A DNA stretch of 64,000 bases from Streptococcus himalayensis (lineage in GTDB: Bacteria; Bacillota; Bacilli; Lactobacillales; Streptococcaceae), in NCBI RefSeq assembly GCF_001708305.1, contig NZ_CP016953.1, forward strand, positions 75,001 to 139,000, written 5' to 3'. The number at the start of each line of letters is the position of its first letter. The first letter of the stretch is position 1. Positions 1-64,000 of this stretch are shown here, piece after piece. Under the pieces are notes generated by a model. That model ran no database searches. It was given only the letters and a program-made list of their open reading frames with translations, and had not been told where the DNA came from. The position numbers and the translations under genes were made by a program.

Positions 1-1044
1 ATTTTGGGACCTTAGCTGGTGGTCTGGGCTGTTTCCCTTTCGACTACGGATCTTAGCACTCGCAGTCTGACTGCCGATTATATCTCGTTGGCATTCGGAG
101 TTTATCTGAGATTGGTAATCCGGGATGGACCCCTCACCCAAACAGTGCTCTACCTCCAAGAGACTTAACATCGACGCTAGCCCTAAAGCTATTTCGGAGA
201 GAACCAGCTATCTCCAAGTTCGTTTGGAATTTCTCCGCTACCCACAAGTCATCCAAGCACTTTTCAACGTGCCCTGGTTCGGTCCTCCAGTGCGTTTTAC
301 CGCACCTTCAACCTGCTCATGGGTAGGTCACATGGTTTCGGGTCTATAACATGATACTAATTCGCCCTATTCAGACTCGGTTTCCCTACGGCTCCGTCTC
401 TTCAACTTAACCTCGCATCATATCATAACTCGCCGGTTCATTCTACAAAAGGCACGCTCTCACCCATTAACGGGCTCGAACTTGTTGTAGGCACACGGTT
501 TCAGGTTCTATTTCACTCCCCTCCCGGGGTGCTTTTCACCTTTCCCTCACGGTACTGGTTCACTATCGGTCACTAGGGAGTATTTAGGGTTGGGAGATGG
601 TCCTCCCAGATTCCGACGGGATTTCGCGTGTCCCGCCGTACTCAGGATTCTGCTAGGTACAGACTCTGTTTCGAATACGAGGCTCTTACTCTCTTTGGCT
701 CTACTTCCCAGTAGATTCTTCTACAAAATCTGAGTCCACATTGCAGTCCTACAACCCCGAAGAGTAAACTCTTCGGTTTGCCCTCCTGCCGTTTCGCTCG
801 CCGCTACTCAGGCAATCGCTTTTGCTTTCTCTTCCTGCAGCTACTTAGATGTTTCAGTTCACTGCGTCTTCCTTCGCATGACCTTAACAGTCATGGATAA
901 CATGCATTACATGTTGGGTTCCCCCATTCGGACACCCCTGGATCTTCGCTTACTTACAGCTCCCCAAGGAATTTCGTCGTTAGTCACGTCCTTCTTCGGC
1001 TCCTAGTGCCAAGGCATCCACCGTGCGCCCTTATTAACTTAACC
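1..1044 (-). rRNA. 23S ribosomal RNA, 5' part
   Basis: The minus strand reads the conserved start of bacterial 23S rRNA near 1044 (GGTTAAGTTAATAAGGGCGC, followed by the ACGGTGGATGCC block). The gene continues past the left edge of the window, so only about the first 1 kb is present. It is co-transcribed with tRNA-Ala and 16S from the promoter near 3.0 kb. The exact 5' end is an estimate from conserved sequence. Confidence 0.97.
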
Positions 1045-1177
1045 TTATTTCTTAACCTAATTCTTTCAAATTAGAAAACTCATTAATTCACAGCGTTTTC
1101 GGTTTATTTTCTTGTTACTATTTGATATAGATATTCAATTTTCAATGTGCAAATCTCTACAACTGTCTCCAGTTGTA

Positions 1178-1250
1178 TGGAGCCTAGCGGGATCGAACCG
1201 CTGACCTCCTGCGTGCAAAGCAGGCGCTCTCCCAGCTGAGCTAAGGCCCC
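1178..1250 (-). tRNA. tRNA-Ala (anticodon TGC) in the 16S-23S spacer
   Basis: A 73-nt cloverleaf can be folded by eye: acceptor strand GGGGCCT pairs with AGGCTCC plus discriminator A, anticodon loop TTTGCAC, T loop TTCGATC. The 3' CCA is not encoded, because TAC follows the discriminator base. A single tRNA-Ala in the rRNA spacer is the usual streptococcal arrangement. Confidence 0.98.
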
Positions 1251-1298
1251 ACAAGACCTCTCAAAACTAAACATGACGACCAATATGCAGTTCCTTTT

Positions 1299-2850
<1,552 letters not shown>

Positions 2851-3000
2851 AAAAGTTTGAGCTCTTCACTCATTCTGTCCACCGACAGATTTATTGTTTC
2901 TTGTGTTTGACTGACTAAGCTTTCGCTCAGTCGCCCTGCACATTGGTTCGTCTTGTTCAGTTTTCAAAGGTCTTTGTCGCTCTCTCGCGACAACTATCTT

Positions 3001-3029
3001 AGTATATCACCTATCCATCCCTTTGTCAA
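3001..3029 (-). promoter_or_regulatory. rRNA operon promoter
   Basis: Minus strand: TTGACA (3024-3029), a 17-bp spacer, and TATACT (3001-3006). This is close to the sigma-A consensus and places the start site near 2994, about 145 nt before mature 16S. A 7-bp perfect inverted repeat (TTGTCGC / GCGACAA) lies at about 2974-2993, at the very start of the transcript. Confidence 0.9.
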
Positions 3030-3128
3030 CACTTTTTTTCTTTTTTTTTTGTTTTTTTTGAACTTTTTTTCATTCTTTTCTTCCATTAATTCTAATTCTC
3101 CCTCTAAAACAACTTCCCCATCACCCCC

Positions 3129-3269
3129 TTACCTTTCTTCTTCTTGGAGACTGATTTCAATAATCTTTTCAATATAGGCTCGATAACTTCTATAATCCAT
3201 CCGTAAGTGTAAGCCGCTTTTGTAATAATAGCCTAAATAGCTCCCTGCGTGTTTGTCGTATCTTTTCAT
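3129..3269 (-). CDS. Small ORF downstream of comX, unknown function
   Basis: A 46-codon ORF starting MKRYDKHAGSYLGYYYKSG and ending in QEEER. An AAGGAG Shine-Dalgarno sequence lies 9 nt upstream of the ATG. It starts 27 nt after the comX stop on the same strand, so it could be translated from the comX transcript. It is tyrosine-rich in the first half and has an amphipathic, charged C-terminal half, with no signal peptide or membrane segment. I do not recognise a family. An upstream in-frame ATG adds only six residues and has no better ribosome site. Confidence 0.5.
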   Translation of the reverse strand: MKRYDKHAGSYLGYYYKSGLHLRMDYRSYRAYIEKIIEISLQEEER

Positions 3270-3296
3270 TTCTTCTTCTCCTTTCATCTCTACTGC

Positions 3297-3767
3297 CTAC
3301 TCCCAATCCGATAGGTACTCTCGTAACTCTCGTAGGAGTTCCCGGCGCCCCTTGAAGCGTTCATCGGCTATGAGGCGATCGTATCTTTCTTGTGAGGCTT
3401 GACTGAGGCTGGAGCGATACCGAGTCAACTCTGCCTGTAATAGATACTGATCATCTGGTAGTAACCCTCCTTGGGTTAACTTATGTCCTATCTCGCTTAC
3501 TTCTTCATAGGCCATTCTGTTTAATTTTCGTTTTTGGCTTTCTTGTTTGCGGATAACATCTAGCACGTGGTTGCGAAACTTTGTTTTATAGTAGACATAC
3601 AATTTCTCTTCCCCTAACTCAGGATGTTGCTTGAGTAACTGATACAACACGAGCATCCCTTCTTGTTCCCAATCTTCTTGTTCCCACAACTGGACATAGT
3701 AGTCTTTTCGGCATCGTAGGACTATTCCTCTGACTTTGGCATACATAGCTTCAAACTGATCCATCAT
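3297..3767 (-). CDS. comX: Competence sigma factor ComX (SigX)
   Basis: Alternative sigma factor that directs RNA polymerase to the late competence (CIN-box) genes needed for DNA uptake and recombination. The protein of about 156 aa shows the family hallmarks: FEAMYAKVRGIV at the N-terminus, QLWEQEDWEQEGM in region 2, KFRNHVLDVIRKQESQKR in the middle, and RFKGRRELLRELREYLSDW at the end. I start at the ATG at 3767; a GTG four codons upstream overlaps the Shine-Dalgarno GAAAGTGAG. Streptococcal comX genes typically sit next to rRNA operons, as here. Upstream is an extended -10 (TGCTATACT, hexamer at 3799-3804) without a good -35, which fits a promoter needing an activator. I could not identify a convincing ComE or ComR site. 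Confidence 0.9.
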   Translation of the reverse strand: MMDQFEAMYAKVRGIVLRCRKDYYVQLWEQEDWEQEGMLVLYQLLKQHPELGEEKLYVYYKTKFRNHVLDVIRKQESQKRKLNRMAYEEVSEIGHKLTQGGLLPDDQYLLQAELTRYRSSLSQASQERYDRLIADERFKGRRELLRELREYLSDWE

Positions 3768-3919
3768 TTTCTGTCTCACTTTCTTATTCTGTGAAATCAG
3801 TATAGCATCCTATGGAGCGCTTTAGGGGTTTTGCCCTCTTCTGTTCCTTAAACTCCCCCTAAGGACATGCACGTAGACAAAGTTATACACTTCAGGCACA
3901 CTTTGGGGCAGTTCAGAAA

Positions 3920-4078
3920 ACTAGTCTAATACGCATGTAAGTTCAAAAATAGCTGTCTTATCTATGATTATTTATTTGTTCTATAAAATCGAGCAAGCTA
4001 AGTGAGGTAAATAAGATACATTTCCAGTAAATAAGATGAATAGACATAGAACACAGGTAGTTTACATCCAAACAATCG
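3920..4078 (-). repeat. AT-rich interspersed repeat, family 2, partial copy
   Basis: Read on the minus strand, this stretch shares blocks with the repeats at 20208, 26405 and 31470: ATCTTATTTAC, TTTTATAG, AAATAAATA and GCTATTTTTGAA. It ends in ACATGCGTATTAG, a variant of the shared ACATGAGTATT end. It fills the gap between comX and the IS66 remnant. The left end seen in other copies is missing or degraded. Confidence 0.5.
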
Positions 4079-4082
4079 TAAC

Positions 4083-4347
4083 CGCTCCATAACGAGGTAT
4101 ATTGAAAAAGTTCCAAAGTCTTGCTTGACTCTGGAACTTCTTCAATTTGCAGTTGTTCTGAATTTGTTCCGCCCGCGGTAAATAAGTCTCTAGAACCTCC
4201 TTTTTTGCGAGTGACTCCTCGTTTGGAAGATGTTCCAGAAGATAGGTCATATATTTCTCCGAATCAAGGCTGTGTCGCTTGGCTGTTTCCAATAAACTCA
4301 GAATGATGGCTGTTGATTTAGCTCCATCAAATTTCTGAGAGAACAGT
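4083..4347 (-). pseudogene. IS66-family transposase (TnpC) C-terminal remnant with one IS end
   Basis: The minus strand translates to a C-terminal IS66 transposase segment (FSQKFDGAKSTAIILSLLE, then TAKRHSLDSEKYMTYLLEHL, then LPNEESLAKKEVLETYLP). A stop codon sits immediately upstream of the homologous stretch at about 4347. The extreme C-terminus appears frameshifted. The other side ends at 4083 with GTAACCGCTCCATAACGAGG, the same terminal sequence seen on the composite element at 20388. The 5' part of the element is missing, so this is a deletion scar. Its broken edge lies only about 50 bp from the tracrRNA-like sequence. Confidence 0.8.
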
Positions 4348-4396
4348 TAGGGAGATTGTTTCGTATTTGAAGCTCTCTGCAAGATGGTGCCCAATG

Positions 4397-4488
4397 TGGA
4401 ACTATCCAAAACAGCACAGCGTGTTAAAATAAGGCTTTGTCCGTATTCACCTTCACAAGAAGGGTGCACCGATTCGGTGCTTTTTTTG
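4397..4488 (+). ncRNA. tracrRNA of a type II-A (Cas9) CRISPR system, orphan
   Basis: The sequence follows the Streptococcus pyogenes short tracrRNA element by element. Anti-repeat: GTGGAACTATCC, then AAAACAGCACAG, then CGTGTTAAAATAAGG. Nexus: AAGGCTTTGTCCGT (S. pyogenes has AAGGCTAGTCCGT). Next comes a stem-loop CACCTTCACAAGAAGGGTG. Last is the terminator hairpin GCACCGATTCGGTGC followed by seven T. The length of about 92 nt compares with 89 nt in S. pyogenes. tracrRNA base-pairs with the crRNA repeat, allows RNase III processing and loads Cas9. No cas gene or repeat array is in the window. The 5' side, where a long-form promoter would lie, is cut by an IS66 remnant, so expression is uncertain. 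Confidence 0.9.
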
Positions 4489-4923
4489 TTTCCGCTTTCA
4501 TTGTAGCATATTTGCATTAGCTTGTGTAGTCTTTTTTGTAAAATTTAGATATTGTTGAGGTATGAAAATTCTATTTATACTCTAGTAGTTATATCATGTG
4601 CATACTTTCTAACAAATTGCCAGAGTCTTTTCTACAGTCACAACCACCCATGAAAACAGAGGGACTTATACACGGCTATAAGCCGTTCATCTACAGCATC
4701 TTCTAAAGATGCTTGCTAAACCTTGTTCCGGTTATGCGTCTATCACTTGACTATTGCTAGTCTCAACGAGCTTTTATCTTGCTCTAAATTCTCCACCAAA
4801 ATGCTCCCTCCTATTCTCTTACACTCGAGAATCAAAAGCAATGTCATCTTTCTCTTACTCACAAATAAAGAACAATTTTCTCATGTTTATCTTCGAGAAA
4901 AATTGGCTCGAAGCCATAATACA
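4489..4923. other. Intergenic stretch without recognisable genes
   Basis: I see no coding region with a ribosome site, no CRISPR repeats and no cas remnant here on either strand. Short inverted repeats occur (for example ACACGGCTATAAGCCGT and GCATCTTCTAAAGATGC near 4670-4710), but I cannot assign them. Confidence 0.5.
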
Positions 4924-4970
4924 AAAATAGACTGGGCAAGCCATTTATAGTAGCTGACCCAGTCTATTTT
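4924..4970. terminator. Bidirectional terminator after yidD
   Basis: A 13-bp perfect stem (AAAATAGACTGGG / CCCAGTCTATTTT) flanked by A and T runs. It lies 10 bp past the yidD stop and should end the rdgB-yidD operon. Confidence 0.8.
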
Positions 4971-4980
4971 GTGCCGCATT

Positions 4981-5220
4981 TCATTTCCGATTCGCTTTTA
5001 AACTAAAGTGGTCTGGCACAGGATCCTCGCCAGTTTCGCTCCATGGATGACAGCGACTAATCCGTGCCAAGCCCATAAGAAGGCCTTTTAGCCCATGCTT
5101 TTCAATCGCTTGAATCATATAGGTCGAACAGGTCGGTTGATAGCGGCATGATGGAGGAAACAAGGGGGAGATAAAAGCTTGGTAAAAGCGCACAGGGGCA
5201 ATCAATAGTCTCCGAATCAT
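4981..5220 (-). CDS. yidD: Membrane protein insertion efficiency factor YidD
   Basis: A 79-aa protein with the YidD signature: an amphipathic N-terminus ([19 protein letters not shown]), the conserved cysteine motif [16 protein letters not shown], and [11 protein letters not shown]. YidD binds the inner face of the membrane and assists YidC/Sec insertion of membrane proteins. Its ATG overlaps the rluB stop by 4 bp (ATGA), so translation is probably coupled. It is the last gene of the operon. Confidence 0.93.
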
Positions 5221-5942
5221 TTTTTCTTTGTCACAGCAAGGGTATGGAGCTGACTAACTTCTTTTTTATTGAGACGTCTAGCTTCACCTGGTCGTAGTCC
5301 TGTCAAGTCCAGATGGCCAAACTTGGTCCGAGATAGTTTGTCCACTTCAAGCCCCACTGTCTCAAACATTTTCTTAACTTGATGATTGCGCCCCTCATGA
5401 ATGGTTAATTGGACAACAGAGCGATTTTTAACCGAATCGACCTTTAAAATCTCATAAACAGCTGGCTTGGTTTTCTTGCCATCAATCGCCACTCCACGTG
5501 TCAAGGGACGTAAGACTTCCTTATTGGCAATGCCTTTGACACGTGCCACATAAACCTTGTCAATCTCATTGCGGGGATGAATCATCTCATCGGTAAAATC
5601 CCCATCATTCGTCAAAATCAAGACCCCAGATGTATCCCAATCCAGACGCCCCACGGGGTAAATCCTCTCTGACACATGGGGAAGTAAATCCACCACCGTC
5701 TTTCTTCCCTTATCATCACTCACGCTTGAAATCACTCCGCGTGGCTTATTGAGTAAGTAATAAACCTTTTCTTCATTGTAAATCGGCTGACCGCTGACTT
5801 CAACCTTGTCGCCTGACTTGACAGTTGTCGCTAACTCGCGAACGATTTGACCGTTAATGCTCACTAAGCCTTGCTTAATCAGCTCTTCTGCCTTTCTACG
5901 GCTAGCTATGCCTGCATGGGCAATGTATTTATTGATTCTCAT
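5217..5942 (-). CDS. rluB: 23S rRNA pseudouridine synthase RluB
   Basis: A 241-aa RsuA/RluB-family enzyme. It has an N-terminal S4 RNA-binding domain ([20 protein letters not shown]), then the catalytic domain with the motif [20 protein letters not shown], whose Asp is the catalytic nucleophile. It isomerises a uridine in the peptidyl-transferase region of 23S rRNA. The start overlaps the scpB end by 14 bp. Linkage of rluB to scpAB is widespread in Firmicutes. Confidence 0.94.
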
Positions 5943-6498
5943 CTTCTTCTATCCTTTCAGCAAAGAGTTGACTCTCTTCTGTCACCACATCGAGCATTTC
6001 CACGACTGGTAATTCTTCAATATGATTGATTCCCATATAATCTAGGAAATAATCCGTTGTCGCATATAAATTGGGCCGTCCGATAACTTCCTTTTTCCCA
6101 GCTTCTTGAATCAAGTCAAAGGCAAGGAGTTTACTAATAGCACCGCTTGAATTCACTCCTCGAATCTCATCGATTTCTATGCGGGTGATAGGTTGTTTAT
6201 AGGCAATAATCGACAGGGTTTCAAGGGCTGCACGTGACAAACTCTGATTGATCGGTGCTTTGGAATACTCTCGTAAAATATCCGCAAAAACCTTCTTCGT
6301 TACTAATTTATAGGTGTTCGAGGTTTCAAGGAGTTCTAAACAAGAATGTTCATCCTGCTGATATTTTTCCTGCAATTTTTCTAGGCTCTGCACCACCCCT
6401 GTTGGAGGAATGGAGAGTAGCTCTGCCAATTGCCTAGCCTTTAGACCTTCTTCACCAGCTACAAATAAAAGTGCCTCAAGCTCTGCTAATTTACTCAT
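5929..6498 (-). CDS. scpB: Segregation and condensation protein ScpB
   Basis: A 189-aa kleisin-associated subunit of the SMC-ScpAB condensin, with paired winged-helix domains. Diagnostic segments are [32 protein letters not shown] and [19 protein letters not shown]. It dimerises on ScpA and helps compact and separate newly replicated chromosomes. It overlaps scpA by 8 bp. Confidence 0.95.
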
Positions 6499-7201
6499 AT
6501 TCTTTTCCTACTAGATAAATATTTCCAAAATTGTCATCCTGAAGCACCAAGATTTCCTGCACCTTGATGAGTTCCAAGGTGGCTAAAAAGAGGGTAATGA
6601 CTTCATGGATGTCCCTTGCTTCTGTGAACAAATCTTGAAGAAGTAAGCGTCTGTCCGACTGGCAACGACTCCTCACCACGTCCATGAGATCCTCAATCTT
6701 GTACTCTTCCCGAACAATCGTTGTATGACTCTGCTTGAATTCCTCGCGTTTTTTTGTCATCAGCTTGGAAAAAGCGAGAAAGAGATCAATCGTTGTCTTG
6801 TCATGGAGGAGTTCTGCATCTTCATAAACCAATTCCAAACGAGGCTTGGAATAAAACTGAGCCCTTTTTTCATGTTGGTCTGCTAATTTTTCTCCCAAAA
6901 GTTTGAATTTTCGATATTCCTCGATTTGAGATAGGAGGTCTTGCTCCAGATCATCCTCGACGTCCACCTTGTCTACCATCTTGGGCAATAGTTTGCGGCT
7001 TTTGATTAGCATAAGCTGACTAGCCATGACCATATACTCGCCGGTTACTTCTAACTTCATGGCTTGCAGAGTTGATACATAGGCGAGATACTGTTCAATG
7101 ACCTCAGTAATCGGCACATCATAAATATCCATCTGGTACTTGGATACCAGATGGAGCAAAAGGTCCAAGGGACCCTCAAAGTCCTTAATTTTTATATCCA
7201 T
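6491..7201 (-). CDS. scpA: Segregation and condensation protein ScpA (kleisin)
   Basis: A 236-aa kleisin that bridges the SMC heads. The N-terminal segment [20 protein letters not shown] and the middle block [16 protein letters not shown] are typical of ScpA, and the C-terminal winged helix is predicted at about residues 165-236. Its start overlaps the end of the xerD-like gene by one base and its end overlaps scpB, so the three are translationally linked. Confidence 0.95.
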
Positions 7202-7932
7202 TATCTATACTTTTCTAAGGTCACCATGGTTTTTAGTCCCAAACTTTTGGCGATTTGGGGCAAATCCACCCCCTTCTCTCGCTGGCGGAGAATGTACTGC
7301 TCACGCAGACTCTGGGCAGACAATGTAGGCTGTCCTTTTTCTGCCAAGAAAGCCTCTAGCTGGCGAAAGCCCCACTGGCGTGAATAGGCTTTTCCACTTT
7401 TTTCAAAAAGGTAGGTCCCTGTCATCCACTCTTTCAAGATGTTCACCAAGGAATCTGGAATCTCAATAATTCGACGCTGACCAGCTTTTTCAAGTCGAAT
7501 AATCTGAAAATCCAAATGAATCTGCTCCACTTTTAAGGCCAAAATTTCACTGGGAAGAAGTCCCAATTCCATAATCATCAGGGCAATTAGCTGACCACTT
7601 CTATTCTCGCTATCTTCCCAAAAAATAGACAAGTCCAACAAGTCTGGCTCTTTTTTTTGAGGAGCACTTGCTCTTGGCACATCTAAATGGTAATAGTCTG
7701 CTAGTAAACGTTTGTCGTAAAGATAGTACAAAAACTGATTGACCGCAGAGAGCTTTCTTCGTTGCACTGCTGGCTTAAACTCTGCAAGAGAAGCCTTATA
7801 AATCCGTAGACTAGTCTCCGTGATTTTCTCCTGGGTTAAAGTCAATAATTGCTCTAAATCATAGGTATAGGCAGAACGAGAATTGCTGGATAGTCGTTTT
7901 TGCTCTAAAAAGAGACGAATTTCTTCTTTCAT
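7201..7932 (-). CDS. Tyrosine recombinase XerD-like protein
   Basis: A 243-aa protein with the fold of Xer recombinases: an N-terminal SAM-like domain (residues 1-75) and a C-terminal catalytic domain. The catalytic set looks incomplete. The first box reads LGLLPSEIL, with no Arg where active enzymes have G-x-R; the second box reads [14 protein letters not shown], without the usual His before the Arg; a C-terminal Tyr remains in TLEKYR. This matches the streptococcal XerD-like family that sits beside scpA and is distinct from the dif recombinase XerS. A non-catalytic or altered role is inferred. Confidence 0.85.
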
Positions 7933-8390
7933 TTGGCAACGATGTCATACTCACTTGTAAAATTATGGAGAAGGGCATTGATGGCTTTGAGGATGGATTT
8001 TCGCGTGATAATTCCTTGGAAGCGATGCTTCTCATCGACAACAGGCAAGAAGGATTCATCCACTAGCTTGTGAAGAACCTCTGTCACTGTGAAATCCAAG
8101 CCCACTGTTGCTCGATTTTTCTCCACAATCGCTACAATGTCTGTCCGAAGAAACACCTCATCAGGAATGTACTGCTGCATTTGATAAGCTAAAATATCTG
8201 TGAGAGAAATCGTCCCTACAAATTCTTTATCTGCTGTGATAACAGGTACTCGTGAATAGGTAATCTGGCTCAACAACAAGATTGCATGGTCCACATTATG
8301 GGTATCAATCAAGACTGCCAAATTATCTGCTGGAGTCAAAAATGTCTCTTTCTGCTCCAATAAATAGCGTTCAAATGCTTTATCAATCAT
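7929..8390 (-). CDS. CBS-domain protein, CbpB/DarB-like
   Basis: A 153-aa protein made almost entirely of two CBS domains. The first, at about residues 15-75, contains SRVPVITADKEFVGTISLTD; the second, at about 85-145, contains FLPVVDEKHRFQGIITRKSI. Size and layout match the CbpB/DarB (YkuL) family, which bind cyclic di-AMP and regulate partners such as the (p)ppGpp synthetase Rel. c-di-AMP binding here is inferred from family resemblance. The gene overlaps its neighbours by 4 bp on each side. Confidence 0.8.
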   Translation of the reverse strand: MIDKAFERYLLEQKETFLTPADNLAVLIDTHNVDHAILLLSQITYSRVPVITADKEFVGTISLTDILAYQMQQYIPDEVFLRTDIVAIVEKNRATVGLDFTVTEVLHKLVDESFLPVVDEKHRFQGIITRKSILKAINALLHNFTSEYDIVAK

Positions 8391-8908
8391 CGAGAAAACT
8401 CCTTTGACAGGCTCGGGTAGAGTTGGTGATCCCTTGTGTAAAAATCCACCTTGTAAGCCTCGGCTGTAATTTCCACCTTGGCATAGAGACGTTCATTGAT
8501 TGCCCCACGTGGCTGGCTGACAGAGCCCGGATTTAAAAAGAGGGTCTTGCCTTCCATCCAAGCATCTGGCACATGAAGATGTCCGTAAAGACAGATATCT
8601 GCCTGCTCCTCCTGTGCCCAAAAATCAAGTTTTTGGAAGCCAAAGTTAATCATTTGTAAATGTCCATGAGTCTGGATAATGCGAGTCTCTCCTACAAGAG
8701 TTACCAAACGATCCTCATAGCCTCCATAAAAGTCCATGTTGCCTGCTACGACCCTAATCCCATCCCAGACAGGATCATCACTCGCCAATTCCGAATCGCC
8801 ATTATGGAAAATAGCATCTACTTTTCCCACATACTGCTGCTTAATTTCCTCAACCACGGCACGATCACCGTGAGAATCACTCATTACAATGATGGTTTGC
8901 TTTGCCAT
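8387..8908 (-). CDS. YfcE/MJ0936-family metallophosphoesterase
   Basis: A 173-aa calcineurin-like phosphodiesterase. The metal-binding motifs are visible: SDSHGD (residues 10-15), HNGDSE (35-40), GNMD, and the C-terminal THGH and GHLHVP. Members hydrolyse phosphodiesters in a Mn-dependent manner; the physiological substrate is unknown. It overlaps the rdgB end by 25 bp, so it is certainly in the same operon. Confidence 0.9.
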
Positions 8909-9879
8909 GCTGGAAATACCTCCACTAATTTTTTAACTGCCTTCGCACGATGGGATTGCTCATTTTTTTCTTCAAGACTAAGTTCAGCTGCCGTTTGCTC
9001 GCTTTCTCCGATTAAAAAGAGCGAGTCATAGCCAAAGCCATTTTCACCCTTTGGCTCAAAGGCAATATAGCCCTCCCAGTCTGCTTCAACAACGAGGCTG
9101 TCCCTATCAGGACTAGCCACTACCAAGGTCGTATGGAACTGAGCCGAACGATTTTTCTTATCAAATACCATGGCCAATTCATGGCGAAGTTTGGCATTGT
9201 TTTCGGCATCAGTCGCATTATTTCCTGCAAAACGAGCGGACCAAACCCCTGGCAGTCCACCTAAAACATCGACTTTCAGCCCTGAATCATCTGCCAGAAC
9301 CATTTTGCCGGTAAGTTTTGCAATCGTTTCTGCCTTTAAACGGGCATTTTCTTCAAAAGTCATGCCTGTCTCTGCTACATCAGGAAGGTCAGGATAGTCA
9401 TTTAGATTTTCCACATCCAGTCCTAGTTTGTCAAACATTTTGCGAAATTCTGCTGTCTTGCCTTCATTTCGAGTCGCAATCAAAAGCGTGTCACGGACTT
9501 TTTCTTGGCCCAAAAAATCCTGCAATACAACGCCCCCCTTAGGCACATGTACATAGAGCAAACGACCATCTTCAGCCACCAAAATCGCCCCTTGGCGCTG
9601 CAAAACCTCAATGTTGCGATTCATATTCTCATTGATGATTTCAACAATAAAGGTCACCAGACGGAACATGGAAGAATAGCGGATAATATGCACATCATAC
9701 CCACCTTGATTCCAGGCTTCCTCTGAGTAGGGCTCCAGCTCTCCCTCTACGATAGAGGAAAATCCAGGCAATAAATCGTGAGCTGCTATTTCACCCATTC
9801 CCACTATGAAATTATGGCCCTGCCAATTGCCAACATACCAGTCTTGGTCATCCTTGTATTCGTAGATTTTTCCTGTCAT
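8884..9879 (-). CDS. rdgB: RdgB/HAM1 nucleotide pyrophosphatase with streptococcal N-terminal extension
   Basis: A 331-aa protein. Residues ~130-325 form the XTP/dITP pyrophosphatase domain ([65 protein letters not shown]), which hydrolyses ITP, dITP and XTP and so keeps deaminated purines out of nucleic acid. The first ~125 residues are an extra domain common in streptococcal RdgB and of unknown function; ordinary family members are about 200 aa. It is the first gene of the overlapping operon, 162 bp after murI. Confidence 0.93.
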
Positions 9880-10041
9880 CTTTTCTATGCTCCATTTCTA
9901 TCTAGCTCTCGCGTGCTTTTCGGATCTTGCTTCATACGGATTATAATAGCTCAACGGTCTAGTTGGACAAGACAATCGTCGCTGCGGTCATTTCCCTAAT
10001 ATGCTAGCCTACTTCGTCTTTACATTTCAAAACATCTTCTG

Positions 10042-10836
10042 TCAGAGCTCAATATGCTCCACATTCAGCTCCGCTCCCAGCCAAGCTGTCGCAATATCTG
10101 CAAAGCTCTTCGCATTGGCCGTTGTGTAAAAGGTATGGTGCAAATCCCTCTCCTGCCTGCTATGATGGATTTCAAAATAATTGAGGAGAACTGAAATATC
10201 CCGCACACATTCCGCACCACTGTCAATCAACTTGACATCTGGGCCCATGACATTCTGAATAATGGGACGCAAAAGTGGATAATGGGTACAGCCTAATACC
10301 AGCGTGTCTACCTGACCTTTCAAAGGAGCTAGGCTCTCATAGACTACCTTTTTCGTCACACTGGAAGTTAATTCATTAGACTCCACAAGAGGAACAAATT
10401 TGGGACAAGCCAGACTGGTCACCTTCATCTCAGGTGATAAATTTTCAATCTTTTGCCGATACGTATCAGAACTGACTGTCATGGGTGTTCCTATCACCCC
10501 AATATTTCCATTGGTGGTCGATTTTATCGCGGCGCTAGCCCCTGGCAAAATCACTCCCAAAACTGGAATGGAAAGCTCTGCCTTGATTTCTTCCCAAGCG
10601 ACTGCCGTAGCTGTATTGCAGGCAATGACAATCATCTTAACATCTTTGGTCAAAAGAAAACGGACTAACTCCCAAGTATAATCTCGAATTTGCTCAGCTG
10701 GTCTAGGACCATACGGAGCACGCGCCGAATCGCCGATATAGATAACTTCTTCATGAGGAAGTTGACGCATCAATTCACGAACTACTGTCAAACCACCCAC
10801 ACCAGAATCTAAAAAACCAATTGGTCGATTATCCAT
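10042..10836 (-). CDS. murI: Glutamate racemase
   Basis: A 264-aa racemase making D-glutamate for peptidoglycan. Both catalytic cysteines are in their motifs: [10 protein letters not shown] (about Cys-73) and [11 protein letters not shown] (about Cys-184). The start [18 protein letters not shown] is the canonical N-terminus. The gene precedes rdgB, as in other streptococci. The 162-bp gap contains no clear terminator, so co-transcription is possible. Confidence 0.96.
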
Positions 10837-11029
10837 ATGCTCTTCCTTCTAAAGAAGGGACCGGTCTTCTACTCCTGAACTTCAAACCAATCCTTCGGGC
10901 TTTGCCAAGTATAACATCTCGTTTATCCTTGATCTTCTCGCCTCATCTGTTTTGATTTTCTTGAGTATTCATCCCAAATCCCTACTGTTTTATAAGAGGT
11001 CTATAACCTCATTTGACAAGCAACTGTTC

Positions 11030-11272
11030 TTATTTTTTCCCTTTTTGCAAGGCTGCTTTTTGTTGCTTTTTAATTTGATGGTAAACTTGTTGAACTTTTG
11101 CCTCGCTTGGCTTTTGGCCACTAGCAGACAACATCATACGCACAGCATCTACATTTAGGCGTGGATTATCCGCAAATTCCTTTTCTAGTTGCTTGCGAAC
11201 CAAATACATTCCAGCTAGGATACCTCCAAAGAATGCCAATACTATTAAGAAAATAGCTAAACCAATATTCAT
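11030..11272 (-). CDS. YneF family (UPF0154) small membrane protein
   Basis: An 80-aa protein with one N-terminal transmembrane segment ([22 protein letters not shown]) and a basic cytoplasmic tail containing the family block [20 protein letters not shown]. Function is unknown, although the family is conserved across Firmicutes. Two adjacent ATGs are available; I prefer the second, which lies 7 nt from the GGGAG ribosome site. Confidence 0.85.
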
Positions 11273-11321
11273 CATCGTTCTCCCTCTATTTTACATTACC
11301 CTTTATTATACCATGAATCCT

Positions 11322-12572
11322 TTATTTTTCAAAATCAAATCCATACAAAGTCGCAAAGTAATCTTCTGGTTCCTCTTTCCGGCGAATCAAGCGACTAGAG
11401 CCATCTTCTTGCAGGAGAATTTCTGCCGACCGAAGTTTGGCATTGTACTGATAGCCCATAGAATAGCCATGTGCTCCTGTATCGTGAATCACCAAGGTAT
11501 CGCCAATCTTGGTTTCTGGTAACTCACGGTTAACAGCAAATTTATCATTGTTTTCGCAAAGACTGCCGACAATATCGACAATCCTTGCTTCACCGTCTGG
11601 ATTATCCATATTGGTGATGTGATGATAAGCCCCATACATAGACGGACGCATGAGATTGACTGCTGAGGCATCCACGCCGATATAGGTTCGATACGTTTCT
11701 TTCTTGTGAAGCACCTTGGTGACAAGAAGGCCGTGTGGTGCCAACATAAACCGACCTAATTCTGTAAAAATCTTCACCTGCCCTAAACCAGCAGGAGACA
11801 AGACTTCCTCATAGACCTTTTTCACCCCAGCACCAATCGCCAAGATATCATTGGCCTTTTCTTCTGGACGATAATTGATACCAATCCCACCTGAGAGATT
11901 GATAAAGTCCAAGTCCACACCCGTCTTTTCCACCACTTCGACTGCCAATTCAAACAACTGACGTGCTAGCTCTGGGTAGTAATCATTGGTTACGGTATTC
12001 GAAGCTAGAAAGGCATGAATGCCAAACTTCTTAGCCCCCAATTCTTTTAACTCCGTAAAGGCTTGAATTAGCTGCTCCTTGGTCATTCCAAACTTGGACT
12101 CTTCTGGATGGTCCATAATGTCCGTCCCTAACTCAAAAGTCCCACCTGGATTATAGCGGCAAGAAATCACTTCTGGAATACCTGCACTTGCTTTTAATCC
12201 TGCTAAATCTTCGTAGGCATCTAGGTTAATAGTCGCCCCAATCTCTCGTGCATAAACATACTCTGACAAAGGCGTATTGTTAGAAGAAAACATGATATCA
12301 CTGCCTGAAAAACCCAGTTTATGGCTCATCAACAGCTCAACATAGCTGGCACAATCCACACCACATCCTTCTTCTTGCAAAATTTTCAAAATGGCTGGTG
12401 TTGGCGTAGCTTTCACGGCAAAATATTCTTTGAAACCTTCGTTCCAAGCAAAGGCTTGGTGAAGGGCACGTGCCGTTTCTCGAATTCCTTTTTCATCATA
12501 CAAATGAAAAGGCGTTGGAAATTGCTGAGTAATGGTTTCTAATTGCTCTCGGGTCACAAATGGTTCTTTCAT
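11322..12572 (-). CDS. lysA: Diaminopimelate decarboxylase
   Basis: A 416-aa PLP enzyme of the alanine-racemase fold that makes L-lysine from meso-diaminopimelate. Visible features are the PLP-lysine region EYFAVKATPTPAI, the glycine-rich FINLSGGIGINYRP, and the second-subunit active-site segment IVGSLCENNDKFA with its conserved Cys-Glu. A streptococcus needs lysine for its peptidoglycan cross-bridge as well as for protein. The gene ends 50 bp before the yneF start. Confidence 0.93.
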   Translation of the reverse strand: MKEPFVTREQLETITQQFPTPFHLYDEKGIRETARALHQAFAWNEGFKEYFAVKATPTPAILKILQEEGCGVDCASYVELLMSHKLGFSGSDIMFSSNNTPLSEYVYAREIGATINLDAYEDLAGLKASAGIPEVISCRYNPGGTFELGTDIMDHPEESKFGMTKEQLIQAFTELKELGAKKFGIHAFLASNTVTNDYYPELARQLFELAVEVVEKTGVDLDFINLSGGIGINYRPEEKANDILAIGAGVKKVYEEVLSPAGLGQVKIFTELGRFMLAPHGLLVTKVLHKKETYRTYIGVDASAVNLMRPSMYGAYHHITNMDNPDGEARIVDIVGSLCENNDKFAVNRELPETKIGDTLVIHDTGAHGYSMGYQYNAKLRSAEILLQEDGSSRLIRRKEEPEDYFATLYGFDFEK

Positions 12573-12677
12573 AGCTTAACTCACTTTCTTTTCTCTAACA
12601 TGTTCTATAAGTATAGCATAAAATATGGGTAGCTGAAAAGAGAGTTGAACAAAAATTCACTCTCTCCTTTCCTTTTT

Positions 12678-12765
12678 TACTCTATCAAAATCAAAATATG
12701 ACTAGGTTCAATTGAGAATTGTAGAAGGTGAGTTACCAACGTCAGATTTTGATTTTTGACGAGCA
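12678..12765. repeat. RUP-like short interspersed repeat, copy 1
   Basis: Terminal inverted repeats: left TACTCTATCAAAATCAAAAT, right (complement) GCTCGTCAAAAATCAAAATC. The ends match those of the copies at 39109 and 40138 and the left end of the IS630 element at 21023. Length is about 88 bp. Confidence 0.7.
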
Positions 12766-12816
12766 CTAGCTTTTGGAAGCCAAGGATTGAAATAAATAGC
12801 CACTGATAAATAAAAG

Positions 12817-12912
12817 CTAATTACGCACCTTTTTTCTAGGCTCTACCAAAATCAAACAGCCAATGATGACCAAAAATACAAAAATCTTGCAGATAAACAA
12901 AAAAATAAGCAC
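12817..12912 (-). CDS. Possible 31-aa hydrophobic peptide
   Basis: A strong AGGAGGAGG ribosome site is followed by an open frame translated as LIFLFICKIFVFLVIIG, then CLILVEPRKKVRN and a stop: one transmembrane helix with a basic tail. The start is unusual. GTG abuts the ribosome site, while an in-frame TTG at 12900 has better spacing. The shape recalls type I toxin peptides, but it lacks the P-x-x-V-G motif of Fst. It could be a chance ORF in intergenic DNA. Confidence 0.25.
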   Translation of the reverse strand: MLIFLFICKIFVFLVIIGCLILVEPRKKVRN

Positions 12913-12967
12913 CTCCTCCTGTCTCGCTGAACAAGCCTCTACACCATCTTTTTCAAAATTGTTTCAG

Positions 12968-13008
12968 GAAAAAACAAGGATTGAGTTTCAAGACCCAATC
13001 CTACATTT
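12968..13008 (-). terminator. Terminator after the BI-1 gene
   Basis: Minus strand: AGGATTG...CAATCCT hairpin followed by a T-rich tract, starting within 10 bp of the BI-1 stop codon. Confidence 0.65.
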
Positions 13009-13013
13009 TATTT

Positions 13014-13697
13014 CTAATCATTTCTTCCCAAAATCCGTAAGATACTGAGAAAGAGATTGACAAAGTCAAGATAGAGACTGAGGGCCAATGACACTACCCA
13101 ACCAAGACCTGCCTGACCATTAGTTTGCTCATAGACAAGACGGATTTTCTGGTTATCCCAAGCAATCAAGCCTGCAAAAATTACCACCATGATATAGCTA
13201 ATGAGATAGCTCAAACCGCTACTTTGTAAAAAGATATTGACCAAGCTAGCAAGCAATACCCCAATCAAGGCACCTGTCAGAGCACGCCCCATACCAGACA
13301 AATCTTTTTTGACCATCATGCCAAGTCCTGCCATGACAAAGAACATAAGAGCTGAGCTGACAAAAGCAGCCAGAACTGTCTGCTGGGTGTACATCGCAAC
13401 AATGAAACTCATGGTAAAGCCGTTAAGGGCTGAATACGTCAAAAAGAGAGGGAGAGCTGCTGGACTATTTTTCATAGCCATATTAGACGCCATAAAGACA
13501 AGAGCCAACTCTAGGAAAATAGCCCCATAATAAATCACCCGATTGCCCAACAAAACAGCCTGTAAAACACCGCTTAAGCTCGTGAGCATGAGGGCAGCAA
13601 CAATGGCCGAAATCCCAATCCCTAAACCGACAAATCCATAGATTTTAGCATAAAATTGATTGATTCCTTCTCGTTCTTGAATAATGGTATGGTTCAT
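13014..13697 (-). CDS. Bax inhibitor-1 (BI-1)/YccA family membrane protein
   Basis: A 227-aa integral membrane protein with about seven hydrophobic segments. The C-terminal family pattern is present: GLIAWDNQKIRLVYEQ and LALSLYLDFVNLFLSILRIL, which holds the conserved acidic residues of the pH-sensing pore. Bacterial members (YbhL, YccA, BsYetJ) are calcium-leak or FtsH-modulating proteins. The physiological role here is unknown. The ATG follows a GGAGAATTCT ribosome region. Confidence 0.85.
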   Translation of the reverse strand: MNHTIIQEREGINQFYAKIYGFVGLGIGISAIVAALMLTSLSGVLQAVLLGNRVIYYGAIFLELALVFMASNMAMKNSPAALPLFLTYSALNGFTMSFIVAMYTQQTVLAAFVSSALMFFVMAGLGMMVKKDLSGMGRALTGALIGVLLASLVNIFLQSSGLSYLISYIMVVIFAGLIAWDNQKIRLVYEQTNGQAGLGWVVSLALSLYLDFVNLFLSILRILGRND

Positions 13698-13715
13698 AGA
13701 ATTCTCCTTTTTTTC

Positions 13716-14204
13716 TTATGATTTTAAGATTTTACGGTGAAACAGTTTGGTTTTTACTTTTTGACGCAATGGAGTCATCGCCTCCTTTACAGCCCAATAC
13801 TTATCCACTATGGTCACAATATAAGACTCCTTGTACCGAGGAAATGCAAGCGTTGCTCCCCACATATGCTTGATGATAATATCTTCTTCGATTTTATTTA
13901 AATCGGTCACCTTGCGAGCATTTCGCACAGCTAGTCTGGGATGAACCCAAGCATGGCTTTTCTGAAATTTAGTCGTCCGCCAGTCATAATAAAACAAATC
14001 GTGCAAAAGCCCACCACGAGCTGCACTCTTTTCATCCCAGCCAAATTTTTTGGCAATCTTGTAGCTCGTATAGCTGACATGAATTGAATGCTCCAACCGA
14101 TTGGAATAGATGTGATGCGGAATGGTTTTTAACTTTTGCACTCGCTCGTGCTGGATTAGCTGCTCAACATGGTCTAGGTAGTCTCGATCGTTTCGGTAAG
14201 GCAT
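13716..14204 (-). CDS. HD-domain hydrolase
   Basis: A protein of about 162 aa with an HD phosphohydrolase signature: RLEHSIHVSYTSYKIA (first His), GLLHDLFYYDW (His-Asp), and a later KHMWG metal-ligand region. Members are metal-dependent phosphohydrolases; the substrate is unknown. I start at the ATG at 14204, 8 nt after GGAGG; a GTG three codons upstream lies inside the ribosome site. It is 18 bp upstream of the BI-1 gene and probably co-transcribed. Confidence 0.8.
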   Translation of the reverse strand: MPYRNDRDYLDHVEQLIQHERVQKLKTIPHHIYSNRLEHSIHVSYTSYKIAKKFGWDEKSAARGGLLHDLFYYDWRTTKFQKSHAWVHPRLAVRNARKVTDLNKIEEDIIIKHMWGATLAFPRYKESYIVTIVDKYWAVKEAMTPLRQKVKTKLFHRKILKS

Positions 14205-14251
14205 TTCCCCCACCTCCTTGCTTGTTTCTATTATAAGCCCTTTTCTGAAAA

Positions 14252-14989
14252 TTAGCTTAAAGTAAAGATGAGAATGCCTGCTGCCACGGCAACATTCAAG
14301 CTCTCTGCCTGTCCCTTCATGGGAATATGGACCAACTGATCTGCTCTTTCTTTCACAATCGAGCTGATCCCCTGCCCTTCATTGCCCATTACCAGAAGGA
14401 ATTCCTCTTCAGCAAGGCTCTTGTAATCCACTGAATCATGGGTCAAGGTCGTCGCTAAAATAGGTAGTTGCGATTGCTTAGCTAAATCCAGAATGTCTTG
14501 ACTGTCTATTCGATAAATCGGCAGATGAAAATGGCTCCCCTGCATGGACCGAAGGGTTTTCAGATTGTAGAGATCTGCTGAATGCTTGGACAAAAACACA
14601 CCAGAAAAACCGGCTGCATCCGCCGTTCGAATGATGGTTCCGACATTTCCAGGATCTTGGACATCTTCTAAAAACAGGTACTTGCCCCTCAGCTCTTGAG
14701 GAAAAAGCTGTTTTCCCAAAGCGATTTCAGCCACAATGCCTTGTGGCGTTTTTGAATCCGATAAATCTGCCAAAATTTCTGGGCTTACTACTATGGTCTG
14801 AGAGAAATCCTCTACCCTCTCTTTGTAGGCCTCTAAGACAAAAATACGCTTGATTTCCGCGTCCGCCTTGACAGCTTCTTCAAACAAATGCCAGCCTTCA
14901 ATCAGATAGGAATCTTTGCGATATTTTTTTTGAAGTAATTTTTTGGTATTTTTCACCACTTGATTGGCTTTTGAGGTTATAATAGTCAT
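14252..14989 (-). CDS. TrmH/SpoU-family RNA 2'-O-methyltransferase
   Basis: A 245-aa SPOUT methyltransferase. It has an N-terminal substrate-binding domain (SKANQVVKNTKKLLQKKY), then the knotted SAM-binding domain with the three motifs DVQDPGNVGTIIRTADAAGF, LVMGNEGQGIS and IPMKGQAESLNVAVAAGIL. It methylates a ribose in rRNA or tRNA; the exact position cannot be read from sequence. The chosen ATG lies exactly where transcription should start (see the promoter at 14996), so the mRNA appears leaderless. A start 11 codons upstream would lie before the promoter. Confidence 0.88.
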   Translation of the reverse strand: MTIITSKANQVVKNTKKLLQKKYRKDSYLIEGWHLFEEAVKADAEIKRIFVLEAYKERVEDFSQTIVVSPEILADLSDSKTPQGIVAEIALGKQLFPQELRGKYLFLEDVQDPGNVGTIIRTADAAGFSGVFLSKHSADLYNLKTLRSMQGSHFHLPIYRIDSQDILDLAKQSQLPILATTLTHDSVDYKSLAEEEFLLVMGNEGQGISSIVKERADQLVHIPMKGQAESLNVAVAAGILIFTLS

Positions 14990-14995
14990 AGAACC

Positions 14996-15001
14996 ATTAT
15001 A
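14996..15001 (-). promoter_or_regulatory. Extended -10 promoter giving a leaderless methyltransferase mRNA
   Basis: Minus strand: TGTTATAAT, an extended -10 (TGN-TATAAT), then GGTTCT, then the ATG at 14989. Six bases between the -10 and the A of ATG put +1 on the start codon. No Shine-Dalgarno sequence precedes the ATG. Confidence 0.7.
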
Positions 15002-15020
15002 ACACAAAAAGGAGTTACAC

Positions 15021-15299
15021 ATGCAAAAAGTCAGAATGATTGCCCAAGGTCGAGTGCAGGGTGTTGGATTTCGTTGGGGGGTCTATGCCCTGGCGACAGA
15101 AATCGGAGGCATTACGGGACGTGTCTGGAACAGGGAGGACGGTACCGTAGAAATTTTAGCTGAAAGTAAGGATTCACCTCTCATGGCAAAATTTATCCAA
15201 GAAATCAGAAAAGGACCTACTCCTTTTTCCAAAGTCACCTATTTGGACGTTACCCTTGCGAACTTTGAATCCTACAAAGATTTTAAAATTGCAAATTAG
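15021..15299 (+). CDS. acyP: Acylphosphatase
   Basis: A 92-aa enzyme that hydrolyses acyl phosphates. The phosphate-binding loop GRVQGVGFRWGVY with its catalytic Arg is intact, and the catalytic Asn is in GRVWNREDGTVEI. An AAGGAG ribosome site lies 8 nt upstream of the ATG. It is divergent from the methyltransferase gene and 78 bp upstream of yidC. Confidence 0.93.
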   Translation: MQKVRMIAQGRVQGVGFRWGVYALATEIGGITGRVWNREDGTVEILAESKDSPLMAKFIQEIRKGPTPFSKVTYLDVTLANFESYKDFKIAN

Positions 15300-15312
15300 G
15301 TCTATAGAACTA

Positions 15313-15341
15313 TTGTGTATTTTCTAAAAAAGAAGTAGAAT
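15313..15341 (+). promoter_or_regulatory. Probable yidC promoter
   Basis: TTGTGT (15313-15318), a 17-bp spacer, and TAGAAT (15336-15341). It lies between acyP and yidC, so yidC can be transcribed independently of acyP. Confidence 0.55.
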
Positions 15342-15377
15342 AGATAGGTATAACTTTTAGAAAAAGGAAAGACTGAC

Positions 15378-16301
15378 GTGAAAAAAATCAATCGTATTCT
15401 ATTTGCAGGGCTGAGCTTTGTCTCGGTTCTCTTTCTGACAGGCTGTGTCCCTGTTGATAAAAGCGGGCAACCCTATGGTATTTTCTGGGATTTCTTTGGA
15501 AAACCTATGAGTTGGGGAATTGACTACTTTGCTAATAACCAGGCTCTAGGCTTTGGGATTGCCATTATCTTAGTGACAATTATCGTTCGCTTGATTATCT
15601 TCCCACTTGGGATTTATCAATCTTGGAAAGCTGCTTATCAGTCTGAAAAGATGAATTACCTCAAGCCTATTTTAGAGCCCTTCCAAGACCGTCTCAAGAA
15701 TGCCCAAACCCAAGAAGAAAAACTAGTCGCACAGCAAGCCCTCATGGCTGCTCAAAAGGAGAACGGGGTTAGCGTCTTTGGTGGCGTTGGTTGCTTGCCA
15801 GTCTTGATTCAAATGCCGTTCTTCCTCGGACTTTTTGCAGCTGTTCGTTACACACCAGGCGTTGCTGAGAGCAATTTCTTAGGAATTCACCTTGGTAATC
15901 CAAGTATCCTTTTAACTGTCATCGTTGGAATTCTTTATTATCTACAATCGATGCTGATGCTCGTTGGAATAGACGAAAGTCAAAAAGAAATGATGAAAAA
16001 GACAGCCTACATGACCCCTATCATGATGCTCATCTTCTCCTTCTCTTCTCCTGCCGGCTTAACGCTCTACTGGGTTGTCGGAGGTCTGATCCAAATTATC
16101 CAACAAGTAGTGGTGAATTTCCTTGTTCGACCTAAGATGAAAAAGCAAGTAGCAGAAGAATTCGAGAAAAATCCACCTAAAGCCATGAAACAGGCTAACT
16201 CTAGAAAAGATGTCACTCCGCAGATGGATACTGCTATTGAAACCAAGCCTAAAAAACACAAGAAAAAAAATCGCAATGCTGGCAAACAACGGTCGCGATA
16301 A
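15378..16301 (+). CDS. yidC: Membrane protein insertase YidC (YidC2-type, long basic tail)
   Basis: A 307-aa lipoprotein insertase of the Oxa1/YidC/Alb3 family. The signal peptide ends in the lipobox FLTGC (Cys-23), followed by five hydrophobic segments including GGVGCLPVLIQMPFFLGL and the SSPAGLTLYWVVGGLIQ end. The C-terminal tail of about 50 residues is strongly basic (KPKKHKKKNRNAGKQRSR), typical of the streptococcal YidC2 paralogue that binds ribosomes. Translation starts at GTG after AAAAAGGAAAG. The acyP-yidC order is conserved in streptococci. Confidence 0.92.
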   Translation: MKKINRILFAGLSFVSVLFLTGCVPVDKSGQPYGIFWDFFGKPMSWGIDYFANNQALGFGIAIILVTIIVRLIIFPLGIYQSWKAAYQSEKMNYLKPILEPFQDRLKNAQTQEEKLVAQQALMAAQKENGVSVFGGVGCLPVLIQMPFFLGLFAAVRYTPGVAESNFLGIHLGNPSILLTVIVGILYYLQSMLMLVGIDESQKEMMKKTAYMTPIMMLIFSFSSPAGLTLYWVVGGLIQIIQQVVVNFLVRPKMKKQVAEEFEKNPPKAMKQANSRKDVTPQMDTAIETKPKKHKKKNRNAGKQRSR

Positions 16302-16329
16302 AGATAGAACTAAAAAAGCCTTATTTTGA

Positions 16330-17744
16330 GGCTCTTTGTCAACTGTAGTGGGTAGATGAAAAGCTAACACCTAGAGAGGACCAAATTGGTCTTCTCTCGT
16401 TTTATGTTTAAAGCAATGAAAATCCGCTTTTTAAAGTTTTCAAAGTTTCGAAAGCCAAAGGCATTGCGTTTGATGACTTTGATGAGATTATTCGTCGCCT
16501 CAAGTTTGGCATTTGAGTAAGGCAATTCCATGGCGTTGAGAATCTTATCCTTGTCCTTCAAAAAGGTATTAAATACGGTCTGGAAAATCGGGTCGACAGT
16601 CTGCCGAGTGTCTTGGATAAGTCCAAAAAACTGGTCAGCTTGCTTCTCCTGGAAGTGAAAAAGCAGTAGTTGATAGAGCTCGTAGTGTTCTCTCAGTTCT
16701 TGAGAATAGCCGAGCAGTTTAGCGACAATCTCCTTATTGGTCAAATGCATCCGAAAGGTCGGGCGGTAAAACCGCTTGTCACTGAGTTTTCGACTGTCCT
16801 GTTGTATCAATTTCCAGTAGCGTTTGAGCGTCTTGTATTCATGCGATTTGCGGTCAAAAGCATTCATGATTTGGGTACGGACACGGTTCATAGCACGGCT
16901 GAGATGTTGCACAACGTGGAAACGATCAAGCACGATTTTAGCATGAGGAAAAAGTTGTTTGGCTAGTTGATAGTAAGGGCTAAACATGTCCATAGTGATG
17001 AATTTAACGCGGTTTCTGACCTGTCTAGGGTATCTCAGAAAGTGATTTCGGATGGTTGCTTGCGTTCTTCCATCAAGGATAGCGATGACATTTAGGGAGT
17101 TGAAATCTTGAGCGATAAAGCTCATTTTCCCTTTCTTGAAGGCATACTCATCCCAAGACATGACTTCTGGAAGCTTAGACCACTCCGTTTCAAACTTAAA
17201 CTCGTTGAGTTTTCGAATAACTGTAGATGTAGAAATGGAAAGTCTGTGTGCGATATGTGTCATTGCTTGCTTTTCGATGAGTAATTGTGCGATTTTCTGG
17301 TTGACAGCGACAGAGATTTGATGGTTTTTCTTAACAATAGGAGTTTCAGCGACCGCTATTTTCCCACATTCCTTGCATTTGAAACGACGCTTTCGAAGGC
17401 GGATAAGTAGCGGGTAGCCAGCAGTTTCTAAGTAGGGGATTTTAGAGGCTTTCTGGAAGTCGTACTTAGCCATTTGTCCCTTGCAGGAAGGGCATTTAGG
17501 GGCTGTGTAATCCAAGTGACCGTGGAGTTCTAAGTGAGTTCCCATGTCGCATTCATTAGTGATCGTGATATTTTTGTCTTTCATTTTGAGAAAATTTGTG
17601 ATAAGATTTAGTTGTTCCATATGAGTCTTTCTAAATGATATTTTTGTCGCTTTTCATTATAGGTCATATGGGACTTTTTTTCTACACTGAAAAAGGCTCC
17701 ATAATCTCCACAGTGGATTTACCCACTACAGATATTATAGAGCC
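16330..17744 (-). mobile_element. ISL3-family insertion sequence, copy 1
   Basis: A 1415-bp element with imperfect terminal inverted repeats: GGCTCTTTGTCAACTGTAGT on the left, and GGCTCTATAATATCTGTAGT as the complement of the right end. An 8-bp direct repeat TATTTTGA flanks it (16322-16329 and 17745-17752), so both ends are original and the insertion is undisturbed. ISL3 elements make 8-bp duplications. Confidence 0.95.
16364..17620 (-). CDS. ISL3-family transposase, copy 1
   Basis: A 418-aa DDE transposase that appears full length and intact. The N-terminal zinc-ribbon cysteines are CPSCKGQM and CKECGK. Next come a helix-turn-helix region (MTHIAHRLSISTSTVIRKLNEF) and the catalytic domain with MSWDEYAFKKG, ITMDMFSPYYQLAK, VLDRFHVVQHLSRA and the C-terminal SNAKLEATNNLIKVIKRNAFGF. 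It differs from copy 2 mainly after residue 240. Confidence 0.95.
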   Translation of the reverse strand: MEQLNLITNFLKMKDKNITITNECDMGTHLELHGHLDYTAPKCPSCKGQMAKYDFQKASKIPYLETAGYPLLIRLRKRRFKCKECGKIAVAETPIVKKNHQISVAVNQKIAQLLIEKQAMTHIAHRLSISTSTVIRKLNEFKFETEWSKLPEVMSWDEYAFKKGKMSFIAQDFNSLNVIAILDGRTQATIRNHFLRYPRQVRNRVKFITMDMFSPYYQLAKQLFPHAKIVLDRFHVVQHLSRAMNRVRTQIMNAFDRKSHEYKTLKRYWKLIQQDSRKLSDKRFYRPTFRMHLTNKEIVAKLLGYSQELREHYELYQLLLFHFQEKQADQFFGLIQDTRQTVDPIFQTVFNTFLKDKDKILNAMELPYSNAKLEATNNLIKVIKRNAFGFRNFENFKKRIFIALNIKREKTNLVLSRC

Positions 17745-17762
17745 TATTTTGAAGGCTTTTTT

Positions 17763-19176
17763 GGCTCTTTGTCAACTGTAGTGGGTAGATGTCAGCTAAC
17801 ATCTAGAGAGGACCAACTTGGTCTTCTCTTTTTTGATGTTTAAGGCAATCAAAATCCGCTTTTTGAAGTTTTCAAAGTTCCTGAAACCAAAGGCATTTCG
17901 TTTAATGACTTTGATAAGATTATTGGTAGCTTCCAATTTAGCGTTGGAATAAGGCAATTCCAAAGCGTTTAAAACCTTGTCCTTATCCTTTAGAAAGGTC
18001 TTAAATACCGTCTGGAAAATAGGGTTAACAGTGGCTCTTTCTTGCTCAATTAGGTCAAAGAAATGCTCTGAGTTCCTCTCTTGGAAATGGAATAAAAGAA
18101 GTTGATAGAGTTCATAATGTTGTCGTAACTCATCTGAGTAGGATAGGATCTTGTCTAAGATTTCCTTATTGGTCAAATGCATGCGAAATGTAGGGCGATA
18201 AAATCGTTTATCACTGAGTTTACGGCTATCTTGTTGTACCAGTTTCCAGTAGCGTTTTAAGACACGGTATTCCTGGGATTTTCTATCGAATTGATTCATG
18301 ATTTGTATGCGGACACGGTTCATAGCACGGCTGAGATGTTGCACAACGTGGAAACGATCAAGCACGATTTTAGCATGAGGAAAAAGTTGTTTGGCTAGTT
18401 GATAGTAAGGGCTAAACATGTCCATAGTGATGAATTTAACGCGGTTTCTGACCTGTCTAGGGTATCTCAGAAAGTGATTTCGGATGGTTGCTTGCGTTCT
18501 TCCATCAAGGATAGCGATGATGTTATTTGTGTCAAAATCTTGAGCGATAAAGCTCATTTTCCCTTTCTTGAAGGCATACTCATCCCAGGACATGACTTCT
18601 GGAAGCTTATCCCAATCCGTTTCAAATTTAAACTCATTGAGTTTTCGAATAACTGTAGATGTAGAAATGGAGAGTCTGTGTGCGATATGTGTCATTGCTT
18701 GCTTTTCGATGAGTAATTGTGCGATTTTCTGGTTGACAGCGACAGATATTTGATGGTTCTTCTTAACAATAGGAGTTTCAGCGACCGCCATTTTCCCACA
18801 TTCCTTGCACTTGAAACGACGCTTTCGAAGGCGGATAAGTAGTGGGTAGCCAGCAGTTTCTAAGTAGGGGATTTTAGAGGCTTTCTGGAAGTCATACTTA
18901 GCCATTTGTCCCTTGCAGGAAGGGCATTTAGGGGCTGTGTAATCCAAGTGACCGTGGAGTTCTAAGTGAGTTCCCATGTCGCATTCATTAGTGATCGTGA
19001 TATTTTTGTCTTTCATTTTGAGAAAATTTGTGATAAGATTTAGTTGTTCCATATGAGTCTTTCTAAATGATGGTTTTATCGCTTTTCATTATAGGTCATA
19101 TGGGACTTTTTTTCTACACTGAAAAAGGCTCCATAATCTCTACAGTGGATTTACCCACTACAGATATTATAGAGCC
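17763..19176 (-). mobile_element. ISL3-family insertion sequence, copy 2
   Basis: A 1414-bp element in the same orientation as copy 1 and only 18 bp away. It has the same terminal repeats and its own 8-bp duplication GCTTTTTT (17755-17762 and 19177-19184). The separate duplications show two independent insertions and rule out a tandem amplification. Confidence 0.95.
17796..19052 (-). CDS. ISL3-family transposase, copy 2
   Basis: A 418-aa apparently intact transposase with the same zinc ribbon, HTH and DDE motifs as copy 1. The first ~148 residues differ from copy 1 at a single position and residues ~185-240 are identical, but the C-terminal 170 residues differ at many positions (for example QERNSEHFFDLIEQERATVN against QEKQADQFFGLIQDTRQTVD). 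The match is a patchwork and not uniform. Confidence 0.95.
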   Translation of the reverse strand: MEQLNLITNFLKMKDKNITITNECDMGTHLELHGHLDYTAPKCPSCKGQMAKYDFQKASKIPYLETAGYPLLIRLRKRRFKCKECGKMAVAETPIVKKNHQISVAVNQKIAQLLIEKQAMTHIAHRLSISTSTVIRKLNEFKFETDWDKLPEVMSWDEYAFKKGKMSFIAQDFDTNNIIAILDGRTQATIRNHFLRYPRQVRNRVKFITMDMFSPYYQLAKQLFPHAKIVLDRFHVVQHLSRAMNRVRIQIMNQFDRKSQEYRVLKRYWKLVQQDSRKLSDKRFYRPTFRMHLTNKEILDKILSYSDELRQHYELYQLLLFHFQERNSEHFFDLIEQERATVNPIFQTVFKTFLKDKDKVLNALELPYSNAKLEATNNLIKVIKRNAFGFRNFENFKKRILIALNIKKEKTKLVLSRC

Positions 19177-19221
19177 GCTTTTTTACATGAGCAGATTTTA
19201 CCAGAACAATGATTCAAATCC

Positions 19222-20127
19222 CTAATCTTTCGAGCGAACTTCTTTTAAATCTCGATACGAAATAAGAAGAACCCCAAATAAAATGAAGGCCATTCCTAAT
19301 AAATCAAGAGGATAAAAGCGGCTTCCCATGAGAGCAAAGGCAAAAAATACAGCAGAAACAGGCTCAATCGAAGCTAATAAACTGGCCTTGACAGGGCCAA
19401 TCAGACTAGCCCCTGCCAAAAATAAGGTATAGGTCACAATCGTTCCAATTCCAATCATACCGATGAGAGCAAATAGGGTCATCAACTCGATATTCCAATT
19501 AAAAGAAAGCGGACGGCTGATGGGCATTAAACAGATTCCTATTAAAAACATACCTAGACCATTGACCGCAAGACTTCCCCAGCGTTGAATGAACTGAATC
19601 GGCAAGATAATATAGGCAGCATAGCTCACAGCTGCCACCAAGCCCCAAAATAAACCGGAAGGTGTGACTGCCAACTGAGTCACTTGCCCATGAGTGGCCA
19701 TCAAAAAAGTTCCTAAAACCGCAGAGAGCATGGAGAACATTTCGATGTTGGTCGGAGCCGTTCGATGTTTCAAGCAGGTATGAATAAGAACCAAAATTGG
19801 ACATAGATATTGCAAAACAGTAGCTGTCCCCGCATTGGTTTCGCGAATGGCTAATAGATAGGAAAATTGATTAAGAAGAAGTCCGATTGTAGAAAAAAGG
19901 ACAATGGCGAGAATCACTTTTGGTTGCTTCAACAATTGTAAAAACTGATTTCCCATGGTAAAGAAAGCAATGCATGTCAGACAAAATCCTGCAATTCCCA
20001 TGCGAACACTAGTCAGTAAAAAAGGCGGAAATCCTTGAGCCATCAAATATTGACCACAAGTACCTGATAGTCCCCAGGCTATGCCAGCCATCAAAACATA
20101 GAGAATTCCCTTTACTTCTTTTTTCAT
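19222..20127 (-). CDS. EamA/DMT-superfamily transporter
   Basis: A 301-aa integral membrane protein with ten predicted helices in two EamA repeats (first from about residue 7, GILYVLMAGIAWGLSGTCGQ; second from about residue 155, GLFWGLVAAVSYAAYIILPI). Members export or import small metabolites; the substrate is not predictable. The gene is convergent with yidC, now separated from it by the two IS copies. Confidence 0.85.
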   Translation of the reverse strand: MKKEVKGILYVLMAGIAWGLSGTCGQYLMAQGFPPFLLTSVRMGIAGFCLTCIAFFTMGNQFLQLLKQPKVILAIVLFSTIGLLLNQFSYLLAIRETNAGTATVLQYLCPILVLIHTCLKHRTAPTNIEMFSMLSAVLGTFLMATHGQVTQLAVTPSGLFWGLVAAVSYAAYIILPIQFIQRWGSLAVNGLGMFLIGICLMPISRPLSFNWNIELMTLFALIGMIGIGTIVTYTLFLAGASLIGPVKASLLASIEPVSAVFFAFALMGSRFYPLDLLGMAFILFGVLLISYRDLKEVRSKD

Positions 20128-20207
20128 TGTTCCACCTCTCTTTTTCTCTATTGATTATAGCAGAATTTTTAGAAAGATTATACGCTTTCAAACAAAATCA
20201 ACGAATT

Positions 20208-20387
20208 TCTAATACTCAATGATAATCAAAGTTAGTAATTTTGCGACTTTCTTAAATGTTTCCTACTTCTTTTTTTGTCACTGTCCTTTTCATTTACTGA
20301 AAAAACATCCTATTTAACTTACAGACCACTTCATTTCATAGTAAAGATATTTTTATATATATGTAGCAGCTATTTTTGAAATTAAAT
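20208..20387 (+). repeat. AT-rich interspersed repeat, family 2, interrupted copy
   Basis: It begins AATACTCAATGATAATCAAA, contains TTTTGCGACTTTCTTA and TTTAACTTACAGACCACTTC, and ends GCTATTTTTGAAATTAAATG. The end continues after the composite element as AATTAAATGAGCATAGTC at 22501. The composite therefore inserted near the right end of this repeat. Confidence 0.65.
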
Positions 20388-20472
20388 GTAACCGCCCAAT
20401 AACGAGGTGTCTATGATATTTTCCACACCTCTAGTATACTGTTATCAGAAAACAGAACTGGAGGCTATTTTG

Positions 20473-20658
20473 ATGTCACAACCTATTGTTCCCTTGAAAA
20501 CACCACAATCTCGTCGATTTCCTCATAAATCCAGAAGTGATCTGATAATGAAAATGCGTATTGGAAAAGTTGAACTAAGCTTGTTCCCATCTCTTCATCA
20601 AGAAACACTGGAAACTATTTTAGATAAGGTACTTGCTTATGAGCATCCGACTCAGTGA
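20473..20658 (+). CDS. IS66-family TnpA-like accessory protein, left arm
   Basis: A 61-aa protein (MSQPIVPLKTPQSRRFPHKS...) encoded just inside the IS66 end, with a GGAGG ribosome site. It corresponds to the first short ORF of IS66 elements, though it is short for TnpA. Its stop overlaps the tnpB start. Confidence 0.7.
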   Translation: MSQPIVPLKTPQSRRFPHKSRSDLIMKMRIGKVELSLFPSLHQETLETILDKVLAYEHPTQ

Positions 20659-20989
20659 TTTAGGGCAGGTCTATCTGGTTTGTGGCAAAACTGATATGCG
20701 TCAAGGGATTGATTCGCTGGCCTATCTCGTTAAACGTCAATTTGAATTAGATCCCTTTTCTGGTCAAGTTTTTCTCTTCTGTGGTGGCCGCAAAGATCGT
20801 TTCAAGGCCCTTTATTGGGATGGACAAGGTTTCTGGTTGCTTTACAAGCGATTTGAAAACGGCAAACTCACTTGGCCTAATGATGAACATGAGGTCAAAG
20901 CCCTCACTTCCGAGCAAGTAGACTGGCTGATGAAGGGATTTTCGATAAGTCCTAAAATAAAATCTACAAAAAGTCGTGATTTCTATTGA
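20639..20989 (+). CDS. IS66 Orf2 (TnpB) family protein, left arm
   Basis: A 116-aa protein with the IS66 Orf2 signature (QVYLVCGKTDMRQGIDSLAY, VFLFCGGRKDRFKALYWDG, GFWLLYKRFENGKLTWP). TnpB is required for IS66 transposition, but its biochemical role is not settled. It begins at ATG 20639, overlapping tnpA. The tnpC gene that should follow is absent. Confidence 0.9.
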   Translation: MSIRLSDLGQVYLVCGKTDMRQGIDSLAYLVKRQFELDPFSGQVFLFCGGRKDRFKALYWDGQGFWLLYKRFENGKLTWPNDEHEVKALTSEQVDWLMKGFSISPKIKSTKSRDFY

Positions 20990-21022
20990 AATCATGGCTT
21001 TCTTTTCGGTATAATGAAATAA

Positions 21023-21879
21023 TACTCATTTAACATCAAAATCTGAAAAGAGCCAATTTCTATGAACAATGGGTTTTAACACAGACCAATGCAGACGTTG
21101 AATCACCTCTTGCAGCTTGTTAATGACATCGTCTAGCGTCTTAAAGGCCTTATTCTTGAAACCTCTCTTACGAATCTCAGCCCAGACTTGTTCAATGGGA
21201 TTCATCTCAGGCGTATAAGGTGGAATGAACTCAAAGCCAATGTTGGTAGGTTTCTCTAACGTCCGTGATTTATGCCATACGGCGTTATCCATCACGAGTA
21301 AGATATAGTCATTAGGGTAGGCTTGGGACAGTTGTCTTAAAAATTCATTCATCCAATCGGTGTTACATCCCCCAGCAATGATAAAGAAAGATTCCCCTGT
21401 ATGGGCATCGACAGCTCCATAGCAGTAGCGATATTCTCGAATATAGTGGCTGTGAACATGAGGTCGTACTCCTTTTGGCACTCAAGACTTCCCAATTTTA
21501 GTTTGGTAAGCCTCGTGCATTTCTGCAATAGTGACAAATTGTCCTGAAGCACTACCAACAAACTGTTCTTCTAAGAATGCTTTTTCTTCTTCGTAAGTAA
21601 GATAAGAACGATGACGCCCCCCTCGTGCATCATGGGTAAGGGCAGAGAGGCCTTCTTGTTCATATTTTTTCACCAAACGCCAAATCGTATCATGAGATAA
21701 ACCGATTAAGTCAGAAATGGCCTTGTAGGTCAACTTTTGAGAGCGTAAATAGACCGCTTGAATCCGTTTGTGATAGGCAGAGAGGTGTTTAGCCTTGAGA
21801 GCTGATTTGAGTTCTGTGATTTGTTCTTGTGTAGCGTTCATAGGACTATTATACATCAGAATTTGATTTTTGTTAAGTA
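21023..21879 (-). mobile_element. IS630-family element, internally deleted
   Basis: Terminal sequences TACTCATTTAACATCAAAAT (left) and TACTTAACAAAAATCAAATT (complement of right) form imperfect inverted repeats next to TA dinucleotides, the IS630 target. At about 0.86 kb it is shorter than an intact IS630. The same end sequence marks the RUP-like repeats in the window. Confidence 0.8.
21026..21856 (-). pseudogene. IS630-family transposase, broken
   Basis: Two consecutive in-frame segments separated by a TGA at 21482-21484. The N-terminal 124 residues hold the helix-turn-helix half (AISDLIGLSHDTIWRLVKKY). The C-terminal 151 residues begin PKGVRPHVHSHYIREYRYCY and hold the second and third catalytic residues (LLVMDNAVWHKS and MNPIEQVWAEIRKRGF). 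The linker and the first catalytic Asp expected between them are missing, and the total is about 276 codons. It is best read as an internal deletion with a stop at the junction. Confidence 0.85.
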
Positions 21880-21898
21880 TAAAAAGAAAGCCATGATT

Positions 21899-22249
21899 TC
21901 AATAGAAATCACGACTTTTTGTAGATTTTATTTTAGGACTTATCGAAAATCCCTTCATCAGCCAGTCTACTTGCTCGGAAGTGAGGGCTTTGACCTCATG
22001 TTCATCATTAGGCCAAGTGAGTTTGCCGTTTTCAAATCGCTTGTAAAGCAACCAGAAACCTTGTCCATCCCAATAAAGGGCCTTGAAACGATCTTTGCGG
22101 CCACCACAGAAGAGAAAAACTTGACCAGAAAAGGGATCTAATTCAAATTGACGTTTAACGAGATAGGCCAGCGAATCAATCCCTTGACGCATATCAGTTT
22201 TGCCACAAACCAGATAGACCTGCCCTAAATCACTGAGTCGGATGCTCAT
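21899..22249 (-). CDS. IS66 Orf2 (TnpB) family protein, right arm
   Basis: Its 116 residues are identical to the left-arm copy at 20639, in opposite orientation. It shows the same loss of tnpC after the stop. Confidence 0.9.
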   Translation of the reverse strand: MSIRLSDLGQVYLVCGKTDMRQGIDSLAYLVKRQFELDPFSGQVFLFCGGRKDRFKALYWDGQGFWLLYKRFENGKLTWPNDEHEVKALTSEQVDWLMKGFSISPKIKSTKSRDFY

Positions 22250-22415
22250 AAGCAAGTACCTTATCTAAAATAGTTTCCAGTGTTTCTTGATGAAGAGATG
22301 GGAACAAGCTTAGTTCAACTTTTCCAATACGCATTTTCATTATCAGATCACTTCTGGATTTATGAGGAAATCGACGAGATTGTGGTGTTTTCAAGGGAAC
22401 AATAGGTTGTGACAT
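22230..22415 (-). CDS. IS66-family TnpA-like accessory protein, right arm
   Basis: Its 61 residues are identical to the left-arm copy at 20473, in inverted orientation, with the same GGAGG ribosome site and overlap with tnpB. Confidence 0.7.
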   Translation of the reverse strand: MSQPIVPLKTPQSRRFPHKSRSDLIMKMRIGKVELSLFPSLHQETLETILDKVLAYEHPTQ

Positions 22416-22559
22416 CAAAATAGCCTCCAGTTCTGTTTTCTGATAACAGTATACTAGAGGCGTGGAAAATATCATAGACACCTCGTTATGGGGCGGTTAC
22501 AATTAAATGAGCATAGTCTTTCAGTGTCTATTCCTCTCAATCTAGTTTAAGGATTGTAT

Positions 22560-22612
22560 AAAAAGTGAGTTCCAAGGATGATTTGTTATCACGCTTGAAA
22601 CTCACTTTTTTG
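22560..22612. terminator. Terminator between the composite and gatB
   Basis: AAAAAGTGAGTT and AACTCACTTTTTTG arms with a long internal loop and flanking A/T runs. It may serve the gatCAB operon, whose stop is about 155 bp away, or transcripts from the other side. Confidence 0.55.
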
Positions 22613-22767
22613 TTTCTTTTATCATAAAGGACTTTTTTATGAACACTGGCATAGACCGTCTTTGCTTTCACTGCTAATTTCTCTAGTCTACACTTAATAG
22701 ACTTAGCAGTGACAACATCCGCAAGTCAGCTGCATTCACCCGTATCTTGCACGCAAGTTGTGATTGC

Positions 22768-24207
22768 CTAATCTAGTAATTTCTGCAACTCTTGGGCTAA
22801 GAGTTGTTGAGCTACTTGCGGATTGGCTTGTCCTTTGGTTGCTTTCATGAGGAAACCAGTAAAGGCCTTGTCCGCATTGCGTTTGCCAGACTTGAAGTCT
22901 GCCACTGCTGCTTCATTATCTGCAAAGACTTGATGAATCATTGGAATCAAGACTGCAGGGTCGGAAATTTGTACGAGACCAGCTTTTTCCACATATTCAC
23001 GTGCAGAACCGCCATTTTTCGCCAAATGAACAAAAACTTTCTTGGCAATCTTGGATGAAATGGTCCCATCTGCAATCAAGCTAATCATTTCCACCAAATT
23101 TTCAGGAGTTAGGGCAATTTCTGACAAGCTTTTTTGTTCTGCATTCAAGAATTGAGCTACCTCCCCTTGCAACCAGTTCGAGATTTGTTTGGCATCTCCA
23201 CCAAGACTCAAGGCTTTTTCAAAGAAGTCTGACGTGACTTTGCTTGCTGTTAGCTGACGTGCATCATAATCAGACAGACCGTAGGCAGTCACATACTTGG
23301 CACGACGCTCTCTTGGAAAGGCTGGCAATTCTGCACGCATTTCTTCGATCCAGTCCTGATCAATCTCAAAATTTGGAATATCTGGCTCTGGGAAATAACG
23401 GTAATCAGCCGCCCCTTCCTTGACCCGCATGAGGATGGTTTCTCCTGTCGCCTCATCATACCGCCGAGTTTCTTGACGAATTTGCCCACCGGAACGTAAG
23501 ATTTCTGCCTGGCGTTTTTCCTCATAAGCCAATCCTTTTTTAACATAGTTAAAGGAGTTCAAATTTTTCAACTCAGTTTTGGTACCAAAGGCTTCCTGAC
23601 CATAGGGACGAAGCGAGATATTGGCATCGACCCGCATGGAGCCTTCTTCCATCTTGACATCTGAGATACCAGTATACTGGATGATTTCTTTTAGAGCCGT
23701 CAAGTAGGCATAAGCTTCTTCGGGGCTACGCATATCCGCTTCTGAAACAATCTCAATCAAGGGCACGCCCTGACGGTTCAAATCCACATAGGAATAGCCA
23801 TCTGTCCCGTGGGTGTTCTTTCCAGCATCTTCTTCTAAATGCGCCCGTTCAATACGGATTTTCTTGGTAGATCCATCCTCTAGTTCAATCTCAATCCAGC
23901 CGTCATAGCCAATCGGTTCATCAAATTGAGAAATTTGATAGGCCTTGGGATTATCTGGATAAAAGTAATTCTTGCGGTCAAAGTGCATCTTTTGATGAAT
24001 GACCATGTTCAAAGCCAATGCTGCCTTAATCCCCGAATCAATCACCCCTTTGTTCATCACAGGAAGGACACCTGGGAAGGACCAGTCAATGATATTGGTA
24101 TTGGCATTTGGGTCTTCACCAAAATGGGCAGACGATGGAGAGAAAATCTTTGAATTCGTATTCAATTCAACATGGACCTCAAGTCCAATAATTGTTTCAA
24201 AGTTCAT
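22768..24207 (-). CDS. gatB: Aspartyl/glutamyl-tRNA amidotransferase subunit B
   Basis: A 479-aa subunit that phosphorylates and amidates Glu-tRNA-Gln (and Asp-tRNA-Asn) in organisms lacking glutaminyl-tRNA synthetase. Signatures: [60 protein letters not shown] and a C-terminal YqeY-like helical domain ([12 protein letters not shown]). It overlaps the gatA stop by one base. It is the last gene of gatCAB. Confidence 0.97.
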
Positions 24208-25673
24208 TACTTTTCACCTCCAAAAATCACTGGTTGTTGTTTATGATAATCCGTTGTTGCCTCAAAGGCAGCTGCGACTTGGTACAGGATTTCTTCATCG
24301 AAATGATTACTAATCAACTGCAGTCCGACTGGCAATCCTTCTACAAAACCAGCTGGAATGGAAATCCCTGGAAGACCTGCCAAATTGACTGGAATGGTCA
24401 AGATATCTGCCAAATACATGGCTACTGGGTCATGATTTTGCGAATTCAAATCATAGGCCACCGTCGGAGCTGTAGGCCCTAAAATCAAATCATAGTCAGC
24501 AAAGACCTTAGCGAAATCCTGCATGATTAAGGTACGGACCTGTCCAGCTTTTTTAAAGTAAGCGTCATAATAGCCAGAAGACAAACTAAAGGTTCCAAGC
24601 ATAATCCGGCGTTTGACCTCGTCACCAAAGCCTTGACTTCGAGTTTTCACATATACATCATCCAGATTTTCAATATCTTCCGCCCGATAGCCATAACGAA
24701 TGCCATCAAAGCGTTGCAAGTTAGAACTTGCCTCAGACGAAGCTACAATGTAATACACTGCCACTCCGTATTTACTGTGGGGAAGGCTCACTTCCTCTAC
24801 AATAGCTCCTAGGCTCTCCAAGTGCTTGGCAGCCTTGAGAATTGTTTCCTTCACTTGTGTATCGATTCCATCTCCCATATACTCTTTTGGAAGTGCAATC
24901 TTCATCCCCTTAATTTCTTGCCCAATTTTTTGTGTAAAATCAGGCACAGCAAGTTGTGAAGAAGTTGAATCTTTCGTATCATGACCTGAAATCACATTGA
25001 GCAGCTGAGCATTTTCTTTAACAGTTTGAGAGAAAGGTCCGATTTGATCCAGTGAGCTTCCAAAGGCAATCAAGCCAAAACGAGACACTCGACCATAGGT
25101 TGGTTTCATTCCAACAATCCCATTAAAGGCAGCGGGCTGGCGAATGGAACCACCTGTATCAGAACCCAGTGACAAGCGTACCTGGCCAGAAGCTACCGCT
25201 GTTGCAGAACCTCCAGAAGATCCACCTGGAACCTTCCTTTTGTCCCAAGCATTTTTACTCTTTTTAAAATAGGAAGTTTCGGTCGATCCCCCCATGGCAA
25301 ACTCATCCATGTTGGTCTTTCCGATGACAATCATATCTTTCCCATAAATTTTTTCAACACTTGTAGCATCAAAAATCGGAGTGTAATTATACAACATCTT
25401 TGAAGCAGCTGTTGTCAAAATTCCTTTGGTAGAAATATTATCCTTGATAGCAATCGGAATGCCGCTCATGACATTACTCGCATCAATCCCTTTTTCATCC
25501 ACTTTTGCGGCTTGTTTAAGGGCTACATCGTGAGATACTGTAATAAAGCTATCAACTGCATCTTCACGTGCTTCAATATCCTCCAAACTTGCCTTGGTCA
25601 ATTCCACTGCAGAGATTTCTTTTTTGACCAATAAATCATGCAATTCATCAACACTTTTCGTATGTAAAGACAT
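24207..25673 (-). CDS. gatA: Glutamyl-tRNA(Gln) amidotransferase subunit A
   Basis: A 488-aa amidase-signature enzyme that releases ammonia from glutamine for transfer to misacylated tRNA. The Ser-cisSer-Lys triad is visible: Lys in [10 protein letters not shown], and the serines in [15 protein letters not shown] and [15 protein letters not shown]. It overlaps gatC and gatB by one base each, so all three subunits should be made stoichiometrically. Confidence 0.97.
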
Positions 25674-25975
25674 TAGGCATCTCCTCCATCTTCTAAAATT
25701 GCAGGTACTTTAATATAATTTCTCTCCTTTTCAGGAACATTTTGGAACAATTCTTCCCTGTCCCAGCCTTTTTCTGCCTTATCTTCACGCATATAGTTCA
25801 GATTATTGGCGACATTTGATGTAAATGGAACGCCAGTCGTATCGACCTCGTCCAATAATTCTACCATGTCCACAATTTTAGACAGAGTTGTGGCAAATTC
25901 TTCCGTTTCTTCTGGTGAAAAGGCCAGCTTTGACAAATTCGCAACATGAGTTACTTCTTCTTGTGTGATTTTCAT
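25673..25975 (-). CDS. gatC: Glutamyl-tRNA(Gln) amidotransferase subunit C
   Basis: A 100-aa subunit that stabilises the GatA-GatB interface. The N-terminus [20 protein letters not shown] and the C-terminal [12 protein letters not shown] are typical. It is the first gene of gatCAB and is preceded by a gene-free stretch of about 760 bp. Confidence 0.95.
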
Positions 25976-26699
25976 CTGTTCATCCTTTCTTGCTTCTACA
26001 TCTCAAAACGTCAGAATAGCCGTTAGAAATCCCTTCCCTCCGCCCTACATTTGGCAAAGAGCACAAACGACCTATCTTAACATTTCCAAACTTTCAACGA
26101 TATACTTTCTAATTTTCAAAAGTAGGATCTTCTTATTTTACCACAAATCTCCCTTCTTCTTCAATGATAAGAGCAAGCCTTCTCCCATCAACTAGAAAAA
26201 ATCTGAGAAAAAGTCAATCCTATCTCCATTTTTCTCAAATACAGCAATCTAGGATTTCTTCTGCCAAATATATCCTTTATCAATCTGTTTCTAGGCCTAA
26301 AACCTTAAGCCTTTTATACTTCTGACTAGGCAACAAAACCGCAGGTAGAACTAGAGTTCAACAAGATGAGTTAAGGCCGTCAGATTTTGATTATTGTCGA
26401 GTGTTATACTCATCCAAAATCAAAGTTAGCATTTTTGCGACTTTCTTAGATGGTTCGAACGAAAACTAGCTATTTTTGATACCTATACTTTTCATCTACT
26501 AAAAACTCACCCTGTTCGACTTACTGAAACTGCTTCATTTTTAAATAAAAAATAAATATGTATTTACTTGATATGACCCACAAAAGTTAGAGCAAAATCT
26601 AACAATAGAGAGGTCGGTACAATCAAATGGTTATTTTTGAAATTACATGAGTATTAGATGAAAACGATTGCTCTGCCAAGCGTTTTTCTAATCTCTCAT
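25976..26699. other. Intergenic region upstream of gatC with repeat material
   Basis: There is no convincing coding region on either strand. The gatC promoter must lie near 26.0 kb, but I could not choose one. From about 26365 the sequence is repeats: a half RUP-like element (GTCAGATTTTGATTATTGTC) joined to a family-2 copy. Confidence 0.5.
26405..26660 (+). repeat. AT-rich interspersed repeat, family 2, longest copy
   Basis: It starts TATACTCATCCAAAATCAAA and continues with AGCATTTTTGCGACTTTCTT and ACCCTGTTCGACTTACTGAA. It ends ATTTTTGAAATTACATGAGT. The outer 8 bp (ATACTCAT and ATGAGTAT) are inverted repeats of each other. Confidence 0.65.
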
Positions 26700-26736
26700 A
26701 AAAAAGCTTTCAGTATAAAAACATGAAAGCTCATTT
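26700..26736 (-). terminator. Terminator after pncA
   Basis: Minus strand: GAGCTTTCA and TGAAAGCTTTTTT arms beginning within a few bases of the pncA stop. Confidence 0.75.
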
Positions 26737-27297
26737 TTATAATAAGTCTTCAGATACTGTGGCACCTAGGACATCCGTCATATGGTTGAGTGCAAATGCA
26801 TGCTGAGTCTGCTCTATGGAAGCCACGGCAGATGAAATCACCTCAATCTGATACCCTAAGTTATAAGCATCAATCGCCGTATGTAGAACACAAATATCCG
26901 TCAAAACACCTGTCAAAATAACCGTATCCACTCGACGCTCTCTCAAGCGGATATCCAAATCTGTCCCTGAAAAAGCTGAATAATGCCGTTTGTCCATCCA
27001 AAAAACACGATTATTTTCTTTGGTTTCCTCAAAAAAACCAGCTAGAGGTCCATATAAATGACGGCCAGAGGTACCCATGAGATTGTGGGGAGGAAAGAGC
27101 TTGCTTTCCGGATGAAAAGAATCCTCTACCTCATGCCCATCCACGGCAAAGAAAATATAGTCTCCTCGCTGAAAAGCCTCTCTTGTCACCTGACAAATCC
27201 TCTCAGAAATAGCTTGGGCAGGTAATCCAGCCGTTAATTTCCCTTCATCCGCTACAAAATCAATCGTATAGTCAATCGAAATCAATGCTTTTGGCAT
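26737..27297 (-). CDS. pncA: Nicotinamidase / cysteine hydrolase (isochorismatase family)
   Basis: A 186-aa hydrolase. The catalytic triad residues are recognisable: Asp in ALISIDYTIDFV, Lys in WMDKRHYSAFSGTDL, and Cys in TGVLTDICVLHTAIDA. Nicotinamidase converts nicotinamide to nicotinate for NAD salvage; that specific activity is inferred from the codY-pncA gene pair seen in streptococci. I place the start at the ATG at 27297, one base after the codY stop, because an earlier start would run into codY. Confidence 0.85.
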   Translation of the reverse strand: MPKALISIDYTIDFVADEGKLTAGLPAQAISERICQVTREAFQRGDYIFFAVDGHEVEDSFHPESKLFPPHNLMGTSGRHLYGPLAGFFEETKENNRVFWMDKRHYSAFSGTDLDIRLRERRVDTVILTGVLTDICVLHTAIDAYNLGYQIEVISSAVASIEQTQHAFALNHMTDVLGATVSEDLL

Positions 27298-27298
27298 T

Positions 27299-28087
27299 TT
27301 AGTAATCTCGTTTCTTAATTTCATCAAAAATGTCTGGAATTAAGACTTTCAGATATGTTCCTTTCATTCCCAAGGAACGGCTCTCAATAATCCCAGCACT
27401 CTCCAGTTTTCGCAAGGCATTGACAATCACAGAACGCGTAATTCCGATACGATCGGCAATAATTGAAGCTGTCAATTGGCCTTCGCTGCCATCTAATTCT
27501 TCTAAAATCGCAGATACCGCCCGCAATTCAGAATAGGATAAGGTATTGACAGCCATACTAACCGCCATTCGATGACGAAGGTTTTTCTCGTCTTCTTCAC
27601 GTTGGAAGTTCAACAGCTGAATGCCGACCACTGTGCTCGCAATTTCCACCAAAATCAAATCATCATCATGAAATTGCTCGTCATTTCGCCAAATAATCAA
27701 TGTCCCCAAGCGAATCCCAGTCACATGAATTGGGACAAGGGTCGTTAAACCATCTGGAAATTCATTCTTGGTTTCTATCGGAAAGACTGTCAATTCATTG
27801 TCAATCGTGATATTAGCTTCTGTATCATAGACCAGAGTCGCTGCTTTCACATACTCTTCTGGAAATTTCTGCGTTTGGAAAAATTCTTCTACCCGATCAT
27901 TATTGGTCTTGTAGCGCATGAAATAACCCAGTAAGCGTCCTCTGCTATCAATGATACAAGCATTACAATCAATGACATCTGCCAACTGTTTGGCAATCGG
28001 ATTATAGGGTAGGTCATCCTGAAGTTTTTCATCTGAACGTTTCAGAATGGCTGTAATTTTTCTCGTTTTTTCTAATATTGTTGTCAT
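27299..28087 (-). CDS. codY: GTP- and branched-chain-amino-acid-sensing repressor CodY
   Basis: A 262-aa global nutritional regulator. It has an N-terminal GAF domain that binds isoleucine/valine ([20 protein letters not shown] start, [20 protein letters not shown]) and a C-terminal winged helix ([20 protein letters not shown]). It represses amino-acid transport and biosynthesis when nutrients are plentiful. A CodY box lies in its own promoter, indicating autoregulation. Confidence 0.98.
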
Positions 28088-28112
28088 CTTTTACCTCAAT
28101 TCAATCGCTTAC

Positions 28113-28157
28113 ATTATAGCATAAAACGCAACAATTTTCAACAATTATCTGAAAATT
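28113..28157 (-). promoter_or_regulatory. codY promoter with CodY box
   Basis: Minus strand: TTGAAA (28136-28141), a 17-bp spacer, and TATAAT (28113-28118) in a TG-extended context. Just upstream, at 28143-28157, is AATTTTCAGATAATT, a 14/15 match to the CodY operator AATTTTCWGAAAATT. A second half-operator (AATTGTTGAAAATTG) overlaps the -35. Confidence 0.88.
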
Positions 28158-28306
28158 GTTTATTTTGCTACTTTTTTTGAGAGATATATCAAAGTAAATA
28201 AAAATATTGCTACACTTCCGATAGACCATTCATCTTACAGCTTAGCAATATTCTCGTTTATTTTTACAAACTTCTAACTCTGATAGGATTGGGATTAGGA
28301 TGGAGT

Positions 28307-29521
28307 TTATCTAGCATATTGACGCAAGAAACGCGTCATCTTTTCCTGAATTTGTGCTAATTCGTCAACCCGAGGCAAATAAACGATACGGAAGTGGTCT
28401 GGCTCTTTCCAGTTAAATCCACGTCCATGTACCAAGAGAACCTTCTCCTGCTTTAAAAACTCCAAGACAAATTGCTCATCATCGTCAATCCGATACATGG
28501 TCCGATCAATCTTTGGAAAGACATAAAGACCAGCCTTAGGCTTCACAGTTGACAAGCCCGGAATCTCATTGATAGCCTTGGTGATAAATTCCCGTTGTTC
28601 ATAGAGGCGCCCTCCTGGAATCAAGAGCTCATCCACCGATTGGTAGCCTCCAAGGGAGGTCTGCACTACTTGTTGAGACAAGACATTCGAGCATAGACGC
28701 ATATTGGAAAGCATGTTCAAGCCTTCAATATAGCCCTTAACATGGTGTTTTGGACCAGACAAGACCATCCAACCCACACGGAAACCACAAATCCGATGCG
28801 ATTTTGACAAGCCATTCATCGTCACACAGAATAAATCAGGTGCTAAACTAGCGATAGGAATATGGACTTCGCCATCAAAAACCATGCGATCATAAATCTC
28901 ATCTGAGAAAATAATCAAGTCATTTACCCGTGCGATTTCCACGATTTCTTCCAACACTTCCTTAGGATACAAGGCACCCGTTGGATTGTTAGGGTTGATA
29001 AGGACAATCGCTTTAGTGTTTGACGTGATTTTGGACTTGATATCTGCCATATCTGGATACCAATCCGCCCCTTCATCACAGACATAATGCACCGCATTTC
29101 CCCCAGCGAGGCTGACAGCTGCTGTCCACAGCGGATAGTCAGGCATGGGCACCAAGACCTCATCCCCATCATCTAGCAGACCTTGCATGGACATAACAAT
29201 CAATTCACTGACACCATTGCCTAGATAAATATCATCAATATCCACATTTGGAATCTTCTTGAGCTGGCAATACTGCATAATTGCCTTTCGAGCTGAGAAA
29301 ATCCCCTTGGAATCTGAATAGCCCTCACTGTCTCTAGCATTCATAATCAAATCATGAATAACCTCATCCGGTGCAGTAAAGCCAAATTCAGCTGGATTTC
29401 CTGTATTTAAACGAAGAATTTTCTCTCCATTTGCCCGCATCCGCATCGCTTCTTCTAATACTGGACCACGAATATCATAGGCAACATGTTCTAATTTACT
29501 AGATTTATCGAATTGTTTCAT
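28307..29521 (-). CDS. Class I/II PLP aminotransferase (AlaT-like)
   Basis: A 404-aa fold-type I aminotransferase. Motifs: LRLNTGNPAEFGF at the substrate pocket, VLINPNNPTGALYPKEVLEE, FSDEIYDRMVFDG, and the PLP-binding lysine in TMNGLSKSHRICGFRVGWM. Length and motifs fit the AlaT/alanine-synthesising group, which transfers amino groups between alanine, glutamate and valine. Substrate specificity is inferred. Confidence 0.88.
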   Translation of the reverse strand: MKQFDKSSKLEHVAYDIRGPVLEEAMRMRANGEKILRLNTGNPAEFGFTAPDEVIHDLIMNARDSEGYSDSKGIFSARKAIMQYCQLKKIPNVDIDDIYLGNGVSELIVMSMQGLLDDGDEVLVPMPDYPLWTAAVSLAGGNAVHYVCDEGADWYPDMADIKSKITSNTKAIVLINPNNPTGALYPKEVLEEIVEIARVNDLIIFSDEIYDRMVFDGEVHIPIASLAPDLFCVTMNGLSKSHRICGFRVGWMVLSGPKHHVKGYIEGLNMLSNMRLCSNVLSQQVVQTSLGGYQSVDELLIPGGRLYEQREFITKAINEIPGLSTVKPKAGLYVFPKIDRTMYRIDDDEQFVLEFLKQEKVLLVHGRGFNWKEPDHFRIVYLPRVDELAQIQEKMTRFLRQYAR

Positions 29522-29611
29522 CTTTGAACCTCATTTCATCATCATCTTTTCATTATACCGCAAATTGCCTTAAATTTCTAAAAAAAGTAGTTGTAAAACA
29601 AATGAAAACCC

Positions 29612-29640
29612 TTTACTTTTTTCATGGAAAGGATTACAAT
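29612..29640 (+). promoter_or_regulatory. Promoter of the universal stress protein gene
   Basis: TTTACT (29612-29617), a 17-bp spacer, and TACAAT (29635-29640), 29 bp before the ATG. Confidence 0.6.
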
Positions 29641-29669
29641 AAAGATAGAAAAAGAATGGAGGTATTCCG

Positions 29670-30122
29670 ATGATTCAAAAGTATGAAAATATCATGGTAG
29701 CCGTCGATGGTTCACGCGAAGCAGATTTAGCTTTTGTAAAAGGAATCAATTCCGCCCTACGAAACCAGGCTCGGCTAACCATTGCCCATGTCATTGATAC
29801 CCGCGCCCTCCAAAGCGTTTCTACCTTTGATGCCGAGGTTTATGAAGAGCTGCAGGCAGAAGCTAAGAAATTGATGGCAAACTATGAAGAAAAGGCTAGA
29901 GCTGCCGGCCTCAGTGACATCGTGACGATTATCGAAATGGGCAATCCCAAAACCCTTCTTGCCACGGACATCCCAGATGCCAATGGGGTTGATTTGATTT
30001 TAGTCGGTGCAACAGGCCTCACCGCCTTTGAACGCCTCCTTATCGGCTCCTCATCTGAGTATATCCTTCGTCATACCAAGGTTGACCTTTTAGTCGTTCG
30101 TGACAAGGATAAAACAATGTAA
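29670..30122 (+). CDS. Universal stress protein (UspA family)
   Basis: A 150-aa UspA-fold protein: YENIMVAVDGSREADLAF at the N-terminus and the ATP-binding loop GATGLTAFERLLIGSSSEYI near the C-terminus (G-2x-G-9x-G-S pattern), so it probably binds ATP. Role in stress survival is inferred from the family. A GGAGG ribosome site precedes the ATG. The gene is a single-gene unit with its own promoter and terminator. Confidence 0.93.
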   Translation: MIQKYENIMVAVDGSREADLAFVKGINSALRNQARLTIAHVIDTRALQSVSTFDAEVYEELQAEAKKLMANYEEKARAAGLSDIVTIIEMGNPKTLLATDIPDANGVDLILVGATGLTAFERLLIGSSSEYILRHTKVDLLVVRDKDKTM

Positions 30123-30139
30123 AACAAGCTTTCTCCCAA

Positions 30140-30169
30140 ATCCGCTACCTCTTGGTGGCGGATATTTTT
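30140..30169 (+). terminator. Terminator after the universal stress gene
   Basis: ATCCGCTACC TCTT GGTGGCGGAT hairpin followed by ATTTTTG, 18 bp after the stop codon. Confidence 0.85.
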
Positions 30170-30216
30170 GGCAAAATTATCAAAAAATGACAAAAGAAAT
30201 TCTTATAAACTCTTCT

Positions 30217-31257
30217 ATTTGTCAAATTAAGTTAGACACTTTAAAATAACTCAGAAAAACTTGTAGAGGAGTTTGATAGTTTAATGACTTACGAGGAATG
30301 TTGTTTCTGTTATCAGCTATCGCTGATAACACTTCTTGGGAAATCTCATTGAAGTCTGTCTGCTTCGGAAGTCCGTGTCTTCGTAGTAGGCCATTTGAGT
30401 GTTCATTGAGTCCACGTTGACCAGGACAGCCAGGGTCCGAAAAGAAAATGTCGATATCATACTCATTTGACAATGACTTCCAATTTGAGAACTCTTTCCC
30501 ACAATCAAAGGTCATCGACTTGAACAGGTTCTTTGGAAATTTCGTTAACCAATCCCTTAGTGACTGTTCGATATCTTGGGCTTTTCGTCCATTTGTTTGA
30601 AGCGCTATAATCACTTTTGATTGTCTTTCAACCAAGGTAATCGCAGCACTCTTACTATCCTTGCCAACGATTGTATCCCCTTCAAAGTGACCAAACTCCC
30701 TATCAAATGTTGGATAGCGTTCAGCCCGTTCACGAATGTCTCTACGAAATGCTTGTTTACCGCGCATTTCCTTCTTCCCATTGGGCTTTCGTTTCCCCTT
30801 CCATGGGAGATTTTCTTTTTTGAACACACCGCGATCGGCTAAACGATAGAGTGTTCTCATAGAGCAAGAAACTTTGTTTGGATACGTCCCTTTGATAACG
30901 TCTAAACTCCAGTCTTTTTCCAAATGAGATTGAATGAAGTCGGTTTCTTCCTTCGATAGCTGTGTGTTATACCTACCGCAGCGCTTCTTGTTCGCTTTAT
31001 AATGCTCGTAGTAGTCATAAGCTGAATATCCTTGTTCAAGGTAAGCAACTACATTATAAATCGTTTGACGGGCTCGACCGAGGGATTTAGCAATAGCGGA
31101 GATTTTCTTTCCTTCTTGATGATACGCCTCTATCATTACGAGCTCATTTGTGGTAAGATGAGTATAGGTCATCTATGTTCGGTCCTTTCAGAAAAATGTG
31201 GTAGTTTATCTGAGCTTAACATAAATGGCTTTTTTTGTCTAACTTAATTTTACAAAT
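30217..31257 (-). mobile_element. IS30-family insertion sequence
   Basis: An element of about 1.04 kb bounded by inverted ends ATTTGTCAAATTAAGTTAGA (left) and ATTTGTAAAATTAAGTTAGA (complement of right), 19 of 20 matching. I could not define a clear short target duplication. It carries a single transposase gene. Confidence 0.9.
30222..31172 (-). CDS. IS30-family transposase
   Basis: A 316-aa, apparently intact transposase. The N-terminal HTH region is TTNELVMIEAYHQEGKKISA. The DDE domain shows FGHFEGDTIVGKDSKSA (first Asp), MTFDCGKEFSNW (second Asp) and RGLNEHSNGLLRRHGLPK (catalytic Glu). The stop codon lies inside the terminal repeat. Confidence 0.95.
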   Translation of the reverse strand: MTYTHLTTNELVMIEAYHQEGKKISAIAKSLGRARQTIYNVVAYLEQGYSAYDYYEHYKANKKRCGRYNTQLSKEETDFIQSHLEKDWSLDVIKGTYPNKVSCSMRTLYRLADRGVFKKENLPWKGKRKPNGKKEMRGKQAFRRDIRERAERYPTFDREFGHFEGDTIVGKDSKSAAITLVERQSKVIIALQTNGRKAQDIEQSLRDWLTKFPKNLFKSMTFDCGKEFSNWKSLSNEYDIDIFFSDPGCPGQRGLNEHSNGLLRRHGLPKQTDFNEISQEVLSAIADNRNNIPRKSLNYQTPLQVFLSYFKVSNLI

Positions 31258-31302
31258 TGGGCTCATAAAAATAAAAGTATATTGAAAAGTGTCACAATTT
31301 GG

Positions 31303-31470
31303 CAATACTTTTTTTAGCTGTTTTTTAATATAAGCTCAGATTTTTTCGATAGAATTGTACTCAGGTGAATAGCACAGGAGAGATAAAAGTTCACTACACA
31401 TCGGACTTCTATCCCGCTACCTAACATTATCCAGCATGATGATTAATGGCGTATCTAACGTCGTACTCAT
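31303..31470 (-). pseudogene. IS630-family transposase remnant
   Basis: The minus strand reads TPLIIMLDNVR, stop, RDRSPMCSELLSLLCYSPEY, then NSIEKI, stop, AYIKKQLKKVL. The pattern is IS630-like: a catalytic Asp in M-D/L-D-N and the YSPEYNSIEK block. Stop codons and the loss of the rest of the gene make it a relic, different in sequence from the IS630 at 21 kb. Confidence 0.65.
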
Positions 31471-31660
31471 GCAATTTCAAAGATATCCATTTGAGCTATA
31501 CTTATTTATTTTTGCTATAAAATGAAATAGACTAAGTAAGTCAAACAGGATGATTTTTCAGCAGATGAACAGGATACTCATAAAAATTAGGCGTTTACGT
31601 CCGACCCTTCTAAGAAAGTCGCTAAAACGCTCATTTTGATTTTTGTTGAATATAAAACAC
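31470..31660 (-). repeat. AT-rich interspersed repeat, family 2, inverted copy
   Basis: Read on the minus strand it contains TTTTAGCGACTTTCTTAGAA, CCTGTTTGACTTACTTAGTC, TTCATTTTATAGCAAAAATA and TTTGAAATTGCATGAGTAC, in the same order as the copies at 20208 and 26405. It abuts the IS630 relic. Confidence 0.6.
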
Positions 31661-31699
31661 TGATTTATCCTGCTAAAAAAGAGCAGTGATTTGCTCCTT

Positions 31700-33079
31700 T
31701 CACTGCTCTTGATGTTTTTGATAGGCTTTCATCTGCCGTTCTAATTCTTTTTGAATAGCTGGCTCTGGCGCATACTTTTCTTCCCAATCATCAGGTTTCA
31801 AAATTTTGTGCGTTACAGGGTCAAAATGAGCCTTACCATCTGGAAAGAGCTTCCCCATATTGGCCTGATGCACGATTTCAAAAATTCTCTCTGGATCAAC
31901 TCCCATAAGAACAAACGTTCCATAGGTAAAATACAAGGTATCTATCAAGGCATCAACCTGCCCAACGAGAGAAACTTCAGCTGGGATCTTGGTTTTGACT
32001 TTCTCTGCCGCCTTATCCAGCGCAATATGCAAATGCTGAATCGCCTCTTCAAAAGCTGTCTCCGAAGGACTCGCTGCTCGCAGAAACTCCACCATTTCCT
32101 CTAGTTTAAAATCCGTGCGATGACTAGCTGCTGCTAAATTCCAAGCTCTAGGTTCTTCTTGTGTTGAAGTATCCATAACCTGATGGAATTCCTTGACTTT
32201 ATTAAAATGGGGGTCACTACTGGTAAAGACCTTCTCACGTGCTAAAATTCCGAAATGCTCCAGAGCCTTGTGAATCCCATCTTGACTGTTGCTGGTCGTA
32301 ATGTGTTTGGCAATCTCCTTGACACGATCGGTCCCATTTCCCATAGCAATCGACATGCCCACTCCTGCCAGCATTTCAAGATCATTATCCGAGTCTCCAA
32401 AGGCCATCACCTCATGAATTCCAAATCCGTATTCTTTCCCGACTAGACGAATTCCCTCAAGTTTTGACATACCTTGGTTAATCACATCAGCCGCAAATGG
32501 ACTACTACGGGTAAATTTCAAATCAGGAAATTCTTCCTGAATCCTCTTACTTTCAGATGCTGTTGCAAGGAGTAAGACTTGGTAAATCGGTTCCTGAATC
32601 GACTGATAAAGATCCTCCACTCTCTGTGGAAAAGCCTTACTGATAATATGGTTAAAACCATGATTTACATAACGCGTTAATTTCTTAGGAATCAACCGGC
32701 TCGACCACTGAGGAACCTTGCTCATACCAAAGTTCATAATTTTTGAACCAATAACGCCGTCTTTAGTCCCGAAACAAATTTCCTTGCGGTATTTCTGTGC
32801 TACCTTAATCAATGATCGTAAATTCGCCTTATCAATAGGTTTAGCTGAAATAACCTTGTCTTTTGAGAAAATATATTGACCATTATAGGTTACTGCAAAA
32901 TCCAAGTCTAGTTGCTCCATGAAGGAGGCTACAAAAAAAGGGCCTCGACCTGTCGCAAGACCTACTAAAATGCCCTGCTCTTTTAAACTCTGAATCGCTT
33001 GTTCGGTCGACTTTAAGACGGTCCTATTATCATTGACCAAGGTGCCGTCAATATCAAAAAAGACTGCTTTGATTTCCAT
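31700..33079 (-). CDS. Cof-type HAD hydrolase fused to a MazG-like (PRA-PH) domain
   Basis: A 459-aa protein. Residues 1-275 form a Cof/HAD phosphatase with VFFDIDGTLVNDNR (nucleophile Asp), GLATGRGPF, and MAFGDSDNDLEMLAGVGMSI. Residues ~295-459 resemble the all-alpha NTP-pyrophosphatase/phosphoribosyl-ATP pyrophosphohydrolase superfamily (VKEFHQVMDTSTQEEPRAWN, LVGQVDALIDTLYFTYGTFV, IVHQANMGKLFPDG). A nucleotide-phosphate substrate is inferred. The start at the ATG at 33079 follows GAGGAACC; an upstream in-frame start would overlap the divergent asparaginase promoter region. Confidence 0.85.
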   Translation of the reverse strand: MEIKAVFFDIDGTLVNDNRTVLKSTEQAIQSLKEQGILVGLATGRGPFFVASFMEQLDLDFAVTYNGQYIFSKDKVISAKPIDKANLRSLIKVAQKYRKEICFGTKDGVIGSKIMNFGMSKVPQWSSRLIPKKLTRYVNHGFNHIISKAFPQRVEDLYQSIQEPIYQVLLLATASESKRIQEEFPDLKFTRSSPFAADVINQGMSKLEGIRLVGKEYGFGIHEVMAFGDSDNDLEMLAGVGMSIAMGNGTDRVKEIAKHITTSNSQDGIHKALEHFGILAREKVFTSSDPHFNKVKEFHQVMDTSTQEEPRAWNLAAASHRTDFKLEEMVEFLRAASPSETAFEEAIQHLHIALDKAAEKVKTKIPAEVSLVGQVDALIDTLYFTYGTFVLMGVDPERIFEIVHQANMGKLFPDGKAHFDPVTHKILKPDDWEEKYAPEPAIQKELERQMKAYQKHQEQ

Positions 33080-33146
33080 TGGTTCCTCAACTCTCGTTTT
33101 TGTGATACAATCATTATAGCACAAATCTGAAGAAGGAGTTTATTTG

Positions 33147-34109
33147 ATGACAAAGAAAATACTGGTTTTACATACAGGAGGGACGATTTCCATGCAGGCC
33201 GATGAAGCTGGCCAGGTTACAACCAATAGTGTCAATCCAATGCACCATGTCTCCGTCGGTTTGGAGCATATAGAGGTGACCAGTCTTGATTTTTTCAATC
33301 TTCCCAGTCCTCACATCACTCCCCAGCACATGCTGGCTCTTTACCATAAAATTCGCGACGCTTATCAATCCTTTGACGGAATTGTCATTACCCATGGAAC
33401 TGATACTTTAGAGGAAACAGCTTATTTTCTTGATACCATGGATTTGCCTGATATTCCTGTCGTTCTCACAGGTGCTATGCGGTCATCTAATGAATTAGGA
33501 AGTGACGGTATCTATAATTACTTATCTGCCCTTCGGGTTGCAAGTGATACAAAGACTCATGGAAAGGGAGTTTTAGTGGTCATGAATGATGAAATCCATG
33601 CGGCTAAGTATGTCACTAAAACCCATACTACCAATGTCGGCACCTTCCAAACACCGACGCATGGCCCTCTCGGTTTAATCATGAAACACGAAATTCTCTA
33701 TTTTAAAACAGCAGAGCCACGCGTACGTTTTCAACTGGAAGCTATTTCAGGTTTAGTGCCCATCATTTCTGCCTATGCAGGCATGCAAACGGAATTACTG
33801 GCTATGCTCAATCCAAATCAACTGGACGGCTTAATCATCGAAGCTTTCGGTGCGGGTAACCTCCCCAAGGAGGCTGCAGAAAAAATTGAAGAACTCATCC
33901 AAGCTGGAATTCCCGTAGCCTTGGTCTCTCGCTGTTTCAACGGAATTGCCGAACCTGTTTATGCCTATCCAGGTGGCGGTGTCGCCCTCAAAAAAGCTGG
34001 AGTTCTCTTTGTCAAAGAACTCAATGCTCCCAAGGCACGTCTCAAGCTTCTAATCGCTCTTAACGCAGGTCTAAAAGACAAAGAATTAGCAGAGTATATA
34101 GAAGGATAA
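33147..34109 (+). CDS. ansA: L-asparaginase
   Basis: A 320-aa type I (cytoplasmic) asparaginase with no signal peptide. The two threonine motifs are present: VLHTGGTISM and ITHGTDTLEETAYF. It converts asparagine to aspartate and ammonia. The AAGGAG site at about 33132 supports the ATG at 33147 over a TTG one codon earlier. It is divergent from the HAD-MazG gene. Confidence 0.93.
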   Translation: MTKKILVLHTGGTISMQADEAGQVTTNSVNPMHHVSVGLEHIEVTSLDFFNLPSPHITPQHMLALYHKIRDAYQSFDGIVITHGTDTLEETAYFLDTMDLPDIPVVLTGAMRSSNELGSDGIYNYLSALRVASDTKTHGKGVLVVMNDEIHAAKYVTKTHTTNVGTFQTPTHGPLGLIMKHEILYFKTAEPRVRFQLEAISGLVPIISAYAGMQTELLAMLNPNQLDGLIIEAFGAGNLPKEAAEKIEELIQAGIPVALVSRCFNGIAEPVYAYPGGGVALKKAGVLFVKELNAPKARLKLLIALNAGLKDKELAEYIEG

Positions 34110-34207
34110 TGAAAAAACTAAAAAATAAATTCTAAAAAGCTGAGGCAACACGATTTTGATTTTTGAAATTTTCTATCCTCAAGTCTTAAATTTGATAAAT
34201 TAGAGAT

Positions 34208-34265
34208 AAAAAAAGCGAACAAAGTAGAATTCTGAAGATCAGAAAACTAATTTTGTTCGCTTTTT
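34208..34265. terminator. Bidirectional terminator between ansA and uppP
   Basis: AAAAAGCGAACAAA and TTTTGTTCGCTTTTT arms around a 28-nt loop, in a convergent intergenic region. Confidence 0.8.
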
Positions 34266-34296
34266 ATATTTAGGATTGGACTTTCCCCAACCTGTT

Positions 34297-35142
34297 TTAG
34301 GCGATTACAAATTTATATACTGCATATATCAACAACAGGATTCCCAAGGCAATTCGATATTTTCCAAAGATTGTAAAATCATGTTTTTTGACATAATCCG
34401 TCAAGAACCGAATCACCAATAAACTAATTCCAAATGCGACACCCATGGCCACCAATAGTAGCATTAATTGAGAAAAACCTAAGCTATTACCCTTTAGCAC
34501 AAATTTGAGAATCTTAATGGCACTCGCTCCAAACATGGCTGGAATTCCAAGATAAAAGGTGAACTCCGTCACAACTGAACGACTGGTCCCATTCAAAAGA
34601 CCACCGACAATCGTCGCACCTGAACGGCTCGTACCCGGAAAAAGAGCTAATACTTGGAAAAAACCAATGAAAAGAGCGGTCTTATAGGGTAATTTCCCCA
34701 AGTCTGTAATTTTTGGTTCTACATCTTTATTCCGCTTTTCGAGTACAATAAAGGCTATTCCATAGATAATGAGCATGATAGCAACAGGAACCATATGATG
34801 AAAATGAGCTTCAAACCAATCATCGAGCGGTAAACCAATCACCAGAGCCGGAAGCGTTGCAATAACCACCTTCGCCCATAATTGCCATGTTTTTCGTACC
34901 TCACGTGCTGTTTTTCCACGCTTAAAGGGATTTAACTTGTCAAAATAGATAACTACCACTGCCAAAATCGCCCCTAGCTGGATGACAACGTTAAACATTT
35001 CTATAAAGGCCGGATTGTTGTCCTTATACTTGACAAATTCTTGCACTAAAATCAAATGACCTGTACTTGAAATCGGCAACCATTCCGTAATCCCTTCGAC
35101 AATTCCAAAGAAAATGGACTTTAAAATTTCAATGATAAACAT
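34297..35142 (-). CDS. uppP: Undecaprenyl-diphosphatase UppP (BacA)
   Basis: A 281-aa polytopic membrane enzyme that dephosphorylates undecaprenyl diphosphate, recycling the lipid carrier for cell-wall synthesis; the family confers bacitracin tolerance. Both active-site regions are visible: [20 protein letters not shown] and [15 protein letters not shown]. It is transcribed alone after the DUF896 gene's terminator. Confidence 0.96.
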
Positions 35143-35198
35143 AAGAATCTCCTAAATCGTTCTGTTTCTATTATAGCACAAATGAGGTGCAAACAAGC

Positions 35199-35230
35199 AA
35201 AAAGGGTAGAGATTTTTCTCTACCTTTTTT
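35199..35230 (-). terminator. Terminator of the glyQS-DUF896 operon
   Basis: AAAAAGGGTAGAGA and TCTCTACCTTTTTT arms with a short loop, 12 bp after the DUF896 stop. Confidence 0.85.
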
Positions 35231-35241
35231 AATAATTCAGT

Positions 35242-35499
35242 CTATGAATGGGGATCATCTAGGCTTCTGCCATGCAGTCCTTTTTCGCGTTGGACTTGTT
35301 TGAGTTTTTCTGGAGTTATATCGTTGCCTGCTTCATCGACAATTTTGATGCCTTCAAGATGGGCCCGAACACTACGACGATAACCTTCGATATACTCTTC
35401 TCGGAGGGCTGCTTGTTCTTTTACTTCCTCTTCTGTCAAGCCTGTTTCTTTTTTCTTTCTGGCCAATTCATTGATGCGATCAATTTTTGCTTGTTCCAT
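35242..35499 (-). CDS. DUF896 (UPF0291) family protein
   Basis: An 85-aa soluble protein with the family's charged helical hairpin ([20 protein letters not shown], followed by [20 protein letters not shown]) and a conserved end ([12 protein letters not shown]). YnzC of Bacillus belongs to the same family; function is unknown. It lies 8 bp after glyS and shares its terminator, so it is in the glyQS operon. Confidence 0.9.
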
Positions 35500-35507
35500 T
35501 TTTTCTC

Positions 35508-37547
35508 CTACTTGGTATTGATTTGGTTAAATTGCGCAACTTTCTGTGCTTTTTGAGTTAGGGTTGCAAGCAAGGCCAAGCGATTATTTTTCACAGCATC
35601 ATCGTCTACCATGACCATGGTATTGTCAAAGAAAGCGTCAATCAGAGGCTGAAGTCCAAAGAATTGTTGGATATTTCCTGCCAAATCTTGGGTGCAGGTA
35701 AGTCCTGCCACTGCATCTGCTAGGGCTGTTTCTGCTTCATTTTCAAAGAGACTGCTATCCACTGCAACATCTGATGCTGCTTTTTCTGCCAAATTAAAGA
35801 CACGAGAAAGACTTTCAACGGCTGATTTAAAAGTAGCTGTTTTCGCCTGTTCTGCCAAGATACGAGCTGTTTCAACCATATCGCTGACCACAAAGTTTGT
35901 GCTATTTAAGACTGCTGTCACAATATCTTTCGGAACGCTCTTATCGATCATTTTCTCTACACGAGCACGGAAGAATTCAAGAACCTCTGCCTGATGTTCA
36001 TAAGCAAGGCTATCATGCTCTAGGGCATAAAGTTTTTCAACCAATTCATCGATTGCAATCGTCCAGCCAAAGGCTTCCAAAATCCGCACCACACCTTGGG
36101 TTGCACGACGAAGGGCATAGGGGTCGTTTGAACCACTTGGAATAAGACCAACTGAGAAGAAAGACAAGATTGTATCCAGTTTATCAGCAAGCGCTAATAC
36201 CGCACCGACCTTGGTTTCAGGAAGAGCACCTTCTGCACTATTTGGCAAGTAATGTTCCCGAATAGCGGCTGCAACGGCTGGGGTTTCGCCTGCAAGAAGT
36301 GCGTATTTCTCCCCCATAATCCCTTGTAATTCGTCAAATTCGCCAACCATGCCTGTCAATAGGTCAAATTTGTAGATGGCAGCTGCACGCGCAAGATCTG
36401 TTTTTTCTTCCTCAGAAAGTCCTGCTTGATCTGCTAAAAGGTTACTAATGGCAGCTGTACGTGCCATGTGTTCATACAATGAGCCAATTTTTTCATGGAA
36501 GGTCACAGCTTTTAAGCGTTCCACAAGGTCCGCAATCTGTAATTTCTGGTCTTCCCGCCAGAAGAATTCACCGTCTTCCAAACGTGCTACCAAGACTTTC
36601 TCATTTCCCTTAATGACATTGGCAAGAAATTCCGCATTTCCGTTACGAACAGAGATAAAGTTCGGCAAGAGTTTACCGTCCCTGTCTCGGACAACAAAGT
36701 AACGTTGGTGATTTTTCATGGAAGTCACCAAGACTTCTTCTGGAACATCCAGATACTTAGCATCAAAAGCTCCCATAAAAGCAGTTGGGTATTCGACCAA
36801 GTTCAAGACTTCGTTCAGTAACTCTTGATCAATTTCAACGACTACGTTTTGTGCCGTTTCAATCGCCTTGATTTGCTCCACAATCATTCTCTCACGCTCT
36901 GCGCTGTCTGTAATCACAAATTCCTTACGTAAGTCGTCTTCATAACTATCTGCTGTCGCAATTTCCGTTTCCTGTCCGAGGAAACGATGACCACGACTGA
37001 CACGACCTGATGGAATATCAAGGAAATTCATCTCAAGTGCTTCATCGTCCAAGAGAACTGTCAAGGTATGAACCGGACGGATATAATCAAATGTATTTGA
37101 AGCCCAGTGCATGCTGACTGGGAAAGTCATCGAAGCAAGAACGTCTGGAATGCCTGCTAAAACTTCCTTAGCTGTCTTTCCTGTCTCATGCTTGGTCACA
37201 TAGACATACTCTTCCCCCTTGATTTCACGGAAGGTAATATCAGCTGTTGTCAACCCTTTACCACGGACGAATCCTTCTGCAGCCTTGGTAAAATGACCAT
37301 CCGCATCTAAGGCAATCTTCTTACTTGGCCCTTTAAAATCCTCTGTCAAATCTTCCTGCTGGTCTGCCAAATCACGCACACGCACTGCTAAACGACGAGG
37401 TGTCGAAAACATCTGGATTTCTTCAAAAGCCAAACGATTATCTGTTAAAAATTGCGCCATTTTGTTCTTCAATTGAACCATAGCAGGCATTACAATATAA
37501 GCTGGAATCTCTTCTAAACCAAGTTCTACCAGTAAATTTTTCGTCAT
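35508..37547 (-). CDS. glyS: Glycyl-tRNA synthetase beta subunit
   Basis: A 679-aa beta subunit of the alpha2-beta2 glycyl-tRNA synthetase, responsible for tRNA recognition. Typical segments: [20 protein letters not shown] at the N-terminus, [40 protein letters not shown] (HD-like domain), and a C-terminal anticodon-binding helical domain. It starts one base after the glyQ stop codon. Confidence 0.97.
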
Positions 37548-37548
37548 C

Positions 37549-38466
37549 TTATTCTGCCTCCTTCTCTAATAATTGCACTCTTGTTGCCTCATCCAACAGT
37601 GGATAACCAAGGCGTTTTCTTTCTGCTACAAAGGTCTTTGCAACGACGCGCGCCAAATTTCGAATACGTGCAATGTAGCCTGCTCGCTCTGTTACTGAAA
37701 CTGCACCGCGGGCATCCAGTAGGTTAAAGGTATGCGAACATTTCAACACATAGTCAAAGGCCGGGTGAACCAAATGCTCATCCAAACAACGTTTTGCTTC
37801 GATTTCAAATTTCTCAAAGTTGCTGAGCAATAAATCTTGGTCACTGATTTCAAAGCTGTATTTTGAATGCTCATATTCTGGCTGAAGGAAAATCTCACCG
37901 TATTTCACTCCGTCTGCCCACTCAATGTCATAGACTGAATCAACTTCTTGGATATAAGAAGCCAAACGTTCCAAACCATAGGTTACCTCAGCTGTAACTG
38001 GACCTGTCGCTAGACCTCCAACCTGTTGGAAATAGGTAAATTGTGTGATTTCCATTCCATCAAGCCAAACTTCCCATCCCAAACCAGCTGAACCAGTCGA
38101 AGGATTTTCCCAGTTGTCTTCTACAAAGCGAATATCATGTTCCAACGGATTGATACCAAGGCGTTCTAGTGATTCCAAATACAATTCTTGAATATTGCTT
38201 GGACTTGGTTTCATGACCACTTGGAATTGGTGGTGCTGATAGAGACGGTTTGGATTTTCTCCGTAACGACCGTCTGCTGGACGACGACTTGGCTCAACAT
38301 AGGCTGCATTCCAAGGTTCAGGACCAATAGCACGCAAGAAGGTATAGGGACTCATCGTTCCCGCTCCTTTTTCTGTGTCATAGGCCTGCATCAACATACA
38401 GCCCTGCTCATTCCAAAATTGTTGCAAGGTCAGAATAATTTCTTGAAAGGTTAATTTTTTAGACAT
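37549..38466 (-). CDS. glyQ: Glycyl-tRNA synthetase alpha subunit
   Basis: A 305-aa catalytic alpha subunit (class II). Segments: [60 protein letters not shown], and the glycine pocket [20 protein letters not shown]. The ribosome site is AGAGAGAAACC. A glycine T-box leader lies about 900 bp upstream with repeats between, and a decayed copy of this gene's first codons sits at 38622. Confidence 0.97.
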
Positions 38467-38617
38467 TGGTTTCTCTCTTTCTTAATGGTTATCATTTGCG
38501 ACGTTTTCCTTTAAAAACAATCATCTTTATGAAAGGAAAACAAGTGCATAGTCTAGGCAATTCGCCATGGCGATTGCCGTTAGTTGCTCAAACCTTTAAG
38601 TTTGTTAGCAACGTTGG

Positions 38618-38660
38618 CTAGGTGAAAGGTTAGTTTTTTAGATATTTTGCTTCCTCTTTC
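38618..38660 (-). repeat. Decayed duplicate of the glyQ start region
   Basis: The minus strand reads AGAGGAAGCAAAATATCTAA and then AAAACTAACCTTTC. This corresponds to the glyQ ribosome site and first seven codons (ATGTCTAAAAAATTAACCTT) with ATG changed to ATA. It looks like the original gene start, displaced by about 170 bp of inserted DNA. Confidence 0.55.
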
Positions 38661-38743
38661 TATTTGATAATGGACGATACGATTTGAAGAAATGTAGGAT
38701 AGAGAGGTTTATGTATCCGTATCTGTAAAACATATATAGTGGA

Positions 38744-39061
38744 CTAAGAGCTGTGTAAAAAAGAGACGCAGATGTTCCAGCTTTAGCTGGTTACAGTCGA
38801 GGCTCCCTTTAGGGATAAATCTCGTTGGTTGCAAACCAACCTGCTTCGATTTCCTATTTTGTCTAGGAGTTGCTTAACGCCCTCGTATCTTATGAAACTG
38901 AACACGGGCTAAGCACTGTGTGAAAAAGAGACGCAGATGTTCCAACTTCAGTTGGTTACAGCTGAGGCTCCCTTTAGGGATAAGTCTTCCTAGAGTCTGC
39001 CGGCTCTTCGTCAGACTTCCTATTTTCACTTTGTGCTTTATACGCCCTCATATCTTATGAA
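38744..39061 (-). repeat. Tandem pair of a structured 153-bp unit (possible RNA element)
   Basis: Unit 1 (38744-38896) and unit 2 (38909-39061) have equal length and a period of 165 bp. Shared blocks on the minus strand: TTCATAAGATA, GAGGGCGT, AAAATAGGAA, TTATCCCTAAAGGGAGCCTC, CTGTAACCA and GGAACATCTGCGTCTCTTTT. A hairpin CCAGC-TAAA-GCTGG in unit 1 becomes CCAAC-TGAA-GTTGG in unit 2, so paired bases changed together. A second hairpin position is unlike in sequence yet pairs in both (GTTGG/CCAAC and AGTCTG/CAGACT). The unit lies inside the glyQS leader. I cannot match it to a named family. Confidence 0.7.
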
Positions 39062-39108
39062 GGAATAGGACGAGGCAAGGAGTTGCAGATAGAACCGGCA
39101 TTCATCAA

Positions 39109-39320
39109 TACTCTATAAAAATCAAAATCTGACTAGCTTCCACAATTGAGAATTGTGGAAGGTTGGAAATAGAACGAGCACAGCTCGCCCCTTTGAACCA
39201 CTAGTTCGGACTAATGGTAGCTGAGGATTATTGCATAATCCTTATTTCCAACCTTCAACAGTCCACAGGACTGTTGAAGCAAGGTGAGTTAACGACTTCA
39301 GATTTTAATTTTTGACGAGT
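39109..39320. repeat. RUP-like interspersed repeat, copy 2 (long form)
   Basis: About 212 bp. Ends TACTCTATAAAAATCAAAAT and (complement of right end) ACTCGTCAAAAATTAAAATC. Inside are nested hairpins, including the perfect CTTCCACAATT / AATTGTGGAAG. The left end agrees with the IS630 end at 21023 in its first 5 bases and in the 12-base ATCAAAATCTGA. Confidence 0.7.
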
Positions 39321-39370
39321 GAAAGCGACTGAACGATGTCCTAACCTTTATTCATTCACTGTAGTACAGC

Positions 39371-39550
39371 AAAAAACGCGCCAACACTCCTATGTCTCCA
39401 TAGGGGCGTTGAAACGCGGTTCCACCCTGATTTATTACTTCATTTTGTTCTTAAAAACAGCGAGAAAGTGCCATCTTTATCCACCTTGTATCTGGCTTTC
39501 ACCCTCCCAGACTCGCTTCTACAATGCTTAAACAAAGAATTCTTTCCTAC
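39371..39550 (-). promoter_or_regulatory. T-box riboswitch for glyQS (tRNA-Gly sensing)
   Basis: The minus strand contains the canonical T-box bulge AGGGTGGAACCGCG (39415-39428). It is followed by the terminator stem (CGCCCCTATG, GAGA, CATAGGAG...) ending in TTTTTT at 39371. Stem I is closed by AGCGAG/CTCGCT (39459-39464 and 39512-39517). A GGC triplet at 39470-39472, followed by A, is the likely specifier, which would pair with tRNA-Gly(GCC). Uncharged tRNA-Gly would stabilise the antiterminator and allow glyQS expression. It is about 900 nt from glyQ, much farther than normal. Confidence 0.9.
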
Positions 39551-39556
39551 CTTGGT

Positions 39557-39585
39557 ATTCTACCAAAAAAATCAAGAGCTGTCTA
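39557..39585 (-). promoter_or_regulatory. Promoter of the glyQS T-box leader
   Basis: Minus strand: TAGACA (39580-39585), a 17-bp spacer, and TAGAAT (39557-39562) in a TGG-extended context, directly upstream of the T-box. Confidence 0.65.
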
Positions 39586-39780
39586 TTATTTTATTAAAAA
39601 TCTGTATTCATAACATTACAAGGTCCTTAAAATAAGACAAATGTGCGATAGTAGTGCAACAGCAACTTCAAAACCATCGAGGTAGCAATTGCAGATTTTG
39701 AGACTATGTAAATATTCGCAATGATTGTCACTCTGAAAAATAGTCAATAAATTTTCAAACAATTGATCAACTAAACTGCA

Positions 39781-40122
39781 TCACCTCTTATCATATTCTC
39801 GTTTCAAAACAAATACCATGGCATAGCAACCTCCCCCACAATCCTTAAAAAGTTTATAGTCTTTACATTTACTATCATCTGACCCAGCAGCTTCATTTAA
39901 TCTGTCCACACTAGAATTCCAAACTAATTCAAAATCATCGGTAATTAAATTTCCCATGAAATGTGTTTCATCATGTAAGAAAGGGCATGGATACACATCT
40001 CCATACATATCAATCTCAAGTTCTGTTTTTTGAGCTGGACAATAAAGTGGCGAATTATATTCCATTCCATTTTTAATTGCAAGTGACCATGGATGACAAA
40101 ACAGGGATGTTGAAAATTTCAT
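39781..40122 (-). pseudogene. C-terminal fragment of a radical-SAM/SPASM enzyme
   Basis: The 113 residues match a SPASM (auxiliary iron-sulphur cluster) domain: YCPAQKTELEIDMYGDVYPC, PFLHDETHFMGNL, then WNSSVDRLNEAAGSDDSKCKD and DCGGGCYAM, with the cysteines in the expected spacing. The N-terminal radical-SAM barrel and its CxxxCxxC are missing. Reading continues a few codons upstream of the Met to the edge of the RUP-like repeat at 40138, so the gene was probably cut there. SPASM enzymes commonly modify ribosomally made peptides; no precursor peptide remains visible. Confidence 0.7.
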
Positions 40123-40137
40123 ACCTTGATTACTAAT

Positions 40138-40204
40138 ATTCCATAAAAATCAAAATCTGACTAGGAGAGCTAACAACGTCAGATTTTGATTGTTGACAAG
40201 TATA
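40138..40204. repeat. RUP-like interspersed repeat, copy 3 (short form)
   Basis: CATAAAAATCAAAATCTGAC at the left and GTCAGATTTTGATTGTTGAC at the right form a near-perfect inverted repeat around a short centre. It marks the truncated edge of the SPASM fragment. Confidence 0.7.
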
Positions 40205-40255
40205 CATTCTTCCTATCATTCCAAGCGTTATTCATTTAAAAATGGATAGTTCCTC

Positions 40256-40287
40256 AAAAAAGAGGCCTAGGATGTTGTTCCTGGCCC
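40256..40287 (-). terminator. Terminator after nagA
   Basis: Minus strand: GGCCAGGA and TCCTAGGCC arms followed by TCTTTTTT, directly after the nagA stop. Confidence 0.8.
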
Positions 40288-40294
40288 CATCTTA

Positions 40295-41446
40295 TTATGC
40301 TTGATAACGTTTCTCACCATCAAGATAAGTCGCTACTAACTCCAACTCTTTGTCAAGAATGATAAAGTCAGCATCATATCCTTCCTTGATTTGACCGCAG
40401 ACATCCTCAATATGAACAGACTTAGCTGGAATCAAGCTCGCCATCATGACTGCTTGATGACGATTGGCAATTCCCCATTCAACCACATTTTTCAAACCAT
40501 CTTTTAGTTTCAAAATAGAACCCGCTAGGCTACCACTTGATTTCAAACGAGCCGTACCATTTTCTACGATAACGGGGAATTCACCGAGCATGTAATCACC
40601 ATCTTCTAAACCACCAGCTGTCATACAGTCTGTAATCAAGGCAATATTTTCATGCCCTTTTTGTTTGATGAGGATATCACATGCTTTTGGATCCACATGG
40701 TGACCATCACAAATCAACTCTGCAACCGTGTGAGGCAATTCATACATAGCGCCGACCATTCCAAGCTCACGGTGGGTCAAGCCCCGCATTCCATTATAGG
40801 CATGTACCCAGACACTTGCTCCTGATTCAACAGCACGTTTCGCTTCATCAAAGGTCGCATCAGAATGTCCCAACGCAACAGTCACACCCTCATCTGTAAT
40901 GGTACGAACAAATTCCTCCACTCCTTCGCGTTCTGGAGCTAGGGCGATTTTATTGAGCAAGCCATTTGCAGCCTTTTGCCAAGTGCGAAATTCTTCCAAA
41001 CTTGGGTCTTTCATATAAGACGGATTTTGTGCACCCTTGAATTTCTCTGTGAAATAAGGACCTTCAAAATACAAGCCACGAATCTTAGCTCCAGTTGCCT
41101 CCTGATAACGAGCACCGATATTTTCCGTTACAGCTAGGAGTAGTTCATAAGACGATGTCAAGGTGGTTGGCAAGAAGCTCGTTACCCCCGTTGTCAACAG
41201 TCCTTCGCTCATGGTATGAAGTGTTCCTTCGATGTTATTATCCATAACATCTACTCCACCAAATCCATGAATATGGGTATCCACAAGTCCCGGTGCAAGA
41301 CTGTAGCCCGTGTAGTCCTCAACCTCCGCATCAGCTGGTACTTCTGTTAGATATTTCCCAAATTTTCCATCTATAATTTCCAAGTATCCTCCTTGGCGAA
41401 TCCCTTGAGGATAGAAAAACTCATCTGCTTTAATATATTTAGGCAT
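40295..41446 (-). CDS. nagA: N-acetylglucosamine-6-phosphate deacetylase
   Basis: A 383-aa amidohydrolase-fold enzyme that removes acetate from GlcNAc-6-phosphate, feeding amino-sugar catabolism and cell-wall recycling. Visible: VDTHIHGFGGVDVMD (metal and substrate region), FEGPYFTEKFKGAQNPSYM (metal-binding Glu), ALGHSDATFDEA and VHAYNGMRGLTHRELG, and the catalytic Asp in ALITDCMTAGG. A promoter with an overlapping catabolite-repression site precedes it. Confidence 0.96.
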   Translation of the reverse strand: MPKYIKADEFFYPQGIRQGGYLEIIDGKFGKYLTEVPADAEVEDYTGYSLAPGLVDTHIHGFGGVDVMDNNIEGTLHTMSEGLLTTGVTSFLPTTLTSSYELLLAVTENIGARYQEATGAKIRGLYFEGPYFTEKFKGAQNPSYMKDPSLEEFRTWQKAANGLLNKIALAPEREGVEEFVRTITDEGVTVALGHSDATFDEAKRAVESGASVWVHAYNGMRGLTHRELGMVGAMYELPHTVAELICDGHHVDPKACDILIKQKGHENIALITDCMTAGGLEDGDYMLGEFPVIVENGTARLKSSGSLAGSILKLKDGLKNVVEWGIANRHQAVMMASLIPAKSVHIEDVCGQIKEGYDADFIILDKELELVATYLDGEKRYQA

Positions 41447-41476
41447 ACGAAAACCTCCTTGTCTATTTCTACCCTT

Positions 41477-41505
41477 ATTATAGCGCTTTCTTTTTGGTTT
41501 GTAAA
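41477..41505 (-). promoter_or_regulatory. nagA promoter with overlapping cre-like site
   Basis: Minus strand: TTTACA (41500-41505), a 17-bp spacer, and TATAAT (41477-41482). AAGAAAGCGCTATAA (41478-41492) resembles the CcpA-binding cre consensus (TGWAARCGYTWNCW) and covers the -10, which would allow glucose repression. Confidence 0.7.
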
Positions 41506-41987
41506 TGGTCTATACCGTATTTATTGTGTTAATATTTTGTTTCGGAAAATCCGAAAGGAACTAAAAAACACCCCAAGTGTTAGATTTTCGGTCTACCTTT
41601 TTGAGGGCGGTAGATCAATGTTCGCTAGCCTCTTCTACTAGAATGTCGATTGATCAACGTTTTACAAACCAGACAACTACTGCATCAAACTGTTAAAGCT
41701 CTAAAAGAAGCAAGGATGGACACTTTTTATACGTAATCTTATAGATTACATTATTTTGAGGGTTAGCACATCGTGCTCATCCTGGTTTGTCTCAGCCTCC
41801 TGCTGTTCACCAATTATAACCAACCATTAATCCTACAGACATAAGACACTCCTTCTAATCTCTCTTAAATATCACTTCTACATCCACTGAAATTTTATGG
41901 TTGATTGCTTCAAAAACGTCATTCATCCTATCATCAGAAACATTCTGATCTCGAATATCGACAGAAATAATCTAGCTACAATATAGC
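41506..41987. other. Intergenic region with a possible gene relic
   Basis: There is no complete gene. A 39-codon open stretch between stops (41855-41971, minus strand) translates to IISVDIRDQNVSDDRMNDVF and EAINHKISVDVEVIFKRD. The S-V-D-I-R-D pattern recalls the dimerisation domain of M20 peptidases, so it may be a relic. Downstream, an 11-codon ORF at 41807-41842 (MSVGLMVGYNW) has an AAGGAG site; I do not consider it established. Confidence 0.35.
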
Positions 41988-42015
41988 AAAAAAACCAAGT
42001 CTCGTGCTTGGTTTT
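41988..42015 (-). terminator. Terminator after the amidotransferase gene
   Basis: Minus strand: AAAACCAAG CACGAGA CTTGGTTTTTTT, touching the stop codon. Confidence 0.88.
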
Positions 42016-42703
42016 ACAATCGATGAACCAGATAATCAAATAAATCTTGGTGCTTCTTACTATGGTGGCGAAGAAATTCAGGGTGCCACTGAAGCCCTAA
42101 AATAGGAATGTCTCCTCGTCCCTCTACAGCTTCAATTGTCCCATCACGAGGGTCACGGGCCGTTGCAACCAAATCTGGGGCTAATTCTTTGATACTTTGA
42201 CGATGGAAAGAATTGATGGAACTGCCTTGGTCAAATAATTGGCTCACTCGACTTTGGGGGCTCAGCTCCACTTCATGAGAAGTCCCTTCCAGATTTTCCT
42301 GCCAGTGGTCGGTTACCTCTTGCTCCAAACTGCCTCCCAAAGCTACATTGACCAACTGCATGCCTCTGCAAACAGCAAAAATGGGCTTCTTTTGCTTCAA
42401 AGCCTCTGCAATCAAGGCTAATTCAAATTGATCCCGAGCCAAGGAATAATCATCACTCTCTACTGTCTGTTTCTCTCCATAAAAATGGGGGCTAACATGC
42501 TGACCGCCAGACAAGATTAGCTTATCAATCATGGCAACATAGTCTTTTGCCATTGTTGGCTCTCCGACAGGAATGACAAGGGGTAACCCACCTGCCTCCC
42601 TCACACCATCTGCTAAATCTTTAGCTACGGCTACATAGGTCAAGCCAGACATCGGTGGCATTTCCTTTTCATTTCCCGTAATTCCAACAATCACCTTTTT
42701 CAT
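42014..42703 (-). CDS. Class I glutamine amidotransferase-like hydrolase (PuuD family)
   Basis: A 229-aa gamma-glutamyl-gamma-aminobutyrate-hydrolase-type protein. The nucleophile Cys is in IFAVCRGMQLVNVALGGSLEQ and the His-Glu pair in GLQWHPEFL; the N-terminus VIVGITGNEKE is typical. Members cleave gamma-glutamyl amides; the actual substrate is unknown. A single-gene unit with its own terminator. Confidence 0.87.
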   Translation of the reverse strand: MKKVIVGITGNEKEMPPMSGLTYVAVAKDLADGVREAGGLPLVIPVGEPTMAKDYVAMIDKLILSGGQHVSPHFYGEKQTVESDDYSLARDQFELALIAEALKQKKPIFAVCRGMQLVNVALGGSLEQEVTDHWQENLEGTSHEVELSPQSRVSQLFDQGSSINSFHRQSIKELAPDLVATARDPRDGTIEAVEGRGDIPILGLQWHPEFLRHHSKKHQDLFDYLVHRL

Positions 42704-42865
42704 AAACGACCACCTTTCCCATTTCTTTCCTATGATGATACCATGCTAAGACGAGCCTGTCCAATATAGATTTTCTATGGTAACTTTAAAAAATTTTATC
42801 AGTAAATGAATACTACTCTATAAAACAGCTTGCAGAGCACTTCCATCTCTAAAATAGCCTGCATA

Positions 42866-42892
42866 AAAAGCCAGAATCGAAATTCTAGCCTT
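42866..42892 (-). terminator. Terminator after the Na/Pi symporter gene
   Basis: Minus strand: GGCTAGAAT TTCG ATTCTGGC then TTTTT, starting two bases after the stop codon. Confidence 0.88.
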
Positions 42893-42893
42893 G

Positions 42894-44525
42894 TTAAATT
42901 TGTTCAATTTGTACTTTTTCCGCTAAATTCATCGCATGGTCTGCCACCCGCGTGTAGTGAGAAATGATATCTATAAAATTAACTCCTGCTTGGGTCGTGC
43001 ATTCCCCCTTGTTCAAACGGCTAATATGTGTCTTCCGCAAGGTCTTTTCCATTCGTTCAATCTCTGCATGACGATCTGCCAATTGATTAGCCAAGGCCAC
43101 ATCATTCGTCTCCACAGCTTTCAAGGCATCCTCAATCAAGGCCAAGGTCTTATGGTAGACAGCCTCTAGCTCATCCAAAGCCACCGCTGAAAACGTGATG
43201 TCCTTCTTGACCAAATAATCCGTCATCACTAACAAAGCCTCGCCATGGTCACCAATCCGCTCCAAATCCCGTGACGAATCAAGAATATTGGTCAGGATTT
43301 CACTTTCCTTCTGGCTGAGTGGCTCGCTGGATAGGTCAATTAAATAGCGGGTCAACTCTACATCAATACTATTGATGGCTTCTTCCGTCTTATGGCCTTT
43401 CTCTGCTACCTTTTCACCATGATTCCTGATATAATCATAGGCTAACTCAAAGGAAGACTTAGCATAATTTCCAAGGTGTAGAAGCTCTAATTTAGCATTT
43501 CCAAGTGCCAAAGAAGGTGCCTGCTTGATGAGAATGGTATCTAAATAGAGAGCTTGATATTTGACGACTTCATCCTCTCCTGGAATTAGCTTGGTCACAA
43601 GATAAGCCAAGGTTCCAATGAAGGGAAATTGAATCAAGGTATTGGTTACATTAAAGCTACCGTGAGCAAACGCAACGGTCATCTCTGGTGTCAGATGAAG
43701 GGTTGATTGGAACCAACCAATCATATTTGTAAATGGCCCTAAAAAGAGGAGACATAAAACAGTCCCAAGGACATTAAAGAGGACATGGGCCCCAGCCACT
43801 CGTTTCGCTGAAACATTGGCCCCTAAAACTGCTACAACAGCAGTCAAGGTCGTTCCGATATTGTCACCAAACAGCACAGGAAGCGCCCCTTGCAAGTCAA
43901 GCAATCCTCCTGCATAAAGACTCTGCAAAATCCCAATGGTCGCTGCCGACGACTGGATAATAATCGTAAGCATCGTCCCAATAAAGACCCCTTGAATTGG
44001 CTTGCCACTCAAGGTCGCCATGTAGTCTTTAAAAGCCGTCACCTCACGTAAGGGTGCCATGGCCGTACTCATCAGATTTAAGGCAAAGAAAATTCCTCCA
44101 ACCCCAAATAAAATACGTCCAATATTGTTAATCGTTCGATTTTTGGTAAAGAACAGGCAAATGGCCCCTAAAAAGAGAATGGGCAATCCATAATCCCCTA
44201 GCTTAAATCCTATCAAGAAGGAGGTCACTGTCGTTCCAATATTGGCTCCCATGACAATCCCGATGGCTTGCCTCAGCCCTAAAAGATTAGCACTGACCAG
44301 ACCGACAGTAATCACCGTTACTCCCGTACTCGACTGGATCAGAGCAGTCATGACAATCCCAACCAGAACCCCTAAAAAAGGATTGCTCGTATATTTATCA
44401 ATGTAATAGCGGAGCTTATCTCCCGCAATCTGCTGCAAGCCATCTCCCATGTATTTAATACTAAAGAGAAATAGCCCCAAGCCTCCTAAAAATGAAAATA
44501 AAATTTGTTGCCAATTGATGGACAT
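42894..44525 (-). CDS. Na+/phosphate symporter (NptA-type) with C-terminal PhoU domain
   Basis: A 543-aa membrane protein. Residues ~1-310 hold two inverted Na/Pi repeats (MTALIQSSTGVTVITVGLVS and IIIQSSAATIGILQSLYAGG, each with the Q-S-S motif). Residues ~340-543 form a PhoU-like helical domain (SRDLERIGDHGEALLVMTDY, HYTRVADHAMNLAEKV). It probably imports phosphate with sodium. The ATG at 44525 follows GGAGG at good spacing; upstream in-frame codons are less likely. Confidence 0.87.
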   Translation of the reverse strand: MSINWQQILFSFLGGLGLFLFSIKYMGDGLQQIAGDKLRYYIDKYTSNPFLGVLVGIVMTALIQSSTGVTVITVGLVSANLLGLRQAIGIVMGANIGTTVTSFLIGFKLGDYGLPILFLGAICLFFTKNRTINNIGRILFGVGGIFFALNLMSTAMAPLREVTAFKDYMATLSGKPIQGVFIGTMLTIIIQSSAATIGILQSLYAGGLLDLQGALPVLFGDNIGTTLTAVVAVLGANVSAKRVAGAHVLFNVLGTVLCLLFLGPFTNMIGWFQSTLHLTPEMTVAFAHGSFNVTNTLIQFPFIGTLAYLVTKLIPGEDEVVKYQALYLDTILIKQAPSLALGNAKLELLHLGNYAKSSFELAYDYIRNHGEKVAEKGHKTEEAINSIDVELTRYLIDLSSEPLSQKESEILTNILDSSRDLERIGDHGEALLVMTDYLVKKDITFSAVALDELEAVYHKTLALIEDALKAVETNDVALANQLADRHAEIERMEKTLRKTHISRLNKGECTTQAGVNFIDIISHYTRVADHAMNLAEKVQIEQI

Positions 44526-44669
44526 CCTACTTTTCCTCCGAAATATAACTAGCGGAAACCTCTCCCTCTCTATTGTAAAGAATTCCAACAAAAGGTCAAG
44601 GCTTTTTTCAAAAAAAGTAAAGATTTGCCCTCAGGTATTCTAGCTCACTAAGAAAGATATAATTTTTTC

Positions 44670-44723
44670 TTAAGAAATAATTAAGAATTAGCTTACAACT
44701 ACTTAATAAATCCTTGCTATACT
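44670..44723 (+). promoter_or_regulatory. pavB-like promoter with direct repeats
   Basis: An extended -10, TGCTATACT (hexamer 44718-44723), with no good -35. Upstream is a direct repeat TTAAGAA-N4-TTAAGAA (44670-44676 and 44681-44687; period 11, one helical turn), a layout common for OmpR-type response regulators. Control by the adjacent two-component system is inferred. Confidence 0.5.
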
Positions 44724-44753
44724 ACATTCATCAAATGATAAAGGAGACCTTTT

Positions 44754-47700
44754 ATGGCAAACAACGAACGATACAGTATCTTTTCCATTCGGAAATTCAA
44801 GGCAGGAGTTGCTTCTGTCTTAATTGCTAGCGGATTTTTCATAGCAGTTGGGCAACCAACCTCAGTCCTTGCAGAAGAAAGTACAGATCCTTCAACTACA
44901 ATGACCTCATCAACTGGAGAGGCTTCTTCAACCTCAGATATGACACAAGCAGGTGAAGAAAACGCTAATTCTACCACGACAATGGCTCAACCAACAGCCG
45001 CAGCTCAACCAACTACTGCAGAAGAAGTCAAAACAGCTGTCGCTGAAAATATCAAGGAAAACACAGAAATCCCTGCCGCTTATCTTGAAAAAGCTAATGA
45101 AGACGGCTCTGGGCCTTTCCTTGCGGGAGTCAATAGTGTAATTCCTTTTGAAGCCTTTGGTGGAGATGGCATGCTTACTCGTGCCCTTCTGAAAGAATCT
45201 GACAAAGCACCATGGTCAGACAATGGCTCTGCTAAACATCCTGCCCTTCTCCCTCTTGAAAGCCTTACAAAAAACAGCTATTTCTATGAAGTAGCCCTTG
45301 ATGGGCCTGCGGCTGGAAGAACTGGAAAAGATTTGATTGATACACTCAAATCAACTGGAACACACACCTATAAAGCAGCTGTTAAAGTTTATGCTGAAAA
45401 AGCTGGTATGCCTGATTTGACAAGCCAAGTCACAGAACGTTCGATCAATGTGACCATCAACGGACTAACGCCTGTGGCAGATGTGAAAAAGGCAGTTGAC
45501 GAAAACATCAAGACAGAAACAGCTATCGCTGCTGCCTACCTTGAAAAAGCTAATGCCGATGGTTCTGGACCTTTCCTTGCTGGAGTTAATGGAACAATCC
45601 CATTTGAAGCCTTCGGTGGAGACGGCATGCTTACTCGCTTGCTCCTTAAAGCATCTGAAAATGCTCCTTGGTCTGACAACGGTGCAGACATGAACGCTCC
45701 TATCTTGCCTCTTGATAAACTTGCAAAAGGACAATACTTCTACCAAGTTGCTCTTGACGGAGAAGCTGCTGGTAAGACCGGTAAAGACTTGCTAGATGTC
45801 TTGAAGGACGGTTCACATGTTTTGAATGCAACCGTTAAAGTCTTCGGAAACAAAGACGGTAAAGCTGATGAAAGCAATGTAGTCGCAACTCGCCAAGTAA
45901 AAGTGAACATCAATGGATTGACTGCTGTTGAAAATGTGAAGAAAGCGGTTGATGAAAACATCAAAGCTGAAACAACTGTTCCTGCAGCTTATCTTGAAAA
46001 AGCTAATGCCGATGGTTCTGGACCTTTCCTTGCTGGAGTTAATGGAACAATCCCATTTGAAGCTTTCGGTGGAGACGGCATGCTTACTCGCTTGCTCCTT
46101 AAAGCATCTGAAAATGCTCCTTGGTCTGACAACGGTGCAGACATGAACGCTCCTATCTTGCCTCTTGATAAACTTGCAAAAGGACAATACTTCTACCAAG
46201 TTGCTCTTGACGGAGAAGCTGCTGGCAAGACTGGTCAAGAATTGATTACTGCATTGAAAGACGCTGGTACGCAAACTTACACTGCAATCGTTAAAGTCTT
46301 CGGAAACAAAGACGGTAAAGCTGATGAAAGCAATGTAGTCGCAACTCGTGAAGTAAAAGTGAACATCAATGGATTGACTACTGTTGAAAATGTGACAAAA
46401 GCTGTCGCTGAAAACATCAAAGCTGAAACAACTGTTCCTGCTGCCTACCTTGAAAAAGCTAATGCTGACGGTTCTGGACCTTTCCTTGCAGGTGTCAATG
46501 GAACAATCCCATTTGAAGCCTTCGGTGGAGACGGCATGCTTACTCGCTTGCTCCTTAAAGCATCTGAAAACGCTCCTTGGTCTGACAACGGTGCAGATAT
46601 GAATGCTCCTATCTTGCCTCTCGATAAACTTGCAAAAGGACAATACTTCTACCAAGTTGCTCTTGACGGAGAAGCTGCTGGCAAGACCGGTAAAGAATTG
46701 CTAGATGTCTTGAAGGATGGTTCACATGTTTTGAATGCAACCGTTAAAGTCTTCGGAAACAAAGACGGCAAAGCAGATGAAAGCAATGTAGTCGCAACTC
46801 GTGAAGTAAAAGTGAACATCAATGGATTGACTGCTGTTGAAAATGTGACAAAAGCTGTCGCTGAAAACATCAAAGCTGAAACAACTGTTCCTGCAGCTTA
46901 TCTTGAAAAAGCTAATGCCGATGGTTCTGGACCTTTCCTTGCTGGAGTTAATGGAACAATCCCATTTGAAGCTTTCGGTGGAGACGGCATGCTTACTCGC
47001 TTGCTCCTTAAAGCATCTGAAAATGCTCCTTGGTCTGACAACGGTGCAGACATGAACGCTCCTATCTTGCCTCTTGATAAACTTGCAAAAGGACAATACT
47101 TCTACCAAGTAGCCCTTGACGGAGAAGCTGCTGGCAAGACTGGTCAAGAATTGATTACTGCATTGAAAGACGCTGGTACGCAAACTTACACTGCAATCGT
47201 TAAAGTCTTCGGAAACAAAGACGGTAAAGCTGATGAAAGTAATGTAGTCGCAACTCGTGAAGTAAAAGTGAACATCAATGGATTGACTGCTGTTGAAAAT
47301 GTGAAGAAAGCGGTTGATGAAAACATCAAAGCTGAAACAACTGTTCCTGCTGCCTACCTTGAAAAAGCTAACGCTGACGGTTCTGGACCTTTCCTTGCAG
47401 GTGTCAATGGAACAATCCCATTTGAAGCCTTCGGTGGAGACGGCATGCTTACTCGCTTGCTTCTCAAAGCATCTGAAAACGCTCCTTGGTCTGACAACGG
47501 TTCAGCTATGAACGCTCCTATCTTGCCTCTTGATAAGCTTGCAAAAGGACAATACTTCTACCAAGTAGCTCTTGACGGAGCGGCAACTGGTAAGACCGGC
47601 CTAGACCTCATCAACGCCTTGAAAGACGCTGGTACTCACACTTACACTGCAACCGTTAAGGTCTTCGGAAACAAAGACGGTAAAGCAGACGAAAGCAATG

Positions 47701-48935
47701 TAGTCGCAACTCGCCAAGTAAAAGTGAACATCAATGGATTGACTGCTGTTGAAAATGTGAAGAAAGCGGTTGATGAAAACATCAAAGCTGAAACAACTGT
47801 TCCTGCTGCCTACCTTGAAAAAGCTAACGCTGACGGTTCTGGACCTTTCCTTGCAGGTGTCAATGGAACAATCCCATTTGAAGCCTTCGGTGGAGACGGC
47901 ATGCTTACTCGCTTGCTTCTCAAAGCATCTGAAAACGCTCCTTGGTCTGACAACGGTTCAGCTATGAACGCTCCTATCTTGCCTCTTGATAAGCTTGCAA
48001 AAGGACAATACTTCTACCAAGTAGCTCTTGACGGAGCGGCAACTGGTAAGACCGGCCTAGACCTCATCAACGCCTTGAAAGATGCTGGTACTCACACTTA
48101 CACTGCAACCGTTAAGGTCTTCGGAAACAAAGACGGTAAAGCAGACGAAAGCAATGTAGTCGCAACTCGCCAAGTAAAAGTAACAATCAATGGTATCACA
48201 GCTGCGACAGATGTGTATAATGCCCTTGCTGAAAACATTAAGGCTAAGACACAAGTGCCTGCCGCTTATCTTGAAAATGCAAATGCCGATGGTTCTGGAC
48301 CTTTCCTTGCAGGGGTTAACGGTGTCATTCCTTTTGAAGCCTTCGGTGGAGATGGCATGCTCACTCGCTTGCTCCTTAAAGCATCTGACAAAGCTCCTTG
48401 GTCTGACAATGGTGCAGCTATGAATCCAGCTTTACTAGCCCTTGAAAGTTTGACAAAAGGTCAATACTTCTACCAAGTAGCCCTTGACGGAGAAGCTGCT
48501 GGTAAGACTGGTAAAGACTTGCTAGATGTCTTGAAGAGTGGTTCACATGTCTTTAAAGCAACCGTTAAAGTTTACGGAAATAAAGACGGCAAGGCCGATT
48601 TGATGAATATCATCGCTCAACGTGAAGTTTATGTAGAAGTTCCTCAATTGAAAGAAGCTGCTATTATGCAACAAAATCATCAAATGATGGCACCAATGAA
48701 GACTTCACAAGGTCAAATGCAAGGCTACACTTCAATGCAAGCTCATCAGTCATCTATGCCAATGGCATCTCAAGCTGCTCTTGCAACTAAAAAACCAGCA
48801 GCCATGATGCAAGACAAGATGATGAAGCAAGACCTTCCAAACACAGGCGTTGAAAGCTCTACTGCCCTCAGCCTTCTCGGAATGTCTCTTAGCGCTCTTG
48901 CAGGCTATGGCTTACGCAAAAAATCAAAAAAATAA
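44754..48935 (+). CDS. pavB: PavB-like SSURE-repeat surface adhesin (YSIRK/LPXTG)
   Basis: A 1393-aa cell-wall-anchored protein. Layout: YSIRK-type signal peptide (YSIFSIRKFKAGVASVLIAS); a Ser/Thr-rich segment (~40-90); eight tandem SSURE repeats of 151-152 residues (~90-1300), each with AAYLEKANADGSGPFLAGVN and PFEAFGGDGMLTRLLLKASE; a Met/Gln-rich linker; and LPNTG with a hydrophobic helix and basic tail for sortase A. PavB of pneumococcus carries the same repeats, which bind fibronectin and plasminogen; that activity is inferred here. The ATG follows AAGGAG. The downstream two-component system is the same neighbour as in pneumococcus. Confidence 0.9.
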   Translation: MANNERYSIFSIRKFKAGVASVLIASGFFIAVGQPTSVLAEESTDPSTTMTSSTGEASSTSDMTQAGEENANSTTTMAQPTAAAQPTTAEEVKTAVAENIKENTEIPAAYLEKANEDGSGPFLAGVNSVIPFEAFGGDGMLTRALLKESDKAPWSDNGSAKHPALLPLESLTKNSYFYEVALDGPAAGRTGKDLIDTLKSTGTHTYKAAVKVYAEKAGMPDLTSQVTERSINVTINGLTPVADVKKAVDENIKTETAIAAAYLEKANADGSGPFLAGVNGTIPFEAFGGDGMLTRLLLKASENAPWSDNGADMNAPILPLDKLAKGQYFYQVALDGEAAGKTGKDLLDVLKDGSHVLNATVKVFGNKDGKADESNVVATRQVKVNINGLTAVENVKKAVDENIKAETTVPAAYLEKANADGSGPFLAGVNGTIPFEAFGGDGMLTRLLLKASENAPWSDNGADMNAPILPLDKLAKGQYFYQVALDGEAAGKTGQELITALKDAGTQTYTAIVKVFGNKDGKADESNVVATREVKVNINGLTTVENVTKAVAENIKAETTVPAAYLEKANADGSGPFLAGVNGTIPFEAFGGDGMLTRLLLKASENAPWSDNGADMNAPILPLDKLAKGQYFYQVALDGEAAGKTGKELLDVLKDGSHVLNATVKVFGNKDGKADESNVVATREVKVNINGLTAVENVTKAVAENIKAETTVPAAYLEKANADGSGPFLAGVNGTIPFEAFGGDGMLTRLLLKASENAPWSDNGADMNAPILPLDKLAKGQYFYQVALDGEAAGKTGQELITALKDAGTQTYTAIVKVFGNKDGKADESNVVATREVKVNINGLTAVENVKKAVDENIKAETTVPAAYLEKANADGSGPFLAGVNGTIPFEAFGGDGMLTRLLLKASENAPWSDNGSAMNAPILPLDKLAKGQYFYQVALDGAATGKTGLDLINALKDAGTHTYTATVKVFGNKDGKADESNVVATRQVKVNINGLTAVENVKKAVDENIKAETTVPAAYLEKANADGSGPFLAGVNGTIPFEAFGGDGMLTRLLLKASENAPWSDNGSAMNAPILPLDKLAKGQYFYQVALDGAATGKTGLDLINALKDAGTHTYTATVKVFGNKDGKADESNVVATRQVKVTINGITAATDVYNALAENIKAKTQVPAAYLENANADGSGPFLAGVNGVIPFEAFGGDGMLTRLLLKASDKAPWSDNGAAMNPALLALESLTKGQYFYQVALDGEAAGKTGKDLLDVLKSGSHVFKATVKVYGNKDGKADLMNIIAQREVYVEVPQLKEAAIMQQNHQMMAPMKTSQGQMQGYTSMQAHQSSMPMASQAALATKKPAAMMQDKMMKQDLPNTGVESSTALSLLGMSLSALAGYGLRKKSKK
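45022..48650 (+). repeat. Eight in-frame 453/456-bp repeats (SSURE)
   Basis: Repeat starts near 45022, 45478, 45931, 46387, 46840, 47296, 47752 and 48208. Repeats 2 and 4 share LLDVLKDGSHVLNATVKVFG, repeats 3 and 5 share LITALKDAGTQTYTAIVKVF, and repeats 6 and 7 are almost identical at the DNA level. The first and last units are the most diverged. Confidence 0.92.
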
Positions 48936-48982
48936 ACCGTAGCCCACACTCTCTCAAGTTTTATTCTTGAAAGAATTGCTAC

Positions 48983-49016
48983 AATAGTGTTATACTTGCA
49001 GAAGTATAACACTATT
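48983..49016 (+). terminator. Perfect palindrome between pavB and the regulator gene
   Basis: AATAGTGTTATACTT GCAG AAGTATAACACTATT, a 15-bp perfect stem followed by TTTTC. It can act as the pavB terminator. It also lies immediately before the regulator's ribosome site and overlaps a possible -10 (TACAAT, 48980-48985), so an operator role is possible. Confidence 0.7.
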
Positions 49017-49037
49017 TTTCATAAAGGAGGAATTGTG

Positions 49038-49724
49038 ATGAATAAAACAATCTTATTAGTCGATGACGAGATTGAAATTACTGAAATCAATCGCCGCTAT
49101 TTGGCTCAGGAAGGTTATACAGTGCATATTGCCCACAATGGAGCAGAGGCGCTGGAGCTGTATAAAAAAGAAGTCATTGCCTTGATTATCACAGACATCA
49201 TGATGCCTATCATGGACGGCTATGACTTGATCAGCGAAGTACAAGCAATCACGCCTGATCAGCCATTTTTGTTCATCACTGCCAAAACCTCCGATATGGA
49301 TAAGATTTACTCGCTCAGCCTAGGAGCAGATGATTTTATCAGCAAACCTTTTAGTCCAAGAGAGTTGGTCTTGCGGGTCAATAATATCCTGCGTCGTATT
49401 CATCGAAATCAACAACAGGAAGAACATGTCCAAGTGGGCGATTTAAAAATTAACCATATCACACGCCAGGCTTTTATTCAAAACAAGGAATTAAACTTGA
49501 CCAATAAGGAATTTGACTTGCTCTGGATTTTGTTGAGCAATCCGCAACGTGTCTTTTCAAAAACAGAGCTGTATGACCGGGTCTGGCAGGAAGAATACAT
49601 CGATGATACCAACACGCTCAATGTCCACATCCATGGTCTTCGGAATGCTCTATCAAAATATGCGACGCCTGAAACTCCTACCATTAAGACGGTTTGGGGG
49701 CTGGGCTATAAGTTGGAGGTGTAA
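49038..49724 (+). CDS. OmpR-family response regulator, TCS08-like
   Basis: A 228-aa regulator. The receiver domain shows the acidic pair LLVDDEIEI, the phospho-acceptor in LIITDIMMPIMDGYD and the Lys in ADDFISKPFSPREL. The C-terminal winged helix ends TPTIKTVWGLGYKLEV. Position directly downstream of a PavB-type gene matches pneumococcal TCS08 (a SaeRS relative), which controls pavB and pili. The ATG at 49038 follows AAAGGAGG. The kinase gene starts directly after the stop codon. Confidence 0.9.
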   Translation: MNKTILLVDDEIEITEINRRYLAQEGYTVHIAHNGAEALELYKKEVIALIITDIMMPIMDGYDLISEVQAITPDQPFLFITAKTSDMDKIYSLSLGADDFISKPFSPRELVLRVNNILRRIHRNQQQEEHVQVGDLKINHITRQAFIQNKELNLTNKEFDLLWILLSNPQRVFSKTELYDRVWQEEYIDDTNTLNVHIHGLRNALSKYATPETPTIKTVWGLGYKLEV

Positions 49725-50762
49725 ATGAAGTTAAAATATTTTATTCTTATCGGATACTTGACCTCTACCTTGATTATCCTCTTGTCCCTTATTTGGGCGG
49801 TTAATCGGATGCTAATTCCTGAAAAAGGAGAAATTTTTATTCTCTTGACAACGCTTGTTGCTAGTCTTGTGGGAGCTTTTGTCAGCCTAATGCTGATGAG
49901 GCGGGTCTTTACATCCTTGGAAAAATTAAGCAATCATATTGAAGGGATTTCTAAAAATCATTTTGAAACCATTGATGATGTTCGCAGTCCGCTTGAATTT
50001 CAAGAATTCGCTCAAACCTTAAATACTATGACTGTAAAGCTGGAAGAAAGTTTCCAGTCTGTAGAAGCCAGTGAAAAGGAAAAAAATATCATGATTGCCC
50101 AGCTCTCTCACGATATTAAAACACCGATTACCTCTATTCAAGCGACAGTTGAGGGAATGCTAGATGGTTTGATTTTAGAAAATGAACGGGATTATTACCT
50201 CAAAACCATTCGCAGGCAGACCGACCGCCTCAATAAATTGGTCGAATCCCTCAATAATGTCACTCTCAATACGCTTGAGCGAGAAGAAGGCTCCTTGCAA
50301 GCTATTTTCATCGACAAGCTCCTGATTGATACCTTATCCGAGTTTCAGTTAAAGCTAGACCAAGAAGGTCGAGAGGTGGATATTCAGGTCGAGCCTGCCT
50401 CTGCTAAAATCATAAGTGATTATGATAAACTCTTGCGGATTTTGGTCAATCTCGTCAGCAATGCACTCAAATATTCTCCAAGCGGATCGCCTTTGCAAAT
50501 CCATGCTGTCTTAACGGATGACCAGCTCAAAATCACCGTTAAAGACCACGGACAAGGCATTCCTAAAGAAGAATTGCATCAGATTTTTAAACTCCTCTAC
50601 CGCGTAGAATCTTCTCGCAACATGAGTACAGGTGGCTATGGCTTGGGCTTGTATATCGCACAAGAATTAGCCCATCAGCTCAATGGACAGATTACAGTTC
50701 AAAGTGAATTGGGACAGGGTTCGGCTTTCTCACTAACGATGAAAACCCAGCACCAAATCTAA
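49725..50762 (+). CDS. Sensor histidine kinase, TCS08-like
   Basis: A 345-aa kinase with two N-terminal membrane helices (YFILIGYLTSTLIILLSLIW and ILLTTLVASLVGAFVSLMLM), a very short extracellular loop, and a HAMP-like segment. The H-box is AQLSHDIKTPITSIQATVEG and the ATPase motifs are NLVSNALKYSPS, DHGQGIPKEEL and GGYGLGLYIAQEL. The tiny external loop puts it in the intramembrane-sensing style of SaeS. It is immediately downstream of its regulator. Confidence 0.9.
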   Translation: MKLKYFILIGYLTSTLIILLSLIWAVNRMLIPEKGEIFILLTTLVASLVGAFVSLMLMRRVFTSLEKLSNHIEGISKNHFETIDDVRSPLEFQEFAQTLNTMTVKLEESFQSVEASEKEKNIMIAQLSHDIKTPITSIQATVEGMLDGLILENERDYYLKTIRRQTDRLNKLVESLNNVTLNTLEREEGSLQAIFIDKLLIDTLSEFQLKLDQEGREVDIQVEPASAKIISDYDKLLRILVNLVSNALKYSPSGSPLQIHAVLTDDQLKITVKDHGQGIPKEELHQIFKLLYRVESSRNMSTGGYGLGLYIAQELAHQLNGQITVQSELGQGSAFSLTMKTQHQI

Positions 50763-50835
50763 AGGATAAAAAACGAGGCTGAAAGTTCTATGCAACCTTG
50801 CTATCTAGTACCAAATTTAAACGATGAAAACACAT

Positions 50836-50878
50836 AAAAAAGTGAGATGAAGTATGGTAACTTTCATCTCACTTTTTT
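50836..50878. terminator. Bidirectional terminator between the kinase gene and htpX
   Basis: AAAAAAGTGAGATGAA and TTCATCTCACTTTTTT arms around a short loop, in a convergent region. Confidence 0.88.
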
Positions 50879-51788
50879 ACATCTGTCTCAAACGCTCGAC
50901 CCGCTCTGAAATCGGTGGGTGCGTATAAAAGAGCTTTTGAAGATTATTTTCTTTTTTGGGGGAGCTAATGTAGAGTGCAGCACTCGCATCATCAACTTCA
51001 CGCTGCATAGGGCCGCCATTTTCTAGCTTGAGAAGGGCATGAATCATACCTTGTGGGTTACGCGTCAGCTCAACACTTGAGGCATCTGCTAAAAATTCCC
51101 GCTGGCGAGAAATGGCCAACTGGACCAAAGTCGCAGCCAAGGGTGCTAGGATAATGGCAAGAAGCGACAAGAGGAGCATAATAATTTCTACCCCTCCACC
51201 GCTATTTTCACGGTTATCATTACGCCTACGATGACTGCCACCAAACCACATCATCCGACCTGCCATACTCGATAGCATGGTCACTGCACTGGCTAAGGCA
51301 ACTGCAATCGTAGAAATTCGAATGTCGTAATTGCGGATATGACTGACTTCGTGGCCGATAACAGCTTCCAACTCTTCCCGATTCATCAAGCGTAATAATC
51401 CAGTTGTTGCTGCAACAGCTGCATTCTGCGGATTGGAACCTGTCGCAAAAGCATTAGGTGAGGGATCCTCAACGATATAGACCCTTGGCATCGGAATCTG
51501 AGCCACCATTGCCATATCTTCCACAATGTGGTACAAATCTGGTGCCTCATCTTCTGTCACCTGTCTGGCACCATTCATGGACATAACAACCTCTGTCGAT
51601 TGGAAAATCATGCTCATCGCATAAATCCCACCAATGATAAAGGCAAGAAGCATCCCTCCCCAGCCAGAACCAAGCCAAAGATAGCCGACTGCTGCTCCAA
51701 TCATGGCTAATAGTGTGAAAAATGCCACCAACAAAAACCAAGTCCGCCGCTTGTTGCTCGCAATTTGTTCAAACAACATCTTAGTCAC
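50877..51788 (-). CDS. htpX: Zinc metalloprotease HtpX
   Basis: A 303-aa membrane M48 protease involved in membrane-protein quality control. The zinc motif is [16 protein letters not shown], the third ligand lies in [18 protein letters not shown], and the C-terminus [16 protein letters not shown] is typical. Two hydrophobic segments precede the catalytic domain. It overlaps lemA by 8 bp. Confidence 0.95.
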
Positions 51789-52341
51789 CTAATCCAGAAA
51801 AGTCCACTGTTGGCACTGCCTTTTCTTCTTCTGGCACTTGCAAGAAGTCTGCAGCTTTAAAGCCAAACATACCTGCAATAACATTGCTTGGGAAGGTCTC
51901 CAACTTCACATTATAAGAACTTGTCACGCTATTATAAAGCTGACGAGAGTAGGAAATTTTATTTTCCGTATTGGTCAATTCCTCCTGTAATTTGAGGAAG
52001 TTACTGTTTGCTTGAAGAGCTGGATAGTTCTCTGCTACTGCAAAAATGCCAGATACCTGACGGGAAAGAGCATCACTAGCCTGCATCGCTGCCGCTGGTG
52101 ATGTCGCTGCTGCAACTTGATTGCGCAACTCGGTCACTTTTTCAAGGGTAGAACCCTCGTATTTGGCATAACCTTTGACCGTCTCAATCAAGTTTGGCAA
52201 GAGATCATTTCGACGTTTCAGCTGAACATCAATCTGACTCCAAGCTTCCTTTGTATGCATCCGGCTTTTGACCAAGCCATTGTAGCTTACGATGACAAAA
52301 ATCACCAAAACAGCAAGAATTGCTAAAATAATCAACCACAT
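51781..52341 (-). CDS. lemA: LemA family protein
   Basis: A 186-aa protein with an N-terminal membrane helix ([20 protein letters not shown]) and a helical-bundle domain. LemA signatures: [60 protein letters not shown]. The lemA-htpX pair is conserved in streptococci; molecular function is unknown. Confidence 0.95.
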
Positions 52342-52418
52342 ATTGTTTCTCCTTTATATATACTACTGCTATTATACCAAATTTTTAGGATAATAGCAGA
52401 AAGAAAGGTAGAAGAAAC

Positions 52419-52920
52419 TTGATTTCCCTTTTTAAAAAGAGTAAACTTTTAATTAAGCATCCTAGAAGAACGGAAGATAGCCAGGTTTGAAGCATTTTTC
52501 GCCCTAACCCAACTTCTCAAGTGCCAGCACGTCATCCCTCTTTTGATGAGATCGTTAGGTTTAGAATTTCGCACCCAAAAGAACTACGCAGCAAAAGACA
52601 TTGATATATATATCCCTTACTATCCCGACTTTCTTTCCCATCTTATGGAGCAAAACGGCTATCAGTCAATTTCTGGCCACTCCTTTTGCAAGAAAAATAT
52701 CTGTGTCGATTTCAAATTATATCAAGATCTGACAAACTATTTACCTATCCAGATCGCGGATATTCCGTTAGTTCACGTCAAACAGCACCAGTTTTATGTT
52801 CCTAATATCGATCAGTTTCTCTCCATCTACCAGTCCTCTCTCAAAGATCCTAGACGAAAAGCCAAAACTTCAGCCGACCAAGCAAAGATAAACGATTTAT
52901 TAGAAAGGAAGCTATCATGA
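52419..52920 (+). pseudogene. Nucleotidyltransferase-like protein, probably frameshifted at the 5' end
   Basis: The main frame encodes CQHVIPLLMRSLGLEF and then DIDIYIPYYPDFLSHLMEQN, a pattern like minimal nucleotidyltransferases (GSLGL...D-I-D), with R where G is expected. The frame stays open upstream as SILEERKIARFEAFFALTQL but has no ATG/GTG start with a ribosome site. Another frame holds TTG-ISLFKKSKLLIKHP after AAAGGTAGAAG. One frameshift near 52455 would join them. If not a pseudogene, translation starts at ATG 52546. Its stop overlaps the peptidase E start (ATGA). Confidence 0.5.
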
Positions 52921-53636
52921 CCTATTTCTTAGCCAGTCGTCCGTTCCATTATGAAACAAAAACCCTTATTCCTAACAATGCCTTTATAGAACGATTACAA
53001 GCCGCCCTTCCTCAAGAATCACGTGCTGTTTTCATCTCTTCTAGCCCTGATAAGGCAACTGCTAATGAGGCCTACGCAGCACTCACGAAGGACTGTTTTG
53101 CAGCTAGTCAGTTTTACTTCACCAGCTATGCTATCCTTGATCAACGTACACAAGACCAGGCTGCTAAATTGATAGCCACCGCTGATCTCCTTATCCTAGC
53201 TGGTGGTTATGTCCCAGAGCAAAATCGTTTTTTCCAAGAATTGGAACTGAAAAAGCTCCTCCACAATTTCAACGGCGTCATCGTGGCGTCCAGTGCTGGC
53301 TCCATGAACAGTGCTCAGATAGTCTATGCCCAGCCTGAACTCGAAGGTGAAGCTCTGGCCACAGACTATCAACGGTTTCTGCCAGGTTTAGCTTTGACAA
53401 AGACCATGATAATCCCCCATTACCAGGACTTAAAAGAGGAAGTCTTAGATGGGCTTCGGCTGTTTGAAGACATTACCTATACAGATAGCTATGGAAAAAC
53501 CTTCTATGCCCTTGTTGATGGAAGCTATCTACTCGTCCAAGATGGCAAGGAATGGATTTGCGGAGAGGCTTACCAGATTAAGGATGGAAGCCTTAGGCAA
53601 ATCTCAACGGAAAATCAACTTTTCCCGCTCTCTTAA
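52917..53636 (+). CDS. Peptidase E-like serine hydrolase (S51 family)
   Basis: A 239-aa protein of the glutamine-amidotransferase-like fold. The nucleophile elbow is GVIVASSAGSMNSAQIVY (Ser-Ala-Gly-Ser), and LLILAGGYVPEQNRFFQEL fits the S51 family. The family cleaves N-terminal Asp dipeptides, but activity here is inferred. It is coupled to the preceding gene by a 4-bp overlap. Confidence 0.85.
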   Translation: MTYFLASRPFHYETKTLIPNNAFIERLQAALPQESRAVFISSSPDKATANEAYAALTKDCFAASQFYFTSYAILDQRTQDQAAKLIATADLLILAGGYVPEQNRFFQELELKKLLHNFNGVIVASSAGSMNSAQIVYAQPELEGEALATDYQRFLPGLALTKTMIIPHYQDLKEEVLDGLRLFEDITYTDSYGKTFYALVDGSYLLVQDGKEWICGEAYQIKDGSLRQISTENQLFPLS

Positions 53637-53684
53637 CCTAATTTTTGGTATAATAAGAAAAGAAACTCAACAGTTAGGATTTTT

Positions 53685-54398
53685 ATGACACCACAAGAAT
53701 TTTATGAAGCACTGAAACAGCAAGAAATCACCCTCTCTGATACGCAAAAAGCCCAGTTTGAACGCTATTTCGAACTCTTGGTCGAATGGAATGAGAAAAT
53801 CAATTTGACCGCTATTACCGAAAAAAAAGAAGTGTATCTCAAACACTTCTATGATTCGATTGCTCCGATTTTACAGGGAAATATTCCAAATGAGCCGATT
53901 TTGCTCCTTGATATTGGGGCTGGAGCTGGTTTCCCCAGCCTTCCTATGAAAATCGTCTATCCAGCTTTGCAAGTCACCATCATTGACTCGCTCAATAAGC
54001 GAATTCAATTTCTTCATTTGTTGGCAGAGGAATTAGGCTTGACGGATGTTCATTTCTACCATGGGCGAGCTGAGGATTTCGCTCAGGATAAGGCCTTTCG
54101 GGCTCAATTTGACATCGTAACCGCTCGAGCCGTCGCCCGCATGCAAGTCCTCTCTGAATTAACCATTCCTTTCCTCAAAGTAGGTGGGAAACTTCTAGCC
54201 CTCAAGGCTAGCCATGCACAAAAAGAGCTGGAGGAGGCCAAAAATGCACTCCAAATTCTCTTTAGCAAGGTGGTGGATAACCAAGAATACCAACTCCCAA
54301 ATGGTGACCCTCGCTTTATGACCGTTGTCGAAAAGAAAAAAGAGACTCCTAATAAATATCCTCGAAAAGCAGGACTGCCCAACAAAAGACCTCTATAA
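53685..54398 (+). CDS. rsmG: 16S rRNA (guanine-N7) methyltransferase RsmG
   Basis: A 237-aa GidB family methyltransferase acting on G527 of 16S rRNA. SAM-binding motif [20 protein letters not shown], followed by [19 protein letters not shown] and [15 protein letters not shown]. Loss of this gene gives low-level streptomycin resistance in many bacteria. Confidence 0.96.
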
Positions 54399-54408
54399 AT
54401 GGATTATC

Positions 54409-54443
54409 AAAAAACGACTCTTGTGAACAAACCGAGAGTCGTT
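54409..54443. terminator. Bidirectional terminator between rsmG and ecfT
   Basis: AAAACGACTCT and AGAGTCGTTTT arms with a 13-nt loop in a convergent region. Confidence 0.85.
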
Positions 54444-54451
54444 TTCAGCGA

Positions 54452-55288
54452 TTATCGCCAAGGATTGTAAAAGCGACCACCATTCACCTTAAACAGGGCC
54501 AGACTGAGAATAAGGCTTAGCACAGCCCCTGCAATCACTAGATAATCCTTGGTCGTCAAGGCTTGATAGGTATACCAAGTCCGCTTTTTGTGCTTTCCAA
54601 AACGCCGCAGCTCCATAGCTGTCGCAATGCTATCAATGCGCTCCAAGGAGCCAAAAATCAAGGGAATGATGATTTTTAGATTTCCCTTCACACGCTGGCT
54701 TAGGCTAGCTTTTTTTGAAAGTTCCAAACCACGCGCTTCCTGCGACATCTTAATCACATAAAATTCCTCTTGTAAATCAGGAATATAACGCAAGGTCAAG
54801 CTGACAGAATAAGCAATTTTATAGGGTAACCCGATTTGATTGAGACTAGAGGCGAATTGACTAGGATGGGTGGTCATCAAGAAAATCAAAGCCAGCGGAA
54901 TTGTACAAATATATTTCAACAATAAATTCAGCAGATAAAAGACTTCTTGAGAAGTGAGATTGTAATGTCCCGCACCTTGCAACCAAACCGTCTTTGCTCC
55001 ATAAATCTCAACCCCATATTGTGGTGCAAAAAGATAGACCATGACAACATTGAGACAGGCAAAAGCTCCTGCAAATAGTAAGATAAAGGAAACCTGCCGC
55101 AATTGAATATGGGATACACGAAACAAAAAGAGAGAACCCAAGGCAACGGCCAGTAAAAAACGAGTATCATAGCTAATCATGGCTGCCATCGATACTAGGA
55201 TAAAAAAGAGCAATTTACTACCACCAGACAAACTATGCAAAAAACTATTGCCTGCATGGTAACCGATTAACCTTTGTTGTTCAAGCAT
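54452..55288 (-). CDS. ECF transporter transmembrane component EcfT
   Basis: A 278-aa CbiQ/EcfT-family protein with several membrane helices and the two coupling helices: [20 protein letters not shown] (Ala-Arg-Gly motif) and [16 protein letters not shown]. It transmits ATP hydrolysis to the S component. It overlaps the ATPase gene by 8 bp. Confidence 0.9.
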
Positions 55289-56957
55289 GGCTAACTCCCT
55301 TCCCTTTCTTGTAAAACTCCGTTAAGTGGAGGGGATTGACCCCCAAATGATTGGCTAAGGCAAAGATAGAAGTATCTTTCAAATTAGCTCTAGCCAGCAA
55401 ATCCGAATCTGTCAAGATTTCCACAGGAGCACGATCAGCGACAATTTCCCCATCTACCAAGACAATTGCTCGCTCGGCATAATCAAGCATCAGCTGCATA
55501 TCATGGGTAATCATGATGATGGTATGCCCCTTTTGATGCAGACTTGCCAAAAATTCCATAATTTCAGTATAATTTCGCTGGTCTTGCCCAGCGGTCGGCT
55601 CATCTAAGAGGATGACTTCTGGATTTAAGACCAAGATGGCTGCAATGGTCACCCGTTTTTTCTGCCCAAAAGATAGGGCTGAAATCGGCCATTTGCGAAA
55701 TTCATACAAGCCGCAGGTCTTCAAAGCCTCATGCACCCGCACTTCGATTTCAGACTCAGCTACACCCCGCAGACGCAAGCCTAGGGCCACTTCATCAAAA
55801 ATCATAGTCTCAGAAATCATCTGGTTGGGATTTTGAAGTACATAGCCAATCCGCTCAGCTCGCTCCTTAGTCGAATCTCCTTTGATAGCTTGATTCTTCC
55901 ACAAATAAGTCCCTTGTGTTTCAATAAACTTGCAAAGGGCCTTGGCAAGCGTCGATTTCCCAGCACCATTTTTCCCGACAATGGCAATCATTTCCCCATG
56001 ACCAATATCCAGATGCAATCCTTTCAATACTTCTTTTTCCCCATAGCCAAACCGAATGTCGCTCAAAGCTAATAAAGGCTCTTTCTTTTCTGAGGAATGT
56101 GTGAGCTTTTCAGAATTATCAAACTGCACATCAGAAAGATCCAATCGTACCAAATTTGATAAATGTTCAGCCTCATCCACCGCATAGCCTAGCTGACGAA
56201 GGGTCGTCACGTACAAGGGCTCACGAATTCCTGCTTGTTTCAAAAGAGTTGTTTTCAAAAGCTCATCTGGATGACCATTAAAGTGAATCTTTCCATCTTC
56301 TATCAGGACAATCCTATCCACGGAGCGGTATAAGACGTCTTCTAGCCGATGTTCGATGATCAGAATGGTCTGATTTTCCCCGTGCAGCTGGTCAATCAAG
56401 TCAATCGTATCCTGGCCGGACTTGGGATCCAGATTTGCCAAGGGTTCATCAAAGAGCAAAATCGGGCTTTCATCAATCAAGACACCTGCCAAACTGACTC
56501 GCTGCTTTTGACCTCCAGATAAGTCTTGAGGGCGGTGAGACAAGAGCGAGGTTAGCTCAAGACGACTTGCCCACTTAGACACACTGGCCTTCATGTCAGC
56601 TTGAGCGACTAAATCATTTTCCAATGCAAAAGCCAAATCTTCTGCCACACTAAGACCGATAAACTGACCATCCGTATCCTGTAAAACAGTACTGACCAAG
56701 GTTGATTTATCATAAACACTCAAATGGTAGGCAGGCTGACCTTGGATCAAAAACTCTCCACTCATCTGTCCTTGGTGAATATTAGGAATGATTCCATTCA
56801 AGCACTGGCCGAGCGTGGATTTTCCAGAGCCAGATGGGCCTACTATCAGGACCTTCTCCCCTTGATAAATGGTAAGATTGATATTCTTTAAGGTCGGCTC
56901 AGACTGAGCCTGATATTGAAAACTAAAGTTTTTAAATTCGATGACTGCTGGTTTCAT
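55281..56957 (-). CDS. ECF transporter fused ATPase (EcfA-EcfA')
   Basis: A 558-aa protein with two complete ABC ATPase domains. First: Walker [10 protein letters not shown], signature LSGGQKQR, Walker [14 protein letters not shown]. Second, from about residue 300: Walker [10 protein letters not shown], signature LSFGQKKR, Walker [14 protein letters not shown]. The fusion replaces the usual separate EcfA1/EcfA2 pair. It is one of three parts of the transporter, with the EcfT gene directly after it and the UPF0397 gene upstream beyond trhO. Confidence 0.93.
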
Positions 56958-57147
56958 AACGGTTGGTCTCTCATTTCTTCATAAATCACTCTCAGAGTAG
57001 GTGCTAGTCTTACTGTTAAACGCTTCCTATCCTATTATTTTACCATAAAATCAGCCCTCACTCTCATAGTTTTTAAGTATAGAGAGATATAAATTTCTTA
57101 TCAAGCTATTGAAAAATCCAATGCCTGCTAATACTCTATAAACGATA

Positions 57148-57175
57148 GAAAAAAGACTGGAAATCCCAGTCTTTT
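57148..57175 (-). terminator. Terminator after trhO
   Basis: AAAAGACTGGGA TTT CCAGTCTTTT hairpin on the minus strand, 6 bp beyond the trhO stop. It separates trhO from the ECF ATPase gene. Confidence 0.85.
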
Positions 57176-57180
57176 CAAGC

Positions 57181-58167
57181 TTAATTTGCCACTACTTCAT
57201 CAAGCGTTTCACCAATTACAGCCAAACGTTCGATTACTTCTTCGCGTGTCAATTGATGTTCTGCTACATAGCGATTGCGTGGGTGAACACGGCATTCGTG
57301 TGAGCAACCACGGAGGTATTTGTGCTCATTTTCTTCTGAGGTCAAGATACGAAGGTTACAGAATGGATTGCCACAGTTGACATAACGCTCGCATGGTGTT
57401 CCATCAAACCAGTCTTTTCCAACCACAACAGGGTCTACATGGTTGACATCGACAGCAATACGCTCGTCAAAGACATACATTTTACCATCCCAAAGTTCCC
57501 CGCGAACTTCTGGATCTTTTCCATAAGTGGCAATTCCACCGTGCAACTGACCAACATCTTTGTAGCCTTCACGCACCATCCAACCAGAGAATTTCTCACA
57601 GCGGACACCACCTGTACAGTAAACAACCACTCGTTTGTCCATGAATTTTTCCTTGTTATCACGGACCCATTGTGGCAACTCGCGGAAATTGCGGATGTCT
57701 GGGCGAATGGCACCACGGAAGTGACCGAGGTCATATTCGTAGTCGTTACGTGTATCAAGAACTACCGTATCTTCATCCAAGAGAGCTTCTTTGAACTCTT
57801 TTGGTGATAGGTAGGCACCTGTTGTTTCAAGCGGGTTGATGTCATTATCAAAATCATTGTCTTCTAAGCCCAAGTGAACGATTTCTTTCTTGTAACGTAC
57901 AAACATTTTTTTGAAGGCTTGCTCTTCTTCTTCATCAATCTTGAACCAAAGGTCTTCCATACCAGGAAGTGAGTGAACATAGTCCATGTATTTTTGAGTT
58001 GTTTCATAATCACCCGAAACGGTTCCATTGATTCCTTCGTCCGCTACAAGGATGCGACCTTTTAAGCCGATTGATTTACAAAATGCTAAGTGTTCCGCCG
58101 CAAATTCTTGCGCATTTTCAATCGGAACGTATTTGTAATACAGTAAGACACGAATATCTTTTGCCAT
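57181..58167 (-). CDS. trhO: tRNA uridine-34 hydroxylase TrhO (rhodanese family)
   Basis: A 328-aa YceA-type protein. N-terminal acylphosphatase-like domain ([20 protein letters not shown]), a central rhodanese domain with the catalytic Cys in [19 protein letters not shown], and a C-terminal cysteine-rich segment ([25 protein letters not shown]). It makes 5-hydroxyuridine at the tRNA wobble base using oxygen. The ATG at 58167 replaces an upstream start that lacks a ribosome site. Confidence 0.93.
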
Positions 58168-58330
58168 AAGATTTCTTCTCTCTTTTCTTTCTAAAAATTG
58201 TCTGAATTTGTAATTCATCCATTCTATTATACTTCCCAGATGGGATGGAAAGCAATTTATTTGACCGAAAGTTTATGGCTGCATAAAATAGCTATCTCTG
58301 CTTTCCAAAAAATCTGTTCAAACTGTATAA

Positions 58331-58361
58331 GAAAAAGGCTGCGAGCTTTCGTCCCAGCCTT
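58331..58361 (-). terminator. Terminator after the UPF0397 gene
   Basis: Minus strand: AAAAGGCTGGGAC and GCAGCCTTTTTC arms with a short loop, just beyond the stop codon. Confidence 0.75.
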
Positions 58362-58378
58362 TTGAACCGCATGGTTGA

Positions 58379-58927
58379 CTAGTCTTCTTTCGAAAGACTA
58401 CCTTGTTTACTTTGGCGTTTTGTGTAAGCTAAAATGAGGAAGGTTCCTGCAATTCCCACAGTCAAGCCATTCACAATAGTCGAAACAACTCCTTGTGCAA
58501 ATACCTTTGTCGCTGCCTCTCCCAAAAAGAGAATGTCTCCTAATGAAGCAACCACAATCCAAACAAAGGCATTAGAAAGAATTTGAATCACATTAAAGCG
58601 AGTGATGTCTTTAGTCTCAAAAATCCCTTTTTCAACTTGGAAGCGCGAACGAAATAGTCCAATAATTGCCCCAAATAGGCCACTAGCAATCACCCAAGTC
58701 CACCAAGGATTTCCAAATTGGAGGGCATCTTTGACTGCATGGCCAATAAAACCAACAAGAAAGCCGACAACAGGGCCAAAAATGACCGCAAAGAGGGCTT
58801 GTACAGCATATTGTAGCTGAACGCTAGTATTCGGCACTGGTGTTGGAATGCTAATCAAGCCAATCACAACAAACAAAGCTGCTCCAATTCCTACTGCAAC
58901 CACATTTTTAATCGAATTATTTTTCAT
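58379..58927 (-). CDS. ECF transporter S component, UPF0397 family
   Basis: A 182-aa membrane protein with about six helices. Segments [40 protein letters not shown] and [20 protein letters not shown] identify the UPF0397 substrate-binding family. The ligand is not established. It lies 18 bp after the SAM hydrolase gene, so a ligand related to SAM breakdown (adenosine or methionine-like) is a reasonable guess, not a demonstrated one. The second ATG has the better ribosome spacing. Confidence 0.88.
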
Positions 58928-58944
58928 ATTCATCTCCCTTATTC

Positions 58945-59793
58945 TTAATTTTCAATCCGTTTAATCTCGATATGCCAGTTTTGACCGACACCGACGTTAT
59001 AAGCCTTGGCAAAAGATCCTTGGTTAATCGCTAGACCAACTCGATAGAGCGAATTGATGTAAAGAATGGGTTGCCCAATCCGCACATCCGCAAAGGATTT
59101 GCCATACGTGACTTGATTTTGATAGACAAGCATATCATTGTTGTAAATCGTCACTTCAAAACGATCTTCAAAAGCTGGCTCTAAATGGTTAAACTCTTCA
59201 CGCGTAATCGATGTCCAAAGTGACCCAAATCGCACATCCAAGATATCAATGGCTCCACTGACAAAGTTGTCCCCAAGCGTCGTTTCAACCACAGGGATTT
59301 CCACAATATCCTCTACCTTTAACTCCGGCCCGACTTCTTCAAAGCTGATATGACCGCTGGCTAGCTTGGCACCTGTATAGGCATAGACATCACGTCCATG
59401 GAAGGTATAGGAATGCTCTGTATTTTTTCGACGATTTTCAACTTCAGAAATCTCCCGAATAGCAACAATTCCGACATGCTTTTTGATAAAGGAAAGAGTT
59501 CCATTATCGGGGGTTACAATATAGTGATTTTGAGCCGTTTTTGCGACTACACTCTTACGCTTGGAGCCGACACCTGGATCCACCACTGATACAAACGTGG
59601 TCCCTGCTGGCCAGTAATTCACCGTTTGAAACAGTCGATAAGACCCTTCAAATATATTGTAGGGAGTAATATCATGAGTCAAATGGTGAATTTTCAGGGT
59701 CGGAGACTCCTCTAAAGCTACCCCAATCATAGCAGATACCGCACCATCGACCAAACCAAAGTCTGACTGTAAAACCAATACATTATTTTGCAT
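58945..59793 (-). CDS. SAM hydroxide adenosyltransferase (DUF62 family)
   Basis: A 282-aa enzyme converting S-adenosylmethionine and water to adenosine and methionine; it belongs to the fluorinase/chlorinase superfamily. Motifs: [78 protein letters not shown]. It starts at the ATG at 59793 with AGGAGG; an extended -10 (TGATATACT) lies at 59816-59821. First gene of the pair with the UPF0397 S component. Confidence 0.9.
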
Positions 59794-60107
59794 ATATTTT
59801 CCTCCTAATATCCCTAGTATATCACAAGTTGCTTCCTTGAGGCATATAGATTCTTTATCATCTTGATAGGTTTTCTCTATCAAAGAACATCAGTACAGCA
59901 AGCCTTATGCGACCCATTTTTATAGAATGATACGCCCCTATGTTTAATCCTCGGCCGTATGCTTTTCTGACGCTCATTCACAACTAAGCCAGCCTTGCAA
60001 AGACAGGCAATGATTGATGCGGCATACCCCAACTTCTTGAGGAACCTTGCTCAAGTTCTCCTTCTTAGAAGGAAAGTGGCAGCCAATCAATCCCTGCTTA
60101 AAAGTTC
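59794..60107. other. Intergenic region upstream of the SAM hydrolase gene
   Basis: It contains the promoter region of the SAM hydrolase gene. I recognise no riboswitch (no SAM or preQ1 signature) and no further gene. Some inverted repeats occur near 60040-60080 (GAGGAACCTTGCTCAAGTTC). Confidence 0.4.
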
Positions 60108-61484
60108 CTATTCTTCGTAACTTGCAATCAAGGCCTCAATCAGCTCGATATGGGTATAGTAATCCGCAATGGTCACATTTTCATCGCCCCCATGGTCACG
60201 GCTATTAGCATTTCCAAGACCAAAGGCAGCCATTGGTACTTCCAAGGCCTCATAGACCGTGTGCATCGGTCCTGTTCCAATCGTAGTTGGCAAGAGGCTA
60301 ATGCCTTTTTCATAAAATTGCTCTGCCAATTGAACAACATTTACAATCGAAGGGGCACTCATATCACTACGATAGCTCTTCTCTCCCAAGGTATAAACCA
60401 CCTCGACATGTTCAAAGCCATTTTTCACCAATTGAGCTTGGATTTGCTCGAGGACCTTATGAGGTTCTAAGCCAGGAACTAAACGAACCTCCATCTTGGC
60501 ACTGGCTTCAGCAGGTAAAATCGTCTTAACCCCTTGTCCTTGATAGCCAGAAGAAATCCCTTCTATATTGATGGATGGTTCAAAAAAGAGACGGCGAAGC
60601 AAAGCTTGTCTTTCCTCTTTTAGCACAGGTAGCTCTAAGCCATAAATTGCCTTGAATTCCTCAGCTGTTCGGCTTGCGTATCGCTCGACTAACTCCAACT
60701 CCCGAGCATTCGGTGGAATAATTTTCTCATACAAGCCTTCGACTAATATGCGTCCATCTGGACTGCGTAAGCTAGTAAGTGCGTTGATAAGATACCAAGC
60801 GGCAGAATCAATCACACCCCCATAGCTAGAATGAATATCGACATCTGCACTTTTTACACGCACATCAAAGGTCACAATCCCTTTATTGCCACCAGAAATT
60901 TCCAGCTGACCTTTGGGATTTTTCGTCCCCTGCTCCCAGACTAATAAATCTGCTCCCCGTAAGCTTTTCTTATGTTTGTTTAGATAGTTGTCTAAGTCTG
61001 TTGAAGCTGATTCTTCTGCCCCTTCCATGATAAAGGTCACATGGACAGGAAGTTCTTTTTTTGCTGCCAGATATTTCTGAACAGCTGTCAGACGTGCTGT
61101 AATATGCCCCTTATCATCATCAACACCACGCCCCACCATTAGACCATCGCGAATTGATAAATGAAATGGATCTGCTGTCCATACCTGATCCCCATCTGCT
61201 GGCACCGTGTCATAATGCTGGTAAAAAATGACGGTCTTAGCAGCTGGATTTGAACTCCGAAATCTGGCAATGACAAAGGGAGCTGTATAGGATTCGTCTA
61301 CCTCAACCTCCGCTCCTGCTTGCCGAAAGATCTCTCCCAAGTACCGAGCAGTCTCCTTTAGTCCAATCTGCTGGGCAAAGATAGATTTCTTTGCAATCAA
61401 GGTCCGCAAAATATCCAGATAAGTCTGGGTTATCTCATCTGCTTCAAACTTGGCTATCTGCTCTTCTTCTGTCGCAAAATGCAT
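60108..61484 (-). CDS. M20 family metallopeptidase
   Basis: A 458-aa di-zinc peptidase. Metal-ligand motifs: FYQHYDTVPAD (His-x-Asp), VGRGVDDDKGHITARLTAV (bridging Asp), MEGAEESASTDLD (Glu-Glu) and a C-terminal His in SRDHGGDENVTIADYYTHIE. A lid/dimerisation domain occupies ~190-350. Members cleave dipeptides or acylated amino acids; the substrate is unknown. In pneumococcus a close relative lies in a methionine-uptake operon; here it follows two amino-acid-binding lipoproteins. Confidence 0.9.
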   Translation of the reverse strand: MHFATEEEQIAKFEADEITQTYLDILRTLIAKKSIFAQQIGLKETARYLGEIFRQAGAEVEVDESYTAPFVIARFRSSNPAAKTVIFYQHYDTVPADGDQVWTADPFHLSIRDGLMVGRGVDDDKGHITARLTAVQKYLAAKKELPVHVTFIMEGAEESASTDLDNYLNKHKKSLRGADLLVWEQGTKNPKGQLEISGGNKGIVTFDVRVKSADVDIHSSYGGVIDSAAWYLINALTSLRSPDGRILVEGLYEKIIPPNARELELVERYASRTAEEFKAIYGLELPVLKEERQALLRRLFFEPSINIEGISSGYQGQGVKTILPAEASAKMEVRLVPGLEPHKVLEQIQAQLVKNGFEHVEVVYTLGEKSYRSDMSAPSIVNVVQLAEQFYEKGISLLPTTIGTGPMHTVYEALEVPMAAFGLGNANSRDHGGDENVTIADYYTHIELIEALIASYEE

Positions 61485-61590
61485 ACAATCTCCTTCTTAA
61501 CTCACAATCTACCTATCCAGTTTCTCACAAATTTCACCAACTGGCAAGTTCTTATTTTGTATCATGTGTTATAAATCCTAGCTATACCAT

Positions 61591-61635
61591 CAAAAATAGG
61601 ATGATTAGGTCTTAAAAACCTAGCCATCCTATTTT
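61591..61635. terminator. Terminator between the first binding protein gene and the M20 gene
   Basis: AAAATAGGATG and CATCCTATTTTTTT arms, right after the stop of the binding-protein gene. Confidence 0.8.
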
Positions 61636-61636
61636 T

Positions 61637-62464
61637 TTATTTCACATCAGCTTCTGCTGGTAAATAATTCCCACCGAAGAACTCTTGCGATAGTTTTTCA
61701 AGTGTGCCGTCTTGGTACAATTCTTTGATACGCTTGTCCACAAATGATTTCAACTCATCTTGACCTTTAGCAAGAAGAGGGTACACATAAGGCTGCTGAT
61801 CACTTGGTAGTTCAATCACTTTCAAATTATTCAAGTTTTGATTTTTAATAACCGTTTCTACACCGACTTTATCGAAAATCTTGTAATCAAACTTGCCATC
61901 ACTCAAGCGTCCCATGATTTGTTGGAAATCAGCCTTGGTATAGTTGAGCACCGTTGGATTATCAGCATGCTCTTCATTGTATTTCTCTAATTGGCCAGCA
62001 GTCGTTGTTCCTTGAACCACCTCTGTTGATTTGCCACCGATGTCATCAAGAGACTTGATGGTGCTGTCATCCTTGTTCACGACCAATACATTAGGGTTTT
62101 TCGCTGTTGGAGCAGCATAGAGATATTTCCCAGCACGCTCTTCTGTATAGCTGATATTGTTCACCGCCATGTGGTAACGATCGCTGTCCAGTCCTGCAAA
62201 AATACCAGACCACTCTGTTGTTTCAAATTTGACTTCGTATTTGTCTGAATCCTTGAAAATTGCACGAACGAGTTCAATCTCATATCCAGTCAATTTACCA
62301 TCTTCTTCATAGTTAAAGGGTTTTGGTGAAGCGTTGGTTGCGACCACAATTTCCTTTTTCCCAGAAGTAGCATTGTCAGCAGCTTTTTCATTTGAGCAAG
62401 CTACCAAAGTCGCTCCTGCAAGAACTCCTGCGATAACTGCTGTATATTTTAGAATTTTTTTCAT
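61637..62464 (-). CDS. Amino acid ABC transporter substrate-binding lipoprotein 1
   Basis: A 275-aa family-3 solute-binding protein. The signal peptide ends in the lipobox LVAC ([20 protein letters not shown]), then the mature part with [20 protein letters not shown] and [13 protein letters not shown]. It resembles cystine/glutathione-type (GshT/TcyA) binding proteins, but the ligand is not proven. No permease or ATPase for it is in the window. The ATG at 62464 has a GGAGGA site further upstream. Confidence 0.88.
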
Positions 62465-62573
62465 CTTTTCTATATTCCTCCATCTAAAATCTATTCTTAT
62501 CATACCAAATCTTTTCTTTTTTGCCTAGTAGAGAGTTTTTATAGCCGCAATAGGTTTTCTCTATCTATCATTT

Positions 62574-63362
62574 TTATTTCTCTTTCACAAGGTAATCGCC
62601 CTTTAGATAAGTTTGGCTCAAGCGTTCCAATGTCCCATCTTCTAATAATTCTTTCAAGGCTTGATTAAACTCCTTTTGAAAACCCTCTTCTCCCTTGGCA
62701 AAAATCAAGTAATTATTGGGATTGCTATCTCCCTCTAATTCTACAAGATGAAACGAATACCCTCGTTCTTGAATGAGGCTTTGAACTGTTACCTTATCAA
62801 AGATGAGAAAGTCCATCTCTTTATTGTCCAAATCAAGAAGACGTTTGCCAATATCTTCACCCGAATAGTCTAATACCGCAGGATTTTCACGATGTCCCTT
62901 GTTCCAATCCTCTATCAGCTGAGCGGTCGATGTCCCTGTATCATCCTCTGTCTTTCGTCCGCCAATCTCACTTAAAGAAGAAATAGGCTGATCACTTCGA
63001 CTGACCAAAACCAAGGGATTTTGAGCAATAGGGAGCGAATACAAATATTTTTTTGCCCGTTCTTTCGTATAACTCAAATTATTGGCTGCAATCTGATAAC
63101 GCCCTGCGTCTAAACCAGCAAAAATGCTCTCCCAATTGGTCCGTTGGTAAGAAAAATGAACCTTGTCCAATTTTTTATCCACAGCCTTTAAGACCTCAAT
63201 ATCATATCCTGTCAACTCTCCCTTATCCTCATACGAAAAGGGTTTGACATCTCCAGCCGTCGCAACGACCAATTCCCTATCTTCTCGTTCATTTGACGCT
63301 GGCTGACAAGCACTGAGCAAGATAGCCATTATTGCAACTAGACCTAACATGTATTTTTTCAT
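62574..63362 (-). CDS. Amino acid ABC transporter substrate-binding lipoprotein 2
   Basis: A 262-aa paralogue of the downstream protein: lipobox LSAC (KKYMLGLVAIMAILLSACQP), then VATAGDVKPFSYEDKGELTG and YDIEVLKAVDKKL. The two proteins align along their length (FAGLDAGRYQIAANNLSYTK against [20 protein letters not shown]), so they arose by duplication. About 110 bp separate them. Confidence 0.88.
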   Translation of the reverse strand: MKKYMLGLVAIMAILLSACQPASNEREDRELVVATAGDVKPFSYEDKGELTGYDIEVLKAVDKKLDKVHFSYQRTNWESIFAGLDAGRYQIAANNLSYTKERAKKYLYSLPIAQNPLVLVSRSDQPISSLSEIGGRKTEDDTGTSTAQLIEDWNKGHRENPAVLDYSGEDIGKRLLDLDNKEMDFLIFDKVTVQSLIQERGYSFHLVELEGDSNPNNYLIFAKGEEGFQKEFNQALKELLEDGTLERLSQTYLKGDYLVKEK

Positions 63363-63462
63363 AAATTTTTCCTCCTCTATCCAGCATAGCAAATAAATCT
63401 CGGCTTGACCAATATATTTTTTGTATCCTTGTGATAAAAAATACCTATACGAAGATTTATGC

Positions 63463-63468
63463 TATAAT
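63463..63468 (+). promoter_or_regulatory. Promoter -10 of the nucleotidyltransferase-like gene
   Basis: TGCTATAAT, an extended -10 with the hexamer at 63463-63468. The start site would fall near the ribosome site AAGGAGG (63474-63480), giving a very short leader. Confidence 0.55.
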
Positions 63469-63486
63469 AACCTAAGGAGGTTTCCT

Positions 63487-64000
63487 ATGACTACTATTCA
63501 AACTTGTTTAAAGCAATTACAAACGACTATTCCACCTATTTTGGGAGATAACATTCTAGGAATTTATATCCACGGTTCCTATGCTCTGGATGATTTTTAT
63601 CCAAATAGTAGCGATTTAGATTACCTCATCCTTGTGAAAGAACCCCTAAACCTCTCTGAAAAACTAGCACTCATGCAAGAGACTATGAACGAGCTTTGGC
63701 CCCTAGCACCTGCTAAAAAGTTAGAATTTCATGTATTGCTACAAGAGAATTTACAGAATTGGGAAAGGGCTCATCATTTTGATTTCCATTTTTCTCCCTA
63801 TCATCTCAATGCTTACTTGAAAAATCCTCGTGCATTTTGTACAAATATGAACGGAGTAGACCAAGATTTATGGACACATATCACAGTCGCTAAAACCTGC
63901 GGTATCACCTTATTTGGAATAGATAAAGAGCTTGTATTACCAGACATTCCACCAAAAATCTATCTGCAAAGTATCTTGACGGACATTGAAACGGCAGAAA
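63487..64000 (+). CDS. Aminoglycoside-nucleotidyltransferase-like protein, 5' part
   Basis: The ATG 6 nt after AAGGAGG opens a frame that runs off the right end of the window (171 codons visible). GIYIHGSYALDDFYPNSSDL followed by DYLILV is the nucleotidyltransferase motif (GS-x10-DxD) of the ANT/AadA type, and the later LEFHVLLQENLQNW fits the same group. Such proteins adenylylate aminoglycosides in resistant strains, but chromosomal relatives often have unknown substrates, so resistance should not be assumed. Confidence 0.75.
   Translation, partial: MTTIQTCLKQLQTTIPPILGDNILGIYIHGSYALDDFYPNSSDLDYLILVKEPLNLSEKLALMQETMNELWPLAPAKKLEFHVLLQENLQNWERAHHFDFHFSPYHLNAYLKNPRAFCTNMNGVDQDLWTHITVAKTCGITLFGIDKELVLPDIPPKIYLQSILTDIETAE

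Follow-up and report, generated by a model that had tools for sequence, protein, structure and literature searches.

What is left of a CRISPR-Cas system when only its tracrRNA can be found? The window, a stretch of 64,000 nucleotides of the Streptococcus himalayensis chromosome (contig NZ_CP016953.1, positions 75,001 to 139,000), carries an RNA of this kind, and a preliminary description made from the letters alone had offered two readings: the scar of a lost CRISPR-Cas locus, or a tracrRNA that serves, or interferes with, a Cas9 from another part of the genome. Choosing between them depends on what the RNA is, whether any partner exists in the genome, whether the RNA can be expressed and how it came to stand where it does.

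The identity of the RNA is clear. An Rfam cmscan search of the whole window placed a tracrRNA of family RF02348 on the plus strand at 85.1 bits, above the gathering score of 70, spanning the full model (1-92) with an E-value of 2.8e-12; in the complete one-contig genome it is the only RF02348 match at E 0.001. The anti-repeat, nexus, middle stem-loop, terminal hairpin and T7 named in the preliminary description are all found in the sequence (Table 1), in the order of parts of the Rfam type II-A tracrRNA. A chance resemblance or another RNA family has next to no probability and is already refuted by the RF02348 match, for which both the full-model E-value and the close alignment to Cas9-adjacent tracrRNAs speak; the stand-alone fold is unremarkable (z -1.28), but a tracrRNA pairs with its crRNA, hence this score says little.

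Table 1. Features of the window discussed in the text, in window coordinates.
Feature	Position	Strand	Basis
Sigma factor gene	3297..3779	-	weak sigma-70 profile matches
IS66-family tnpC remnant, inner piece missing near 4345	4077..4402	-	identity to three copies; PF13817
Orphan type II-A tracrRNA body (anti-repeat, nexus, middle stem, terminal hairpin, T7)	4394..4487	+	RF02348, 85.1 bits; alignment to intact G177 tracrRNA
Anti-repeat region GGAACTATCCAAAACAGCACAGCGTGTTAAAAT	4398..4430	+	sequence; alignment
Motif GGAACTATCCAAAACAGCACAG	4398-4419	+	sequence
Motif GTTAAAATAAGG	4423-4434	+	sequence
Nexus GGCTTTGTCC	4433..4442	+	sequence; Rfam match
Middle stem-loop CCTTC-ACAA-GAAGG (stem CCTTC/GAAGG)	4450..4463	+	alignment; fold
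Terminal hairpin plus T7 (intrinsic terminator)	4466..4487	+	sequence; fold
Terminal hairpin proper GCACCGATTCGGTGC	4466-4480	+	sequence
T7 run	4481-4487	+	sequence
IS200-type element remnant, two ends kept, most of tnpA between them gone	4623..4930		identity to element ends
yidD	4981..5220	-	PF01809, 101.5 bits

No partner for this RNA was detected. Within the 64-kb window, tblastn with one query each (E 1e-3) found no Cas9, Cas1, Cas2 or Csn2, and no repeat lay within six substitutions of the common streptococcal repeat, as the preliminary description had stated. In the whole source genome the Cas9 profile TIGR01865 had no match, a full-length streptococcal Cas9 query had none at E 10 in a search run without a positive control, Cas1 was not found by a search that was positive in 9 of 14 control genomes, and one typed 22-mer CRISPR repeat had no match at up to three mismatches. 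A repeat of the type found in G177, a Streptococcus genome with an intact type II-A locus, was absent from 40-85 kb of the window's chromosome at up to 12 substitutions, and these two repeat searches gave no same-genome CRISPR repeat complementary to the anti-repeat. The Cas9 profile works in the genus, being over cut-off in 111 of 284 Streptococcus genomes; because it also gives sub-cut-off matches in control genomes (4 of 14, none over cut-off), only over-cut-off matches were counted. The PF16595 profile had no match anywhere, controls included, and was not used as evidence. At the sensitivity of the searches used, a Cas9 elsewhere in the source genome is excluded, and the proposal of such a partner was rejected, as it is absent by profile and by full-length query from a single contig of 2,275,471 bases that is 99.97% complete.

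This genome is not alone in carrying a tracrRNA without Cas9. RF02348 matched in 118 of the 284 Streptococcus genomes and was over cut-off in 93, in a search run with stricter filters by which weak matches are lost; 24 of these 93 have no Cas9 over cut-off. Since 14 of the 24 are single-contig assemblies, assembly gaps cannot explain all of them, and orphan tracrRNAs are common in Streptococcus. A weak tracrRNA match was seen in 25 genomes, 14 of them without a Cas9 over cut-off. The 32 orphans analysed comprise all 24 (the window included), three genomes with a shorter Cas9 elsewhere (G024, G210 and G182, frames of 1136-1142 aa) and five of the 14 weak-match genomes (G001, G282, G235, G216 and G094); G028 and G162 were counted as lacking Cas9, with sub-cut-off TIGR01865 matches of 21.4 and 18.3 bits. 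They were compared with 58 intact loci and with three contig-split loci (G022, G045 and G154), in which tracrRNA and Cas9 lie on different contigs and which were moved out of the orphans. G216 was not anchored, leaving 31 anchored orphans, and neither it nor G001 has a promoter score, leaving 30 that are scorable.

The orphans share the loss of the tracrRNA promoter. A positional profile of 41 bases, covering -45 to -5 from GGAAC, with the intact loci each left out in turn, scored at least 5.9 in 56 of the 58 intact loci and at least 19.3 in the three contig-split loci; all 30 scorable orphans scored -10.2 or less, and the native pattern was present in none. The window scored -30.2 (mean of other window positions -41, SD 11.5), and no promoter of its own stands at the usual distance. 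Because the promoter sits between cas9 and the tracrRNA, chance deletions of cas9 should sometimes spare it, an expectation that the scorable orphans, none of which retains it, do not follow. Two loci with an intact Cas9, L139 (G136) and L118 (G269), also score low and lack the usual promoter pattern. Judged from its sequence, transcription of the window tracrRNA from its own promoter is unlikely and, since no partner was found and the native promoter is missing, we think that the RNA is inert. In this it is unlike the type II-A tracrRNAs whose order of parts it shares, having neither the native promoter pattern nor, as far as was found, a cas9 or matching repeat in its genome.

It could still be argued that the RNA has been kept at work, serving or blocking a Cas9 that arrives on mobile elements, with its transcription starting at a promoter in some unusual position. 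The body is well preserved, orphans G214 and G070 have promoter scores above the 95th percentile of background, and divergence is lower in the orphan tracrRNAs than in the flanks downstream of them, with a median ratio of 0.525 over 15 pairs in 8 groups; the ratio in intact loci was 0.27 over 34 pairs. In these comparisons pairs are non-independent, flanks partly coding and some flank alignments gap-rich. The orphan value falls between neutral and constrained and, given those pairs and flanks, weighs little either way. Against such a role stand the missing native pattern in every scorable orphan, the decay of orphan G094 (48.6 bits, 3′ half degraded) and the sequence upstream of the window tracrRNA, which is the remnant of an IS66 tnpC gene on the opposite strand. 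No native-type promoter is present to express the RNA against an incoming Cas9. We regard a working RNA as very unlikely. A tracrRNA transcript with a regulatory use does exist in the tracr-L of S. pyogenes, which, according to the accessible part of PMC11417352, is driven by a promoter of its own, carries a guide sequence and acts through Cas9; for the window tracrRNA, by contrast, neither a Cas9 nor a native promoter was found.

The IS66 remnant occupies the place of the native promoter and defines the 5′ breakpoint. Its identity to three IS66 copies is 79-81% over 4077-4346; a second stretch, which starts at 4334/4337 and has 74-77% identity, runs to 4402, and against two of the copies to 4414 and 4415. 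Its match to PF13817 (DDE_Tnp_IS66_C) reaches 27 bits, below the cut-off of 30. In all three copies compared, the homology extends to GGAAC (4398-4402), the start of the anti-repeat. At the joint, two copies read CCCAATTTGGAAC and the third CCCAATTTGGAGC, and most intact tracrRNAs have TTGGAAC or TTGGAAT at the anti-repeat start; comparison of the two sets gives a joint at the shared GGAAC, or at TTGGAAC with one change. At the 5′ end of the tracrRNA the window reads CCCAATGTGGAAC and then runs into IS66 instead of a repeat: the break lies at the anti-repeat start, the promoter is lost and the body is kept.

Other features around the tracrRNA are of mixed origin. The retained ends of the IS200-type remnant are 74-77% and 81-89% identical to those of an element that other genomes carry in multiple copies and that encodes a Y1_Tnp protein (132.5 bits). 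The sigma factor gene, which we take to be ComX/SigX, gave sigma-70 profile matches below the curated cut-offs (best E 4.6e-5 and 7.2e-5) and no Pfam match at 0.001, with E 0.064 in another search. An rRNA operon lies on the sigma-factor side of the tracrRNA and an rluB-like gene on the yidD side. Farther along the window, two copies of the Streptococcus RNA Srn266 stand about 1.4 kb apart (17634-17744 and 19066-19176). A chromosomal site shared with intact loci through yidD was also considered and was not seen: among the matches listed, in 24 other genomes compared, yidD did not lie near the tracrRNA and was at least 93.9 kb from it on the same contig, in linear distance. By blastn, the window flanks matched none of the 58 intact loci.

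In contrast to the window, 22 of the 32 orphans have a collinear blastn match (E 1e-10) of each flank to one intact locus of another species, in some cases short or kilobases away from the junction, and the junctions of many orphans point to a common route of loss. At least one upstream repeat in the orientation of the anti-repeat was present in 45 of 46 intact loci examined, and two or more in 42, the nearest lying 6.1-9.1 kb from the anti-repeat, so that array repeats and anti-repeat form direct repeats around the cas operon. TTTT, the end of the repeat, directly precedes the anti-repeat in 16 of 31 anchored orphans and in none of the 58 intact loci (Fisher P 1.7e-9, uncorrected for kinship), and in six of the 31 (G155, G161, G036, G190, G280 and G053) a repeat end lies exactly one 30-nt spacer upstream. 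Junction endpoints were compared with a longer query in 11 orphans, and in eight of them (G024, G181, G182, G092, G094, G202, G162 and G163) the upstream-flank homology runs through the terminal repeat of the intact partner and breaks off at position 28, the point at which repeat and anti-repeat diverge. In G280 it extends across another spacer to the equivalent point, in G190 it ends in the spacer-repeat stretch before the hybrid (from 66 nt up to 105 down in the partner), and in G001 it stops before the repeat, leaving a crossover unsupported there. Some junction sign is present in 24 of the 32 orphans; none of the three signs was seen in G207, G210, G028, G282, G235, G001, G216 and the window (8 of 32).

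From the direct-repeat geometry, the homology endpoints at position 28 and the retained spacers, we infer that excision of the cas operon by crossover between repeat and anti-repeat is the favoured origin of many orphans in the genus. An array repeat would recombine homologously with the anti-repeat, which has the same orientation and lies across the cas operon from it; this would delete cas9-cas1-cas2-csn2 together with the tracrRNA promoter and leave the tracrRNA body preceded by a hybrid of repeat and anti-repeat. Judged by site and junction, an estimated ten or more independent excision events would have taken place. Related processes are on record: in the accessible part of PMC6990116, removal of the cas operon is an escape route and repeat-repeat recombination removes spacers, and, in that of PMC8841824, S. 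pneumoniae can harbour a remnant system. Recombination between repeat and anti-repeat is not described in the accessible parts of PMC8616872, PMC8841824, PMC4466440, PMC11417352 and PMC6990116, and no description of it was found in the open-access papers searched, outside of which lie most subscription papers and all preprints; the phrase "orphan tracrRNA" was not found there either, a similar one occurring only in the context of TnpB. The novelty of the mechanism is accordingly provisional.

Several arrays hold unusual inserts, which we note separately. Six orphan loci (L065, L067, L068, L064, L060 and L038) and one intact array (L094, in G143) carry the same insert of 411-414 bp with a 100-aa frame, in the position of an overlong spacer with a CRISPR repeat on each side; the L065 insert protein had no Pfam or NCBIfam match at E 0.1. 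In L058 (G157) an insert of 1112 bp with a 309-aa frame, whose profile matches are weak and sub-cut-off, separates a complete repeat from the hybrid repeat-tracrRNA, and L037 (G095) has 727 bp of it at 89%. Oversized inter-repeat gaps also occur in the intact arrays L105 (608 bp, with a frame that resembles nucleoside diphosphate kinase by eye), L048 (534 bp), L143 (485 bp), L141 (204 and 2134 bp) and L138 (91 bp).

For the origin of the window tracrRNA itself, the closest of the five tracrRNAs aligned with it is that of the intact type II-A locus of G177, whose Cas9 frame is intact at 1412 aa. The two have an identical nexus and a similar longer middle stem, a form nearer to G177 and S. acidominimus than to G002, G183 or G116 by alignment and fold, and their similarity continues for about 24 nt beyond the T-run; the window differs in lacking everything upstream of GGAAC and in the different surroundings of its tracrRNA. 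The G177 locus (L129) has an array of 18 repeats beyond the tracrRNA, in the opposite orientation, and a single repeat at the csn2 end. Genes that flank it occur on the window's chromosome at 42-45 kb and at 64-65 kb, with the tracrRNA at 79.4 kb and the order changed, which suggests one rearranged region and is not proof that the locus stood there. The S. acidominimus CCUG 27296 orphan (L076, taken to be G001) is a related tracrRNA, also without Cas9, that differs from the window in scoring 66.4 bits, below the Rfam cut-off, and in the collinearity of its flanks with the G177 locus; it adjoins a gene that was read by eye as folD-like. Isolated parts of CRISPR systems are familiar from orphan arrays such as CRISPR2 of Enterococcus faecalis, where, according to the accessible parts of PMC5491264 and PMC4580645, the array remains without cas genes, whereas in the window it is the tracrRNA that remains.

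A phage or plasmid origin was also considered and rejected. An exact 22-base core of the tracrRNA occurs in one viral contig, beside a Cas9 N-terminus (by eye) on the other strand, and a distant search gave 24 phage records (20 Salmonella, 4 Listeria) and 3 plasmid records, with 76-82% identity among the matches listed. Salmonella phage seszw records (e.g. MZ375333.1) contain an unannotated 62-base match to the tracrRNA body, which at a guess is possibly an engineered guide-RNA scaffold.

The most serious alternative is that a tracrRNA fragment was moved between insertion elements and that no CRISPR-Cas locus ever stood at this site. The IS66 remnant on one side and the IS200-type remnant on the other would fit such a transfer, as would the distance of yidD from the tracrRNA in the other genomes and the failure of the flanks to match any intact locus fetched. 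On the other hand, the genes from either side of the G177 locus are no more than about 40 kb from the window tracrRNA in a 2.28-Mb genome, and the roughly 24 nt of G177-like 3′ flank adjoin it still, both of which fit a local rearrangement. A moved fragment therefore has a real chance of being correct, though one well short of even, and it too would make the window tracrRNA a relic.

We conclude that the window feature is very probably a relic, left by a type II-A CRISPR-Cas9 locus that has lost its cas operon, array and tracrRNA promoter. The scar proposed in the preliminary description gains from the absent native promoter, the IS66 fragment fused to the 5′ end and the lack of cas9, cas1 and repeat, and further from the same promoterless form in other streptococci. 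Among the points against a relic, the body shows no clear decay, and the flanks, unmatched among the 58 intact loci, do not reveal an ancestral site. A working locus of the G177 kind would once have been deleted, leaving the tracrRNA body, to whose 5′ end a fragment of IS66 tnpC would have been joined at the shared GGAAC. Whether a crossover between repeat and anti-repeat was the first step, before the joining of IS66, is a question to which we lean slightly towards no. The 5′ end continues neither into a repeat end (GTTTTGG) nor into a repeat-spacer unit; the main array of G177 lies beyond the tracrRNA in the opposite orientation, so that crossover with it would leave the cas genes in place; and G001, whose flanks resemble those of G177, has no crossover sign. 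The IS66 sequence may have replaced a repeat hybrid later, or a deletion may have joined IS66 and anti-repeat directly.

Loss of CRISPR-Cas in bacteria is mostly inferred from absence. An orphan tracrRNA, by comparison, is a readable junction that marks the loss, so that events can be counted and placed. A single relic is of modest interest, and the route by which such loci would be lost again and again is of greater interest. In practice, a tracrRNA match should not be read as a sign that a Cas9 system is at work, as the 24 of 93 matching genomes without a Cas9 over cut-off make plain. The geometry of repeat and anti-repeat also leads to the prediction that type II-A systems with this gene order are lost as a unit more easily than systems whose operon has no anti-repeat at its far end. 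A bolder and, in our judgment, unlikely extension is that many streptococcal type II-A loci carry a built-in deletion pair and that the scar, still homologous to the ends of the operon, is a possible landing site for regain by natural transformation, with the window as an example modified by IS66; if this were true, loss of the type II-A immune system could be reversible within a species.
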